From Thermoplasmata archaeon (GTDB lineage: Archaea; Thermoplasmatota; Thermoplasmata; Thermoplasmatales; GCA-001856825): DNA of 64,000 nt. The stretch spans positions 86,302-150,301 of the forward strand of contig JAKAUZ010000013.1 of assembly GCA_021817415.1 (NCBI GenBank). The letters run 5' to 3'. Below the pieces are notes generated by a model. That model was given only the letters and a program-made list of their open reading frames with translations. It was not told the DNA's origin and ran no database searches. Position 1 is the first letter of the stretch. Each line of letters begins with the position of its first letter. Positions 1-64,000 of the stretch are shown one piece after another. The position numbers and the translations under genes were made by a program.

Positions 1-1
1 G

Positions 2-118
2 ACAGTTGTGGCCATAGGAGGAGTTGACATTACCCCCAGGAAGGAAAAAGAGGGGAAATTCTATCGTGCAGCTTCTCCCGAAGAAGCAGTCGAGATAGCA
101 CTGTCTATTGTAAATTGA
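2..118 (+). CDS. C-terminal fragment of an unidentified protein (truncated by window start)
   Basis: Open frame from base 2 to TGA at 116-118: TVVAIGGVDITPRKEKEGKFYRAASPEEAVEIALSIVN*. Confidence 0.5.
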   Translation, partial: TVVAIGGVDITPRKEKEGKFYRAASPEEAVEIALSIVN

Positions 119-184
119 AAAAATATCATCAATGCCCAAAACTTCAAAGGATAAACTCTTACTATTCAAAACAACTACCCCATC

Positions 185-1456
185 ATGGCACTTTCAGACG
201 CAATATGGTTCAGGCAGAAAGCAGAAGAGCACAACAACCTCTTCAGGCATTCGATCCCCTTAATTGCAAGTGAAAATTTGATAAGCCCGATTACCAAGGA
301 AATGATAGTATCAGACCTTAACAACAGATATGCAGAAGGGCTTCCAGGTCACAGGTATTACCAAGGAAACAGAATAGTGGATGAAATAGAGACAAGGACT
401 GAGCAGTTAATGAAAACACTTTTCAATTCAAAACAGGCAGACGTAAGACCCATTTCTGGGACTAATGCTAACCAGGCTCTGGTATTCGCACTTGGAGAAC
501 CTGGTGATAAGATTCTTTCACCCAGTTTGGATTCAGGGGCGCACATATCATCAGCAGAATTCGGTGCCGTTGGGATGAGGGGATTAAAATCTTCTCACAT
601 GTCCTTTGATTTCAATGAGATGAAGATTGATGTGGACGAAACAAGGAAGATAATATTATCGGAAAAGCCTAAAATTACTCTATTTGGATTTTCTGTATTC
701 CTCTTCCCTGCTCCGATCAAGGAACTGAAAAATGATCTTGACGAAGTTGGTTCAAAGATATGGTATGATGGTGCGCACGTTTTGGGGCTGATTGCTGGTA
801 AAAGATTCCAGGACCCATTAAGGGAAGGTGCAGACTTGATCACTGGAAGTACGCACAAAACTTTTCCGGGCCCACAACACGGAGCCATATTGGGGAACAC
901 CGATGACGAGACATGGAAGAAGGTCAGGAGAGGAGTATTTCCAGGAGTATTGAGCAACCATCATCTTGGAATGATGGCTGGACTGGGAGTCACTGCCTCA
1001 GAAATGCTCGAATTCGGGGAGACTTACGCAGACTCCGTAATAACCAATGCAAAGACGCTGGCACAAGAACTTCATTCTTTAGGATTCAATGTACTCGCAG
1101 AAAAATCTGGATTCACTGAAAGCCACACCATCCTCGTTGACGTAAAAGGGAATGGAGGTGGGAAATATGTCGCCGAGACATTGGAAGCAAACGGTATTAT
1201 ACTGAACAAGAACATGATTCCTGGAGATTCAAACAAGAAAGCACAGGACCCATCTGGAATAAGGATCGGTACCCAGGAAGTCACCAGAATAGGTATGGGA
1301 AGAAGCGAAATGGTTCATGTCGCCAACCTGATTTACTCGGCATTGAACGGTAAAGACGTAAGGGAGGATGTCAGGGATCTAAAGGAACAATTCCAGGAAG
1401 TAAAGTATTGTTACGGAAAAGAGACAGCATATAACTTCCTGCAGTTGTACAGGTAG
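185..1456 (+). CDS. glyA: Serine hydroxymethyltransferase
   Basis: 423 aa; NRYAEGLPGHRYYQGN and GSTHKTFPGPQHGAILGN (PLP-lysine region) are SHMT signatures. Confidence 0.93.
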   Translation: MALSDAIWFRQKAEEHNNLFRHSIPLIASENLISPITKEMIVSDLNNRYAEGLPGHRYYQGNRIVDEIETRTEQLMKTLFNSKQADVRPISGTNANQALVFALGEPGDKILSPSLDSGAHISSAEFGAVGMRGLKSSHMSFDFNEMKIDVDETRKIILSEKPKITLFGFSVFLFPAPIKELKNDLDEVGSKIWYDGAHVLGLIAGKRFQDPLREGADLITGSTHKTFPGPQHGAILGNTDDETWKKVRRGVFPGVLSNHHLGMMAGLGVTASEMLEFGETYADSVITNAKTLAQELHSLGFNVLAEKSGFTESHTILVDVKGNGGGKYVAETLEANGIILNKNMIPGDSNKKAQDPSGIRIGTQEVTRIGMGRSEMVHVANLIYSALNGKDVREDVRDLKEQFQEVKYCYGKETAYNFLQLYR

Positions 1457-1804
1457 AAGAAATAGATTCAGGGGTAAAGATTCGCGATCTTAGCGTGCAA
1501 GGACTTGATATACAAAGTTCCGGTATGACTATAGATTCAACATTGAACGCGTTTCTTTTGGCACACATCTATGCTTCCCACAACAGAAAACTAATCCTTC
1601 TACGGAACCAAAATGATAATTGAAGATATCCAAGCTTTGAGAGGATCATTAAAACTCCTGATGACGGCATATTATATTGCCTTGCAGACAGCACCTGAAG
1701 AGGAATATTTCTTCAAAAACCACCGTTTTCCAAATTAGAATACTTGAAAGAAAAAACTCAAAAGTATTAAATTTTCGAATTATATCAGTCTTGACCCGTG
1801 GTAT

Positions 1805-2695
1805 ATGATGACAGACTCACTTGCTGAACTTGAGAACAAACGATTGGTTGTCAAAAAAAGTCTAGATGAAACGAAAAATGGCAGAGACCAATTAAGAGAA
1901 GAAATGGATAGATACGCTGAAGAGCGAGACAAACTTAACAACAAGGTTAAGGAGCTTAATAAAAACCTGAAGGAAATGAAGGCAAAGAAAGATGAAATGT
2001 CCGCTAAGGCTGCTGAGCTTAAGATAATTAAGGATAAAATTACACAGGAACTGAGGAAGGAACTGGACAACAGGAAGATGTTGAAAAATTCAATCATAAG
2101 AAACAAGGGAAGGCAAATTGACGTCAAGAAAATGAAGAAAGAGAGAGATGACCTTATTAAGAGACAAATGACAGGTGTTTTTAACAAAAAAGAAGAAGTG
2201 GAAATAGTCAAGAGAATTAGAGAAATGGACCGAACCATCAAGGGATATGAAAAGGAAACTGAAGAAATAGCAATGGATGACGAGAATTACAAGAAACTCG
2301 ATGAAGACATCAAGACGAAAAGGGAGACGGTAAAAAGGACACAAGATGAGTACCAAGCATTAATCAGAGAAGTAATCAAGATGAGGGATGCGCAGAACAA
2401 GGTTTATGAAGAAATGATAGAAACGAGAGGAAAAGCTGATGAAATACACGAGAAATATCTGCAAATTCAAGCGGACCTTTTTAAACAAAACCAGAAACTA
2501 GACGAGCTATTCAACAACATAAGAGAATATGAAAAGATTATTGTTGGTATAAAGCAGAAACAATCAAAAGAAAAGAAAAAGGTAAGGGAAAATGAAACAA
2601 AGGTAAAAGCTGAAGAAATCTACGACAAATTCAAGAATGGAGAATCACTGTCTACGGAGGACATACTGGTTCTCCAGAAAGCAGGCTTCCTCTGA
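1805..2695 (+). CDS. Long coiled-coil protein (archaeal COG1340-like)
   Basis: 296 aa, almost entirely charged heptad-like sequence; ends TGATG-overlapped with next gene. Confidence 0.75.
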   Translation: MMTDSLAELENKRLVVKKSLDETKNGRDQLREEMDRYAEERDKLNNKVKELNKNLKEMKAKKDEMSAKAAELKIIKDKITQELRKELDNRKMLKNSIIRNKGRQIDVKKMKKERDDLIKRQMTGVFNKKEEVEIVKRIREMDRTIKGYEKETEEIAMDDENYKKLDEDIKTKRETVKRTQDEYQALIREVIKMRDAQNKVYEEMIETRGKADEIHEKYLQIQADLFKQNQKLDELFNNIREYEKIIVGIKQKQSKEKKKVRENETKVKAEEIYDKFKNGESLSTEDILVLQKAGFL

Positions 2696-3093
2696 TGGAT
2701 ACAGTAGAACTTTATACTATCGTCGCGATTGTTCTCCTGATATTCACAATTGGCGCTTTTCTTTACGTTCGACCATCAAAGAAAGAAGCCGATGTAGATG
2801 ACAAATTTTATAGCAGGATTGCATTGGCAGAAGAGATACTTAACAGGCTTAAAGATAAAGAGAATATTGAAGTATTCAGGGCAAGACTCGAAAATTGCAA
2901 AAAACTTTACGAAACCAGGATGTATGAACAGACTGAAGATTGTGTGAATGGAATACTGAATGATCTGAGAAAAGGAGAGACCGAGCAGAAGAAGGAAGAT
3001 GAGGCTCAAGAAGTCTCAATTACGTGTAGCAAGTGCGGGACAAAATTCCTGAAGAAGTATGACTCTTGCCCCATCTGTGGAGCAAAACTATGA
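2695..3093 (+). CDS. Membrane-anchored protein with C-terminal zinc ribbon
   Basis: N-terminal TM helix; C-terminal CSKCGTKFLKKYDSCPICGAKL. Confidence 0.75.
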   Translation: MDTVELYTIVAIVLLIFTIGAFLYVRPSKKEADVDDKFYSRIALAEEILNRLKDKENIEVFRARLENCKKLYETRMYEQTEDCVNGILNDLRKGETEQKKEDEAQEVSITCSKCGTKFLKKYDSCPICGAKL

Positions 3094-3476
3094 AACTATA
3101 TCAGATTTTCTTGGTTACGGTCATATTATTTATAATTGCAGAATCTCTGCTGGTAGCGTATGGCCAGGTCAAACTCTATTTTTTCTTCTTCATCCCCATA
3201 TTCGAAACAAGTTCATTCATAGGAATTCTTCCAATTCTTCTTCTGTTAATCCCCTTCGTCTGGGCATGGCGTGAAGGAACTTCACCCTCTGGATACGTTA
3301 ACGTGCCTTCTCAACCTTATGCTGGAGAAAAGAAAAATAATAAAAGATTTGGTGGTTTCATAATGATAGGGCCGATACCGATTCTTTTCGGAAACAAGAT
3401 AGACAAAAATCTGCTATTGATACTGGTTTTAATCATGGTCTCTCTCGTATTATTATGGATTGTCTTCATTAGATGA
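3090..3476 (+). CDS. DUF131/TIGR00304-like archaeal membrane protein
   Basis: ATG at 3090 overlaps upstream TGA as ATGA (track start 3066 likely too early); GGFIMIGPIPILFGNK motif and TM helices. Confidence 0.75.
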   Translation: MKLYQIFLVTVILFIIAESLLVAYGQVKLYFFFFIPIFETSSFIGILPILLLLIPFVWAWREGTSPSGYVNVPSQPYAGEKKNNKRFGGFIMIGPIPILFGNKIDKNLLLILVLIMVSLVLLWIVFIR

Positions 3477-4472
3477 TACGACCGTCCCCTCTATTTTGCC
3501 TCCCTTTCTGAGGAGGACTCCCCCACCAATGACGGAGTCGTTCACGCTCACACCTTCCCCCAGCACTGAATTGAAGGAGAGAATGGAGTCAGTAACTTTG
3601 CTCATGCGCCCAATAAAGCTTCCACTGTAGAGGACAGAATTAGTCAGAATGACATCGTCCTCAATTACGACGTCATCATATATTGCAGTGTTCTCAATCC
3701 TGCAATTTTTTCCGATTGTGACGTTCTTTCCAATGTACGAACTTCCCTTGATATTCGGTTGCCTGCGCTTCCTCGGCAAGTTTTGGGACATGATTATATT
3801 TGCCCTGATCAGATCAAGGGGCCTTCCTATATCGATCCATATTCCCCCAATTTCAAATCCACCGATGCGTTTTCCTTCCTTTTGCAGGGCCGGGATCAAT
3901 TCTTTTGCAATATCGCTTGGGCCCCTTCTGGGAATGTAATCCAGCACTTCTTGTTCCATAACATAAATTCCCGCATTTGCCAAATGTGATACGGGGTTTG
4001 ATTTAGGTTTTTCCTGGAATTCTATTATCCTTCTATCCTTGAGCTTTACAACACCAAATTCAGATGGATTGTCCACTTTCGTCAATCCGATGGTTATCAT
4101 ATTCCGGTCACGTTTGTGTATTTGCAGTATTTTCCTCATATCTTCCTTGAAGACTGTGTCAGCATTACCTACCAGAAATGTATCGTCGAGGTATTTCTCT
4201 GTTTTCTTCAGTCCTCCAGCAGTTCCAAGTGGCTCCCTCTCAACTGAAAAAAGGAATGTTCCCTTTATGGGTGGTTTTCCAGAGAAGTATTCTATAATCT
4301 TCTCGTACCTGTAACTTGCTGTCAATATGAAGTCGCTGGAAACTCTTGAAAATGAATCCAATAGATAAAGTATGACCGGCCTTCCAGCGACAGGAATAAG
4401 GGACTTTGGGATGTTATCGGTCAGAGGGCGAAGCCTAGTCCCTAACCCTCCGGCCATCACTACGGATTTCAA
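3453..4472 (-). CDS. Sugar-phosphate nucleotidyltransferase with left-handed beta-helix C-terminus
   Basis: MKSVVMAGGLGTRLRPLTDNIPKSLIPVAGRP signature; hexapeptide-like repeats at C-terminus. Confidence 0.9.
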   Translation of the reverse strand: MKSVVMAGGLGTRLRPLTDNIPKSLIPVAGRPVILYLLDSFSRVSSDFILTASYRYEKIIEYFSGKPPIKGTFLFSVEREPLGTAGGLKKTEKYLDDTFLVGNADTVFKEDMRKILQIHKRDRNMITIGLTKVDNPSEFGVVKLKDRRIIEFQEKPKSNPVSHLANAGIYVMEQEVLDYIPRRGPSDIAKELIPALQKEGKRIGGFEIGGIWIDIGRPLDLIRANIIMSQNLPRKRRQPNIKGSSYIGKNVTIGKNCRIENTAIYDDVVIEDDVILTNSVLYSGSFIGRMSKVTDSILSFNSVLGEGVSVNDSVIGGGVLLRKGGKIEGTVVSSNEDNP

Positions 4473-4481
4473 AACAAGCCC

Positions 4482-5672
4482 TCAGATTGAATCTACGTTC
4501 CAGTCCAATCCTTTAAGACCTGTCATTTTTGTAATCTGTCCTACCCCTGATTTCGTGTCCAGCATGTATGGTGACTTGACCCCAGTCAGAACAACAAGTA
4601 CTTTTATTGTTCCCTTGAGTGAGGGATCTATTGATGCTCCCCAGATTATTCTTGCATTAGTGCTTATTCTTTGCTGTACTAGCCTAACGGCTGCCTCAGC
4701 TTCTGCTACAGTCATCTGGTCATCGCCAACAACTCTAACAAGAGCGCCCTTTGCTTCGGATATATCTGCTTCAATAAGCGGAGAGGATATTGCTTCCTGG
4801 ACGGCGGCTTCAACTTTGTTGTTCCCGCTGCTATCAGATTCTCCAATGCCTATCATTGCCACTCCTCCACCTGCCATAATTGTTTTGATATCGGCGTAAT
4901 CCAGATTTACCAGCCCCGGTTTGGTGATAATTTCCGTCAGTCCCTTCAAGGCCTCCATCAGTATCTCGTCTGCGACTTTGAATGCCTGATCCAGTGGCAG
5001 TCTTGGTACTAATTGAAGTAGCTTGTCGTTTGGAATGACGATAGTGGTATCTGAGTTCCTTCTTATTCTCTCTAGTCCATAAAGTGCATTTTCCATCCTG
5101 ACCCTTCCTTCAGCAGAAAATGGAAGTGTCACTACTGAAATCACCAGTGATTTCTGCCTCTTCGCGATTTCCGCGACTACTGGAGCTGAACCTGTACCAG
5201 TACCTCCGCCCATGCCTGCAGTGACAAATGTTATATCGATTCTGCCCATTGCATTTACTAATTCTTCCTCTGCTTCTCTTGTAGCTTCCTCCCCAACCTG
5301 TGGCAGTGCACCAGCGCCAAGGCCTCTTGTAGACCTCTTTCCTAAAAGGACCTTCCTATGCGCCTTTATAGTCAGAAGATGCTTTGCATCTGTATTTGCG
5401 GCAACCAACTCAGCCCCGTAAACGCCCTCCTCCATGCACCTGTTTACTGTATTACTCCCGCCACCTCCGCATCCAACTATCTTAATATTAACTTTCAATT
5501 GCTCTACAAGTTTTGCTAGCTCCTCATCATCAGGAGAAGCAATCGGCTGTCTTGGAGTCTGAAACCCAACGGGCCCATGCTGAGTGACTGGTTCTTCTTT
5601 TTCTTCGGGAACTTCCTCGCCCAGAGCATTTTTAATCAAAGATTTCATCGGCATAATCTGCACCTGTGTCAT
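4482..5672 (-). CDS. ftsZ: Cell division GTPase FtsZ
   Basis: GCGGGGSNTVNR, FVTAGMGGGTGTGSAPVVAEIAK tubulin/FtsZ signature. Confidence 0.95.
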   Translation of the reverse strand: MTQVQIMPMKSLIKNALGEEVPEEKEEPVTQHGPVGFQTPRQPIASPDDEELAKLVEQLKVNIKIVGCGGGGSNTVNRCMEEGVYGAELVAANTDAKHLLTIKAHRKVLLGKRSTRGLGAGALPQVGEEATREAEEELVNAMGRIDITFVTAGMGGGTGTGSAPVVAEIAKRQKSLVISVVTLPFSAEGRVRMENALYGLERIRRNSDTTIVIPNDKLLQLVPRLPLDQAFKVADEILMEALKGLTEIITKPGLVNLDYADIKTIMAGGGVAMIGIGESDSSGNNKVEAAVQEAISSPLIEADISEAKGALVRVVGDDQMTVAEAEAAVRLVQQRISTNARIIWGASIDPSLKGTIKVLVVLTGVKSPYMLDTKSGVGQITKMTGLKGLDWNVDSI

Positions 5673-5688
5673 CTATATGTATGACGAC

Positions 5689-5698
5689 ATATATATAC
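5689..5698 (-). promoter_or_regulatory. TATA-box for ftsZ (likely leaderless transcript)
   Basis: ATATATATAC about 20-25 nt upstream of the ftsZ ATG (5670-5672). Confidence 0.5.
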
Positions 5699-5999
5699 TT
5701 TATGAAATGGGTTTCCTATATTTCTTTTAAGAATATCTGAAAAGTCATTCTTTCCAATGAAGTATAACTTTTGAATATTATACATCTATTGTCGGACAGA
5801 CGTCAGAAATAAATATATTTAGTTTCGTGGATGTAATTATGTGACCTGATGTTGTGATTTGATTTATAAGAGTTTTGGAATAGCTCGACCATACTATTCA
5901 GATCAGCGGGAACGACAGTTCGCAAGAACAGTTTGGGAGTCAATAGTTAAAGGTCAGAAATGATTAAATATGCGGTATGAATTTTGTAGTAGTGAAATT

Positions 6000-8222
6000 A
6001 TGGTTGACTACGTAACTTTAGTAGTATGGGAGGCTCTTCAGGAGGACGTTGGTCTCATTCGTGCTAGAATAGACTTAGCCACAAGGGAGGCACTGGGTGT
6101 ATCTATTGGTGATATAATAAAGATCGACGGGAAAAAGGCTACTGCTGCAAGAGTCTTCAGGTTAAGCGAGGAAGAAGAGAACAGAGGAATAATAAGAATT
6201 GATCCACTGGTTCGTCAGAATTCTGGTGTCAAGGTTGGAGATAAAGTGAAAATTTCGAAGGCCGATGTCAAACCATCCGAAATGCTTGTCCTTGCACCAG
6301 TGATTGCTGAAAATCAGAGGATCAGGTTTGCACCCGGGATAGAAGATTATGTGAGAAGGTCACTGCTAAGAAGGCCGATAGTGGAAGGTGACATTATTTC
6401 AGTACAGGGCCTTGCACTTACTGGAAAAGGGGGTGTGTCGTTTAAAGTTGCAAAGGTCGGGCCGGGAAGGGGAATATTTGTTGTGACTGAAGAAACAATG
6501 ATAGAAATGAGGGAGGAAGCAGTCACAACAGAAGAAGAGGGGGAAACTATTACATACGAAGATATTGGAGGACTGGGAGAAGAACTCAAGAAAGTAAGGG
6601 AAATGATTGAACTTCCTCTAAAACATCCAGAGTTATTTGAAAGGTTGGGAATAGACCCTCCTAAAGGAGTGATCCTGTTCGGTCCACCCGGAACAGGCAA
6701 GACCTTGATTGCCAAAGCGGTCGCAAACGAATCCGGCGCAAGATTCTTCTCAATCAACGGGCCAGAAATCATCAACAAATTCTACGGTGAGAGCGAAAAG
6801 GCGTTAAGAGAGGCCTTTGATAAAGCCTCAAAGGAAGCTCCGTCTATAATATTCATTGACGAAATCGATTCAATTGCACCCAAAAGAGAAGAAACACAAG
6901 GGGAATTGGAGAGAAGAGTAGTTGCACAGCTGCTTACTCTTATGGATGGATTAAAGAGCAGGGGACAGGTTATTGTCATTGCCGCGACCAACCGACTGGA
7001 AGCAGTAGACCCCGCACTTAGAAGGCCAGGAAGGTTTGATAGGGAAATAGAGATTGGAGTCCCTGACAAAAAAGGTAGGAAAGAGATAATGCAAATCCAT
7101 TCAAGGGGGATGCCGATATCTGGAAAGCCCGAAGACAGGGAGAGGCTCCTGGAAGAACTTGCATCACTCACTCACGGGTTTGTAGGCGCTGATTTGGCGG
7201 CATTGGCCAGAGAAGCTGCCATGAAAGCACTTAGGAGATACCTCCCGGAAATAGATCTTGACAATCCTATTCCCACTGAAATACTGGAAAAAATGCAAGT
7301 CAGTAGGGAGGACTTCATGAATGCCTTGAAGGAGATAGAGCCTTCATCTCTAAGAGAGGTAACCATTGAAATCCCTAACGTATTGTGGGAAGACATCGGT
7401 TCACTGGAAGATGTGAAGAAGGAACTTGTGGAAGCGGTGGAAATGCCAGTCAAGAATCCTGAGGTCTATGAGAGAATGGGAATAAGGTCCCCGAAAGGAA
7501 TACTCTTTTTCGGCCCTCCAGGAACAGGCAAAACGCTACTCGCCAAAGCAGTTGCCACCGAGAGTCAGTCAAATTTTATATCCATAAAGGGACCAGAGGT
7601 GATGAGTAAATGGGTGGGAGAATCGGAGAAGGCAGTCAGGGAAATATTCAAGAAAGCGAAGCAGAGCGCTCCAACAATAGTATTCCTGGATGAACTGGAT
7701 GCAATTGCCCCAAGAAGAGGTGTCTATGCGTCATCTGGCGTTACTGACAGAATAGTGAATCAGCTCCTGACCAGTCTAGATGGAATGGAATCAATGAAAG
7801 ACGTAGTTATTCTTGCAGCTACAAACAGACTCGACATTATTGACCCTGCTCTTCTTCGACCAGGAAGATTTGACAAAATTATATATATACCGCCACCCAA
7901 CAAAGAAGCCAGACTGAAAATTCTTGAAGTGCACACAAGGAAAGTGCCCATAGACAAGGATGTTGATCTTGAGAACTTAGCAGAAAGGACTGAACATTAC
8001 TCCGGTGCAGACCTTGAAAACCTGGTAAGGGAGGCAGCACTTGAAGCAATTAGAGAAGACCTTGCAACAAAAAAAGTTACAAGGGAGAATTTTGAGAAGG
8101 CTCTACAGAGGATAAAACCATCACTTGATGAGGAAACAATAAAATATTACGAAGACGTATCTAAAAACATGGGCAGGGAGATGAAGCCTGCCAAGAGAGA
8201 AGATCTGATATACTACAGGTGA
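6000..8222 (+). CDS. VAT / Cdc48-type double-AAA ATPase
   Basis: Two Walker A (GPPGTGKT) and Walker B ([18 protein letters not shown]) motifs; N-domain; ATG at 6000 (MVDYVTLVV) preferred over track start 5970. Confidence 0.93.
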
Positions 8223-8470
8223 TAAAAATGAGAAAATTCGTAACTGAACTGAAAGGAAAAACGGTAATGACAAGCGAGGGTCTTATACTTGGGGTAATTT
8301 CAAATTTCGTTGTAGACACGGAGACCGGTCAAGTCAATCATGTACTAGTCAATCCTTCAGAAGGGATTGAGAGCGATAAATATGAGAAAGATGCACAGGG
8401 CAGGCTTGCAATTCCATTCAAGACCATGAAATCGGTGAAAGACGTTGTTGTTCTAGAGGTCAAACAATAA
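8219..8470 (+). CDS. PRC-barrel domain protein
   Basis: 83 aa: [38 protein letters not shown]. Confidence 0.8.
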
Positions 8471-8707
8471 GCTTAATTTTATTTTTTATAAGTTCAATTT
8501 GAACTGACGTCATTAATAATTTATTATCTCTTCCACTTTTGAACATATTAATGTCTTGCGGCATTAAAATATGAAGCTATCTCTAAAGGTGAACTGGGCA
8601 GGTGCAATCTTAATACACTCTTACCAAACTACTAAGTGGTTTATTCAAACTATTTGAATACAAACGCTTAAATTCTCTGCGTAATAAGGGGTAGAAAAGG
8701 TGCTCTG

Positions 8708-8815
8708 ATGAAGAGGAGTTCAAGGGACTGGAAGAAAAGACACAAGATGCGATGGAAATGGAGAAAGAAGAGAATTAGAAGATTAAAGAGGATCAGAAGA
8801 GCATCTAGGAGCTAA
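8708..8815 (+). CDS. rpl41e: Ribosomal protein eL41 (L41e)
   Basis: 35-aa ORF below the track cutoff: MKRSSRDWKKRHKMRWKWRKKRIRRLKRIRRASRS; MRWKWRKKRxRRLKRxRR is the L41e signature (internal ATG at 8747 could be an alternative start). Confidence 0.85.
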   Translation: MKRSSRDWKKRHKMRWKWRKKRIRRLKRIRRASRS

Positions 8816-8816
8816 A

Positions 8817-8955
8817 GGGCGCATGGGGTAGTCAGGCATCCTAGCGGGCTCCAGTTAGGGGTTGATTAAATGTGGGTCATCTGACCATGATGATAAACTG
8901 GAGCGATGACCCTAAGAGAGACCCGCAGATCTGGGTTCAAATCCCAGTGCGCCCA
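8817..8955 (+). tRNA. tRNA-Trp (CCA) with a 66-nt intron at 8855-8920
   Basis: Acceptor GGGCGCA/TGCGCCC, T-arm CTGGGTTCAAATCCCAG, anticodon stem GCGGG/CCCGC, loop CTCCAG^intron^A; anticodon CCA at 8851-8853. Confidence 0.9.
8855..8920 (+). ncRNA. Candidate box C/D guide RNA within the pre-tRNA-Trp intron
   Basis: C-like TGATTA (8863-8868), D' CTGA (8881-8884), C' ATGATGA (8887-8893), D-like ATGA (8906-8909); guides pair to C34 and nt 39 of the same tRNA with +5 spacing. Confidence 0.7.
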
Positions 8956-9005
8956 TACTGCGAATCTAAGCCACAAAGTGCCTCCAAACCTCCTTTAATT
9001 CAATT

Positions 9006-9677
9006 TTATTCGGACTTTAACAAATCTAAAAAGTACATGTTATCTCTCAAAACTACTTCGCCCTTCTTAAATAGAACTGGCCTGGAGAATGTTGGGCCAT
9101 CGTAAACGAATGTATGGAACTCCCCATTCTCACCGCAAGGGTCAACATTATTTGGCAGGTTTTCAAGCAAGGTCTCGTCGAATTCCATTCCCGCAAACTT
9201 TTCACCCAATTTCCGGGAGTCTACAGAACACAGTATGGCTCTGAAACCTGCCTTAATAAACTCCTCTGCAAGATCCCCAGTGTTCCTGCCCCATAACGGA
9301 AAAATGCATCCCATTCCCTCCCTGGCCATCCTTGATTCCCTGTATTCCCTAATGTCTTGAAGAAATATGTCACCGAATGCTACCCATTTTATCCCTTCCA
9401 TCCTATATTTGATGACTTTTTCTCTCATAACCGCCTCATATTCGTCATTTGAGGTATTCTTTGAAATGTAAGCAATGTCAAGGTCTCTTGATACCCTGCT
9501 AGCCTGTGTCTCAATAAGGTCTGTCCTGATACCGTGTATACTGACTCTCCCATAATCTCTAGTGACGCTGGTAAGTAGATATTTAGGTTCATACTTCCCT
9601 TCTGATATTAATTTGTAAAGTGAAAGATTGCTGTCCTTTCCTCCACTCCACGAAAGGGCTATGTTTTCCCCGGGCAC
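9006..9677 (-). CDS. PP-loop ATP-binding protein, diphthine-ammonia ligase (Dph6/DUF71) family
   Basis: ALSWSGGKDSNLSLYKL PP-loop; WVAFGDIFLQDIREYRE and LDPCGENGEFHTFVYDGP family motifs. Confidence 0.85.
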   Translation of the reverse strand: MPGENIALSWSGGKDSNLSLYKLISEGKYEPKYLLTSVTRDYGRVSIHGIRTDLIETQASRVSRDLDIAYISKNTSNDEYEAVMREKVIKYRMEGIKWVAFGDIFLQDIREYRESRMAREGMGCIFPLWGRNTGDLAEEFIKAGFRAILCSVDSRKLGEKFAGMEFDETLLENLPNNVDPCGENGEFHTFVYDGPTFSRPVLFKKGEVVLRDNMYFLDLLKSE

Positions 9678-9761
9678 TTTCAGCTTATAGAAATGAACTA
9701 TTAATCATTTTATCAACGAATCACTGAAATGATTACTACTATAAGTGAAGATTTAATATCA

Positions 9762-9776
9762 TTAGTATATACCTAA
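9762..9776 (+). promoter_or_regulatory. Putative operator for the adjacent DtxR-like regulator
   Basis: TTAGTATATACCTAA, imperfect inverted repeat TTAG...CTAA a few nt upstream of the ATG at 9780. Confidence 0.4.
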
Positions 9777-9779
9777 CAT

Positions 9780-10202
9780 ATGAGCAATGACACTAATACC
9801 ATTACAAAGCGAGAAAGAGATTGTGTCATATGTCTAAAGGAAAACTCTTCAAGTGGTTTTCCAATGAGACTTCACCAGGTAGCTGCACTGATGAACATAA
9901 AGGCACCCACCGCTCTTAATCTAATTAGAAGACTCGAAAGAAAGAATCTAGTGGAAATACAGGATGGAATGGCAATGTTAACTAAGAAAGGGGAAGAAAC
10001 AGTAATAAGGATACTTCTAGTCCACAGAACATACGAGTCTCTGTTGTGTCAAAGCGGAGTACCAAAAGAAACTGCTTGTGAAGAAGTTGCCGAAGTTGAC
10101 TATCTCATGTCAGAAGATAATGCCAGGCTCGTTCTAAAGAAGATTGGAAGTCCCGAGAAATGTCCACACGGGAAACCAATACCAATGGAGGAATTGCATT
10201 GA
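9780..10202 (+). CDS. DtxR/MntR-type metal-dependent transcriptional regulator
   Basis: N-terminal wHTH, C-terminal CEEVAEVDYLMSEDNARLVLKKIGSPEKCPHGKPIP typical of DtxR dimer/metal domain. Confidence 0.8.
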   Translation: MSNDTNTITKRERDCVICLKENSSSGFPMRLHQVAALMNIKAPTALNLIRRLERKNLVEIQDGMAMLTKKGEETVIRILLVHRTYESLLCQSGVPKETACEEVAEVDYLMSEDNARLVLKKIGSPEKCPHGKPIPMEELH

Positions 10203-11125
10203 TAAATCTAGGCTTCATACTGAATCCGCCCAACGGACTTTCAGTTTCTATGATACTTCTTCTCGCAATTATATTGGGTATAATGCATGGTGCAACCCCG
10301 GACGAACACACCTGGCCAATAACGTTCAGTTATTCTGTTGGCAGTTACAGTACGAGAGGGGGAATGAAAGCGGGATTCATATTTTCATCCGGTTTCACTA
10401 TTCAGAGGGGGATTCTCACAGCACTTGGATTTCTCGGTCTTACGGCAATCTACAAGAGGTACAATCTTGATGGTTGGGTCTATTTGCTCGTCGGTTTCGT
10501 AATGTTCATTGTAGCATTTTATCTCGTAAAAGGGACCGACCTCCATCTACCATTGGATAAATTATTTGGTGGAAGAGTTCACCACACTACAAAAGCTGAA
10601 AGGCTTCCTATGCAGGAAGTCGAGAATCAACTGAAGCCAGTACCCGCAAAGATGGCCCTGGTACACGGATTCGTTGCTGGATGGGGATTCGGTGCATATT
10701 CTACGATCATTACATTCATTCTTGCACCTCAAATGCCCAACATATACCTGGCTGCTCTGGTAGGAATATTCTTCGGATTGGGGACAATGATTATGCAGAT
10801 AGTGACCGGCGCGTTGTTTGCGAACATCATGAGAGTCAAGAAGTTAACAATCGATCAAATAAAATATATTGGAACATCTACTGCGATAAGGACGTTGTAT
10901 TTAGGCGGACTTGCGTTCGCAATCTTAGGCATTGGAATCGTTGCCTTCCCATTCCTCGACAATCTCGCAATTGGCACTGGAAATCCTATACCAAACCTGA
11001 ATTCAATCGGAATTGCAACAGTTTTGGTCCTGCTTGTGGTCGGATTAATAGGCTTTGGAAGTATGATTAAAGGTTACAGGGAAATAATGAGAACAAAAAG
11101 ACTTGCAACTGTCGAGGGCAAGTAG
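10199..11125 (+). CDS. Polytopic membrane protein, NicO/UreH-like metal transporter candidate
   Basis: ILGIMHGATPDEHTWPITFSYSVG motif, multiple TMs; TTG start overlapping upstream stop (TTGA) with GGAGG 8 nt upstream. Confidence 0.6.
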   Translation: MINLGFILNPPNGLSVSMILLLAIILGIMHGATPDEHTWPITFSYSVGSYSTRGGMKAGFIFSSGFTIQRGILTALGFLGLTAIYKRYNLDGWVYLLVGFVMFIVAFYLVKGTDLHLPLDKLFGGRVHHTTKAERLPMQEVENQLKPVPAKMALVHGFVAGWGFGAYSTIITFILAPQMPNIYLAALVGIFFGLGTMIMQIVTGALFANIMRVKKLTIDQIKYIGTSTAIRTLYLGGLAFAILGIGIVAFPFLDNLAIGTGNPIPNLNSIGIATVLVLLVVGLIGFGSMIKGYREIMRTKRLATVEGK

Positions 11126-11833
11126 GGCCGCAATGTGAGTTACAGCTTTAGCCAACAAGTGAGATCCCCGAAATACGGTGAACGACATAGAAGTGAGGAT
11201 TTGAATAATAGAGAATGGATTGGTCTAGTTTCTTTATTTTGGTTCACGGCTCACCAACTTTCCATTTCTTCATTTCTGCGGAGCAGAGAAAAATGGATGG
11301 AAAAGCCCGCTAATAACCATGGCGAAGAAATAACAAGTGGCAATTATCAGGCAGGTAATGAAAACGACTTCCGATAACATCCTAAAAAGAGACGTACCGT
11401 CTCATTGGGAATCTTAAGATCATGAAGTGATAATATCAAGGAAATCTCATCTAAAGCTTGAGTATCTGAAAGATAACCGTATTCCATTACAACATTCTAT
11501 TACGCAACCAACAGGACCCTTTACCTCTAACTGGCAGGAAAAATTCAGATTAGTACAAGATAGTGAAGGGGCCAGGAAAAGAACGGGTCATGTCAGACAA
11601 CCCTGGTCCAGAATCTCTGGAGTCTACCCTTACAGCCAGTTGCGATTTGGGGGGAGGGATTCTACTGCGATCTTCATCATAGACGAATGGGAAGTCGCCA
11701 GACTAAATATCAGGAATAGGAGAACCGATCGAGATACCCAATGACACAGTGAGACTGCCGCCTGTCTCCTTTGAAGATTATCATTCCCCAGAAGGAAGTG
11801 AGCGAAATAGCCAACAGAAGCTCGTTCAAAACA

Positions 11834-12349
11834 TTAATGCTGAATCTCCTTCTTCATTCCAATGGCGACCGGTCTGAAACCAATTCCTTCATATAGGTTG
11901 ATAGCAACGCGGTTGTGACCGAAGACATTCAGCATGATCTGTGTTGCCCCACGTTTCCTGCAATAATCTTCCAGATACAGCATCGCCTCTTTACCGTAAC
12001 CCTTCACTCTCTGGTTCTCGAAAATCAGGATATCCCAGACGTATGCCGTCTTTTTCTTGTCGTCCTTTATCTGAAACCAGATATATCCGATCTTTTCCCC
12101 ATTCTCTTTACTCTTTATGGTATTGAGTTCCATCCCCGGAGTTCTTATGCCATCTGGTAAAAGCCTTGAAAATTCTGCGTCCGCCCTTTTCAAATCATCT
12201 TCATCCCACACCCCTGCAATTCCCATGTCTCTTGCGTACCCTTTGAGGCTATTTTCCCTGTATGGCGGATATTCTTCCTGTGTCATCTTCTCAAATTCAA
12301 TTCTGAAATCTTCCATGCAGATTGAATTAGTTAGGGTATAAAAATGCAA
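11834..12349 (-). CDS. GNAT-family acetyltransferase
   Basis: GYGKEAMLYLEDYCRKRGATQIMLNVFGHNRVAINLYEGIGFRPV. Confidence 0.85.
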   Translation of the reverse strand: MHFYTLTNSICMEDFRIEFEKMTQEEYPPYRENSLKGYARDMGIAGVWDEDDLKRADAEFSRLLPDGIRTPGMELNTIKSKENGEKIGYIWFQIKDDKKKTAYVWDILIFENQRVKGYGKEAMLYLEDYCRKRGATQIMLNVFGHNRVAINLYEGIGFRPVAIGMKKEIQH

Positions 12350-12388
12350 GGAATAATCCTGACATCAAATGGCGTCGTTCGACCGGAG

Positions 12389-12901
12389 TCAGAACTTATA
12401 GTACATCATCATCTGGTCGTAATATCTACTCCCTCTCTTTACTGATGCTGGGAATATCCCGTATTCAACAAACCCTAATTTTCTGTAAAGTGCTATTGCC
12501 CTGCTGTTGACAGTAAAGACGTCCAACCTGACAATCTCAAACTTGTCTCTGGACAACTCAAGTGCTTTTTCTATCATCGCCGTTCCTATCCCCCTGTCGC
12601 GGTACCCCCTCCTGATCGTTATGCCGAGCACTCCAACGTGTGAAAGTTCAGATTTTGGTCTCGTCCGATGGACGTCGCACAGACCAACTACTCTTCCATC
12701 CTCCTCCGCAACGACTGCAACCACGTCGCCAAGAAGCATATCGCGGTACAAACCAGCGAACCACGCAATCTCGCTCTCGTAATCTGGCTTGGTCGGATAG
12801 AAAATTATTCCAAAGTCAGGATCAACCTTGAGTTCATCATAGAATGAGTAATAATTGGAAACAATGTCATTCATGTCTTCCCATCTTAGCGTCCTGATCA
12901 T
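12389..12901 (-). CDS. GNAT-family acetyltransferase
   Basis: ITIRRGYRDRGIGTAMIEKALELSRDKFEIVRLDVFTVNSRAIALYRKLGFVEYG. Confidence 0.85.
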   Translation of the reverse strand: MIRTLRWEDMNDIVSNYYSFYDELKVDPDFGIIFYPTKPDYESEIAWFAGLYRDMLLGDVVAVVAEEDGRVVGLCDVHRTRPKSELSHVGVLGITIRRGYRDRGIGTAMIEKALELSRDKFEIVRLDVFTVNSRAIALYRKLGFVEYGIFPASVKRGSRYYDQMMMYYKF

Positions 12902-13287
12902 GAGCTGAAAATAGCTAATTGTTAATCAATCTTGCGAGGGACAGATGAGAAAAATCTGAATACTACCTAACACAGCAGTGGGGAACATTCATCGTTAGAT
13001 TCCAGTGGAAAGATATGATTGCACCGTTTAGCTGTCATTAGCACGATGAAACGACCTATCTATGCCTGCACCTAGGGGTGAAGGTACATTTGCTCAATAG
13101 TAACATACATGCTGGGAACCCGCTGTAGTACATTACTGTCCCTGCCAACTGATTTCATGGGACTCACACAAAAAAGTCAGTAAACGTTACGATAGAAGGT
13201 TTCACGGAAAGAAAGATACCAAATTTCCTCCCATGCGAATCTGCCTGGTGAACTAACTTAGCCATATCCAAAATGCAATATTATGAT

Positions 13288-14553
13288 CTATTTCTCTATG
13301 TAACCTATGAATAAGTCTGACACATTGTTTCCTGTTCTTCCGGTTATGATTGCGTCACCTGTCATTAAGAGGGGGGAAAGGCTTTCGCTGATTTCAAGGT
13401 ACTCCAATATGGTCTTTTTCGTAAGTTTCCTCAGGGTCAGTGCATCAACAATCCCACCCATTGCACCGCTATTTCCGTCAATACCATCACTTCCGATGCT
13501 ACTGAATACAAAATTGTCGCTCTCATTTGCCCTCAACAGGAATCTCAGGCAAAGTTCCAGGTTCCTTCCGCCTTTACCATTTCCCCTGACGATAGCAGTG
13601 CTCTCGCCACCTCCGACCAGGAAGGCAGGTCCGCCACGATCTTTTTCACTTATCAACCTATTGTATAGTTTCCCTGATATCTCTTCAACTGATCCTGTGA
13701 TTCCGGATCCGATGTTGATGACCCTGTATCCTCTTGAGGACAGAAAATTCTCAATCTGATCCACAAAATCCTGATTCCTCAAGATGATATGATTTTCAAC
13801 CCCCTCATCAAACCCTCCCGTCTCTTCATTTTTAAGTATTTTGATATTGCATTTGGTGCTGAACTTCCTTACGGTTCCGTCTATTAAGGATGATGGCGGA
13901 GGAGAAGAAAGTGGTCCGGATGCAATTGTTTCAATACTGTCACCGGGAACGTCAGATATATCCAGGCCTATTATTCGGGCTGGCCTTAGGAATTTCACGA
14001 GTCGACCACCTTTCACCTTGGAGTAGATATAACGGATAGAATTGAGTTCCCCGATGTTAATTCCATTTTCCATAAGGCACTCAATGGTCCTTCTATACTC
14101 ATCTAATGAAATCCGTTCATCCAATATTTCAAATAAAGATGACCCTCCACCTGAAATGAGTACCAAGACAAGGTCATCTTTCTCAAGTTCGCCAAAATTT
14201 CCGATTAATCTTCTGGAACTTTCGAGGGTTTGGGACCCGGGGAGGGGATGCTCCCCCTTAAGTATTTCCACGCCAGGCGGGATCATTTTTATCTCGGTAT
14301 CTGCCGGAATGATGATCCCCCCGTAGTGAATGCTGGAGTCAAAGTATCTCAATGCTCCGGAATACATTTCAAGGGCAGCCTTGCCAAACCCGATGACAAA
14401 TACCCTGCCCTGACTACTGACTCTATGATCTGACAGATAATTGAAGACAAGATCGGATGGGTCATTCTTCCTGAAAGCATATTCCAGGGATTCAAGGATA
14501 ATCCTCCTCTTTCCATCCGTTCTTAGATTTTCCTGGGAAAAGAAGTTCAACAC
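13288..14553 (-). CDS. Glycerate 2-kinase (GckA/MOFRL family)
   Basis: GFGKAALEMYSGA, LVLISGGGSSLFE, VGGGESTAIVRGNGKGGRNLEL, SIGSDGIDGNSGAMGGIVD. Confidence 0.9.
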   Translation of the reverse strand: MLNFFSQENLRTDGKRRIILESLEYAFRKNDPSDLVFNYLSDHRVSSQGRVFVIGFGKAALEMYSGALRYFDSSIHYGGIIIPADTEIKMIPPGVEILKGEHPLPGSQTLESSRRLIGNFGELEKDDLVLVLISGGGSSLFEILDERISLDEYRRTIECLMENGINIGELNSIRYIYSKVKGGRLVKFLRPARIIGLDISDVPGDSIETIASGPLSSPPPSSLIDGTVRKFSTKCNIKILKNEETGGFDEGVENHIILRNQDFVDQIENFLSSRGYRVINIGSGITGSVEEISGKLYNRLISEKDRGGPAFLVGGGESTAIVRGNGKGGRNLELCLRFLLRANESDNFVFSSIGSDGIDGNSGAMGGIVDALTLRKLTKKTILEYLEISESLSPLLMTGDAIITGRTGNNVSDLFIGYIEK

Positions 14554-14609
14554 CTTACAATGAACGCAATGTCGTTAAAAATATTATATGGAGAAAACAT
14601 TGAGTCCAA

Positions 14610-15617
14610 ATGAAGGATATTCTGGTCGAAGGAGAGATATTCCATAATTCAAGATTCCAGCACGGCATTTTCAATATTAGCAAGAACAGGTTTGTGGATT
14701 CAGATGAAAAAGTGAGTTACAGGGGAACTCTAATTCCTGCACCGATTAATTTTCATACGCACATAGGAGATTCATTCATTAAGGAGGAACCGAGAGGTGG
14801 TATTCCAGAAGTCGTTGGACCAGCTGGCTTTAAGATGAGACAGCTAGAATTAGCAAACGGAAAAATCGTGAGGGCGGGTATGAGGGCTTCCGTGGAGTAC
14901 ATGAAAAGAGTAGGTACGAGCGCATTTGTCGATTTCAGGGAATCTGGATTAAGAGGGATCAAAGCACTTCCCAAACTGACTGGAATAGACGGATTTTTTC
15001 TCTCAAGGCCGTCTAACGACGAAGATGTCAAGTTACTTCTGGAAAAATCCGATGGATTTGGAATGAGCTCAATTTCGGATTATCCGCTGAAATGGCTTGA
15101 GAGTCTCTCTATAAAGGCGCATAGTGCCGGGAAGCTATTTGGAATCCATTTCAGCGAGAATTCAAGGGAACAATGCGACTCCCTCATCGGATTGCGTCCA
15201 GATTTCATAGTTCATGCGACTGATGCCTCACAGGAGGATCTGAGAATGATAGCCTCAGAGGGTATTCCTGTCGTTGTAACTCCCCGTTCCAACATTTTTT
15301 ATGGGAAAAGGCAGGATTACTCCAGACTTGTGAAAAGCGGGTTGAGCGTAATGATTGGAACGGACAATGTATTTGTGACCGAGCCAAACATATGGGAAGA
15401 AGCAAGTTTTCTCTACAGGCTACAAAGGAGCAATGGATACATCTCCCCAGATTCCATTCTTTCAATGATCACTGAAAATCCAAGGGAATTTATGAGAAAA
15501 AGGGGGCTCATGGGTGGGAGAGATAGGTATGTGTTATTCGAGGGTAAGGAACTCTCTTCGTACCAGATCATATCCAAACCCAACTATTACGAACGGAGAA
15601 TTCTGCTGAATGGGTGA
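14610..15617 (+). CDS. Amidohydrolase-superfamily metal-dependent hydrolase
   Basis: LIPAPINFHTHIGDSF, LFGIHFSEN, FIVHATDAS, MIGTDNVFV motifs. Confidence 0.8.
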   Translation: MKDILVEGEIFHNSRFQHGIFNISKNRFVDSDEKVSYRGTLIPAPINFHTHIGDSFIKEEPRGGIPEVVGPAGFKMRQLELANGKIVRAGMRASVEYMKRVGTSAFVDFRESGLRGIKALPKLTGIDGFFLSRPSNDEDVKLLLEKSDGFGMSSISDYPLKWLESLSIKAHSAGKLFGIHFSENSREQCDSLIGLRPDFIVHATDASQEDLRMIASEGIPVVVTPRSNIFYGKRQDYSRLVKSGLSVMIGTDNVFVTEPNIWEEASFLYRLQRSNGYISPDSILSMITENPREFMRKRGLMGGRDRYVLFEGKELSSYQIISKPNYYERRILLNG

Positions 15618-15717
15618 AATTCTATCAGAAATATTGCTGCGGCGATCCCGATAATGAAGGTTAAAAAGAGATAACCTTTTTTTGCTGAACATATTGCTGA
15701 AATGAAGGTAGATAATA

Positions 15718-16959
15718 TTGGTCTATGACGGTTTCATTGAGGAGTATGTGGAGAAACTTAAGAGGACCCTTGAGGGAAACGAACTTGCAGTTGAGGAATT
15801 CCTGAGGAGGACCAAAACTGAGAAAACCAGCCCCGTGATAGTCGCGATGGAAATAATGAAGAAATATTCAGGCGATATTCATATTTTTTTCAGTGCACTC
15901 CCAATAGATGAGATCAAACAGGGATATTCAGGAAACATAGTTGGAAGAATTGGAAACATGCGTTGCGTTGATTATGAAAAGGAAGGGAAACAAAGGAGAA
16001 GATGCATGGGTTTCCTGGATGACGATAAGGGGAAACTTTCGTTCACAATATTTGATCCATCGTACCCTTATGCAAGGGGGGATCTCATCTTGATAAAAGA
16101 TGCTCAGGTTGGAGAATATTCTGATAAACCATACCTGACTCTATCAGGAAGGAGCCAGATAACTATTCTGGAGAAATCCAATAACGTGGACGCATCTAGC
16201 CAGACGCTTAAAGTTAAGGACCTCAAGCCGGATATGTACGGAGTTAACATAAAGGGGACCATGCGTGTCTTGGGTGCTAAAGAAAATACCGGCTCGCAGG
16301 GAGTTACCCTTTACAGTGGCGTGCTTACGGATGACACTGGAAATGTAGGGGTAAAGAGCTGGGGAATAGAACTTGAGGATGGATCAGTAGAGATAACTGG
16401 AGGCTCAGTGAAACAATATCAGGACAGACTTTACATCAATCTAGGAAAAGGTGGAAACCTGAAGATGATCTCAAGAAAGAATGAAATCTTCACAACCCTC
16501 GAGCAATTGATCGGAAGCGAAAAAGGAAAGGTAAGTGGGACTGCAGTAATAACAAAGGTGTTCACAAAGAACTTGACGGTTGATGTATGTTCAGTCTGCG
16601 GGAAGGTTCTAAGAGAAATGAAGTGCCCGAAACATCCTGAAGCCCAGGTCAACACCATAATTAGAATAAGCGCAGTTCTGGACGACGGAACTGCATCCCC
16701 AACGGTCTACATCTATCAGAAATACCTTGAAGGTCTGATAAATGGGGGGGAGGAGACAATAGAGAAAGCAATCATAAATGGAGACGTCGAAGGGATATCA
16801 AGACAACTTGAGGAAGCTCTGACATCCAAAATTGTGTACTTCTCCCTATACGGCTTCAGAGGGACCCAGAATTACTATGCAGAGATCGAGGAGTTGAAAG
16901 TACTTACTGATGCTGATCTCAAGGAAAGGTATGACAAATTGATGGAGGAGATTGAATGA
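15718..16959 (+). CDS. Replication protein A (OB-fold, zinc-finger)
   Basis: Repeated OB-fold-like segments and C-x2-C...CPKH zinc finger (CSVCGKVLREMKCPKH); in operon with an RPA-associated protein. Confidence 0.85.
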   Translation: MVYDGFIEEYVEKLKRTLEGNELAVEEFLRRTKTEKTSPVIVAMEIMKKYSGDIHIFFSALPIDEIKQGYSGNIVGRIGNMRCVDYEKEGKQRRRCMGFLDDDKGKLSFTIFDPSYPYARGDLILIKDAQVGEYSDKPYLTLSGRSQITILEKSNNVDASSQTLKVKDLKPDMYGVNIKGTMRVLGAKENTGSQGVTLYSGVLTDDTGNVGVKSWGIELEDGSVEITGGSVKQYQDRLYINLGKGGNLKMISRKNEIFTTLEQLIGSEKGKVSGTAVITKVFTKNLTVDVCSVCGKVLREMKCPKHPEAQVNTIIRISAVLDDGTASPTVYIYQKYLEGLINGGEETIEKAIINGDVEGISRQLEEALTSKIVYFSLYGFRGTQNYYAEIEELKVLTDADLKERYDKLMEEIE

Positions 16960-17735
16960 ACGAAAGAGAACCAGCAGTAAGAGCTTCAACGCTGGAACTT
17001 TCAGGAATCGATGAAATGGCAGAATATGGAGAGGAAAGGAAGGCCAAGTATGGGCTGACTGAAACAGGTTTGCTTGTAAATCGATTTCTGCTGGGTGCAC
17101 AGTATCTCTCAAAAATGGATGAAGACAACAGGACAGTGGTCAAAGTCAAGGACAGCTTTAACGAATTGTTCCTATACGTAGGTGAATTCTACAGCCAGAG
17201 TCTTGAAAAATTGGACGAATTGGAGCAATCTGATGACCTGATGGTAATAGGAAAAGTATCCCTTTCAACAAATCAGGGATATCTGAGCAAAAGGTTCTAT
17301 GCTGAATCAATCATCAAAATTTCAGAGGCTACGAGAAAATATCTTGAGGCGGAAACAGTCCATAATCTGGATAGCAGGCTGAGAAAGATAACCAAGATAA
17401 TATCGGCTGGAATTAGGGACGAGGATGAAATTGCAAAGATTATGGAATCACCGAGATATGCGAGAGGTATCAAGGAAAGACTCGAAAAAAAGGGATCAGT
17501 GGACATCGAAAAATTCAGGAGTTCCATAGAGCATTTCATAGATGGAAATAAGACGGGGAACAGAGACGTCGTTCTTAACCTGATAAAGAGCTTCAGGGAA
17601 ATAACATACGAGGAGATAATTGAGAGAACTGAGAACAAGGTCGGGGCCGAAGAGATTGATCAAATAATAAACAATCTACTGGCAGAAGGAGAGATCACGG
17701 AAATAAAGAGTGGTGTTTACAAATACATCCCTTGA
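16956..17735 (+). CDS. RPA-associated protein (COG3390-like)
   Basis: ATGA overlap with RPA gene; REPAVRASTLELSGIDEMAE... NRFLLGAQYLSKMDE; C-terminal wHTH-like end. Confidence 0.75.
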   Translation: MNEREPAVRASTLELSGIDEMAEYGEERKAKYGLTETGLLVNRFLLGAQYLSKMDEDNRTVVKVKDSFNELFLYVGEFYSQSLEKLDELEQSDDLMVIGKVSLSTNQGYLSKRFYAESIIKISEATRKYLEAETVHNLDSRLRKITKIISAGIRDEDEIAKIMESPRYARGIKERLEKKGSVDIEKFRSSIEHFIDGNKTGNRDVVLNLIKSFREITYEEIIERTENKVGAEEIDQIINNLLAEGEITEIKSGVYKYIP

Positions 17736-17738
17736 CGA

Positions 17739-19211
17739 TCAATGTTTGAATGCCCTCTCGCCCACTTTTATGAACGTAATTCCGGTCTTTTTCGCATAAT
17801 TTATTATTTCGTCATCCCTAATTGATCCCATCGGAGCGGCGACAAACCTGACTCCATACTGATTCACGAATTCAAGTGAATCTGAGAAGGGGAAAAATCC
17901 ATCTGATATGAGTAGGCTCATATTACCTATCCTGTTCCCATCCTTTGCCTTTTTCAAGGACGATTCCACTGAGTCCACCCTGTTAGGTTGTCCCCCTGTA
18001 GAGGCAGCGAGCCACTGTCCATTGACGATTATAGCAGCATTGCTCCTGACAGATTTTATAACTTCCCAACCAAATTCAAGTGAACGAATCATTTCTTCAT
18101 CAATTTCCCCTGTCACTACTTCATACTTCAGGTCAGATTTTGAATTCCAGTCTTGTGAAAGAATGATGTTTCCAGCTGTTTTTATGTCAGGGATTGAAAA
18201 GCAGTCCTCATTCCCCTTCAATACCCTAAGCCCCTTTTTCTTTGCTAGTTTCTCCAGGGAAACCCTGCTGAAATCACTGGCAATCAATACTTCCACGTAT
18301 TTATCCCTGAGAAAGTCTGCTTCTTCTTCACCAAATAGCCCATTGAAAGCTAAGACCCCCCCATACGCAGAAATGGAATCAGATTCGTAGGCACTTTCAA
18401 GTGAATTTGATTCCCTTGATGCACCACAGGCTGATGAATGCTTAACAACAACGGCTGATTTCTTCCCCAACCTCAATGAGAGTTCCCAAGCAGCCCAGGC
18501 GTCCATTATGTTATTGTAACTCATTTCCTTCCCCTCCTTGATTACTGAAAAGAAAGGCTTGTAGAAGTTGTAGGAATGTGCCTTCTGGTGTGGATTTTCC
18601 CCGTACCTCAAATCCATGAACTTAGTTCCGCCTATCACAAACGTCTCACTTTCTTGCAAGAACCATTGAGAAATCATATAATCGTAGTAGGAAGTGTAGC
18701 GAAATGCCTCTCCTGCCAGTTTTTTCCTGACGTCAAGCGGTATTTCCCCATCTACCATGCTTTTGAGTGCAAAGTCAACGAAACTCATACCAGGTATGAC
18801 CGCCACCCTGTAATAGTTTTTAGCCGCTGCCCTGAAAAGAGTAATCCCTCCTATGTCTATATCCTCGACCAGATCCTGTTCCCCCTTCAAGAATTTACTT
18901 TTGAAATCATAGGGCTCAACAAAAACCAGGTCTATCGGAGTTATGCCATTCTTTTCAAGGTCCGGGTCATTCCTCTCCTTGCAAAGAACTCCTCCGAGAA
19001 GATATGACGAAAGAGTCTTTACCCTTCCTCCAAACATTTCGGGGGATTTGGCAATTCTTTCGATTTCCTCACTTTTGATTGAAAATTTTCCAAGATATTC
19101 ATGAGTACCCTTAGTAGCGAAAATAGTATAATTATGGTCAACAAGAGCCTTTGCTAGGACCTCGATACCTTCTTTCTTGTAAGTTGATATTATTGCATTT
19201 CTTTTAATCAT
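17739..19211 (-). CDS. purH: Bifunctional AICAR formyltransferase / IMP cyclohydrolase
   Basis: DLRYGENPHQKAHSY, VVVKHSSACGAS, AYGGVLAFN motifs. Confidence 0.92.
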   Translation of the reverse strand: MIKRNAIISTYKKEGIEVLAKALVDHNYTIFATKGTHEYLGKFSIKSEEIERIAKSPEMFGGRVKTLSSYLLGGVLCKERNDPDLEKNGITPIDLVFVEPYDFKSKFLKGEQDLVEDIDIGGITLFRAAAKNYYRVAVIPGMSFVDFALKSMVDGEIPLDVRKKLAGEAFRYTSYYDYMISQWFLQESETFVIGGTKFMDLRYGENPHQKAHSYNFYKPFFSVIKEGKEMSYNNIMDAWAAWELSLRLGKKSAVVVKHSSACGASRESNSLESAYESDSISAYGGVLAFNGLFGEEEADFLRDKYVEVLIASDFSRVSLEKLAKKKGLRVLKGNEDCFSIPDIKTAGNIILSQDWNSKSDLKYEVVTGEIDEEMIRSLEFGWEVIKSVRSNAAIIVNGQWLAASTGGQPNRVDSVESSLKKAKDGNRIGNMSLLISDGFFPFSDSLEFVNQYGVRFVAAPMGSIRDDEIINYAKKTGITFIKVGERAFKH

Positions 19212-19327
19212 TTAGATCACGAATTTGTGATAACCATGAAATAGATAAAGTATTGTTTTGGAATTTCAAACTTCACAAAGATTTTAATTGTATGAAGAGA
19301 TTTTCCTTACTATTGGAGGAATCCATA

Positions 19328-20524
19328 ATGGAAAGAAATATCGTCGTGGAATCATTGCCTCAAGTACCCGTTGAAAAAAGGGAAGTCGAAATAGTTGAAA
19401 GAAAAGGAATCGGGCATCCCGATTCAATTTCTGATGGCATCGCTGAATCTGTAAGCAGAGCGCTCTCGAAATACTACCTGAGTCACTATGGAAGGATTTT
19501 GCATCACAACACTGATCAGGTGGAAGTCGTAGGGGGTCAATCTCAACCATCATTTGGTGGAGGGGTGGTACTTGAGCCTGTTTACATACTGTTATCAGGT
19601 AGGGCTACCACAACAATAAATGGAACAAGAATTCCGTACAGATCCATTGCAACAAAAGCAGCAATAGAATTCATCAGGAGTAAGTTTAACACACTTGATG
19701 TTGAAAGCGACGTAATGGTAGACTGCAGAATAGGGCACGGATCAGTTGATTTAAGGTCTCTCTACGACACAAGAAGACTGCTTTCAAACGATACATCTTT
19801 TGGAGTCGGATTCGCCCCATTTTCTGAAACGGAAGCGGCAGTGATTGAGACAGAGCATTTTATAAATGGCGAGTTGAAGAAGACAGTTCCAGCCCTAGGC
19901 CACGACGTAAAGGTTATGGGTTTCCGAAGGGGAGATACAATCAATCTTACGATAGCAGCAGCAATGGTAGACAGGCATCTCAAGAACGAGGAAGATTATA
20001 TAGATAAGAAAGAAAAGGCAAGGGAATTAATTTTAAATCACGTTCAGAAATCAGTCAAAAGAAAAGTGAATGTTTTCATAAACACTGCCGACAGTGAAAA
20101 GGATAATATCTATTACCTGACAGTTACGGGTCTTTCGATGGAGAATGGTGATGATGGGTCCGTCGGAAGGGGAAACAGGGTAAATGGTATCATAACTCCA
20201 TATAGGCCAATGAGTATGGAAGCGGCTGCAGGGAAAAATCCAGTCACCCACGTTGGCAAACTTTACAACCTGAGTGCATGGAAAATAGCTGAGCAATGCT
20301 TTAAAGAATCTGGAGGCGCAGTCCCAGAAATTCACGTCAGAATTGTCTCCCAGATAGGGAGGCCCATTGATGATCCTCACGTTGCCAATATCCAGATCGT
20401 AGGCGTAGACGAAACAACTGCAAAGAAATACATGAAAGATTTTACAAGAATTGCAGATGACTGGTTAGCTCACCTTGACAGGATAACCAACATGCTGGTT
20501 AATGGAGAGATACAGACATTCTGA
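19328..20524 (+). CDS. Archaeal S-adenosylmethionine synthetase
   Basis: [61 protein letters not shown] at 19328 preceded by GGAGG (track start 19253 too early). Confidence 0.93.
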
Positions 20525-20528
20525 TTGT

Positions 20529-20969
20529 ATGTTTGTTCAGATCAAAGCATTCAAGCCTGAACTCCTTCAGGAGATAATTGAAATAACGAAGAGAAACTTG
20601 TCTGAACGTTACAACGACTTTATTTTCTTGGATATTTTTAGATCCTGGCCATCAGCATTTCTGGTTGGTATGGCCGATGACCGGGTCGCGGGATTTATTT
20701 GCGGAGGAATCTCCGGGGAAAAGGAGGCACGAATTTTGATGCTTGCCGTTGATTTCCCTTACAGAAAAATGGGTTTGGGGACAGGCTTGGTCACCCTGTT
20801 CGAACAGGAAGCGGCCAAAGTTAAGGTGAACCGAATCAAGCTGGAAGTGAAGACTGACAATCTGGAGGCAATTGATTTCTATAAGGGAAGGGGATACATT
20901 ATAACGGGTCTACTACCTTCTTACTATAATGATGGAACAGATGCGTACCTAATGCAAAGATTCATCTAG
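20529..20969 (+). CDS. GNAT-family (RimI-like) acetyltransferase
   Basis: LAVDFPYRKMGLGTGLVTLFEQEA..KLEVKTDNLEAIDFYKGRGY. Confidence 0.8.
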   Translation: MFVQIKAFKPELLQEIIEITKRNLSERYNDFIFLDIFRSWPSAFLVGMADDRVAGFICGGISGEKEARILMLAVDFPYRKMGLGTGLVTLFEQEAAKVKVNRIKLEVKTDNLEAIDFYKGRGYIITGLLPSYYNDGTDAYLMQRFI

Positions 20970-21777
20970 TTAGTTGTTCCTTCAGCCAAGGCAGCACTTC
21001 AGTTATCAGAGAAGGCCCATGATGAGCAAAGAAGTCATTTGTACCTGGGGTCACATATATGTGCTTATTTCTATGGGATTTGATTCCTGACCATCCCCTT
21101 TCGCTAACGATTTTATCAACATAATTCTCATCTCTTTTCGAGAACATCTTTGGCTCAAGAATTATGATGTCAGGATCTTTTTTCGCAACAAGATCAAAAT
21201 CGGGAGTTATCCACTCCTTCTGAAATTCTCCATATATATTTTTCAGGCCAACAAAAGCTAGGACATCAGTGATATAAGAAAGAGAACCAAAAGTAACTGG
21301 GCCACCTAAGTCAAGCTCAATGTACGCACTTCCAATATTTTCCAGCCGCAACAAATTAATCCTGCTTAACATATCTCTGGCAAGCTGCCGTCCCTCATCC
21401 AATCTCCCAGTAACAAGACCAACTTTGACGAAAAGATCAATCACCCCAGATAACGTTGCAGGGAGACGAAAAGAATAAACTTCAAAATTCTTTTTGAGTT
21501 CGTTAGCGACCTTGTCCTGATAGCCGGTGACCGTAAGAATCAAATCTGGTTCAAGCTCCCTGAGGAGGTCAGTCCTGGCATATCCATAACTTGCGATTTT
21601 CTTTATCTTGGTGGCGGCAGGTGGCCTCACACAGTATGGAGTAACTCCGACCACCTTGTTTCCACATCCTAGGCTGAACAAGGTTTCAGTTATTGCAGGA
21701 CTAAGTGATACAATCCTCGATGGGTTAATAGGTACTTTGACTTCACCACAATTATCATCTCTCAGATTGACCGTCAT
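20962..21777 (-). CDS. BtuF/helical-backbone metal receptor-like protein lacking an evident signal peptide
   Basis: RIVSLSPAITETLFSLGCGNKVVGVTPYC..EPDLILTV periplasmic-binding fold signature; no hydrophobic leader or lipobox. Confidence 0.75.
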   Translation of the reverse strand: MTVNLRDDNCGEVKVPINPSRIVSLSPAITETLFSLGCGNKVVGVTPYCVRPPAATKIKKIASYGYARTDLLRELEPDLILTVTGYQDKVANELKKNFEVYSFRLPATLSGVIDLFVKVGLVTGRLDEGRQLARDMLSRINLLRLENIGSAYIELDLGGPVTFGSLSYITDVLAFVGLKNIYGEFQKEWITPDFDLVAKKDPDIIILEPKMFSKRDENYVDKIVSERGWSGIKSHRNKHIYVTPGTNDFFAHHGPSLITEVLPWLKEQLTR

Positions 21778-22559
21778 ACAGCGAAAAGATCTTCCTCGAG
21801 TTTCGTTTCAGGGATCGGCGATTGCGTTTCAGACTTGTCTGTGATCTTCACCCAAATAGTCCCATATGGGATTTCCTGATTCAATTCAGTTCTTCCATAG
21901 TAAGTCAGGAACAGAGAAGACACTAGTGCATCGATCATGTCGTCGTTCGTTCCATCTGAAATCGATTCAAGTGGGAAATGATCTACTCCCAGCTCAATCA
22001 TCCGTCTCCAGATCTCCTTAATGATTACGTGAAGATCCTCTGGGTGAGAGTTTTCTTGGAATAATATTCTCTTTGCCTTCTTCAGAGTATTCCTCACTGC
22101 ACTGAGCGGGGTATTCTTTATTGCATCTATTATGTCCTGGATGGACACGTTTCTCTTCTCAACCGGGATGTAGGACAGGGGAGGAGATTCCATATCCCCC
22201 TGATCTTCCATTTGAAAATCCTGGAACGAATCATCGATTGGTTCAATTAGCACTTCCTCTTTTGGAATTAATGCCTCGCTCTTGTCCCGAAGATTAATCC
22301 AGGCAAAATAGACTATTTTTCCCGCAACTGGGAAATCCCTGAATTGTTCGTTTATCTCACTCATGAAGATACCGGTGAATTTTTCGAGATCTATGTTCCA
22401 AGGGTCCAATTCGTACTTGCTGACTACCTCAAGGACCTTTAGGATGATGTCAGATCTCCTCTTTTCAAGTTCGGAATTCAACTCATTCTCGACCATTTTT
22501 TGAATTACGGATTTGTCCTTTTCATCATTCAGGAGTGTAGTAATAATTTCCACGCTCAT
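21774..22559 (-). CDS. scpA: Segregation and condensation protein ScpA
   Basis: YELDPWNIDLEKFT motif; directly downstream of and overlapping smc. Confidence 0.85.
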   Translation of the reverse strand: MSVEIITTLLNDEKDKSVIQKMVENELNSELEKRRSDIILKVLEVVSKYELDPWNIDLEKFTGIFMSEINEQFRDFPVAGKIVYFAWINLRDKSEALIPKEEVLIEPIDDSFQDFQMEDQGDMESPPLSYIPVEKRNVSIQDIIDAIKNTPLSAVRNTLKKAKRILFQENSHPEDLHVIIKEIWRRMIELGVDHFPLESISDGTNDDMIDALVSSLFLTYYGRTELNQEIPYGTIWVKITDKSETQSPIPETKLEEDLFAV

Positions 22560-25500
22560 GGAACCACCTGCTCCTCCACTTGCATCTCCTTGGTAACAAC
22601 CATGCTGCTTCTATCCTGGTAGGTTACACCTATAGCCTGATGGGCATATTTCATCGTGCTTTTCCTTAGTGTCACTGCTATAATCTGCGCGCTGTCAGAA
22701 TTCCTTCTGAACATTCTCCCCACATTTTCTGCATTCACTCCATCCAAAAACATATCGACTTCATCCATGAAGTATATGGGGGATGGGTCATACTCCTGTA
22801 TTGCAATAATGAATGACAGTGCAGCAAGGCTTTTTTCGCCACCACTGAGAGAAGCTAGGTTATCAACTTTCTTCCCTTTTGATGAAGCCTTCACGAACAG
22901 TCCCCCTTCAAAAGGATTCGTTGGGTTCTCCAGATAGAGATATCCCTCTCCTCCATTTGTCAGTTCCTTGTATATCTCGATGTAATTTGCATTGACTTTT
23001 TGGAAGACATCCAGAAACACAATTTTCTTCTGATCCTCGAGCTTTTTCTCCAATTCATTTAACTTCGACATCTCCAGGTCAAGTTGTTCCTTCTTTTGAG
23101 TCAGTTCCTGAAGTCTTGAGCTTTCCTCTTTGTAATCGTCAATACTCTTTAGGTTGACAGGTTCAAGCAACTTCAGTTCGTTTTCAAGACCTGATATATC
23201 TTTCCTGATCTCCTCGATGGTTCTCTGGTCGTCGGCGAACTCTACATTTTTCTCCTCAATTTCCTTGACTATCTCTTTTAATCTCTGCTCTGCATCACTA
23301 GCTTTGCCCTGCAATGACAGCATAAAATCAAACTTCGTCTTCTTTATTGTGCTCTTGGAATCCATTTCACTTCTGACCTTGAATTTCTCATTGTTCAGCT
23401 TTTCAATTTCTTTACCCTTTTCCTTCAGTTTTGATTCCATTGCCTCGAAAATTGATGTTATTGCAGAAATTTCATTCTTTATCTGGGCCAGTTCCTCGTC
23501 AATTCTCTTCTTTCGTGCGGTGATGTCTGTATTTTCATTTTCCAATTTCGTGGTGGCATCAATGTTTGAATTAATTGCTGATTTGACAGAAGCCGTATTG
23601 ACTTTCATCTCGTTCAGCTCATTAGTTGAGTTTTCTAGTGTGTTTTTCAAGGACGTGACAAGTTCCCTGCTCTTTGCAATTTTGCCCTTAGTTTCTTTAT
23701 CCAAAACACTCTCTCTTTCCTTCGTCAGTTTGTCTAGATCTGTCGACAGCCTGGTGACTTTAGTATTTTCGTCACTCAAAGAGCTCTTTTCCCTTACAAT
23801 ATCTTCCTTGTTCAGTTGGAGCAATTTCTTTTTTCCAGTCAGGTAATCCCTTTTCTTTCTCAATTGGTCCTCAAGTTCCCTCTTCCTTTCTGAGAGCTGG
23901 ACGGAAACACCTTCTCCCTTTCCAACTTCAAGATTTGCCTTGTTGATCTTCTCAGTTATTGACTTGAGTTCCTCTTCCAGGTCTGACAGTTCATTTCTCA
24001 GCTCCTTCCTCTTGTTCTTCAAATTGGATAGTTTTGTCGAAATAGATTCGAGGTCCTTCTCCACCTCTCTCTTTCCAAGAGTCCCTCCAGTCATCGCGTT
24101 GCTAGGATCTATGAGGTCCCCGTCCAGCGTTACGATTCTGACTCCCCCCATTATTTCCCTCGCAACTGCGATTGTTGGGACAAGCAGGGTATCTGAGAAA
24201 ACATAACTCACAACGCTATCATAAACCGGATCGTACTTCACGTTGTTGATCAAGAGACCCAATGTTTTTTTGTCTTGTGATAGCATCAGGGCTTTTCCCT
24301 TTGCTCTCATTGGGATTATTTTGTTAAGGGGAAGGAATGTCATCCTTCCTTTCTGTCTTTTCTTCAAACTTTCAATTGCTTGTTGAGCATCTTCATCTGT
24401 ATCGACAACTATGCTCATCAACCTATTTCCGCCCGCAGCTCTGACAGCCTTTTCGTGTTCAGGAGAATATGAAATTAATGAATCTACTGTACCCCTTATG
24501 CCAGGGAGATTTCCCTTTGATGCTTCAGACATGATGTAATTAATGCTCTCCCAGATACCAGAAAGTCTTGCCCCCTGCATCTTTCCTGCTTCACCCTCAA
24601 GTTTTTCTATCTCTCTAGAAAGGTCTTCCTCCTCCTTCCTTATGGAGGTGGTTCTGTTCTTTATCTCTAGGTATCTCTTTTTCCACTGGTCAGATCCGTT
24701 ATCCCCTTTGGATATGTTTTTCAATCTCCATTCTGTATCTTTGATTGAAAATTCCAAGGCACCTATCTCTTCCTCAGTCTTGGCTATTTCTTCAAGCAGG
24801 TTGTTTCCCTTTGTCTCCAAGGATGCAAGCATAGTTGAATGCTCCTTAATGGAGAGTAACAAATTCTCCTTCTGAGCAACCAGGGAATCTATTTTCTTCC
24901 CTATCTCAACATTTTTCTCCAGTGTGCTGCGAGATGAATTTTCCAAATCTTCGAGCGTTTTTTCGGCTTCAATTAATTTATTCTTTTCATTTTTCACTGC
25001 AGATTCCAATTCTGACAGTTTTTTTGAAAGGGACTTAAACTCTGTTTCCATGCTTTTCCTTTTCGTTTTCAGTTGATCTATCTCAATTGAATTATTCTTG
25101 ACCTTGTCTTCCATGTTTTCCAATTCCATCGATTTCTTTGAGTACTGTATCTTTTTCGAGTCCAGATCATTCTTTATTCTTTGGAATTCTTCCAATTCCT
25201 TGCTGTCCTTCTCCATTTCCTTCAATTTTTGTTCTATTTCCGTGTTCCTCACTGACAGGTTCTTGATCGCATTCTCAGTGTTCTCAATGTCAACTTTGAT
25301 CTTTCCGACCTGATCATTTATCGTTGAAATTTCATTTTCAATGTCAGATTTCTTCCTGTATTTGATGATCCCTTCCAGCTTATCTATCTCATGCTTCTTG
25401 TTAAGGTAACTTTCAGCTTGGTCTTTCTCTTTTGATAGAATATTAACTCTTGTGCTGATTTCTGTCACAAGAGCCATTACCGTCACCATATTCTCCTGTA

Positions 25501-26062
25501 CTTTATTCCTGTCGTCACCAGTCTTTTCAATCTCCTGGTTATATACTGCAATTCCACCAACTTCTTCCAGTATTCCCCTCCTTTCTACAGGAGTCATCTC
25601 AACGATGCTGGTGATATCACCTTGTCTCACAAAGTTATACCCGTCCGCAAAAATTTTAGCCTTCTCGAGAAGATACTCGAAGTCCTGAAGTCTTGCCCTG
25701 TCATCATTTATGAAATAATAGGAGGAATAATCATCGTTATTTTCAGATAGTTTCACTATCCTTGAGAAAGTCACTTCATTTGATTCCAAGGGTATCGATT
25801 TATCAGAATTGTCAAAAGTCACGCTGGCCTTAAGGTAAGGAGAAAGCCTTCCAGAATTGTTCCTATGGATCAGGTCAGTCAATTTTTGAGCTCTGAGGGA
25901 CTTGTTGCTCTTTGTCCCAAGCACAAAAAGAAGTGCATCTCCTATATTGCTCTTGCCAGATGCATTTGGTCCGGTAATACTTGTGTAACCCTTTCTGAAT
26001 TCAACTACAGTCTTCTTTCCAAACGACTTGAAATTCTCCATTTCGATTTTTTTAAGGAACAT
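22556..26062 (-). CDS. smc: Chromosome segregation ATPase SMC
   Basis: Walker A GPNASGKSNIGDALLFVLG, hinge GIRGTVDSL..MTGGTL, C-terminal LSGGEKSLAALSFIIAIQEYDPSPIYFMDEVD; start at 26062 or GTG at 26071. Confidence 0.93.
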   Translation of the reverse strand: MFLKKIEMENFKSFGKKTVVEFRKGYTSITGPNASGKSNIGDALLFVLGTKSNKSLRAQKLTDLIHRNNSGRLSPYLKASVTFDNSDKSIPLESNEVTFSRIVKLSENNDDYSSYYFINDDRARLQDFEYLLEKAKIFADGYNFVRQGDITSIVEMTPVERRGILEEVGGIAVYNQEIEKTGDDRNKVQENMVTVMALVTEISTRVNILSKEKDQAESYLNKKHEIDKLEGIIKYRKKSDIENEISTINDQVGKIKVDIENTENAIKNLSVRNTEIEQKLKEMEKDSKELEEFQRIKNDLDSKKIQYSKKSMELENMEDKVKNNSIEIDQLKTKRKSMETEFKSLSKKLSELESAVKNEKNKLIEAEKTLEDLENSSRSTLEKNVEIGKKIDSLVAQKENLLLSIKEHSTMLASLETKGNNLLEEIAKTEEEIGALEFSIKDTEWRLKNISKGDNGSDQWKKRYLEIKNRTTSIRKEEEDLSREIEKLEGEAGKMQGARLSGIWESINYIMSEASKGNLPGIRGTVDSLISYSPEHEKAVRAAGGNRLMSIVVDTDEDAQQAIESLKKRQKGRMTFLPLNKIIPMRAKGKALMLSQDKKTLGLLINNVKYDPVYDSVVSYVFSDTLLVPTIAVAREIMGGVRIVTLDGDLIDPSNAMTGGTLGKREVEKDLESISTKLSNLKNKRKELRNELSDLEEELKSITEKINKANLEVGKGEGVSVQLSERKRELEDQLRKKRDYLTGKKKLLQLNKEDIVREKSSLSDENTKVTRLSTDLDKLTKERESVLDKETKGKIAKSRELVTSLKNTLENSTNELNEMKVNTASVKSAINSNIDATTKLENENTDITARKKRIDEELAQIKNEISAITSIFEAMESKLKEKGKEIEKLNNEKFKVRSEMDSKSTIKKTKFDFMLSLQGKASDAEQRLKEIVKEIEEKNVEFADDQRTIEEIRKDISGLENELKLLEPVNLKSIDDYKEESSRLQELTQKKEQLDLEMSKLNELEKKLEDQKKIVFLDVFQKVNANYIEIYKELTNGGEGYLYLENPTNPFEGGLFVKASSKGKKVDNLASLSGGEKSLAALSFIIAIQEYDPSPIYFMDEVDMFLDGVNAENVGRMFRRNSDSAQIIAVTLRKSTMKYAHQAIGVTYQDRSSMVVTKEMQVEEQVVP

Positions 26063-26691
26063 TTCGACCACTGTATGACAATCGTCTGTTATACGGCATC
26101 AATATGTCATACTGAGTATAAATATTTTTTGTATTATGATATCTCATGAACCGTATTTTTCTTGAAATTCCAAAGTCAGATGGGAGTCTGTCTCCTCATC
26201 AATATCGATGGATAATCCAGAAAATTTGCAAAATGCAGTCTGGTTTCATTCCCTGTGATAATGATATTCTCTTCGTCTTTTGTAGAGAATCGTCCCTGAA
26301 TATTATTGGGGATTGAACATATCATACTTTATTGACTCCTATTTATCTCCAAGTACCTTGTTCCTTGGTAGATTGTAAAAATACTCCGACAACGGTGTCA
26401 TTACTGTAGACTTCACAGATTATGCGGCTTTAGATTGCACGTGCTCTTTAAGTACCCATCCTTGTTCGGAGAGCATTAATGTAAGTTCAGATCAAGAATA
26501 GCGACATCAAATTTCCTCACAATTTCATCTCAATTGCACTGACTTAAGATGGCGGTTGATCCAGAATTTATTATGCTATCACAATCAAAGGGATGGTAAT
26601 TCAGGGAAGGGCCGAACAAGACGGTGAAATTCTTTTCCAGTCTCTTTCCTGTGCATCAGCCCGCAAAACGGAGAATATAGTTTAATATATG

Positions 26692-26712
26692 TGTTCTATA
26701 TCATATAGAACA
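26692..26712. promoter_or_regulatory. Perfect 21-bp palindromic operator candidate
   Basis: TGTTCTATATCATATAGAACA, between TATA-like TTTAATATAT (26681-26690) and the ATG at 26712. Confidence 0.7.
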
Positions 26713-27182
26713 TGTCAAACCTTACGAAAGGACTGAAGTCCGGTACGATAGCAGGATTGGCTTATGGGGTGGTAAATGCGATCCTTGCATACATTATTTT
26801 GATAGAGCTAAGGAGCTCAATAATCGCCGCTTTAAACAAATATCTTTCACAACATTCAAACTTGATCTCCATATCAGCTCAAAATTTATATGACCTTGCC
26901 CTCATTACTACTCCCGTTGCTGAGATTATAGTTGGAATAATACTTGGGCTTATATTCGGAACATTGTTTGGAATCATGTACAATAAGATACCTTTCTCCA
27001 GTCCAGTTGGGAAAGGGCTTCTCTTCTCATTTTTTATATGGCTAATCCTGAATGTCGGGATTGAAGCTGCAAACATTGGAACTTATGGATTCACCTACTA
27101 CATTGTTTCAGCAGGTTTATCGCTGATTGGTGTTGTGGTGTATGGTCTGTTGCTGGGTTACCTCTATGGCAGGGGCACCTGA
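26712..27182 (+). CDS. Polytopic membrane protein of unknown function
   Basis: 156 aa with ~4 TM helices. Confidence 0.75.
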   Translation: MSNLTKGLKSGTIAGLAYGVVNAILAYIILIELRSSIIAALNKYLSQHSNLISISAQNLYDLALITTPVAEIIVGIILGLIFGTLFGIMYNKIPFSSPVGKGLLFSFFIWLILNVGIEAANIGTYGFTYYIVSAGLSLIGVVVYGLLLGYLYGRGT

Positions 27183-27213
27183 TGCGTTCTACATACTTAT
27201 CTAGTCCCAGGAG

Positions 27214-28035
27214 TTGCATAGAATGACCTCGAGTAACATCAATCCAATTTATTTTCTCGACTTTGCAGTGCCCATAATAGTCAATCTATTCCTTGTACTG
27301 TATTATCGGAATAAGAAGATGCTTCCTATAAGTATTCTTGCAATCACATTTCTAGCTTATTTTGGAGCCATTGCTATCAAAGTGGTGTTTCAAACTTTTA
27401 CTGTGGGCTACATTATAGGTGAATTTGGATATATTTCTCCCGAATCCTCATTATACTATGGACTTCAAACAAGTATATTAGAAGTTGGAATTGCCTTTCT
27501 GCTGGCCCGATATGGGGTTAGGAAAAAATACTTCACCATCTCTAACGCTACGTCATATGGAGTATCTCTATCATTCTGGGAGAACGGAATACTTCTCGGA
27601 GTACTCTCTGGAATCAGTCTGATATCTGACTTTCTAATAATCGCCTTCGCTCCCCACAATGTTTCAACAGTCGTTTACAATGCAATAAAGAGTCAGCAAC
27701 CTTCATTATTGTATGGCGCAAAAGAGGCTTTCGGGCTGGTAATGCTATCAATTCTTGAAAGATTCTCGTCCCTGTTTGCCCACGTTGCATGGGGGATACT
27801 TGTTGTGATGAGTGTAACGCTCAAGAAAAGGAAATACCTCTACATCGCACTTCCCATGGGTCTGATTGATGCGCTGGTACCATACTCATCTGTTATGGGA
27901 ATAGTCCTGTTTGAGCTTATCATATTTGCTCTATCACTGCTGTTCATGCTGCTCGCACTTATTCTTCTAAGGGAAGAAATGAAACCCCTAAGTACGATGG
28001 ATTCCAGCAATTCAAAGGGGACTGGAAGGGATTAA
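27214..28035 (+). CDS. Polytopic membrane protein, possibly YhfC-family intramembrane protease
   Basis: 273 aa multi-TM; YYGLQTSILEVGIAFLLARYGVRKKYFT resembles YhfC Glu-motif region. Confidence 0.5.
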   Translation: MHRMTSSNINPIYFLDFAVPIIVNLFLVLYYRNKKMLPISILAITFLAYFGAIAIKVVFQTFTVGYIIGEFGYISPESSLYYGLQTSILEVGIAFLLARYGVRKKYFTISNATSYGVSLSFWENGILLGVLSGISLISDFLIIAFAPHNVSTVVYNAIKSQQPSLLYGAKEAFGLVMLSILERFSSLFAHVAWGILVVMSVTLKKRKYLYIALPMGLIDALVPYSSVMGIVLFELIIFALSLLFMLLALILLREEMKPLSTMDSSNSKGTGRD

Positions 28036-28439
28036 TGAATCAGCCTTTCCGAATAACCATAAATCTTTCTTCTTCAACTCCAATCTACAGGCAAATAGCC
28101 GACTGTGTGGTAAGCGGAATCGCGACGGGCAAACTGAAGGCAGGAGACACCCTGCCATCATCAAGACAGTTAGCTAAACTTCTAGGAATCAATTATCACA
28201 CTATTAACAAAGGATATGAAGTTTTGATAAGAGGGGGATACATCTTTATGGATAGAAGGAAGAGGTTATTTGTCAGTGAGAAAGGTAAGGAAAAGGTCAA
28301 AGGACTTGATCCTAACTGGACGGAGAACATGAAGAAATCGTTAATGGAAGCGTTATCCAAAGGATTAGAAGGGGAAGAAGTATTGAACAAAATAGCAGAG
28401 ATTCTCGATTCTGTCAGAGAGAAGGAAGCGGACAGATAG
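28035..28439 (+). CDS. GntR-family (YtrA-like short) transcriptional regulator
   Basis: PIYRQIADCVVSGIATGKLKAGDTLPSSRQLAKLLGINYHTINKGYEVLIRGGYI. Confidence 0.88.
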   Translation: MNQPFRITINLSSSTPIYRQIADCVVSGIATGKLKAGDTLPSSRQLAKLLGINYHTINKGYEVLIRGGYIFMDRRKRLFVSEKGKEKVKGLDPNWTENMKKSLMEALSKGLEGEEVLNKIAEILDSVREKEADR

Positions 28440-28781
28440 ATGGCCACTCCATTTCTTAAGGACATTGTGCTATCGGTCCTTAATGCCAGTTTATGATGAA
28501 AATTTCCCACCTCACTCCTGTCTGTTCATTTTGGATATATGGTCAAAGTAATCTAGTTCGACTCTCACGACCCATCTTCCCCTGTCCCAAAAGAGGGCGA
28601 GAATTAGGATACAGACCCAATTCCTGCAAGATTGCGAAGTTGATCCTGCCCATATTGCCATCCATAATTCTTGCAGTGGTATTGGTGGCATTGTTTGTGG
28701 TTAAGTAGGTCACCCATTTAATTTAAAATAATCTCATTCTTTCAGACAGTGAATTACAGTAAGGTCCAGAGGAGACGTGAT

Positions 28782-29603
28782 TCAGATGTGTCCAATCAAT
28801 AAATAAATCACCAGTCCTATGAATACCGCATTAATCAAATATGGAAGACCTGGCTGGGGTCTCTTTGATGCAAAATACATCATTGGCCCAAACGACACCA
28901 AGGTCACAATCAATGATATCAAGAATGCTTCTAAATTGAACGTGAGATATATTGAGATCAGGGCAAATGTAGGGAGAACAGTATCTCCAAATCCCATGGC
29001 TATAGGATTCTCTTTGTCTCCAGCAGTGAAAAGCAATGGGAGTCCGGAATCCAGAGCTGTCTCTGCAACTTCTATCATGCTCTTGGAGATATTCACCGAT
29101 AAGGAATCATATATTGAGAACACGGCTATGATCACTATAGTGATTTCAATACTGATAATTGAGGCAAGGACAGCGGAGACTCCCGCTCCCATTATTATTC
29201 CAAGGAGGTAGATGGCCGATCTGGCTCGCCTGAATGAGTAATATATCAGGAGAAATGCAGCTACTGCTGAAATGATCAGATCAACCAGAAAGTAGAGAAA
29301 CGACAGATCAAGTAGCAACAGGACGAATACTGAGTATCCGAGCAGGATCGCGACCAGGCCTTTCAGTATGCCAATCTTCCTTTTCCTGGATAAGTATATG
29401 AAAAAAGCAGTGAAAGCTACGATTGAAACAATGTAGTAAATCGGTAGCAAAAGGGAATTCCCGGTTGAGTTCCTTATCACCTGGGTCTGTGGTGTAACCA
29501 GTAGGGGGAGCGTGATAAATGCCAGTATATTCGTTGCAATGAAGATAAAAATGAATATTAATCTCCTGTACCACGCCTGCTGGGGCATTTCGGATTCAGG
29601 CAT
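28782..29603 (-). CDS. Presenilin / signal peptide peptidase-like (A22) aspartyl intramembrane protease
   Basis: Ordered motifs FSIYD (aa 165-166), MGFGD (204-207), QPGLPYL (PAL-like) within multi-TM protein. Confidence 0.8.
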   Translation of the reverse strand: MPESEMPQQAWYRRLIFIFIFIATNILAFITLPLLVTPQTQVIRNSTGNSLLLPIYYIVSIVAFTAFFIYLSRKRKIGILKGLVAILLGYSVFVLLLLDLSFLYFLVDLIISAVAAFLLIYYSFRRARSAIYLLGIIMGAGVSAVLASIISIEITIVIIAVFSIYDSLSVNISKSMIEVAETALDSGLPLLFTAGDKENPIAMGFGDTVLPTFALISIYLTFNLEAFLISLIVTLVSFGPMMYFASKRPQPGLPYLINAVFIGLVIYLLIGHI

Positions 29604-31807
29604 AGTTCCACCTCCCTGCTTCCAAACTTAAATTTAGCTATTGGGAAACCGTCGACGTCACACGTCTTCCCCGTTGGGAATACTTCCGCTTTTTGTGGAA
29701 GGGAGAGCGTGACTTTGCAGGTTGGATAATTGGAACAGCCGATAAATTTCATTCCTTTTCCACTTCTTCTGAGAACTAGAGTACCTCCGTCGCTCGGGCA
29801 TTTCCCAAATACCTCTTTTGCGGAATTGTACTTGCACTTTGGATCCACGCATCTCAATTCCGGCTTCTGTCCTTTCCTGATGACCTTTATCAGGAACAAT
29901 CCACATTCGGGGCACTTCCCGTCAGTGAGCTCAATCTTTCCGCTTTTTGGCAGGAAGTAAAAGAAATCTTTGGCTGGGCCTTCGCATTTGATGTATCTGT
30001 AATTCCTTCCTGTTTCAACCACAAGATTTGAGCCGCATTTAGGGCACTTGCCGATCACCCTTTCTTCATTGAAAGTTTGATTGAATTTTTCCCTGATGCT
30101 TCCCGATTTTCCTATCAGGTCATCCAGCAGGCCCTTTAACATTACCCTGCTGTCCTCTACGACTTCTTCCTTGCTCTTGGTTCCATTGGCGATTGCATCC
30201 ATTTCCTCCTCCAGTTTTGCTGTCATCTCGGGTTTGGCGATTGAGACCGAATTTAGGAGGAGCGTTTCTGCCATTGCCATTCCCAGAGCCTTCACCCTTA
30301 TTGGGTTCCCCTCAATGAATCCTCTATCGTATAGCTTCTGGATTATGTCGTGGCGGGTACTTTTAGTCCCAAGCTTCTCCTTTTCCATCTTCTCTATGAG
30401 TGACCCTTGAGAATATCGTGGAGGGGGAAGTGTGGTCTTCTCATCTAGGAACGGGTTTGAAAGTTCATACTCTTCACCTTTTCCTAGGGAGGGATCCTCC
30501 CTCTCTTGGTAGTATACGAATGGGTAATAAGACATCCAACCCGTGATTTTGACTTTTGATGCAGTATAAGAGAATAGAAGGTCATCTGCCAATGCTGTGT
30601 ATTCTTTATCCACTACCTCTGCATTTTCAGCCAGTGTCGCCAAAAATCTTCTGGCAATCAAATCGTAGATTTTGAAATAATCTCCCTTCAGTTCATTCTT
30701 CTTCATCGGAGAGGTTGGATAAATTGGTGGATGATCAGTAGTTTCAACACGTCCTCTTGATGGAATAAGTCTGCTTTCAGACTTCAGCGCTTCAATTTCC
30801 TTCCTGAGATACGAGTCCTCTAGTTGTGTAAGAACAGCCTTCAGGTTGATGGTTCTAGGGTAGACCGTGTTATCAGTTCTGGGGTATGATATTTTGCCAT
30901 GTTGATATAGTGCCTCAGCAATAGCCATTGCCCGCTCCACTGAAATGCCCATTTTATTTGCTTCCTTGAGAAACTCCGTGGTTGAGAATGGGGTGGGTCT
31001 GTATATTTTCCTTTCGTTCTCAGTTATCTCTTTGATGAGGGCCTTTTTGACTGTTTTGAGTCTGATAAGCAAGGAATCTGCCTCATTCTTCTCTTTAATT
31101 GGGTTCCCTGAGAATAAGAACTTTGCGTTTTTTATGAAGATGCCAAGTTCGTAATAGTTCTCAGGCAAGAAATTCCTGATTTCAAGCTCCCTTGTTGCCA
31201 GAAGTGAGAGTGTAGGACTCTGGACTCTACCAACAGAAACGAAGTCCCTTCCAAGTCTTTTTGTTTCTATACTGAAAAATCTAGTTAATGTTGCCCCCCA
31301 GATTAGATCTATTATCTGTCTTGCTTCTGCAGATTCGGCAAGGTTGTAATCAACTTCCACCAGATGATTGAATGACTCTAGAAGCTCAGATCTAGTCAGG
31401 GCACTGAATCTTGCTCTTTTAACATCATTATCCCTTCCCATGAGTCTGAGAGTTTCAACGCCTATGGCCTCTCCCTCTCTATCAAAATCAGTCGCAATAA
31501 TGACAAGTTCGCTTTCTTGATTCATTTTTGCCAGGGCAGAATCCAATCCTTTGAACTTGACCTGTTCTACCGGTTTGACGTCCGCCATCTCTTTCAGTTT
31601 ATCTATCCTCCAGTTGCTGTATGAATTCGGGAAATCAATCTCAATTATATGCCCCCTTAAAGAAAGGACACTGTAATCAATGTTCTCTCTTTTGAACTTC
31701 AGCAAGGAAGTCGTCCCATATTTGACTCTTGTAACTTTTCCATCGCTCAGCGACGAAGCTATTCTGATGGCAGCACTCATTTTCTCTGCGATTATAAGGT
31801 GACCCAC
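29558..31807 (-). CDS. topA: Archaeal DNA topoisomerase I (type IA)
   Basis: IIATDFDREGEAIG, SVGRVQSPTLSLLATRE, ISYPRTDNTVYP (active-site Tyr) and C-terminal zinc ribbons. Confidence 0.93.
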   Translation of the reverse strand: MGHLIIAEKMSAAIRIASSLSDGKVTRVKYGTTSLLKFKRENIDYSVLSLRGHIIEIDFPNSYSNWRIDKLKEMADVKPVEQVKFKGLDSALAKMNQESELVIIATDFDREGEAIGVETLRLMGRDNDVKRARFSALTRSELLESFNHLVEVDYNLAESAEARQIIDLIWGATLTRFFSIETKRLGRDFVSVGRVQSPTLSLLATRELEIRNFLPENYYELGIFIKNAKFLFSGNPIKEKNEADSLLIRLKTVKKALIKEITENERKIYRPTPFSTTEFLKEANKMGISVERAMAIAEALYQHGKISYPRTDNTVYPRTINLKAVLTQLEDSYLRKEIEALKSESRLIPSRGRVETTDHPPIYPTSPMKKNELKGDYFKIYDLIARRFLATLAENAEVVDKEYTALADDLLFSYTASKVKITGWMSYYPFVYYQEREDPSLGKGEEYELSNPFLDEKTTLPPPRYSQGSLIEKMEKEKLGTKSTRHDIIQKLYDRGFIEGNPIRVKALGMAMAETLLLNSVSIAKPEMTAKLEEEMDAIANGTKSKEEVVEDSRVMLKGLLDDLIGKSGSIREKFNQTFNEERVIGKCPKCGSNLVVETGRNYRYIKCEGPAKDFFYFLPKSGKIELTDGKCPECGLFLIKVIRKGQKPELRCVDPKCKYNSAKEVFGKCPSDGGTLVLRRSGKGMKFIGCSNYPTCKVTLSLPQKAEVFPTGKTCDVDGFPIAKFKFGSREVELCLNPKCPSRRGTGD

Positions 31808-31905
31808 GCTGCGTTAATCTAAACATAATATTAAATGCAACTGAAAATTAATTCCCAAAGAGTGGAAGCAAGAATTGAGTCAAAAGAATCCGCAATTGAG
31901 GGATG

Positions 31906-32352
31906 TTACTGCACTAGTTCAGGCTTTACGACCTTTGGCAAAATGCGAAGCATCTCATCAAGGCTAGATATCATGTTTTCCATTTCTTCCTGAGATAGCT
32001 TTGAAAAAAGTGCGTTGAATTTCTGAACGATCTCTCTTCTGAGCAATGCAGAAATATCTTTCCCCCGTTCAGTTAGGGTAACTAAGACAATCCTCCTGTC
32101 CTTCCCCCTTGACCTCGTGACCAGTCCCTTTTTTTCAAGTGAATCTATGGTGAATGTTATGAGTGTGTTAGAAAAACCAGTCAGTTCAGACAGTTTACCG
32201 AGGGTCATCTCCTCTTCCTTTTCAATCCTTAAGAAAACCACTACATCAGATAGGCTGATATCATACTCAAGTGTTGGAATGCTCCTGTATATCAGAGAAA
32301 TCATTTTTTTCAGTCTGAAAAAGCGGTCAATTATTTCATTTTCCCCCGACAT
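31906..32352 (-). CDS. MarR-family transcriptional regulator
   Basis: MTLGKLSELTGFSNTLITFTIDSLEKKGLVTRSRGKDRRIVLVTLTERG. Confidence 0.88.
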   Translation of the reverse strand: MSGENEIIDRFFRLKKMISLIYRSIPTLEYDISLSDVVVFLRIEKEEEMTLGKLSELTGFSNTLITFTIDSLEKKGLVTRSRGKDRRIVLVTLTERGKDISALLRREIVQKFNALFSKLSQEEMENMISSLDEMLRILPKVVKPELVQ

Positions 32353-34045
32353 TTCCGCCCCCTTGCAGTGTCTCTTTGGCTTCTATTGAGATTCCATGTT
32401 CTTCGTGTACATAACGTTCTCCCATAAGTGCTGAAAATATTGCTCCCAGGATGCTCATAGCCAAAGCGATATAAATTGCATAATCCAGGCCGATGATAAA
32501 TGAAGGACCAATTACATTCGGGAAAAATGAATTAGACTCTAAGGCTGCTCTTGCCCCAAGAGGGATCAAAGCAAAAAGGCTCTGCGGAATGATGCTCATC
32601 GGGCTCACTCCAAGAAATGCACCGAACAAAGCGCCAGATGGAGGTATCCCTGCCAATATTGTCGCGATTGAGGTAGGTACTCCAATCTTTATTGCATCAG
32701 AGTACATCGCACCAGGGACCTTAAGAGAGAATATAGTTATCGTAATGGAAAAGAATACCGCCATGCTTATTGTGGATGCGACATTATTGATTGTCATTCT
32801 CATCCCATTCGCAGATGCCCTATCCTTTGATGCGACCGCGTTCATGATCGCAGTTGTGTTAGGAGATGCGAACAGGCCGCCTCCAATGCCAATCACCACG
32901 AGTATAATTTCAAAGAACCATACGTTGAAGTTATATGGAACCATCGTCAGCAGCACCAGTCCAACTGCGGATATGACCATTCCTAAAGTTGCGTACAATC
33001 GTGCGCCGTATTTGTCGGTCAGTACCCCCCCAACCGGGCCAAATACAACCATGCCCAAAAGCATAGGCAGCATGTAGATCCCCGCCCAGAATGGAGTCTG
33101 GGAGTAACTGAATCCATGAAGGGGAAGGTAAATTCCCTGCAGCCATATGACCACAAGGAACATAATTGCCCCCCTCCCCATAGCTGCAAGGAACAAACTG
33201 ATATTTCCGTATGCGAATGGCTTGATTTTGAATAATGACAGGTTGAATAAGGGGTTCTTCACCCTCCTCTCAATCGCTATGAACGCAAATATCAGAGCAG
33301 TTCCAAGGATGAATGAAGCTATTACCCACGGGCTACCCCACCCCATTTGCTGATTGCCATAAGGCATCAAAGTATACGTGAAGCCCAAGCTGATCAAGAT
33401 CAGTGAAAGAGCGAGGGAAAGATTACCCAAAAAGTCTATACCAACTTTCTGTCTCGGGGCAGTCTCCTTGAGTTTCACGATTGACCACAGAGTACCTGCC
33501 ACTGCAAATGGAACGTTTACAATAAATACCATATGCCAGTCAAAGCTCGACAGAAGTCCACCTATGATAAGCCCTAACAAAGAACCGACCACAAATGAAA
33601 TCTGATTGATACCCAGTGCTTTTCCCCTTTCGTTTCCAGGAAATGCATCTGTCAGCAATGCGGTGCTATTCACCATCAGGAAACCAGCGCCCACTGCTTG
33701 TATCATCCTGAATCCAATTAAAATGGTTGCTCCGGTGTTCTTGGTACCGCCAGGAATAATCGACAGAAGCACCGACCCAACCGTGAAAATTATGAACCCC
33801 AAAGTGTACATTCTAGTTCTCCCAAAAATGTCAGAAATTCTGCCAAAGGTCACAAGGATTGACGCAAGTACTATGCTGTACCCCATTAAAATCCAGAGCA
33901 GGTAGATGAACTCTCCCGACTGGAATGGATCAATTCCGAGTCCTTTGAAAATGGCAGGTAAAGTGATCATCACAATGTTCATGTTAATCGCTGCCATCAA
34001 CGCTCCAAGCATCGTGTTAGTAAGAACAGTGTACTTGTATTCCAT
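32336..34045 (-). CDS. MFS drug:H+ antiporter (DHA2-like, 14 TM)
   Basis: GRISDIFGRTRMYTLGF, RMIQAVGAGFLMVNSTALLTDAFPGNERGKALG. Confidence 0.88.
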   Translation of the reverse strand: MEYKYTVLTNTMLGALMAAINMNIVMITLPAIFKGLGIDPFQSGEFIYLLWILMGYSIVLASILVTFGRISDIFGRTRMYTLGFIIFTVGSVLLSIIPGGTKNTGATILIGFRMIQAVGAGFLMVNSTALLTDAFPGNERGKALGINQISFVVGSLLGLIIGGLLSSFDWHMVFIVNVPFAVAGTLWSIVKLKETAPRQKVGIDFLGNLSLALSLILISLGFTYTLMPYGNQQMGWGSPWVIASFILGTALIFAFIAIERRVKNPLFNLSLFKIKPFAYGNISLFLAAMGRGAIMFLVVIWLQGIYLPLHGFSYSQTPFWAGIYMLPMLLGMVVFGPVGGVLTDKYGARLYATLGMVISAVGLVLLTMVPYNFNVWFFEIILVVIGIGGGLFASPNTTAIMNAVASKDRASANGMRMTINNVASTISMAVFFSITITIFSLKVPGAMYSDAIKIGVPTSIATILAGIPPSGALFGAFLGVSPMSIIPQSLFALIPLGARAALESNSFFPNVIGPSFIIGLDYAIYIALAMSILGAIFSALMGERYVHEEHGISIEAKETLQGGGNVGGK

Positions 34046-34224
34046 TGGCAGAGTGAGTTATTTTACCTATAAAAGATTTAGTTATAAATTTATTATAAAC
34101 CAAGAAATTTCGAGCCATTCTAAAATACCTTTGAGCACTTCATTGGGAAATGTTGGATGAAGAAATATTATTGTGCTGGAAGTTAACCAATCCAGATTTC
34201 GGCATGTAAATGAAAAACAGGCTA

Positions 34225-34299
34225 TGGGGTCGATCGGATTTGGACCGACGACCTCCCGGTTATCAGCCGGGTGCTCTGACCAATCTAAGCTACGACCCC
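34225..34299 (-). tRNA. tRNA-Ile (GAT)
   Basis: Minus strand GGGGTCGTAGCTTAGATTGGTCAGAGCACCCGGCTGATAACCGGGAGGTCGTCGGTCCAAATCCGATCGACCCCA; loop CTGATAA. Confidence 0.95.
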
Positions 34300-34486
34300 T
34301 AAATTTCCATAAGTATGAGAAATATTAATGTTTATCTGTACTGGCAGACGAGGAATGTCGATCTGAAGGTAAAATGGAATCCCATATAAGAAAATCAATT
34401 TCAACAGTATTAGATCAGAATAGTGCATTCGCAGGCAGCAACTCGAATATTCAATAGAAAACTTCAAAATAAAATGATAAAAAGGA

Positions 34487-34627
34487 TTAAACTTCCTGGG
34501 AGATCGTCTCTATCTCTTGCAGTATATCCTTCGCAATCCTTCCGACTTCCGTTTCCTGTTCAGAAAGCAATTCCACGTCTTCCAGGGTGTGATTTCTCAT
34601 CCAATTTACAACAGTTTTCTTTGGCAT
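34487..34627 (-). CDS. Small 46-aa hypothetical protein
   Basis: MPKKTVVNWMRNHTLEDVELLSEQETEVGRIAKDILQEIETISQEV; TATA box AGTATATATAGG about 25-35 nt upstream, consistent with leaderless mRNA. Confidence 0.55.
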   Translation of the reverse strand: MPKKTVVNWMRNHTLEDVELLSEQETEVGRIAKDILQEIETISQEV

Positions 34628-34699
34628 ATGACATCTGTATGATAATTGTCAGACACCTATATATACTTTTTCTATATTCATTCTGCGAATAGAATATAA

Positions 34700-37126
34700 T
34701 TATTTTTTGGATTTGATTTTGCCCTCCAGTTCAGTGATTCTTTCCTTGATCTTTTCAATCTGCTCCTGTAATCCTTTGATCTTTTCATTTGGGGGGAACC
34801 CTCTGAATTCCATTGCTTCTCTTATTGCTCTCCTTGTTCTCCCGTCTGGTTCCTTTGATAAATATTTACCCAGGCTATTGATTAAATTTGCATCACCAAT
34901 TTCCTTTAAGCTGTCAGCCACGCTTAACCTGACTGCAAAGAAGCCATCCTCCATCGCATCCAGCAGAAACTTTCCTAACGATCTATCTTTCCAGTACAAT
35001 TTCCCGATAGCTCTGATGGCAGTTGCCCTAATCATCCAGTTGTATTCCTTCCCGTAATATTTCTTTATGACGGGGAGGAGAGAAACATCACCGATTTCGG
35101 CCATGGCATTCAGCGCGGCAATCCTGACAACATCATCATAGGAGTCTGTGTTCAGCCCTTTATTGAGAAGGTCAACGGACAGCTCATTCCCATTCTTCTG
35201 AGCTGCCGTGATAATCTCAGCCCTGATGAAATAGCCCGTCTCTTTCTGGAACATTCCAACCAACTTATCAAAAATTATTCTGCTCCTCAATTTACCCGAG
35301 GCTTTGACAACTTCCCTCCTGGAATCGTAGTCGTCGGTATCCAGGAATTTCAGGAGTGAATTAATTGCTGCGTCTCCTCCTATCCTAGCAACAGCATCCG
35401 CAATTTTTCCTTTCACGTACCAGAATTTTTCCTCGAAAAATGAACCTTCAAGGAACTCTATTTCTGAGGCGCCGAACTTTGATAACTCTATTGCAGCTTC
35501 TGCCCTTTCAAGGACGCTTCTACCATTTCCCAGGACATATCGAACCTCTTCCTTCGGGCGATCGAAATCCATGACCTTGAGAACCTTGCTTTCCGGATCA
35601 ACTGATATTCCCTTCAGTCCCCTCCTCTCAAATTCGAACTCGTTCACTTCCGATTTTATTTCCACTTCGCTTTCCTCGACTCTGTCTTCAAAATAGATTC
35701 TTATGGGTACCCTCAGATCATAAATCTTCCCTGCCTGTGTTATCCTCAGCTTGGTCCTGCCTTTGGACGTAACCTCTTTGACTTTGAATTCAGGATGGCC
35801 AGGTTCATTTATGAATTGATGAAACACACCTTCAAGTGAGAACCCTGACGCATGCGAGAGTGCTTTCCTGAAGTCCTCGCTTGAAACTCCGCTTTCTTTG
35901 TTGGTTTCAAGATAATATTTTACTCCCTTCCAGAAGATTTCATCCCCCAGGTAGTAATTTAGGTATCTCAACACGAGGGAAGCTTTCTGGTAGAGGTGCC
36001 TGTCGAATAGTTCCGCAGGATCCTTATACCTGTGTTCGACGATTGGCCTACCATAGTCTTCTGAGAATTCACGCAAGTAGATCTCCTTGTGTTTCTGTAC
36101 CTCCACCAGGAATTCATCAGTTCCCCTGTATCTTTCTCTATAGATGAGTGCCATATATGTGGCGAATCCCTCATTCAACCAGGCCTGGGACCAATCTTTG
36201 CATGTAACGTAGTCTCCAAACCACTGATGTGCCAGCTCATGGCAAACAAGACTTTCTGACTGGTAATCTAAATGTGCTGTCTTGTCGTGGAGTGTCCTTT
36301 CGGTGAGGGTAGTCGCGCTTAAATTTTCCATTCCGCCGAACACAAATTCGGCAACGCACGTCTGGCTATACTTCTCGTAGGGATATTTCACGCCCGTCTT
36401 GCTGGAGAGAAACTCCATCATATCAGGCGTATTCTGGAATGCAAGCTGTGCTTCCTTTTCTAAATTTGCCGGAAAGTAGGAAATTATGGGCACGCCCTGC
36501 CATTCCTGTTTCATTTCCTTGAACTTCCCCGCAATGACGCTTACAAGGTAAGTGGGGAACCTGAAATCCTCTTTGTATATGAAGGTCTTAACCTCCCCCT
36601 CCACTTCCTGCACAAGTAGTCCGTTGCTTATGACCATATATCCTTTGGGGACGGTGACCCTGATCTCGTACGAACTTCTGGTGTTGGGGTAATCAAAGCA
36701 GGGGAACCACCCGTGGTTATCCATATCCTCACCTTGTGTCCAGAACTGTCTTCCTTCAGCAGTATCCACAAAGAATCCTCCCCTTCGTGGGTATGCCTTG
36801 TAGGTGATGGTAAAAATGTACTTCCCAAATGGCTTGAATTCGTTGTATATGATGACCTTCTCTGGAAAAGTCTCGAATTTCACCGGAACACCTTTCACGG
36901 ACACGTTATAAATATTCATGTCAACAGCATCAATTTCTACCGAAGTTCTAGGGAGGCTGTTCATAACCACATCAAGTTCAACTTTCCCCTCAATCGCCTT
37001 CTCTTCAAAATTGATCTTTATGTCGATAACTGTTCTCTTTACTTCAAATGATTTTTCCCTCTCGACTTTATATTCATAACCGCTCAGGACAAAAGGTTTG
37101 ATGTCTTGGCTCTCCATATCAACCAA
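34700..37126 (-). CDS. Tricorn protease interacting factor F2/F3-type M1 aminopeptidase
   Basis: FGGMENLSATTLTE, HELAHQWFGDYVTCKDWSQAWLNEGFATY (HEXXH-x18-E); HEAT-like C-terminus. Confidence 0.92.
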   Translation of the reverse strand: MVDMESQDIKPFVLSGYEYKVEREKSFEVKRTVIDIKINFEEKAIEGKVELDVVMNSLPRTSVEIDAVDMNIYNVSVKGVPVKFETFPEKVIIYNEFKPFGKYIFTITYKAYPRRGGFFVDTAEGRQFWTQGEDMDNHGWFPCFDYPNTRSSYEIRVTVPKGYMVISNGLLVQEVEGEVKTFIYKEDFRFPTYLVSVIAGKFKEMKQEWQGVPIISYFPANLEKEAQLAFQNTPDMMEFLSSKTGVKYPYEKYSQTCVAEFVFGGMENLSATTLTERTLHDKTAHLDYQSESLVCHELAHQWFGDYVTCKDWSQAWLNEGFATYMALIYRERYRGTDEFLVEVQKHKEIYLREFSEDYGRPIVEHRYKDPAELFDRHLYQKASLVLRYLNYYLGDEIFWKGVKYYLETNKESGVSSEDFRKALSHASGFSLEGVFHQFINEPGHPEFKVKEVTSKGRTKLRITQAGKIYDLRVPIRIYFEDRVEESEVEIKSEVNEFEFERRGLKGISVDPESKVLKVMDFDRPKEEVRYVLGNGRSVLERAEAAIELSKFGASEIEFLEGSFFEEKFWYVKGKIADAVARIGGDAAINSLLKFLDTDDYDSRREVVKASGKLRSRIIFDKLVGMFQKETGYFIRAEIITAAQKNGNELSVDLLNKGLNTDSYDDVVRIAALNAMAEIGDVSLLPVIKKYYGKEYNWMIRATAIRAIGKLYWKDRSLGKFLLDAMEDGFFAVRLSVADSLKEIGDANLINSLGKYLSKEPDGRTRRAIREAMEFRGFPPNEKIKGLQEQIEKIKERITELEGKIKSKK

Positions 37127-37197
37127 TAAGATATCATGATATTATTCTTTTTGAACTTCCCAAAATGACCTTCCCAGTAATCTTATTGCAACCAGCG

Positions 37198-38049
37198 TCA
37201 AGATGCTGGAAATGATTCTCCTCCAATGCTATCAGCTATAGCGTCAATCACGGCATCATCATCGTTCGGGGACGGTATCCTGGAGTACTTCAGTCCATTT
37301 GATTCCATTTTGTGCTTCAAATCCCAGTCAAGGTCATATAGAATCTCAATGTGCTCATAGAGGAATCCTATTGGGGAAAGAATCACCTCATTGAATCCTC
37401 TCCGTCTCGCATAGGAAATGCAGTAATCCGGATATGGCCCGAGCCAGCTTTTTGCAAACGGCCCCTGGCTGTGATAGATGTTTATGTATTCCCTATCTCC
37501 AGCAATCATTCTAGATGCACTGCTAATCAGGGACGGATAAGGGTCGTATCCCCGAATTGGGATGCTGTGTGCTGAAAAGACCAACAACTTCTTTTGTTCT
37601 CCTATTCGTTGCTTGTAATATTCAATCAACCCGGTGGAGAAGCCTATGTTAGTAATTCTGTGAAAATGCCTTTTTCCAAGAGCGTTCTCAAGCGTCAGGA
37701 AATATTCGTCAAATATCTGCTTTGAATAAATTGGGAAAAGAGGGGCCTCGTACACATCTTCTTCCTTTATCATTCCACGTGCATCTTTTAGGGAAGGCTT
37801 GTAATGTTTAGTCAGCAGATACACGTTGAAGCCTTCAGATGTCATCCTGTCTCTCAGTTTCTCTCCTATCTTTTTCACAATTGCCGTGGATGGAGTCTTT
37901 CCCCCAATCAAATTCAGTTTCCTGATATTCTCGTCCACAAGTGACTGTGGAGGTTGTCTGCCCCTGAGTATGTCCTTAAGGTAATCAGTCATTTCAGCTG
38001 TTGTTTCAGGGAAGCCATAGTACATCAACACCAGGGCTTTTTCATTCAA
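37198..38049 (-). CDS. hemH: Ferrochelatase
   Basis: LVLMYYGFPET, LLVFSAHSIP (catalytic His), SPIGFLYEHIEILYDLDWDLK (catalytic Glu region). Confidence 0.9.
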   Translation of the reverse strand: MNEKALVLMYYGFPETTAEMTDYLKDILRGRQPPQSLVDENIRKLNLIGGKTPSTAIVKKIGEKLRDRMTSEGFNVYLLTKHYKPSLKDARGMIKEEDVYEAPLFPIYSKQIFDEYFLTLENALGKRHFHRITNIGFSTGLIEYYKQRIGEQKKLLVFSAHSIPIRGYDPYPSLISSASRMIAGDREYINIYHSQGPFAKSWLGPYPDYCISYARRRGFNEVILSPIGFLYEHIEILYDLDWDLKHKMESNGLKYSRIPSPNDDDAVIDAIADSIGGESFPAS

Positions 38050-39001
38050 ATTTCTTCACCTCATCGACTATGAAATTCAATTTGCCAGGATCAGCCCAGG
38101 GAGGTACACCATGCCCCAGATTGAAAATATGCCCTTCCATTTTCCTCCCTTCACTCATTATTCTCCTTATCTCTCCTCTCAGGAATGCATCGTCAGCAGA
38201 CAGAAGATATGGATCAAGGTTGCCCTGAACGACGCAATTCTGGCACTTCTCTTTGAATGCCTGAAAACCAGTTCTCCAGTCTATCGAAAAAACATCTATC
38301 TCAGTTTTACTGAATTCACCAAACAAATGCGTAGATCCCTCGGAAAAGAATATCACGGGTTTTCCGAGCTCCTTCACCCGCCTGATGAACTCCTCTTCCA
38401 ATTCTCCAAGAAATTTCCGATAGAAATTCAGAGAAACATTACCAACCCAGGACTCAAAGACCTGTATGATATCACATCCAGCGTCAACTTGCAATTTTGC
38501 AAATGAAACCAACTCCTCTATTAATCTATCAGTGGGTTTTCCATCCAGCAGAGACAGCTTGGTCTTGGGGTACCCTTTCTCCCCTTTATCCAGGGCATAT
38601 GACAGGACTGTAAAGGGTCCTCCCGTGATACCTATTATTGTCTTGTTACTGTGACCCTGCGAAATCCTGTTGATCGCCTTTCTTAACGGAGGGTAGTAAT
38701 CGAATTCCTCCTTCTCCTCTGAAATTTCAATTCCATTCTCGTAACTTACCTTCAGTCCGATCTTTGTCAATGGCAGAAGAATGTCAGTGAATACTACAAT
38801 GCCGTCAGTTGGAAAATATTTCAATGGCAGTGTCGACACTCCTTCTATGACTTCCGAATCTTTCATCATCCCCAGGAAAGAGTATTTGTTCTTCAAAACA
38901 GAGTATTCAGGCAGGTATCTTCCTGCCTGTCTCATGAACCAGACTGCGTTCTCATTGATTTCCCTCTTAGCGATCCTGAATATAATCTTGCTTTCACTCA
39001 T
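38042..39001 (-). CDS. hemE: Uroporphyrinogen decarboxylase
   Basis: AVWFMRQAGRYLPEY, VFTDILLPL, GGPFTVLSYAL, CVVQGNLDPYLL, FNLGHGVPPWADP. Confidence 0.93.
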   Translation of the reverse strand: MSESKIIFRIAKREINENAVWFMRQAGRYLPEYSVLKNKYSFLGMMKDSEVIEGVSTLPLKYFPTDGIVVFTDILLPLTKIGLKVSYENGIEISEEKEEFDYYPPLRKAINRISQGHSNKTIIGITGGPFTVLSYALDKGEKGYPKTKLSLLDGKPTDRLIEELVSFAKLQVDAGCDIIQVFESWVGNVSLNFYRKFLGELEEEFIRRVKELGKPVIFFSEGSTHLFGEFSKTEIDVFSIDWRTGFQAFKEKCQNCVVQGNLDPYLLSADDAFLRGEIRRIMSEGRKMEGHIFNLGHGVPPWADPGKLNFIVDEVKKFE

Positions 39002-39573
39002 TATTCTTTAAGCCAGAAATACTATTTATCTTTTCAATAAGTCGCTCGAAGATGGGACATAAAACATAATTGATTCCTTCGCAATCTTGAAACAATCAAT
39101 CAAACCTACATTTATCCAAAATTTACTGGGCTACAGGGAAATGAACGCATGGAAAAAATGTACTCCAAACTTACAGGCCAAATAATCTAACATTCCCAAA
39201 TAAATGGTAATGGCACATACCATTGACGAGAATGCCAGGTAGTCCATTGTTACTTCAAACAGCGATGTCCACTATTTTTCCATCTAACTGGTGATGTAAC
39301 TGCGAAAATTACGAAATACTCAAAATAGATTCGACCGATGGAATTTCTGGTTCCAACCGAGCATTCACCAGCGATTTTTGCACTCCCCTCCGGAACTTAA
39401 TAAAAGAGAACATTTTCCTCGACATTAAAATGTCCAGCGAGGGGAGGCAAATGAAGTCAATCATCTTGATCGCGACTACTGGGTACCATGAAAAAAAGCT
39501 AAAACTACCTGCAGTTGCAGTATGACACAATTTGACTGCATCAGAACATTTTTCTTAAATATGCATCCTCGAT

Positions 39574-40713
39574 ATGCCCTTAATGAGTTCGAGGCCCTTC
39601 GATTATAACTCTAAACCTATACTGATTTTCTGGGAGACCACAAAGGCATGTGATCTGGCCTGTAAGCACTGCAGGGCGTCCGCGCTGACTGAGGGGCTTC
39701 CAGATGAAATGAACTTGGAGCAGTCATTCAATCTTCTTGATCAAATCAAGAGTTTTGGTCCTCCCTACCCCGTCCTCATACTTACGGGGGGAGACATAAT
39801 GAAGAAGAAGGGGCTTGAGCAAATATTAAAACGGGCAAAGGAACTGGGATTACCAGTTTCCATGTCCCCAAGCGCAACTCCGCTGCTCGGTGAGGAAGCC
39901 TACGCACTGATGAAAAAGTATGGGGTTAAGTCACTTTCTTTGAGTCTTGATGGTTCCAGTCCGTTTACCCATGACTGGCTGAGAGGGATAGAAGGGACAT
40001 TCGACAGGACGGTTAGACTGATGAGGGAAATAATTTCGGAAGGTTTCACTTTACAGATAAACACCGCTGTCTTCAGAAGAAATGTGATGGAATTACCAGA
40101 AATACTCAAGATACTTGTTGATAATAAGGTGAAAACCTGGGAAGTTTTCTTTTTGATCAAGACTGGCAGGGGAATAGACAGGGAGGATCTCGACCCCCAG
40201 GGCTACGAAGACGTCAACAATTACCTCTCATTTGCCTCAAGGTACGGAGTGGTCGTGCGTACGGTAGAAGCTCCTTTTTTCAGAAGAATAATGCTGGAGA
40301 GAGCAAGGCAGGATTATGATGGAGGTGAAACTTATAAGAACCTTGTTTCCAAGACCATCGAACTGTTGGGGAAGCCAGGCGAAAGGAGCCAAGGACATAC
40401 ATCAAATACCAGAGATGGGAAAGGGATAATCTTTGTTTCCCACAACGGTGATGTAAATCCATCAGGTTTCCTCCCATACAATCTCGGAAATGTCAAGGAA
40501 AAGAGCATAGTCGATATATACAGGAACAATGAGATACTAATCAAAATGAGAGATCCAAAGAATTTCAAAGGGAGATGCGGAATCTGTGAGTACGGCGATA
40601 TCTGTGGTGGTTCAAGGTCCAGGGCTTTCAGTTACTACGGTGATCTCTTCCAGGAGGATCCTATGTGTATTTACGTTCCCCAGGCCCTGAAAAGCTTGAA
40701 TAGTACTAGGTAA
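39574..40713 (+). CDS. Radical SAM/SPASM protein, NirJ/AhbD-like
   Basis: ETTKACDLACKHCRASA (CxxxCxxC) and C-terminal CGICEYGDICGGSRSRAFSYYGDLFQEDPMC. Confidence 0.85.
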   Translation: MPLMSSRPFDYNSKPILIFWETTKACDLACKHCRASALTEGLPDEMNLEQSFNLLDQIKSFGPPYPVLILTGGDIMKKKGLEQILKRAKELGLPVSMSPSATPLLGEEAYALMKKYGVKSLSLSLDGSSPFTHDWLRGIEGTFDRTVRLMREIISEGFTLQINTAVFRRNVMELPEILKILVDNKVKTWEVFFLIKTGRGIDREDLDPQGYEDVNNYLSFASRYGVVVRTVEAPFFRRIMLERARQDYDGGETYKNLVSKTIELLGKPGERSQGHTSNTRDGKGIIFVSHNGDVNPSGFLPYNLGNVKEKSIVDIYRNNEILIKMRDPKNFKGRCGICEYGDICGGSRSRAFSYYGDLFQEDPMCIYVPQALKSLNSTR

Positions 40714-40728
40714 TTAATCACGATTAAA

Positions 40729-41232
40729 ATGGATCTAATCTTGATTACGCTAATTTTCATTCACGTCATATCTGCCGTCTTTCTGGTAGGCTCATCCATA
40801 TTTGTCTGGGTAATAGTTTGGCCCGCAAGCAGCATTACCTTGACTGACGAAAAATTAAGAACTAGATTCATGACTGCAATGGGAAAGAAATACGCCCTTT
40901 ACACGAACATTACGACGGTATTGCTGATAATAACTGGAATCTCTCTTATTTATTATGTCAGGCCGGATTATATAACGAACTTCTCGGCTTCAATACACAC
41001 GACATGGGGATACGTTCTTACGGTAAAAATCGTGGCGGTTGCACTCATGTACCTGATACTTTATGGAAACAATCTGTGGCACGGGAAGAAGTTCCCAAAA
41101 CTTGCAGAGGATGGTAAATTCGATGAATTAAAGAGGATGAGGAAATTAGCTCATTATCTATCTTTCATTACAGTTGGCCTGATGATCGTGATAGTGCTGA
41201 TCGCCAACATACTTGCGGGGGTGTTTTTCTGA
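40729..41232 (+). CDS. Four-TM membrane protein, CopD/HemJ-like
   Basis: FIHVISAVFLVGSSIFVWVIVWP; GYVLTVKIVAVALMYLILYGN; located inside heme operon. Confidence 0.55.
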   Translation: MDLILITLIFIHVISAVFLVGSSIFVWVIVWPASSITLTDEKLRTRFMTAMGKKYALYTNITTVLLIITGISLIYYVRPDYITNFSASIHTTWGYVLTVKIVAVALMYLILYGNNLWHGKKFPKLAEDGKFDELKRMRKLAHYLSFITVGLMIVIVLIANILAGVFF

Positions 41233-42416
41233 AGACCAGCAGGAGTCTTTACGCAAAAGCTACAAGGATTTTCCCGAAGGGAGTCAACAGCCCGGTAAGA
41301 TTCTACCCACCAAACCCCGTCTATCTGGCAAGCGGGAAAGGACCATTTGTCTATGACGTTGAGGGGAGGAAGTATACCGATTACCTCCTGGCATTTGGGC
41401 CAATGATACTAGGCCATTCCCATCCGGAGGTGGTGAAGAGAATTGAGGAAAGGGCAGAAAACGGCACAATGTTCGGGGCCCCTATAGAAGAGGAAGTCAA
41501 GTTCGGAGAGTTAATCAAAAGAAGTTCAGGACTTGACAGGATAAGAATTGTAAATACAGGAACTGAAGCGACTCTCCACGCACTGAGGCTCTCAATATTT
41601 CACACTAAAAGGAAGAAGATACTCAAGATAAAGGGGGGCTATCATGGAACTCATGTTTACAACTATCCCTCGGAATCAGTAGATGAAATAGATTTCAATT
41701 CAGCTGAAAGGGCAAAAGAGAGTCTGGAAAAGAAAGAATATGCTGCAATAATAATGGAGCCGATAATGGGCAATGCAGGCGTAATTATGCCCAAAGAAGG
41801 TTATCTTGAGGAGGTCCAGGATCTGGCGCACAAGGCTGGAACACTTTTCATCATGGACGAGGTCATAACAGGCTACAGAACTTCTTTTTCACCATATTAT
41901 AAGACGCATAAATTGAAACCTGACCTGGTGACATTTGGAAAGATTGTCGGTGGAGGATTGCCTTTGGCGATTTATGGCGGATCTGAGAACATAATGAATG
42001 AAGTCAAGCCAGAGGGAGCATTCCAGCAGGCAGGGACCTATTCGGCAAACCCTCTTTCTGTGGCTGCTGGCCTGGAAACGCTCAATTTATTGAAGAAGAA
42101 GGATTATTCACGGCTGAAGCATATGACTGAAGTCTCTGCCAGAGAACTGAATAAAGCTGGCGTGACCGTCAACAGCGCTACCGGCATGCTCTCATTCTTC
42201 TTTACAGAGAAAGAGGTGAATGACCTTGGAGACGTCAATTCGTCCAAGCATGATCTGTACCTGAAATTCTTTAGATCAATGCTTGACGCAGGTATATACC
42301 TGCCGGCAGCGTACGACGAATCTCTGTTCATCAGCTTTGCCCATACCGAGAAGCAGGTAAGGGATTCATTTTCTAAAATGGCCGAGGAAGTAGAAAGGAT
42401 ATGGAAAGGAAAATAA
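41229..42416 (+). CDS. hemL: Glutamate-1-semialdehyde 2,1-aminomutase
   Basis: Extended upstream of track ORF: LKTSRSLYAKATRIFPKGVNSPVRFYPPNPVYLASGKGPFVYDVEGRKYTDYLLAFGPMILGHSHPEV...; PLP site VTFGKIVGGGLPLAIYGG; CTG start overlapping upstream TGA, GGGGGTG SD-like upstream. Confidence 0.88.
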   Translation: MKTSRSLYAKATRIFPKGVNSPVRFYPPNPVYLASGKGPFVYDVEGRKYTDYLLAFGPMILGHSHPEVVKRIEERAENGTMFGAPIEEEVKFGELIKRSSGLDRIRIVNTGTEATLHALRLSIFHTKRKKILKIKGGYHGTHVYNYPSESVDEIDFNSAERAKESLEKKEYAAIIMEPIMGNAGVIMPKEGYLEEVQDLAHKAGTLFIMDEVITGYRTSFSPYYKTHKLKPDLVTFGKIVGGGLPLAIYGGSENIMNEVKPEGAFQQAGTYSANPLSVAAGLETLNLLKKKDYSRLKHMTEVSARELNKAGVTVNSATGMLSFFFTEKEVNDLGDVNSSKHDLYLKFFRSMLDAGIYLPAAYDESLFISFAHTEKQVRDSFSKMAEEVERIWKGK

Positions 42417-43246
42417 GGATCGTCACCAGAGGCTCCAACCTTGCTCTCAAACAAGTTGATATCGTTGGAAATGTATTCGCTGCAGCCGGGATAAATTACG
42501 AAAAAATAATCGTTAGGAGTTCGGGGGATAAGGACCTGAAAACCCCGATTTATGAAACGAAGGAACCGGGCCTATTTGTGAAGGTACTGAATCAGGTGAT
42601 TACAGATGGGGAGGCGGACCTGGCTGTCCATTCTGCGAAGGACATCCCCAACGAAATCGATCAAGCCCTATCTATACCTTACTATTCTGAAAGAGGCAGT
42701 ATAAACGACTACTTTGTCTCAAAAGTACCTCTCAGTGATTTCAGCGGAACCGTCGGAGGCTCATCTGTTAGGAGGAAGAGATTCCTGTCGCTTATGAACA
42801 GGAGCATTACATTTGTTAACGTAAGAGGGAATATCGAAACGAGGCTCAGGAAATGGGAAAGGGGTGAAGCAGATTCCCTCGTAATGGCAAAAGTCGCGTT
42901 AGACAGGCTTGGAATAGCAGTGCAGGGAGAGGTAATCGACGAGGATCTGCTCCCGCCTGCCCCAAACCAGGGCTTCATTGCGGTCGTCTCAAGAAAAGGC
43001 TCCGAAGTCGAAAAAATGCTCAAGGAACTGGCCGATCCCAAATCACTCTGGGAAGCTGAAACAGAAAGGAAGCTGATGGGTGACCTCAATCTCGGTTGCG
43101 ACCTTGCGGTAAGCATCAATGCAAATTACGAAAGCAGAACAGTCAAATTCTCGTACGCAAGCGAAGACAGAAGGTACGATTACGTATTCCATGGTTACCC
43201 GGATAAGTCTGGATTAGCAAAATTAAGAGATGTACTTGATGAATGA
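42401..43246 (+). CDS. hemC: Hydroxymethylbilane synthase (porphobilinogen deaminase)
   Basis: IVTRGSNLALKQ, LAVHSAKDIPNE, VNVRGNIETRLRKWERGEADSLVMAKVALDRLG, LPPAPNQGFIAV. Confidence 0.93.
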   Translation: MERKIRIVTRGSNLALKQVDIVGNVFAAAGINYEKIIVRSSGDKDLKTPIYETKEPGLFVKVLNQVITDGEADLAVHSAKDIPNEIDQALSIPYYSERGSINDYFVSKVPLSDFSGTVGGSSVRRKRFLSLMNRSITFVNVRGNIETRLRKWERGEADSLVMAKVALDRLGIAVQGEVIDEDLLPPAPNQGFIAVVSRKGSEVEKMLKELADPKSLWEAETERKLMGDLNLGCDLAVSINANYESRTVKFSYASEDRRYDYVFHGYPDKSGLAKLRDVLDE

Positions 43247-43901
43247 GATAGTGTACATAGGTGCGGACCCAGGATTCAGGATGGATGGTGTCTCTTTCGT
43301 GAGCGTTCTTGCAATAAAGTACACGGATCTCACTTCAATGGGGAAAGTAAGACGAAATATAGTTTTCACATCAAAAAGGGGTGTCATAGCTCTGAAGATG
43401 AGTCATGTCGAAATCAAGAGTGACAAAATTTACTGCATAGGGCAAGTAACTTCACGGTACCTGAATGAAATATATGGACGGACGTGCATAATTCCCAAAC
43501 GTGAGAATTCCGAGGGACTTGCCGAATTACTGTGTGAAAATGAAAAGGAGGTACAAATAATCGCAAGTGATCATGTCTCCCCAAAACTGGTCTCAAAGTT
43601 AAGGGAGTGCGGGGTTGAAGTATTGATGACAACAGCTTATGAACTGCTTGAGAACAGGGATGTCGACTATTCTCCCATCAAGGAATCCAGGTCAATTCTT
43701 GTTGGGTCATCAAGGTCATTTGAGATCATCATGGAAAAGGACAGTAGCTTGATCAAGGGAAAGGATCTGTACGCAATAGGGGAACCAACCAGAAAAACAA
43801 TGGAAAGATACGGGGTAGAACCTAAGGCTACATTCGGCACTCCAAATATCAGAAATATATTAAGCAAGATTAAATCGGAAAAGGATTTAAGTCAAGAGTA
43901 A
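43230..43901 (+). CDS. hemD: Uroporphyrinogen-III synthase
   Basis: Divergent two-domain protein; position between hemC and hemA; YAIGEPTRKTMERYGVEPKATFG resembles HemD C-terminal motif. Confidence 0.75.
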   Translation: MYLMNEIVYIGADPGFRMDGVSFVSVLAIKYTDLTSMGKVRRNIVFTSKRGVIALKMSHVEIKSDKIYCIGQVTSRYLNEIYGRTCIIPKRENSEGLAELLCENEKEVQIIASDHVSPKLVSKLRECGVEVLMTTAYELLENRDVDYSPIKESRSILVGSSRSFEIIMEKDSSLIKGKDLYAIGEPTRKTMERYGVEPKATFGTPNIRNILSKIKSEKDLSQE

Positions 43902-43924
43902 ATACCGAGTGAAGGTGTTCCCGG

Positions 43925-45151
43925 TTGGATAAAGGCGGAATTTTCCTGCTCAGAGTAACGTATTCTGATCTTGGCTCAATGTATTTCAGTCAACTGAGTG
44001 ATTTTCAAATTGATGAAATTTACAGTTACATAAAAAAGAACGAGAGAATACAGGAGGCTGTGGTGCTCTGGACTTGCAACAGGCTGGAAATTTATTTTTA
44101 CCCAGGTGACAGGGAAACAGTTCAGTATCTGGAAGACTACATTAAGGAAAAGGTGGCTAAATACTCGGTCATACATGGATGGGACGCAATTAAGCACATA
44201 TTCATGGTCTCTGCAGGACTTGACTCAATGGTCCTGGGAGAAAACGAAATACTTGGGCAGGTGAAGGAGGCCTGGGAACAATCAAAGAAAAATCTGCTGA
44301 GCGGCACTAACATGAACCTTGTCTTTCAGAAGGCAATTGAAACAGGAAAGAAGGTCAGGAGAGAAAACGCATTCAATGGAATCAAAAGAAGCGTGGTCAG
44401 TGAGGCCCTTGAACTCGCAAATCTTTCAAAGGAAGACAGAATACTTGTAGTAGGGGCAGGCAGAGTTGGCAGGCAGATCGCAAAGATGCTGCACGACAGA
44501 AACATTGAGTTTGCCATTGCCAACAGAACGGAAGCAAGGGCAATGGAACTGGCAGATTCTTTTGGCGGAAGAACTGAATCGTTTGATCAGCGCAGATGGA
44601 AGGGATATGACGTCGTGATCACTGCAGTCAAAGCGCACAAATTAGTCCTGGACTCATCATTCCCGAAAGATTCAAGAGTTTCGTCCATAATTGATTTAGG
44701 GACTCCCCCAAACATTGATCCATCCATCAAGAACAAGCTGAAAGTGATCGACATGGAATTCCTTTCCAGGAAGATAGAAGAGAAGAAGGAGGAAAGGCAA
44801 AGTCTTGCTAACCAGGCACTTCGGACCGTTGAAAGAGAATTCAACAAATTTTCCTCTAAGGTCAAGAACGATGAAAAGAGCGAAATCCTGAGAAAAATCC
44901 ACGAATACTCGGATCTGGTCATTCAAGATGAGGTAAGAGAGATCGAACGCAGGATGGAACTCTCGCAAGAGGAGAAAGTCATACTTGAGAAAGGACTTAT
45001 TGCAACCAGAAACAGGCTTCTCGGAATTGTAATCAATGCAATTAAAACTTCAGACGATATTATGACGTCAAACGTTATCTCTAAAATGGAGTTGTTAATG
45101 AATGAAAACTTTTCCAGATTTAAGGCTAAGAAGATTAAGGAAATCACCTGA
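43925..45151 (+). CDS. hemA: Glutamyl-tRNA reductase
   Basis: VVLWTCNRLEIYFY, MVSAGLDSMVLGENEILGQVKEAW, VVGAGRVGRQIAKML; apparent TTG start. Confidence 0.92.
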   Translation: MDKGGIFLLRVTYSDLGSMYFSQLSDFQIDEIYSYIKKNERIQEAVVLWTCNRLEIYFYPGDRETVQYLEDYIKEKVAKYSVIHGWDAIKHIFMVSAGLDSMVLGENEILGQVKEAWEQSKKNLLSGTNMNLVFQKAIETGKKVRRENAFNGIKRSVVSEALELANLSKEDRILVVGAGRVGRQIAKMLHDRNIEFAIANRTEARAMELADSFGGRTESFDQRRWKGYDVVITAVKAHKLVLDSSFPKDSRVSSIIDLGTPPNIDPSIKNKLKVIDMEFLSRKIEEKKEERQSLANQALRTVEREFNKFSSKVKNDEKSEILRKIHEYSDLVIQDEVREIERRMELSQEEKVILEKGLIATRNRLLGIVINAIKTSDDIMTSNVISKMELLMNENFSRFKAKKIKEIT

Positions 45152-46073
45152 ATTAAGGAAACTGTTGGAGGAAACTAGTATCGACAGGAATAAGCTAGTA
45201 ATGCCAATGTTCGTAGACGAAAATCTCAAACGTCAAGAGGAGATCAGCACGATGAGGGGTATTTTCAGATTCCACGAGGATGGAATAGTGGAAAAGGCCA
45301 AGGAATATGAAGGCCTCGGAATCCGTTCTATACTTCTTTTCGGGGTTCCCAAGCACAAGGATTCCACAGGATCGGGGGCGTGGGAAGAGAATGGGATAGT
45401 GCAAAGAACAATTAAGAGGATAAAAGAAGAAACGAAGCTGACTGTTTTTGCAGACCTGTGTTTATGTGAATATACCAACCACGGGCACTGCGGACTCCTC
45501 AGAGGTCAAACTATCGACAACGACTCAACACTGGAGATATACGGGAAGATTGCAAGAACATATGCACGGGCAGGAGTAGACGGAGTTGCTCCTTCAGGGA
45601 TGATGGATGGGCAGGTTTCGAGGATAAGAAAGGATCTGGACCTGGATGGTTTTGCTGACACCCTGATCATGGCATACAGCGCAAAATTTTCAAGCTCAAT
45701 GTATGCGCCCTTCAGGGAGGCGGTTTTTTCGACGCCGTCCTTTGGGGACAGGAGAACATATCAGATGCCATTCACGAATACAAGAGAAGCCATGAGGGAA
45801 ATTGAAGAAGACATTGAAGAAGGGGCGGATATAATAATGGTAAAACCTGCCCTATTCTATCTTGACGTGATAAAGGCTGCGAGGCAGAGATTTGACCATC
45901 CTCTTGCAGCATACAGCGTGAGTGCAGAATACTCTTTAATCAAGAATGCTGCAGATTCAGGCATCGTGGATCTTAAAGCGACGGTGGAAGAATCTACAAC
46001 TGCTATATTCAGGGCTGGTGCTGATATCGTTATCAGTTATTTCACGGAACAGATTTTCAAAGACGGGCTTTAA
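45102..46073 (+). CDS. hemB: Delta-aminolevulinic acid dehydratase
   Basis: FPDLRLRRLRKSPELRKLLEET, DLCLCEYTNHGHCGLL, GVAPSGMMDGQV, IMVKPALFYLDVI. Confidence 0.94.
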   Translation: MKTFPDLRLRRLRKSPELRKLLEETSIDRNKLVMPMFVDENLKRQEEISTMRGIFRFHEDGIVEKAKEYEGLGIRSILLFGVPKHKDSTGSGAWEENGIVQRTIKRIKEETKLTVFADLCLCEYTNHGHCGLLRGQTIDNDSTLEIYGKIARTYARAGVDGVAPSGMMDGQVSRIRKDLDLDGFADTLIMAYSAKFSSSMYAPFREAVFSTPSFGDRRTYQMPFTNTREAMREIEEDIEEGADIIMVKPALFYLDVIKAARQRFDHPLAAYSVSAEYSLIKNAADSGIVDLKATVEESTTAIFRAGADIVISYFTEQIFKDGL

Positions 46074-46174
46074 TGTTCAGGTAGTGGAACAATTTATTTT
46101 CCTATCTCTCACAATCAATACGTTGCTCTCGATGCTCAATTATATATTTATAGAAATTCCATCTCAGTGAATCA

Positions 46175-47080
46175 ATGAGAACTGTTATCTGGAACATTGA
46201 TTTCAAATGTAATCTCCTCTGCAAAGGATGCAACGCATTTGAGGGGAATGAACTGTTTCCAAAAGACAGGATTGATGACTTCATCGATGAGATGAAATAC
46301 AACAACGTGAAAATAACATCACTCACTGGCGGAGAACCAACACTTCATCCGGAACTGCCAAGAATGCTCAAAACGCTGAAGGAAAAAGGATTCATAACCC
46401 ACATAGCATCGAATGGCACGAATAAGTACATGCTGGAGAAGATTTATCCCTATCTTGACGCTGCTACCATAAGCCTTGACAGTCACATTCCGGAGCTGCA
46501 CAATGAATACAGAGGACGGAAAATTTTCGACATTGTAGTCGAATCGATGAAGTTCCTGAAGCCGAGGGTGAAGGTGCTCACTTCCAACATGCTCGTGACT
46601 GATTTTAATTACGACAAAGTTGGGGATTATGCAGAATACGTGAACGAAAAAGTCGGCATCCCGGTTTCAATGTGCTTCCCAGACAATACTGCTTATTACT
46701 ATGAGAAAGTCCCCGTTCAGCGGGAACACATATACGATGCATTCAAATATGCTTTTGATAATTATAAAGAACATAAATTCGGGAATACAAGGACTTATTA
46801 CAAGCAGACATTTGAGTGGCTGGAAAACAGGGAAACATCCAGCTGCAGGGCCGGACAGGAGGTCTTTTACGCCGATTACAGAGGAAATGTTTACCCCTGT
46901 TTTTACAAAACTGACAAGAAACTGAATAACAACAGGAAATGGGAAATATACGATAACAAATGTAATGCATGTTTCATACAGTGTTTCAGGGAACCTTCAA
47001 TTCGCAAGCCTCTGGAGCAGGCCAAATTGATCACTGGGATATATCTATATAATAGGAGGCATCATGGTCAAAGTGAATGA
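46175..47080 (+). CDS. Radical SAM protein with C-terminal Cys cluster
   Basis: WNIDFKCNLLCKGCNAFEG; SLTGGEPTLHPEL; C-terminal CFYKTDKK...CNACFIQC. Confidence 0.85.
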   Translation: MRTVIWNIDFKCNLLCKGCNAFEGNELFPKDRIDDFIDEMKYNNVKITSLTGGEPTLHPELPRMLKTLKEKGFITHIASNGTNKYMLEKIYPYLDAATISLDSHIPELHNEYRGRKIFDIVVESMKFLKPRVKVLTSNMLVTDFNYDKVGDYAEYVNEKVGIPVSMCFPDNTAYYYEKVPVQREHIYDAFKYAFDNYKEHKFGNTRTYYKQTFEWLENRETSSCRAGQEVFYADYRGNVYPCFYKTDKKLNNNRKWEIYDNKCNACFIQCFREPSIRKPLEQAKLITGIYLYNRRHHGQSE

Positions 47081-48153
47081 AAATAGCCCTATTCAGCGAT
47101 ACCTATTACCCAATACCAGACGGTGTTTCAAAACATCTTGTTGATTATAAGGAGGAACTGGAAAAAAGAGGGCACGAGGTAAGAGTTTATACCATATTCA
47201 AGGATGAAAAGAGTAATGTTTTTGGTCTCCCCTCCGTAAAATTCCCACTGTACAAGGAATACAGGATGGCTATTCCAGTTTATGAGTTATACCGGGACCT
47301 TAAAAGATTCAAACCGGAAATAAACCATATCCACACACCATTTGTTCTTGGTACTATGGGGTACAGGTTTTCAAGAAAGAATGGAATTCCGGTTCTAGGG
47401 ACTTACCATACTGATTTTGTGAACATGGACAATACCATCAATTTTCCTTTTGTCAAGAGTCTCCTGAATTTAGGTTTCCAGTACAACATGCATCTTTACA
47501 GGAAGATTGATTCCGTGATATCACCGTCTGAACCAATGTCCAGACAACTTGAATCCTTTGGGGTCAAATCCCAGGTTGTTCATGTGGGGATCAACCTCAA
47601 GTCCTTTCATAATTCACAGCAGAAGGATGATTACTATCTGTTCCTGGGGCGACTGACCTACGACAAGGGAATTACAACAGTACTGGAGACGGCTAAAAGG
47701 ATGCCTGACCGAAAATTCAAGATTGCAGGGATCGGACCGATGAGGAACCTGGTAGAAAAGTATGCAGGCGTCCTTAAAAACGTAGAGTATCTGGGGTTTG
47801 TAAATGAACAAGTTAAGGTAGATCTGCTCAGCAGGGCAAGGATTCTTATCCTTCCCTCAAGAGCTGAAACATTCGGAGTGGTATATGTTGAGGCAATGGC
47901 CTCAGGAACTCCAGTCATAGCTTCAGCGGAAAGCAGGGAAATTGGGATTCTCAGGGAGAATTACAATGGATGGTTCGTGAATTTCGGGGACGTTGATTCA
48001 GTTCAGGAGCGGCTTTTGGAAACTGACAATCACGATCTGGAAGTATATGGAAAAAATGCGCTGGCGTCCAGCAAGGACTACTCTATAGAGGCAACAGCAG
48101 ACGTCATGTTAAGGAAGTATGGTGAAATGATTGAAGATAGTAAGCGGAATTAA
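47077..48153 (+). CDS. Glycosyltransferase family 4 (GT-B)
   Basis: IALFSDTYYPIPDGVSKHLVDYKEELEKRGHEV, FLGRLTYDKGI, LPSRAETFGVVYVEAMASGTPVIAS; ATGA overlap upstream. Confidence 0.9.
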   Translation: MKIALFSDTYYPIPDGVSKHLVDYKEELEKRGHEVRVYTIFKDEKSNVFGLPSVKFPLYKEYRMAIPVYELYRDLKRFKPEINHIHTPFVLGTMGYRFSRKNGIPVLGTYHTDFVNMDNTINFPFVKSLLNLGFQYNMHLYRKIDSVISPSEPMSRQLESFGVKSQVVHVGINLKSFHNSQQKDDYYLFLGRLTYDKGITTVLETAKRMPDRKFKIAGIGPMRNLVEKYAGVLKNVEYLGFVNEQVKVDLLSRARILILPSRAETFGVVYVEAMASGTPVIASAESREIGILRENYNGWFVNFGDVDSVQERLLETDNHDLEVYGKNALASSKDYSIEATADVMLRKYGEMIEDSKRN

Positions 48154-49132
48154 GTTTCTAGGAATTGCAATTTCCATCATCACGCTTGGAGTTTTCGTTT
48201 ACATATATGGACCTTACAATCTTCTCAAGACGATCTCCTCATTGCCTCCCATATACCTGGTATTCTTCCTGACTGCCCTTGGATTCCATTTACTCTCCCT
48301 TGTTTTCTGGGCATTACGAATAAAATATCTCGCATCAGTCAACGGCCAGAAGATTACCTTTATGCAATCGTTGCTCACCGTGGTATCATCTCTTTTCGCC
48401 GCAACTCTGACTCCGGGTTACATAGGGGGAGAGCCAGTACGAATCAAGAAGTTGAGCGACTATGGAATGAACCCGGGCAGCTCAGCCGCATTAGTACTGG
48501 GAGAAAGGGGGTTCGACGCAATATTCTTTATCGTTGTCCTTTTTCTCATAATAATAGGAGGCTTCATTTCCATATCAGGTCCTTTTAAGCTGTATGTGTA
48601 CATTGGAGGAGTTGTCCTGATTCTGTTCCTGGTCATTCTTATAGTGTCGATGGGTGCTGCGAGCCTATTCAAGAAGATCCTTTTTAGAATTGAAAACTAT
48701 TTCACAAGGAAGGATAAAAAGGAAGGCAAAAGAAAGGAATTGTTTCTAAAAATTGCAAAGGAAATAGAGACATTTACCTCTTCAACTAAAACCATGTTCA
48801 TAAAGAATCCAGGTGTTGTCTTTGCGGGGGTTACAATTACTGCCCTCCTCTGGATATCTGACTTTTCCGTACCTGTAGTGCTTATAATGGGATTTGGCAT
48901 AACTCCAGATATACTGTACATCATATTTGTTCAAGTGATTCTTGTACTGATATCCCTCATTCCAATAACTCCGGGTGCGGCCGGGATCATGGAAGTCCTA
49001 ATGCTGGCGACATTTTCGATATTCCTGCCTCATGGTTTTCTTGTTATATTTATCATATTCTGGAGGTTCATAACATTCTACTTCAATATAATACTTGGAT
49101 CGTTCACGATACACAAAATAGTCACAAAGTGA
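48131..49132 (+). CDS. Lysylphosphatidylglycerol synthase TM region/UPF0104-like membrane protein
   Basis: Multi-TM; TPGYIGGEPVRIKKLSDYG, ITPGAAGIMEVLML. Confidence 0.85.
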   Translation: MKIVSGIKFLGIAISIITLGVFVYIYGPYNLLKTISSLPPIYLVFFLTALGFHLLSLVFWALRIKYLASVNGQKITFMQSLLTVVSSLFAATLTPGYIGGEPVRIKKLSDYGMNPGSSAALVLGERGFDAIFFIVVLFLIIIGGFISISGPFKLYVYIGGVVLILFLVILIVSMGAASLFKKILFRIENYFTRKDKKEGKRKELFLKIAKEIETFTSSTKTMFIKNPGVVFAGVTITALLWISDFSVPVVLIMGFGITPDILYIIFVQVILVLISLIPITPGAAGIMEVLMLATFSIFLPHGFLVIFIIFWRFITFYFNIILGSFTIHKIVTK

Positions 49133-49189
49133 ACTAGCCATTCCCTCCAAAAAATATTAGATTTAACGGATATTTACGTATGGAGAATA

Positions 49190-50860
49190 TTGAACGAAGC
49201 CCAAAGGTTGAGAAAATTTACATTCACGGCTCCAAGCCCGGTTTATGATGTTCCAATAATACTTCTGGCACCTATAATATTCTATCTGTCGTCAAGGAAC
49301 ATCATCTTCTCCGTCATCTATTCCATCTCAATAGCTGTCCTTCTCATAACGGACCTGGTAGCCCCGCTGATACTGAAATTTAAATTTGGGCCAAAAAGAT
49401 CGTTTCTGCTGGATGTCATAGTAATTTACCTGGCACTGGCATACTATTTCATCATAATAGGGATCAGGTTCCTTTCGCCCCAGAACGCACTGATGCTCTC
49501 AATCACCACGATACCATTCGTGAGAACCATGGTATTTTTCACATTCACCGAAAGGAAATTTTTCATAACCCATGCCTTATCAATGGTATTTTCAATCGCA
49601 TTCTCAATATGTCTTGCTGTCCTCGCGCCTTCATTCATAATTTTCGTCCTACCTCTCCTGGTCTCATCGTTGGTCTATTCCCTTTCTTCGCACCTCTTTG
49701 TCAAGATTTCGTTTTCAAGTTTCCTTAAGGAGTTCAGCATCGATCCTGTCAAAATAGTCAAAGAGCTGGTGAATACCGTAAGATCTGAGATTTCTTACAA
49801 CCAGGTTGTCTTGAACTTTTTCGAGCAGATCTATACCACTCTAGTCCCGAGGGAGGTCACAGTCCTTAGGGCTACCTCTGATGCTGGGGAATTCATGATG
49901 GTTTTCCCTTATATACATCCGGGGCCACTCGGAGACCTCGGGAGCTCAAATATCACTGGAAAGCTCCAGAATGACCACAAGGGGAAGCAGCTGATGGTTT
50001 TCCACACTTCCACAACTCACGACGACAACTGCGCAGGAAACGAAGAAGTCAGGAAAATATCCAAGGTGCTCAGTGAGAAGGGATCATCATTCTCAAACGC
50101 ATTCGAGCCTTATTTTGGTAAGTACCTCACCTTCGTATCTCTGGGAGACGGGGGAATTTTCTTCATTTCCCCGGATGAACCCAGGTTTGATGACATAAAG
50201 ATAACGGAAGGCAGGAAAATAGTGAGGAAGGCAAGATCACTGGGACTTAAGTGGGCAGTGGTGGTGGACCAGCACAACAATAACATGGATAGGCCGATCG
50301 AGAATACTGATGTTTCCTACCTCATGGATGAGGTGGAATCATCTGTCAGGGGAAGGAAGAAAAGTTACCCGTTATACGGCAGATTAGTCACATCCGACTT
50401 TTCAGCAAAAGACATAGGCCCGGGAGGAATCAAATTCCTGATGCTCACAATCAACGACAAGAAGATAGCAATAATACTTGTGGACGGGAATAACATGGAA
50501 TTTGAGACGAGAAAGCGCATTGAAGATTCGCTGCATGGAATCGATAAGATACTGGTGTGCACAACCGACAATCACATAGTCAATGTAGACGGCCTCAGCG
50601 TGAATCCGGTGGGGCGATCAACAGATGCTGAAATCCTCGCAAAGGAGATCAGAGGGATGGCGGAGGAAGTCGGGGATGTCCAGGCACTTAATATTGAGAG
50701 AGTCCGCAGGGAATTGAGACTGAAGGTTGCAGGGGAACACCATTATGAAAAGCTGAATGAGATAATCAGGAAGTCGATAAACACGGCGAAGATAGCTGGA
50801 ATTGCCGCAATTATTTTCTCGTTCGGACTCTCGCTCCTGATTTTTAAATTACTGGCATGA
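49190..50860 (+). CDS. DUF2070 archaeal membrane protein
   Basis: N-terminal TM block; YIHPGPLGDLGSSNI, HTSTTHDDNCAGNEEV, VDQHNNNMD motifs. Confidence 0.8.
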   Translation: MNEAQRLRKFTFTAPSPVYDVPIILLAPIIFYLSSRNIIFSVIYSISIAVLLITDLVAPLILKFKFGPKRSFLLDVIVIYLALAYYFIIIGIRFLSPQNALMLSITTIPFVRTMVFFTFTERKFFITHALSMVFSIAFSICLAVLAPSFIIFVLPLLVSSLVYSLSSHLFVKISFSSFLKEFSIDPVKIVKELVNTVRSEISYNQVVLNFFEQIYTTLVPREVTVLRATSDAGEFMMVFPYIHPGPLGDLGSSNITGKLQNDHKGKQLMVFHTSTTHDDNCAGNEEVRKISKVLSEKGSSFSNAFEPYFGKYLTFVSLGDGGIFFISPDEPRFDDIKITEGRKIVRKARSLGLKWAVVVDQHNNNMDRPIENTDVSYLMDEVESSVRGRKKSYPLYGRLVTSDFSAKDIGPGGIKFLMLTINDKKIAIILVDGNNMEFETRKRIEDSLHGIDKILVCTTDNHIVNVDGLSVNPVGRSTDAEILAKEIRGMAEEVGDVQALNIERVRRELRLKVAGEHHYEKLNEIIRKSINTAKIAGIAAIIFSFGLSLLIFKLLA

Positions 50861-51060
50861 TGTTATTCGATTCATCTAAGCACTTCTGGATCAATTGAAA
50901 TGCCTATTTACGTGGCAATTGGATCACAACCGGATTCCAGGGGTAAATGGAGCTGGAAGATCAGGCATTATTCCAATAAAATGCACAATTGACGTCGAGA
51001 AGCTCATTCTTCCTGCACACATTTTATATTTTCAGTTATAATGACGTCAAGAGGACTGCA

Positions 51061-51525
51061 ATGGAACCAAAACAGATCCCCCGTTCAGAAGATTTTGTGA
51101 AGAAAAGGAAACTGATGGTCCTGGTAATTTCAATAGCAATAGTGATAACGACAGCCACCTATGTGGCCAGTCAATCATATTCTTCAAAGACAGTCAATGT
51201 GATAGAAATCTATCTAAACATACTGGAGAAGACGAATGGAAGCACCCAAGTGACTAATCTAGGAAATCAGACTTACTACGAGAATGACCTGACCCTTTAT
51301 GGGGGCACGACGGGGTATTTCAGGGTTTCATTCTACAACAACCTGAACCGGACACTGGTCATCACTGCATTTGAGGCAACATCTGGTGGCTTCTCGCTCA
51401 TATCAGTCAATCCTCACCTGCCCACGCCAATCAGCCAAGGTCATGTGCAGGTAATAATACTGGGAATAAGGGTGCCAGACCAGACATTCGCTGGAAGTCT
51501 AGACGTGGCTATGGTCGTAAGCTGA
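51061..51525 (+). CDS. Membrane-anchored hypothetical protein (single TM + extracytoplasmic domain)
   Basis: N-terminal TM (LMVLVISIAIVITTATYVA); ATG 51061 preferred over track start 50989. Confidence 0.65.
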   Translation: MEPKQIPRSEDFVKKRKLMVLVISIAIVITTATYVASQSYSSKTVNVIEIYLNILEKTNGSTQVTNLGNQTYYENDLTLYGGTTGYFRVSFYNNLNRTLVITAFEATSGGFSLISVNPHLPTPISQGHVQVIILGIRVPDQTFAGSLDVAMVVS

Positions 51526-51607
51526 CAAACTTGCAATGACTGGTCTGGTCAGTCTTCTACCACTCAAAAATGTTAAATAAGTCACCAAAATTCAATGAAG
51601 CAGTATC

Positions 51608-53593
51608 ATGACGACCTCTATTGCCAGCCCAACCCTTGTCTTTATCCCAATTGCTGAGTTAATAATTCTGTATGCAACATCCTTTTCTGTAGCAGGTTTC
51701 GTGTTATACTGGTGGTATCGATCTTATAGTAAGCTGGGAATCAGATTTTCGGAAATGGTCAAATTTGGATGGAAAAATTGGAGACGGATATTGCACCATC
51801 TTCTGGTATACGCCGGTTTCCAGAAGAAGATACTGAAGGACAGATATGCAGGAATAATGCATTTCTCGATATTCTACGGAATGATTATACTTTTCATTTC
51901 CACTGCATTAATTGCTCTATCGCACGACCTCCTCAAGCCTCTTTTCCATTTCGGCATACTCGTGGGATGGTTCTACCTTAATTTTGAAGTATGGGCCAAT
52001 CTGGGAGGGATTCTTCTTACCATCGGAATAGTCATGGCACTGTACAGACGTCTGGCCAAGAGAATAGAACTGGATACCATTGCAGATGATTATATACTGC
52101 TGTCTGGCCTGCTTCTGCTTGCCCTCCAGGGCTTCATACTTGGTGCACTGAAGATTTACCTCTTCAGGAATGGTTTTGATGATTACAGATTTGTAGAGTG
52201 GAGTCTGAGTTACGTGTTTTCCTTCGGTAATGTGTCTCAGGGCTCCGGAATATTGCTTTACAGGGACTTATGGATGTTCCACATTATGACTGCATTTGCA
52301 ATTGCAGCATATCTCCCGTTCTCGAAACTGTCGCACATAGCACTTTCGTCTGTCGGAGTTTCCGTCAAGGAGATCAAGCCGAGAGGAGAAATGCCAACCC
52401 CATTTATTCTATCGGAACTAATGGAGTCTGGCAACTTTGATTTCAAGATGGGGGCCAAGGTCGTCAAGGATCTTCCCAAGTTAAAGAAGATTGAGGCACT
52501 TGCGTGTACGGACTGCGGGAGATGCGAAAGAGCCTGTCCCGCACATATTGCTGGATCAGACCTAGACCCCAGGGTGATTGTCCAGAACATAAAGAAAAAC
52601 GTGTACTCGGGAGAAGCTGAGATGGGGTCGATGATAATGTCAGAAAACGCGGCATGGGCCTGCACGACATGCCAGGCGTGCGTCGAAGAATGCCCAGTTT
52701 TGATAGAACCATTTTCATTCATTATGGAGACGAGAAAGAATCTCGTTATGGAAAGCAAGCTCAGCAAGGAAACCGTCGGGTACCTCAATAATCTTACCTA
52801 TGCCCAGAATCCGTTCAACAACCCTCCAAGCGACAGGGATGAAATGCTGAAATTTGCTCCAAAATACGAGGAAGGAATGGACATCCTGTACTGGGTCGGA
52901 TGCATGGGCGCCTTCGACCCACGGGGGAAGGAGGTGGCCAAAACGGTAATGGAGCTCCTCAACAAGGCAGGCGTTAAATACGGCATCCTAGGGTCTGAAG
53001 AAAAATGCAACGGGGAAACTGCAAGAAGAATAGGAGAAGAGGGGAGGTTCCAGGAGCTGGTATTATCCAACATTGATACTTTCAAGAAATATAATGTCAA
53101 GAAAATTCTCACCGCCTGTCCACACTGCTTCAATACTTTCAAGAACGAATATCCAAAATTCGGGCTGAACGTGGAGGTTCTTCATCATTCAACATTCCTC
53201 ACCAATCTGGTAAAGGACGGAAAGCTCAATGTGAAGAAAAAGGAAGAGACGGTAACGCTTCATGACCCATGCTATCTGGGCAGGATAAATGGGCAGTACG
53301 AGGAGACCAGGTTCATTGTAAAATCAGCGACCAACTTATCTGAAATGGAGAAGTCAGGTTCGAAGAGCATGTGCTGTGGTGCAGGCGGTGGAAATTATTG
53401 GTACAAAGTGGAGAGCCAGGAATCAATAAGCCACATAAGAATGGAACAGGCACTTGAAACAAAAGCGGAAAAACTTGCAACAGCTTGTCCGTTCTGCATG
53501 GCTATGATGGAAGATGCGTCCAGAACTATGGACGTCGAATCGAAAATAAAGGTAAGGGACATCGCAGAAATACTCAAGGAAAATCTGGCCTGA
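51608..53593 (+). CDS. HdrD-like Fe-S oxidoreductase fused to NarI-like membrane domain
   Basis: N-terminal multi-TM; two 4Fe-4S motifs (CTDCGRCERACP, CTTCQACVEECP); CCG-type region CCGAGGGNYWY. Confidence 0.88.
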   Translation: MTTSIASPTLVFIPIAELIILYATSFSVAGFVLYWWYRSYSKLGIRFSEMVKFGWKNWRRILHHLLVYAGFQKKILKDRYAGIMHFSIFYGMIILFISTALIALSHDLLKPLFHFGILVGWFYLNFEVWANLGGILLTIGIVMALYRRLAKRIELDTIADDYILLSGLLLLALQGFILGALKIYLFRNGFDDYRFVEWSLSYVFSFGNVSQGSGILLYRDLWMFHIMTAFAIAAYLPFSKLSHIALSSVGVSVKEIKPRGEMPTPFILSELMESGNFDFKMGAKVVKDLPKLKKIEALACTDCGRCERACPAHIAGSDLDPRVIVQNIKKNVYSGEAEMGSMIMSENAAWACTTCQACVEECPVLIEPFSFIMETRKNLVMESKLSKETVGYLNNLTYAQNPFNNPPSDRDEMLKFAPKYEEGMDILYWVGCMGAFDPRGKEVAKTVMELLNKAGVKYGILGSEEKCNGETARRIGEEGRFQELVLSNIDTFKKYNVKKILTACPHCFNTFKNEYPKFGLNVEVLHHSTFLTNLVKDGKLNVKKKEETVTLHDPCYLGRINGQYEETRFIVKSATNLSEMEKSGSKSMCCGAGGGNYWYKVESQESISHIRMEQALETKAEKLATACPFCMAMMEDASRTMDVESKIKVRDIAEILKENLA

Positions 53594-53617
53594 CGTCAGG
53601 TTTGACCTGAACGAAAG

Positions 53618-53690
53618 AGCCACCGGGGAGAATTGGACTCCCGACCTGCTGATTACAAGTCAGCCGCTCTGCCAACTGAGCTACGGTGGC
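53618..53690 (-). tRNA. tRNA-Thr (TGT)
   Basis: Minus strand GCCACCGTAGCTCAGTTGGCAGAGCGGCTGACTTGTAATCAGCAGGTCGGGAGTCCAATTCTCCCCGGTGGC; loop CTTGTAA. Confidence 0.95.
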
Positions 53691-53943
53691 AATTTCGAAA
53701 CCGAGAACATATAATTGTTAATTATAGTTTTCATTTTGTTTCCTGCATCAAATGACTACTCTCCCATTGAGATTGTCCTAACAATAACAACTCTTAATGG
53801 AACAGCCGTACCAAAACCTCTGACAGAGAAGGCAAAGCAATTCAAGATTACGGAAAGTCGTCTGGTCAATTCCGTTAGCTAGATGGCCCACCTACGCTGA
53901 TAAGTGATCCTCAGGATCATCCTCAGCTCCCTCAGCATGGAAG

Positions 53944-54028
53944 CGCCGGGGGGGAGATTTGAACTCCCGAGCTCTCACGAGCAATAGATCTCGAATCTAT
54001 CGCCTTGGCCGGACTAGGCTACCCCGGC
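53944..54028 (-). tRNA. tRNA-Ser (CGA)
   Basis: Minus strand GCCGGGGTAGCCTAGTCCGGCCAAGGCGATAGATTCGAGATCTATTGCTCGTGAGAGCTCGGGAGTTCAAATCTCCCCCCCGGCG with long variable arm; loop TTCGAGA. Confidence 0.95.
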
Positions 54029-54181
54029 TTAGTTTTAGACCAGTTGAAAAGCAGTTCGTGAATATAATTATTTATGGTGAAGCCAGGAGTACGAGGCAGG
54101 CCTTCAGATTTCAATCGTTCAGTAAGGAGATGATATCAGCGACACACAATGTTATTAATTGTCAAGGAATTCCAATTTCAG

Positions 54182-55297
54182 ATGGAAGAGGCCAACATAG
54201 TTGTCATCGGTGGAGGTGTCATTGGACTTTCAGTAGCTGCCCAGCTTTCAAAAACAAACGAAGGTGTATATGTCCTGGAAAAGAACAGGAGAATAGCACA
54301 GGAATCAAGCAGTCACAATAGCGGCGTTATCCATTCAGGCATACATTATCCACACGGAACACTCAAGGCTGAACTATGTACAAGAGGAAACACCGAGCTG
54401 TACCGGTTGTGCCGAGACCAAAATATTCCATGCAAAAGACTGGGAAAGCTCACGGTCGCAGTATCTGAAGAGGAAATACCGGACCTGGATCGGCTTGTAA
54501 AGAATGGGGAGGAAAATGGAGTAAAGGGCATGAGGATAATTGATAAGCAGGGAATCAAGAAAATGGAACCAAATATTGTGGGTGAAATGGCAATTTATAC
54601 AGAATCCACGGGAATAGTAGAGCCGGATGAGCTTTCAAACTATTTCATGTCTGTTCTAAAGAATAATAATGGGACTGTAGTGACGGATACCGAGGTGACA
54701 GGCATTGAGGATAGAGGCAACATATACCTGCTGAGAGGCTCAAGTGCAGGGAAAAAATTCAATTTTTATTCCAGAACTGTAGTAAACTCAGGTGGCTTAA
54801 ATTCCGACCAGATTGCTTCTTTTGTAGGATTGGATGTGGATAGACTGGGTTACAGGCTCACATATAAAAAAGGGGATTATTACAGAATCAAAGGTGACCC
54901 TCCAGTTAAAATGCTCGTTTATCCTGTCCCCCAGGGAAACTGGCTTGGGATTCACATGACTCCGGATATGGCAGGCTCAGTTAAACTGGGTCCAAATAGC
55001 TATTATGTCGATGAAATAGATTATTCAGTCGAATCAAACAGCGATCAATTTATGGAAGAAGTCAGGAGGTTAATGCCTGCAGTCGCAGGCATAGAAATAC
55101 AACCTGATTCAGCAGGAATAAGGCCAGCTCTGGCTGCCCACGGCAGCTCGTTTCCTGATTTTATAATTAAGCACGAGCGTGAACATGGCCATTATGGATT
55201 CATTAACTTGATAGGAATGGATTCTCCAGGGTTGACCGCATCACCGGCAATAGGAGAGTATGTAGCCCAGATTTACGAAAATGAAATTGATGAATGA
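54182..55297 (+). CDS. FAD-dependent L-2-hydroxyglutarate oxidase-like protein
   Basis: NIVVIGGGVIGLSVAAQLSK, SSHNSGVIHSGIHYPHGTLKAELC; ATG at 54182. Confidence 0.85.
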   Translation: MEEANIVVIGGGVIGLSVAAQLSKTNEGVYVLEKNRRIAQESSSHNSGVIHSGIHYPHGTLKAELCTRGNTELYRLCRDQNIPCKRLGKLTVAVSEEEIPDLDRLVKNGEENGVKGMRIIDKQGIKKMEPNIVGEMAIYTESTGIVEPDELSNYFMSVLKNNNGTVVTDTEVTGIEDRGNIYLLRGSSAGKKFNFYSRTVVNSGGLNSDQIASFVGLDVDRLGYRLTYKKGDYYRIKGDPPVKMLVYPVPQGNWLGIHMTPDMAGSVKLGPNSYYVDEIDYSVESNSDQFMEEVRRLMPAVAGIEIQPDSAGIRPALAAHGSSFPDFIIKHEREHGHYGFINLIGMDSPGLTASPAIGEYVAQIYENEIDE

Positions 55298-55427
55298 AAT
55301 AGCTAAGGAAGCCCATTGACTTGTGAGGTTCCAGCGCAACCCCAGGAGAAGATTCACGCCTGAGTCATGATCCCTATGCGATTCCATATAAGTTTCACGA
55401 AAGTAAATTGCGCTGATCCTTGACGCG

Positions 55428-55886
55428 ATGAACTACTACGACACCAATGAACCTGCGGAGTTCGACTATGACCTAGACACTGAACAGATGCAGAAGTACA
55501 TAACGGTCAGGGGCAAGGAGATGCCTGTGCAGGAAGCGATAATGGAGTTCCTTGACAAATCAGCCATCATAAGGGACAAGAACAACAAGGCTGCGGTGAA
55601 GAAGTTCAGGGAGATGGCAACCGTCAGGAACGGAGATCTCCAGAGGATGCTGAAGAGGGTATCCAACCGGACAATGGGGATCACCGACAGGGACTGGAAC
55701 AGTATGACAGAGGAACAGAGGGATGCAGCGAGGAAGGATTACATTGAGAAACTATCAGGGAAGAATCACAAAGAATTACCTTCAGAAGGGGACTTGGCAA
55801 CTCACAGGGAGAACAATGAAGAGGGGAAAACAGTCGTTCCGGATAATAATGAGAATCAGGAAAGAACCGGGGATGATCCAGGGTGA
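55428..55886 (+). CDS. Hypothetical charged protein with disordered tail
   Basis: 152-aa ORF; GTGA overlap with next ORF; no recognisable domain. Confidence 0.6.
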   Translation: MNYYDTNEPAEFDYDLDTEQMQKYITVRGKEMPVQEAIMEFLDKSAIIRDKNNKAAVKKFREMATVRNGDLQRMLKRVSNRTMGITDRDWNSMTEEQRDAARKDYIEKLSGKNHKELPSEGDLATHRENNEEGKTVVPDNNENQERTGDDPG

Positions 55887-56179
55887 AATCCAAGGGGAAG
55901 GGAAAGGGTGCCCACACGTCAACTGAAAAGAAGAATAATGGAAGGATCCATGGGGCAACAAAACGATTTCACCTGAAGCTGAAACATCTCCTGGCAGGTG
56001 TGTCATTTATTTCCCTCTTCACTGCCTTTGAAGTCATGTCCGTTCCCGTTGCAAGTGGAATGATCGTGCTTTTCACTCTGACAAGGAGCGGAGCTGCGGC
56101 AGTCTGGTTTCTCACAGCCTTGTTCACAGGAAGTTTCGCATACGAGCTACACCATAGGGAAGAAAAGGTTAAAGTATAG
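55883..56179 (+). CDS. Hypothetical two-TM protein with basic N-terminus
   Basis: 98 aa, GTG start overlapping upstream stop; MKSKGKGKGAHTSTEKKN...LLAGVSFISLFTAFEVMSV...AAVWFLTALFTGSFAYELHHREEKVKV. Confidence 0.6.
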   Translation: MKSKGKGKGAHTSTEKKNNGRIHGATKRFHLKLKHLLAGVSFISLFTAFEVMSVPVASGMIVLFTLTRSGAAAVWFLTALFTGSFAYELHHREEKVKV

Positions 56180-56193
56180 AGGTTGATTACTAA

Positions 56194-56316
56194 ATGGCAA
56201 TGTACCAGAATGCAGGAAAGAAATACAGAAGCATAGACGTCCAGGATGTCATTGCACTTACTGCGATGGTAGGCTCGCTCTTGGGCATTCTCTGGGTCAC
56301 TGGAATTTTGAGATGA
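56194..56316 (+). CDS. 40-aa single-TM micro-protein
   Basis: MAMYQNAGKKYRSIDVQDVIALTAMVGSLLGILWVTGILR; not in ORF track; an ATGA-coupled 14-aa ORF (MRLANELEDKLKTH) follows at 56313-56357. Confidence 0.5.
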   Translation: MAMYQNAGKKYRSIDVQDVIALTAMVGSLLGILWVTGILR

Positions 56317-56373
56317 GGCTGGCAAATGAGCTAGAGGACAAACTAAAGACTCATTAAAAGAGATGGTACGGAA

Positions 56374-56502
56374 ATGCGTATTGGTATGTTTGATTCCAAG
56401 AGGCAGCTCGACTACTGGGACAGGAGGATAATGAGGGACGATATCCTGATAACCATATTTGTAGCTGTTCTTATAGTCATAATTGCGTCATTTTTCATCT
56501 GA
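56374..56502 (+). CDS. 42-aa single-TM micro-protein
   Basis: MRIGMFDSKRQLDYWDRRIMRDDILITIFVAVLIVIIASFFI; not in ORF track. Confidence 0.5.
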   Translation: MRIGMFDSKRQLDYWDRRIMRDDILITIFVAVLIVIIASFFI

Positions 56503-56799
56503 GGTACCCTGCAGAGTCTTTAGGGACAGGAATCAACGATAGAGGCTACTGAGGCCATATCCCAGGCGGTTATCGCTATCATCTTGATTGGATTTATCCC
56601 CCTGATTCAATGAAGGCCTGATTTTAATTTCAAATTGAGCAATTATAAAATTATTTGAGAATAGGATTAAGGCATCTTACCTGGAATCATCTCTATGTTT
56701 TATGTTTGACATCCTGAACTATTAAAAATCAATTAGGTTTTTACAGTATCACAATATCAAAAAATACTAATACTGCAGAAAAATCAATGCAGCCAAGAG

Positions 56800-57114
56800 A
56801 TGACCAATTCAATGAAATCCGGAAATGAAAAACCTGTATTAGCGATAGTCGATATTTTTGTGGACACCATGAAATTGGAAGAGGTAACCCATGATCTCTG
56901 TCTAATCGACGCTGTCCAGGAGGTTTACGAAGTGACTGGAGAATTTGACATAGCTACTGTTGTTAGCTCCAGAAGCATAGAAGAATTCCGTGATACACTG
57001 AAGAACAAGATTATGAAAATTCCCGGTGTAAAAAGCGTAGTCAGCTCTATAGTTCTGAGCGCTGACAAAGGTCCGCGAGCCAGACCTTCTTCCCCGGAAA
57101 ACAGGGAACGATAG
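56800..57114 (+). CDS. Stand-alone Lrp/AsnC ligand-binding (RAM) domain protein
   Basis: EVYEVTGEFDIATVVSSRSIEEFRDTLKNKIMKIPGVKSVVSSIVL; no HTH. Confidence 0.75.
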   Translation: MTNSMKSGNEKPVLAIVDIFVDTMKLEEVTHDLCLIDAVQEVYEVTGEFDIATVVSSRSIEEFRDTLKNKIMKIPGVKSVVSSIVLSADKGPRARPSSPENRER

Positions 57115-57327
57115 GTTAGGATATATTTAGGGTCATTTTGGTTAAGGAACTGATTATGGGGTTAATAATATGAACAGTCTTTGCAATAAAAATCATATAC
57201 AATATATTAATATAAATATTCAAAATCGCTTTGCATATAATAAAGACGGTTTTAACCGCTGGAGAGATTTAAATCCAGAAAACGGCCCAATAATTACATG
57301 CTTCGGGAAGAATAAGGGTAGGCCATC

Positions 57328-58989
57328 ATGATAGGGACAGGTTATCTCCTCATCACTGCTCTAGTCTGGGCAACGATAATAGCCCTCTCCTGGGGACTCT
57401 CAAAATACTTGAAAAAGGTCTATAAAAACGAGAAGACTTTTCTCGATAAACTCCTCAATCCATTTGAGAACGTGATCTATCGTATACTTGGAATAGACCG
57501 CGACAAAGGCATGGACTGGAAGGAGTACTTTCTCAGCCTTTTTATGTTCAGTGTTTTTACTGTTGCGATATCATTTATTGTCCTTACTTTCCAGGGAATG
57601 CTCCCCCTAAACCCAATGAAATTCCATGGGATGAGCTGGTCGCTGGCGTTCAACACTGCAATGTCCATCTCATCCAACACGAATCTCCAGCATTATAATG
57701 GGGGGTCCACATTATCATACCTCGGGCAGATGGTAGGGATCCAGTTCTTGCAGTTTACCTCTGCAGCATCTGGCATTGCGGTGGCTGTGGCAATATTTAG
57801 AGGTTTTGCAGGTAAAAGAGGTGGAGACAGGAATCTAGGGAATTTTTATACCGACATGGTGAGGACCATGACAAGGGTACTTCTTCCACTGACGCTTCTT
57901 CTATCCTTAATTCTTATAGGGCTTGGAGTACCACAGTCCCTTTCAGGTTATAGTCTTGTAAGGACCCTCTCAGGGAGTTTTGAACTCATTAAAGTAGGCC
58001 CAGTTTCTTCTCTTGTATCCATAATGCAACTTGGAACAAACGGGGGCGGGTATTATGGGGCGAATTCTGCCTATCCGTTTCAAAACCCCAATCCCCTAAC
58101 CAATTACATTGAGCTTGGGGCCATGATGCTGATTCCCACTTCAATGCTTTTCCTTTTCGGGCTGATGCTTGATAAGAAGGGCGAAGGCAGGACTATTCTC
58201 ATTGCTTCTTACGGCCTTTATGCCATTGATCTTGCAATTGCACTGATCCCCAATACTGGGCTGGGCCCTGGAATGGAGACAAGGTTCGGTGGTTTCTCCC
58301 CAGTCTTATACACAGTAACTACGACTGCCTTTACAACAGGTTCCGTAAACACAGCCCTTGCAGCAATGCACCCACTCGTGATACTGGCTGCCTTCTTGGG
58401 AATGATGATACAGGCAACTCCGGGGGGAGCAGGAGTTGGTGCCATGTACATGCTTATGTACGTGATGATAACAGTGTTCATTGTTGGACTTATGGCAGGT
58501 AGGACTCCAGAATATCTTGGAGCGAAGATCAGTGCAAAAGATGTTGAACTTGCAATTGTCGCATTCTTATCCCATCCAATAATCATCCTTGTCCCAACAG
58601 TCCTTGCCTATGCACTTGGTGCGGTACATGCTATAGGCCTCGGTAACGGACCTGTTGGGTTCACAGAGATACTCTATGAATACACTTCAGCCGCGGCAAA
58701 CAACGGCTCAGATTTCCTCGGGTCGAGCGGAAACACCGTGTTTTTCAATGTTTCCACCGGTATAGTGATGTGGGCCGGCAGATTCATACCAATATTAATA
58801 ATGCTCGCCATTTCGGGGAGGATGTATGACAAGAAGAGGAGCCCAGAAGTAGCTCTTAGGACGGACGATCTTATCTTCCCTGCAATACTCATTTTCAGCA
58901 TCATTATACTCGCCGTACTGACTTTTTTCCCATTCCTTGCAGTGGGGCCAATTCTTATGCATCTGGAAGGGATAGGGAATGCCCTTTAG
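57328..58989 (+). CDS. kdpA: K+-transporting ATPase subunit A
   Basis: AFNTAMSISSNTNLQHYNGGSTLSYLGQM, GTNGGGYYGANSAYPFQNPNPLTNY, TTTAFTTGSVNTALAAMHP. Confidence 0.95.
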   Translation: MIGTGYLLITALVWATIIALSWGLSKYLKKVYKNEKTFLDKLLNPFENVIYRILGIDRDKGMDWKEYFLSLFMFSVFTVAISFIVLTFQGMLPLNPMKFHGMSWSLAFNTAMSISSNTNLQHYNGGSTLSYLGQMVGIQFLQFTSAASGIAVAVAIFRGFAGKRGGDRNLGNFYTDMVRTMTRVLLPLTLLLSLILIGLGVPQSLSGYSLVRTLSGSFELIKVGPVSSLVSIMQLGTNGGGYYGANSAYPFQNPNPLTNYIELGAMMLIPTSMLFLFGLMLDKKGEGRTILIASYGLYAIDLAIALIPNTGLGPGMETRFGGFSPVLYTVTTTAFTTGSVNTALAAMHPLVILAAFLGMMIQATPGGAGVGAMYMLMYVMITVFIVGLMAGRTPEYLGAKISAKDVELAIVAFLSHPIIILVPTVLAYALGAVHAIGLGNGPVGFTEILYEYTSAAANNGSDFLGSSGNTVFFNVSTGIVMWAGRFIPILIMLAISGRMYDKKRSPEVALRTDDLIFPAILIFSIIILAVLTFFPFLAVGPILMHLEGIGNAL

Positions 58990-61141
58990 GTGGAGCGGGA
59001 ATCAGGAAGTGTACTCCAGACCTGAAACTAATGAAGATAGGATCAGCTGGCCGCATGTGTTAAGGGATTCACTCGCAAGAATGAATCCACTGAGACTCAT
59101 AGAAAACCCTGTAATGTTTGTAGTTGAACTTTCCTTCCTGGTGGTCTTGCTCATGACCATAGCACCAGGGGCTTTCCCCGGTTTGGCACACAGGTCTGAC
59201 AGAGTCTTCTATGCGTATGTAACTGCCATACTTTTCGTAACTGTATGGTTCAGTACAATCTCCGATTCATTTGCAGAGGCAAGGTCCAGGGCATCAGCAG
59301 CCAGCCTGAAGAAACTGGAAAAAGAAGGGATTGCCAAGAGGATACACGTGAACGAAGATGGAAAAAGGACAATTGAGCCTGTTAAGTCCTCTGAGCTGAG
59401 AAAAGGGGACATTATCCTCATCGAGAAAGGGGACATGGTCCCAATTGATGCTGAAGTCCTGGAGGGAATAGCAATGCTGGATGAGTCCCTCCTTACGGGA
59501 GAGTCTGCGGGAGTTAAGAAGTCCAAGGGAGACACCATCATTGGGGGGTCAACGGTCGTGAGCGACTCCATCGTTGCAGTTGTCAATGCAAATCCTGACG
59601 AGACCTACATAAGCAAGCTTGTAAAGATGGTAGAATCATCTGAAAGGCCAAAGACGCCAAATGAGGCTGCTCTATCAATACTGCTGCTCGGACTGACCGG
59701 TGTTTTTACAATAATTCTGGTGGCACTGATTGCACTCTCGCTGCTGCTCAACCTTGGCGCTGATCTATCTATTCTCATCGCTCTGTACGTATGCTTACTG
59801 CCAACCACAATTGGAGCACTTCTACCAGCCATAGGTATATCCGGAATAACCCGGATGTCAAGGAATAAAATAATAGCTAAATCCGGAAAAGCCATAGAGA
59901 CAGCAGGGGATGCAGACGTAATACTCCTTGACAAGACTGGAACAATAACCGTCGGGAACCGGCGTGCGCATCAGTTTATCCCCCTGGGAAACCACACCGA
60001 AAGGGAACTAGCTGACGCCTCGTTCCTCTCATCTTGGAATGACGATACTCCAGAAGGAAGGAGCATAGTGGAACTCGCTTTCTCAAAAAAGTTCATTCCA
60101 AAGGAGTATGATGCACTGAGGGAAGGTGTTTATAAGGAATTCAGTGCAGTAACAAGAAGTAGTGAAATAACCCTTGTTGACTCCGACGACTTCACATTGC
60201 CAAAGGGTGGAAAGGGAATATTCCAGAGGCACAGGTTCAGGAAGAAGTTCGTGCTCGAGACCCGTCTAACAGATGAGACAATAATACAGAAGGGCGCCCC
60301 CGATGTCATAAAGGAAGTTGCTAAATCTATTCCCGACAATTTTGATGAGACAGTGACAAGAATTACCTCAGAAGGCGGGACTCCCATTGCAGTATCCGTG
60401 AACGGTGACATAATTGGGCTCATATACTTCAAGGATTTGATAAAACACGGAATCAGGGATAGAATACTCGGCCTCAGGAAGATGGGAATCAGGCCGGTGA
60501 TGATCACAGGAGACCATCCTCTTACTGCGAGAAGCATAGCGGGTGAGGTAGGAATCGAAGAATTTGTCGCACAGGCAAAACCTGAGACCAAGTACCAGAA
60601 GGTAAAGGAAGAACAGGCTGAGAACAGGGTTGTTGCAATGATTGGGGACGGCACAAATGACGCCCCGGCCCTTGCCGCAGCGGATATCGGCCTTGCAATG
60701 GCATCAGGAACCTTGGCTGCGAAGGATGCAGCAAATATGGTAGACCTTGAATCAAACCCGTCAAAGGTCATCGATGTGGTCATGCTGGGAAAGCAGCTCC
60801 TGATGACAAGAGGTGCTGTCACGACATTCAGCATCACCAACGATGTCGCCAAGTACTTTGCAATAGTGCCCGTAATGTTTGTGAGCATCCCTGCACTTGA
60901 TGCCTTGAACATCCTCAGATTGACACCTCATATTGCTGTGCTCTCAGCCCTGATATACAATGCTGTGGTGATCCCAGCACTTATACCAATAGCGCTGCGT
61001 GGAACAAAGTTCAGACCGCAGAGCACGCTCAAGATATTCCTCAAGAACCTATTTGTTTACGGAGTTGGCGGAGTTTTGCTGCCATTTGCTGCTATCAAGC
61101 TGATAGCTATATTGTTAGTAATTATGGGGGGAGTAATATGA
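58979..61141 (+). CDS. kdpB: K+-transporting ATPase subunit B (P-type ATPase)
   Basis: DESLLTGESAGV, LLDKTGTITVGNR, MIGDGTNDAPALAAADIGLAM. Confidence 0.96.
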   Translation: MPFRWSGNQEVYSRPETNEDRISWPHVLRDSLARMNPLRLIENPVMFVVELSFLVVLLMTIAPGAFPGLAHRSDRVFYAYVTAILFVTVWFSTISDSFAEARSRASAASLKKLEKEGIAKRIHVNEDGKRTIEPVKSSELRKGDIILIEKGDMVPIDAEVLEGIAMLDESLLTGESAGVKKSKGDTIIGGSTVVSDSIVAVVNANPDETYISKLVKMVESSERPKTPNEAALSILLLGLTGVFTIILVALIALSLLLNLGADLSILIALYVCLLPTTIGALLPAIGISGITRMSRNKIIAKSGKAIETAGDADVILLDKTGTITVGNRRAHQFIPLGNHTERELADASFLSSWNDDTPEGRSIVELAFSKKFIPKEYDALREGVYKEFSAVTRSSEITLVDSDDFTLPKGGKGIFQRHRFRKKFVLETRLTDETIIQKGAPDVIKEVAKSIPDNFDETVTRITSEGGTPIAVSVNGDIIGLIYFKDLIKHGIRDRILGLRKMGIRPVMITGDHPLTARSIAGEVGIEEFVAQAKPETKYQKVKEEQAENRVVAMIGDGTNDAPALAAADIGLAMASGTLAAKDAANMVDLESNPSKVIDVVMLGKQLLMTRGAVTTFSITNDVAKYFAIVPVMFVSIPALDALNILRLTPHIAVLSALIYNAVVIPALIPIALRGTKFRPQSTLKIFLKNLFVYGVGGVLLPFAAIKLIAILLVIMGGVI

Positions 61142-61608
61142 AAGGAAGAAAACTTATCTCTGGCACACTGAGACTGGCTCTGATCTTCGCTGTGATCTGC
61201 GGGGTGGTGTATCCTGTTGTGGTAACCGGTATAGGGCAGGCCTTATTCCCTTACCAGGCAAACGGCGATTTAGCTCAACTGGGAAATGCTACTGTTGGAT
61301 CATACCTCATTGGACAGTCCGTCAACAATTCTCCCTACCTATTCCACGTGAGGAATGATTCTGCTTCAGGTGTGGACCCGGATATTACAGTTGCAAGTGC
61401 TCTTGCACAGGCGCTGGTAATACACAACACAACAAATATATCCATAGCGTACCTGGATGGGCTAATCCATAATAATACCCAATATTCAATGTTCTTTTTC
61501 GGAACGGCTTTCGTGAATGCACTGAGCCTGAATATCCAGATCATAGACCATTTCCACAATAGCATTGCAGTGTACGCGAAAATATATAATATGCTGAATG
61601 ACCATTAA
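61138..61608 (+). CDS. kdpC: K+-transporting ATPase subunit C
   Basis: VYPVVVTGIGQALFPYQANG, ATVGSYLIGQ; ATGA overlap with kdpB. Confidence 0.9.
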   Translation: MKGRKLISGTLRLALIFAVICGVVYPVVVTGIGQALFPYQANGDLAQLGNATVGSYLIGQSVNNSPYLFHVRNDSASGVDPDITVASALAQALVIHNTTNISIAYLDGLIHNNTQYSMFFFGTAFVNALSLNIQIIDHFHNSIAVYAKIYNMLNDH

Positions 61609-61916
61609 TCAGGCATTGCAGAACTATCAACACAAATTTTATGGTAGCATGAAACAAGTAATACTGTCGCTCCAATCCTTTCACCGACCACCCTGATGAA
61701 CATCCTTGTTCTTATGATGTGCTTTCTGTTTGATTCATAATAGAGGACTTCTCCTATGTTGATTTCTTCCTTGTTATCTTTATGATCACCCACCTATTTG
61801 CTTTTTCTGGAAACTTTGTATGCTCTTCTATTTACCGCTTTGCGGTATTCTGACTTCCATTTACAGGGATGGCAGGATGCTAGTCTATCTCGAGCTGCAG
61901 TGCAGCATAAGAACCT

Positions 61917-62893
61917 TCAGCTCCTGCCACGCCTCTCATAGGAATCATATGATTGATTCCTCTTGAGCATGTAGTATATCATCCGGAGAAGATGCCTTGC
62001 TGCGGCTATCTTCGCCTTGTTTGTTCCAGATCTCAGCTTTATTCTCCTATATGCTTCAGTGATAGGAGAATCAGGCTCCCTTATTAGGTAGACCAGTACG
62101 CACTCCACCAGAATGTACTTTAGGTATTTGTTCCCTGAAGTTATGTGGCCCTTGTATTCCCTGGATCCGGACTGGTATATCCGAGGCACCAGACCTGTAT
62201 AGGAGAATATGTTAGCCTCCTTCGGGAATCTGTTCACATCTCCTATCTCCGCTGCTATTGCTAGGGAACCGTACTTTCCTATTCCAGGTATTGTTTCAAT
62301 TATCCTGGCGTACTGATTCATTTCCCACTTCTCCGCTATGTGAATGTCAGTTTCATATATTTGTTAACATTCTCCAGATCTTCCACAAGTATCCTTAACA
62401 TGGGAGAAGCGTCTCTCAGGGTGGAGAGACTCTTCTTTGTGAAGCCATCAAAATCCATTCCCAGCCGGTATGATTGATTTCTGATCCTGTTCTTTATTGC
62501 TGTCCTCTGTCTTACCAGGAAATTGCGATTCCTGCATATGTTCCTGGACTCGCTTATTTCTCTAGGTGGAAGGTACGATTCCGGCATGTATTCCCTCTTG
62601 TAAAGGTCCAGCAATATATGAGCGTCATTCCTATCAGTCTTGTTCATCGATTCAGCTATCAGTCTCACCTTGGCGGGATGAGCCACTCTAATATTGTGGC
62701 CAGACAGGAATGAAACTATCCTATCAATGGTGGAAGAGGCTTCCACTATCACCGTGGCTTCACTTATACCGTCAAGGAATTTGTTGAATTCCTATCTGCT
62801 TGTGAGCACATATCCCTCTTTCACAATCTCTCCATCCTTCTCAATTATTCCGTACGGCTTGCGTTTACCAATATCCATAGCTACGTTATACAT
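61917..62893 (-). pseudogene. IS110-family (DEDD) transposase, inactivated
   Basis: MYNVAMDIGKRKPYGIIEKDGEIVKEGYVLTSR*EFNKFLDG..VIVEASS..NKTDRNDAH...; in-frame TAG after TSR and a frameshift near 62330 before IHIAEKWEMNQYARIIETIPGIGKYGSLAIAAEIG...YTGLVPRIYQSG. Confidence 0.88.
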
Positions 62894-62912
62894 CTTTCAT
62901 CACCATTCCATG

Positions 62913-62942
62913 AGCTGCAGCATTATCTGACTTGCTGCAGCT
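62913..62942. repeat. Inverted repeat / hairpin upstream of the IS110 transposase
   Basis: AGCTGCAGCA-10 nt-TGCTGCAGCT, perfect 10-bp stem. Confidence 0.6.
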
Positions 62943-63042
62943 TCAGCTACGGGAAGAAATCAAGCATACCAGTCTAAGAACCTCCTTCTGTGACCGGGTC
63001 TGGTAATAATAATGTTTATTCATGGGTTGCCCATAATACAGC

Positions 63043-63165
63043 ATGGCAAACCTTCTAGATGAGGCACTCAAGGAAATATACAAGGAAACGATGGGTCGTG
63101 ATCCCCTGGCATTCATGAAGGATGCAATAGACTGGAATGCATTCCCGCCCTTATTGAAGGACATC
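63043..63165 (+). pseudogene. N-terminal remnant of an IS5-type transposase
   Basis: MANLLDEALKEIYKETMGRDPLAFMKDAIDWNAFPPLLKDIY resembles IS5 N-termini, then homology breaks abruptly. Confidence 0.65.
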
Positions 63166-63214
63166 TATCAAAGGGTACAAAGTAACAGGGCGATACTTCA
63201 CTTGGATTCTCTCC

Positions 63215-63516
63215 TCATCCCTCTAAGAAGTCCATTATCTTTCGAATCTTGGAGTTGAACCACTCTTCAAATTCATTTTTCTTGATCGGGTCAAAACCAC
63301 CTTCCGGTCGATATACTTCTTCATATTCGTAATAGTCCGAAAAGAGTCGATGCCAAATCTCGGCTATCGCACTATTTGAGTTGAAACTTTTGTACAGAGC
63401 TATCCAATAATTTCTAAGATTTTGCCACTTTTTTCGCTGATATATGCACCCAAATCGTTCTCAAGACGCTCGCTGATATCCTCTTTCATTTCACTTCCAT
63501 CTCTCCTTTCCCTCAT
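63215..63516 (-). pseudogene. Frameshifted hypothetical gene
   Basis: MRERRDGSEMKEDISERLENDLGAYISEK[shift at A6, plus 63429-63434]KWQNLRNYWIALYKSFNSNSAIAEIWHRLFSDYYEYEEVYRPEGGFDPIKKNEFEEWFNSKIRKIMDFLEG*. Confidence 0.55.
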
Positions 63517-63585
63517 TCCAAACAAACATAATTAAACCGTTCTCTCCAACTTCCTTTACTTCTTGATCTTTCCCCATAATCACCA

Positions 63586-63660
63586 TCACTTCCCCAGATC
63601 CTCCCTCATCTTATCATACTCCTCTTTCGATATTTCACCTTTTTCATACTTTTTAGCGTG
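63586..63660 (-). pseudogene. SHOCT-domain-like C-terminal fragment
   Basis: HAKKYEKGEISKEEYDKMREDLGK*; no start, truncated at the IS-proximal side. Confidence 0.45.
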
Positions 63661-63685
63661 TTAACCAATTGTAAGCAACAACCAT

Positions 63686-64000
63686 TCAGTTCACCTCAGC
63701 GTTTTTCCTTAGCAGGAAATATGTATATATCTTCATCACTGCTTCCTGTATCTGGTACATCATCTTCTTTGCCATGATCACCTCTCCCACCACCCTCTTC
63801 AAAGCGGAGAAGAATATCTCAACCCTCCATCTCTTCCCGTAATCCACCTCCTTCTTCCATGCATCTAGCCCAGTCCTCCTTATTCTCCTTACTGTCTTGG
63901 CTCTGTATGGAGAACCTCTGGACAGGGTGGAAGAGTTCTCCCTTGGTGGAATCACAGCTTCAATTTCCCTGTTGTGAAGAAAATTGAAGTTGCTTCTTGA
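63686..64000 (-). mobile_element. IS5/IS4-type DDE transposase, C-terminal part (continues past window end)
   Basis: SRSNFNFLHNREIEAVIPPRENSSTLSRGSPYRAKTVRRIRRTGLDAWKKEVDYGKRWRVEIFFSALKRVVGEVI; open frame to window edge. Confidence 0.8.

Follow-up and report, generated by a model that had tools for sequence, protein, structure and literature searches.

The closest described counterpart of the locus reported here is the pre-tRNA-Trp guide of Haloferax volcanii and Pyrococcus abyssi (Cm34, Um39), which matches it in host tRNA, in the position of the intron (37/38), in guiding nucleotides 34 and 39, and in having intron bases within its target (PMC2584109, PMC7994747). Position 39 need not be a uridine in such systems, as a review entry given as 'Um39 (or Cm39)' places Cm39 already in the literature (PMC6313347). 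We suggest that the intron analysed in this study is very probably the form that the archaeal pre-tRNA-Trp intronic box C/D guide RNA takes in Thermoplasmatales, with methylation itself as its presumed outcome.

The window, by which we mean the whole stretch of 64,000 nucleotides that was analysed, carries at 8817-8955 of the plus strand a tRNA-Trp(CCA) gene interrupted by a 66-nt intron. The parts of this gene, and the small open reading frame that precedes it, are:

8708..8815, plus strand, rpl41e open reading frame (35 aa, ribosomal protein L41e; Pfam PF05162, 22.5 bits against a cut-off of 22.3)
8817..8854, plus strand, tRNA-Trp exon 1 (nt 1-37), anticodon CCA at 8851-8853, assigned from the cloverleaf and the alignment
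8855..8920, plus strand, tRNA-Trp intron and candidate box C/D guide RNA, 66 nt, at the canonical position 37/38
8921..8955, plus strand, tRNA-Trp exon 2 (nt 38-72, to 8954) with discriminator A73 at 8955

Neither ARAGORN nor the Rfam tRNA model at its gathering cut-off finds the tRNA-Trp gene, presumably because of the long intron. A covariance model built on the tRNA-Trp pre-tRNA recovers it across the class. The end of rpl41e and the 5' end of the tRNA are separated by 1 nt in the window, and the order of these two genes is kept in many relatives, where the spacing mostly ranges from a 1-nt overlap to 3 nt. Co-transcription of rpl41e and tRNA-Trp is probable, and given such tight spacing the 5' maturation of the tRNA would cut at or beside the L41e stop codon.

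The initial annotation had read the intron as a self-targeting box C/D guide for nucleotides 34 and 39, a reading that register, conservation and covariation now back. All of the boxes and both of the guides that it named are present where it had placed them:

8862-8868, plus strand, box C TTGATTA, the 6th nt (U) pairing with the 1st nt (A) of box D
8870..8878, plus strand, D' guide, pairing with 8920-8927
8881-8884, plus strand, box D' CTGA, invariant in a 32-sequence alignment
8887-8893, plus strand, box C' ATGATGA, its TGATGA invariant in the same alignment
8896..8904, plus strand, D guide, pairing with 8848-8856 across the 5' splice site
8906-8909, plus strand, box D ATGA, the 1st nt (A) pairing with the 6th nt (U) of box C

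Along the intron the boxes thus follow the order C, D', C', D. The D guide forms a duplex of 9 contiguous pairs, from G31 through intron +2, in which C34 (8851) faces the 5th nt upstream of box D. The D' guide forms 8 contiguous pairs, one G-U among them, and C39 (8922) likewise faces the 5th nt upstream of box D'. When compared with the consensus RUGAUGA/CUGA, box D' and box C' are an exact fit; box C and box D are off consensus and retain both the tandem G-A positions and the Watson-Crick pair.

In the mechanism that we favour, the C/D and C'/D' boxes of the intron would fold into kink-turns and the intron would bind L7Ae, Nop5 and fibrillarin. The resulting RNP could then direct 2'-O-methylation of C34, the wobble base, and of C39 on unspliced pre-tRNA-Trp, whether on the same molecule or on another, after which the splicing endonuclease would cut the BHB motif and the exons would be joined. 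Genes for fibrillarin, Nop and L7Ae are all found in the 2.0-Mb host assembly, as Pfam-level matches above curated cut-offs. We infer the methylation, the action in cis or trans and the circularisation of the intron by analogy with H. volcanii and P. abyssi (PMC7994747, PMC4090602, PMC4033218).

Conservation of the complementarity between guide and target in relatives had been set beforehand as a test by which this reading could be refuted, and the complementarity proved to be conserved. The relatives compared include I-plasma, whose family within the Thermoplasmatales is also that of the window, Ferroplasma acidarmanus, Acidiplasma aeolicum, Thermogymnomonas acidicola and a Thermoplasma sp. 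A query with the whole gene matches 93 of the 117 genomes of the order, and the pre-tRNA covariance model gives matches in 379 of the 400 genomes of the class. The latter figure should not be read as a number of tRNA-Trp genes, since the weaker matches include other intron-containing tRNAs. The distinct tRNA-Trp introns that were parsed number 134 (79 from order-level and pattern searches, 55 from the class), and every one of them keeps CTGGA as the core of the C34 guide; one further intron that the parser rejected, L107, lies outside this set and has CTGAA there. A C at position 39 had been flagged as unusual. It is instead the rule in the class, being present in all 134 introns.

Several observations in these genomes stand apart from the general pattern. 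The C39 guide, mostly kept across the class, is lost or degraded and the C34 guide intact in L287 and L288 (family f14) and in L278, L283 and L285 (family f11). Contig 10 of genome G065 has two tRNA-Trp genes, L084 and L093, 1.8 kb apart and both with guide introns, and the second of them, L093, has diverged exons. The long covariance-model matches examined in G015-G017 turned out to be tRNA-Glu, and those in G039, G026, G029 and G036 other intron-containing tRNAs, so that tRNA-Trp was not located in these genomes through such matches. A search of 28 genomes for tRNA-Trp with a short intron returned G038 only (family f4), where the tRNA-Trp, L095, has an intron of a mere 15 nt and no guide. 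Fibrillarin was not found in the G038 assembly, which is 86% complete, and it is possible either that the guide system has been lost there or that the assembly has a gap. Two good-looking candidates for stand-alone guides were dismissed as chance: G038:C1:18597 lies inside an ORF of 374 aa, and G015:C55:2795 appears to be coding.

Covariation between guides and targets was informative about both the register and the nature of the target. Sliding the duplexes by 1-3 columns in the 32-sequence alignment lowers the proportion of paired cells from 81% to 23-41% for D' and from 94% to 11-39% for D. In the same alignment the D' guide pairs with nt 43 as G-C in 14 sequences and as A-U in 13, and with nt 42 there is one change on both sides, within the order. 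The pairing of the D guide extends to intron +1 and +2 and so includes intron bases, and at +2 the pair with the guide is C-G in 17 sequences and U-A in 15, it being understood that the kinship of the sequences inflates all such covariation counts. The C-G state is nevertheless seen in several separate families (f6, f15, f27, f28). In the full set of 134 introns, the +2 base forms a Watson-Crick pair with its guide partner in 129 and a pair of any kind in 132, with three U-G wobbles, as against a mean of 66 and a maximum of 93 Watson-Crick pairs in a shuffled control. The two introns scored as unpaired (L128, L288) appear to reflect the choice by our script of a second CTGGA/CTGAA in the 3' tail. 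Since splicing takes +2 out, selection must have fitted the guide to the unspliced precursor, and in other archaea it is likewise the precursor, with intron bases included in the target, that the guide addresses (PMC2584109). The nucleotide at +2 has a second partner, in the BHB inner helix, and the triad of +2, BHB partner and guide partner reads C/G/G in 17 of the 32 sequences, T/A/A in 14 and T/G/A in 1, which puts a single base under selection for splicing and guiding alike.

It could be proposed that this is an ordinary spliced tRNA intron, the likeness to a guide being due to chance or arising as a by-product of BHB folding, given that introns are common in archaeal tRNAs and that the BHB motif requires some intron-exon complementarity regardless. 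We regard this as very improbable. Dinucleotide shuffling of the intron, repeated 20,000 times, reached the D score 24 times, the D' score 3 times and both together not once; members of the window's family show 94-97% identity over the whole gene with its intron; and the guides lie apart from the BHB strands and still covary with their targets. Conservation and covariation already contradict such a reading. A second proposal accepts the C34 guide as functional and takes the C39 half to be a relic or a weak guide. The C34 guide is universal in our set, whereas many relatives have a D' duplex of just 3-5 pairs counted from nt 38 and some have none, the contiguous pairs from that nucleotide numbering 3 or fewer in 11 of the 55 class introns, and the C39 methylation predicted in Pyrococcus furiosus was not detected in the tRNAs analysed (PMC7668247). 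Against this, the D' duplex of the window, with its 8 contiguous pairs, lies beside a canonical D' box, the C' box is canonical too, and guide and target covary at nt 43 and, in one instance, at nt 42 within the order. We therefore hold it to be unlikely that only the C34 guide works, and prefer the reading in which the intron guides modification of both nucleotides.

The folding of the pre-tRNA bears on a further possibility. The BHB motif in the window has 3-nt bulges and a 4-nt central helix, and its strands within the intron are:

8856..8860, plus strand, TAGGG, 5' strand of the BHB inner helix and terminal stem, pairing with CCCTA at 8910-8914
8910..8914, plus strand, CCCTA, 3' strand of the BHB inner helix and terminal stem, pairing with TAGGG at 8856..8860
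8915..8918, plus strand, AGAG, strand of the BHB central helix, pairing with C32-C35 at 8849-8852 with one C-A mismatch

Two intron pairings had been put forward as competitors of the guide structure. One of these, TTAGGG/CCCTAA, is not a competitor, being the BHB inner helix and terminal stem itself, and 4 of its 6 pairs show changes on both sides. The other, GGGTCATC/GATGACCC, fared better in part, for it does occur in the predicted fold of the window; it is broken in the Thermoplasma/Ferroplasma family. The energy minimum predicted for the pre-tRNA, at -56.0 kcal/mol, is a non-cloverleaf fold with GGGUCAUC/GAUGACCC, and the BHB fold, at -50.4 kcal/mol, is 5.6 kcal/mol weaker. It might be supposed that, beside guiding, the GGGTCATC/GATGACCC helix acts as a functional switch, hiding the D' guide together with box D and so setting which of methylation and splicing comes first. 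The helix is part of the predicted minimum, it is a perfect helix of 8 pairs in the window's family (f1) and most of f3, and one of its pairs is changed on both sides. In 13 of the 32 sequences, however, mainly those of the Thermoplasma/Ferroplasma family, an inner pair is disrupted, and the core of the helix has little freedom to differ, GGGTC being required of the guide and NTGA of box D. Such a switch seems to us quite unlikely; the helix holds in f1 and in most of f3 and is broken in f6, and so is not a shared requirement.

In a kink-turn, nucleotide 6 of box C pairs with nucleotide 1 of box D. The initial annotation had called both of these boxes degenerate, a description that does not suit them, since TGATT with ATGA makes a compensated U-A pair and not a decayed one. 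Within the order the two positions are always U-A or G-C (68 and 14 introns, respectively), and in the class C-G (f12, f24 genus g93, f30, f31) and A-U (f29, f32) occur in addition. Watson-Crick pairs make up 117 of the 131 overall, where shuffling gives at most 91, and the column pairs tried as controls in the class set score lower. The pairing does not hold in 14 class introns, some of which may be misassigned, as box C was set mechanically at the first TGA. We consider the chances evenly poised that the tRNA-Trp boxes C and D of Thermoplasmata evolve as a covarying kink-turn pair, using all four Watson-Crick types, with the guide remodelled in some lineages through loss of box D (f15), gain of a UMGCU stem-loop (many others) or disappearance of the guide (f4). 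If this is true, box C/D guides need no canonical boxes to persist and consensus-based searches under-count them. The four-way covariation offers a rule for spotting guides that fall below Rfam gathering cut-offs.

Other departures in box and intron structure were noted among the relatives. In family f15 (L289-L294) the C34 guide is kept, the C39 guide is kept in 4 of the 6 introns and box D is missing (CGCG, CGCC or TGCC in its place). Those four have D' CGGA, C' TGACGA, in which U-U has become C-G, and a long hairpin linking D' and C'. Fibrillarin is present in f15, and its guide has no box D that can be recognised. In L239, L244, L250 and some 30 further loci of the class, an extra stem-loop follows box D and precedes the 3' splice site. 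Its stem is GC-rich and variable, and its pentaloop, U[A/C]GCU (UMGCU), is conserved; this hairpin is the best one in 28 of the 55 class introns, the motif occurs in 34, and none was seen in the window's family.

The self-targeting tRNA-Trp intron is thus extended, with support from covariation, to Thermoplasmatales and much of the class, and what was a guess from a single genome becomes a comparative case. An earlier prediction in Thermoplasma is likely, and the new insight, consisting of the compensated boxes and the covariation with a precursor target, is modest; the more surprising material is in the relatives, where natural losses of the C39 guide, of box D or of the whole guide would permit tests of the purpose of the methylations.

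The sR49-type C/D sRNAs, which specify Cm34 of tRNA-Met, are likewise box C/D guides that address a wobble base in a pre-tRNA with an intron (PMC2584109). That guide is encoded outside the tRNA that is modified, whereas here it lies inside the tRNA-Trp intron. The window intron differs from the H. volcanii one in its length (66 nt as against 103), and from both the H. volcanii and P. abyssi guides in having C and not U at position 39 and a compensated U-A pair in boxes C and D in place of the consensus G-C. The guides in the consensus of Rfam RF01133 sR3, UUGGAGC and GGGUC, have the register relative to D and D' that is described here; boxes C and D of the window differ from that model. By itself the window intron scores 11-17 bits against Rfam C/D families, with 11 bits to sR3, under the gathering cut-off of 41. 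A Thermoplasma intron scores 28.1 bits to sR3, and the best relative tried, the same-order intron L027, reaches 40.5 bits (E 2.6e-7), again relative to a gathering value of 41. Without passing the sR3 model itself, the intron fits the sR3-like family of intronic tRNA-Trp guides on every feature that could be tested.
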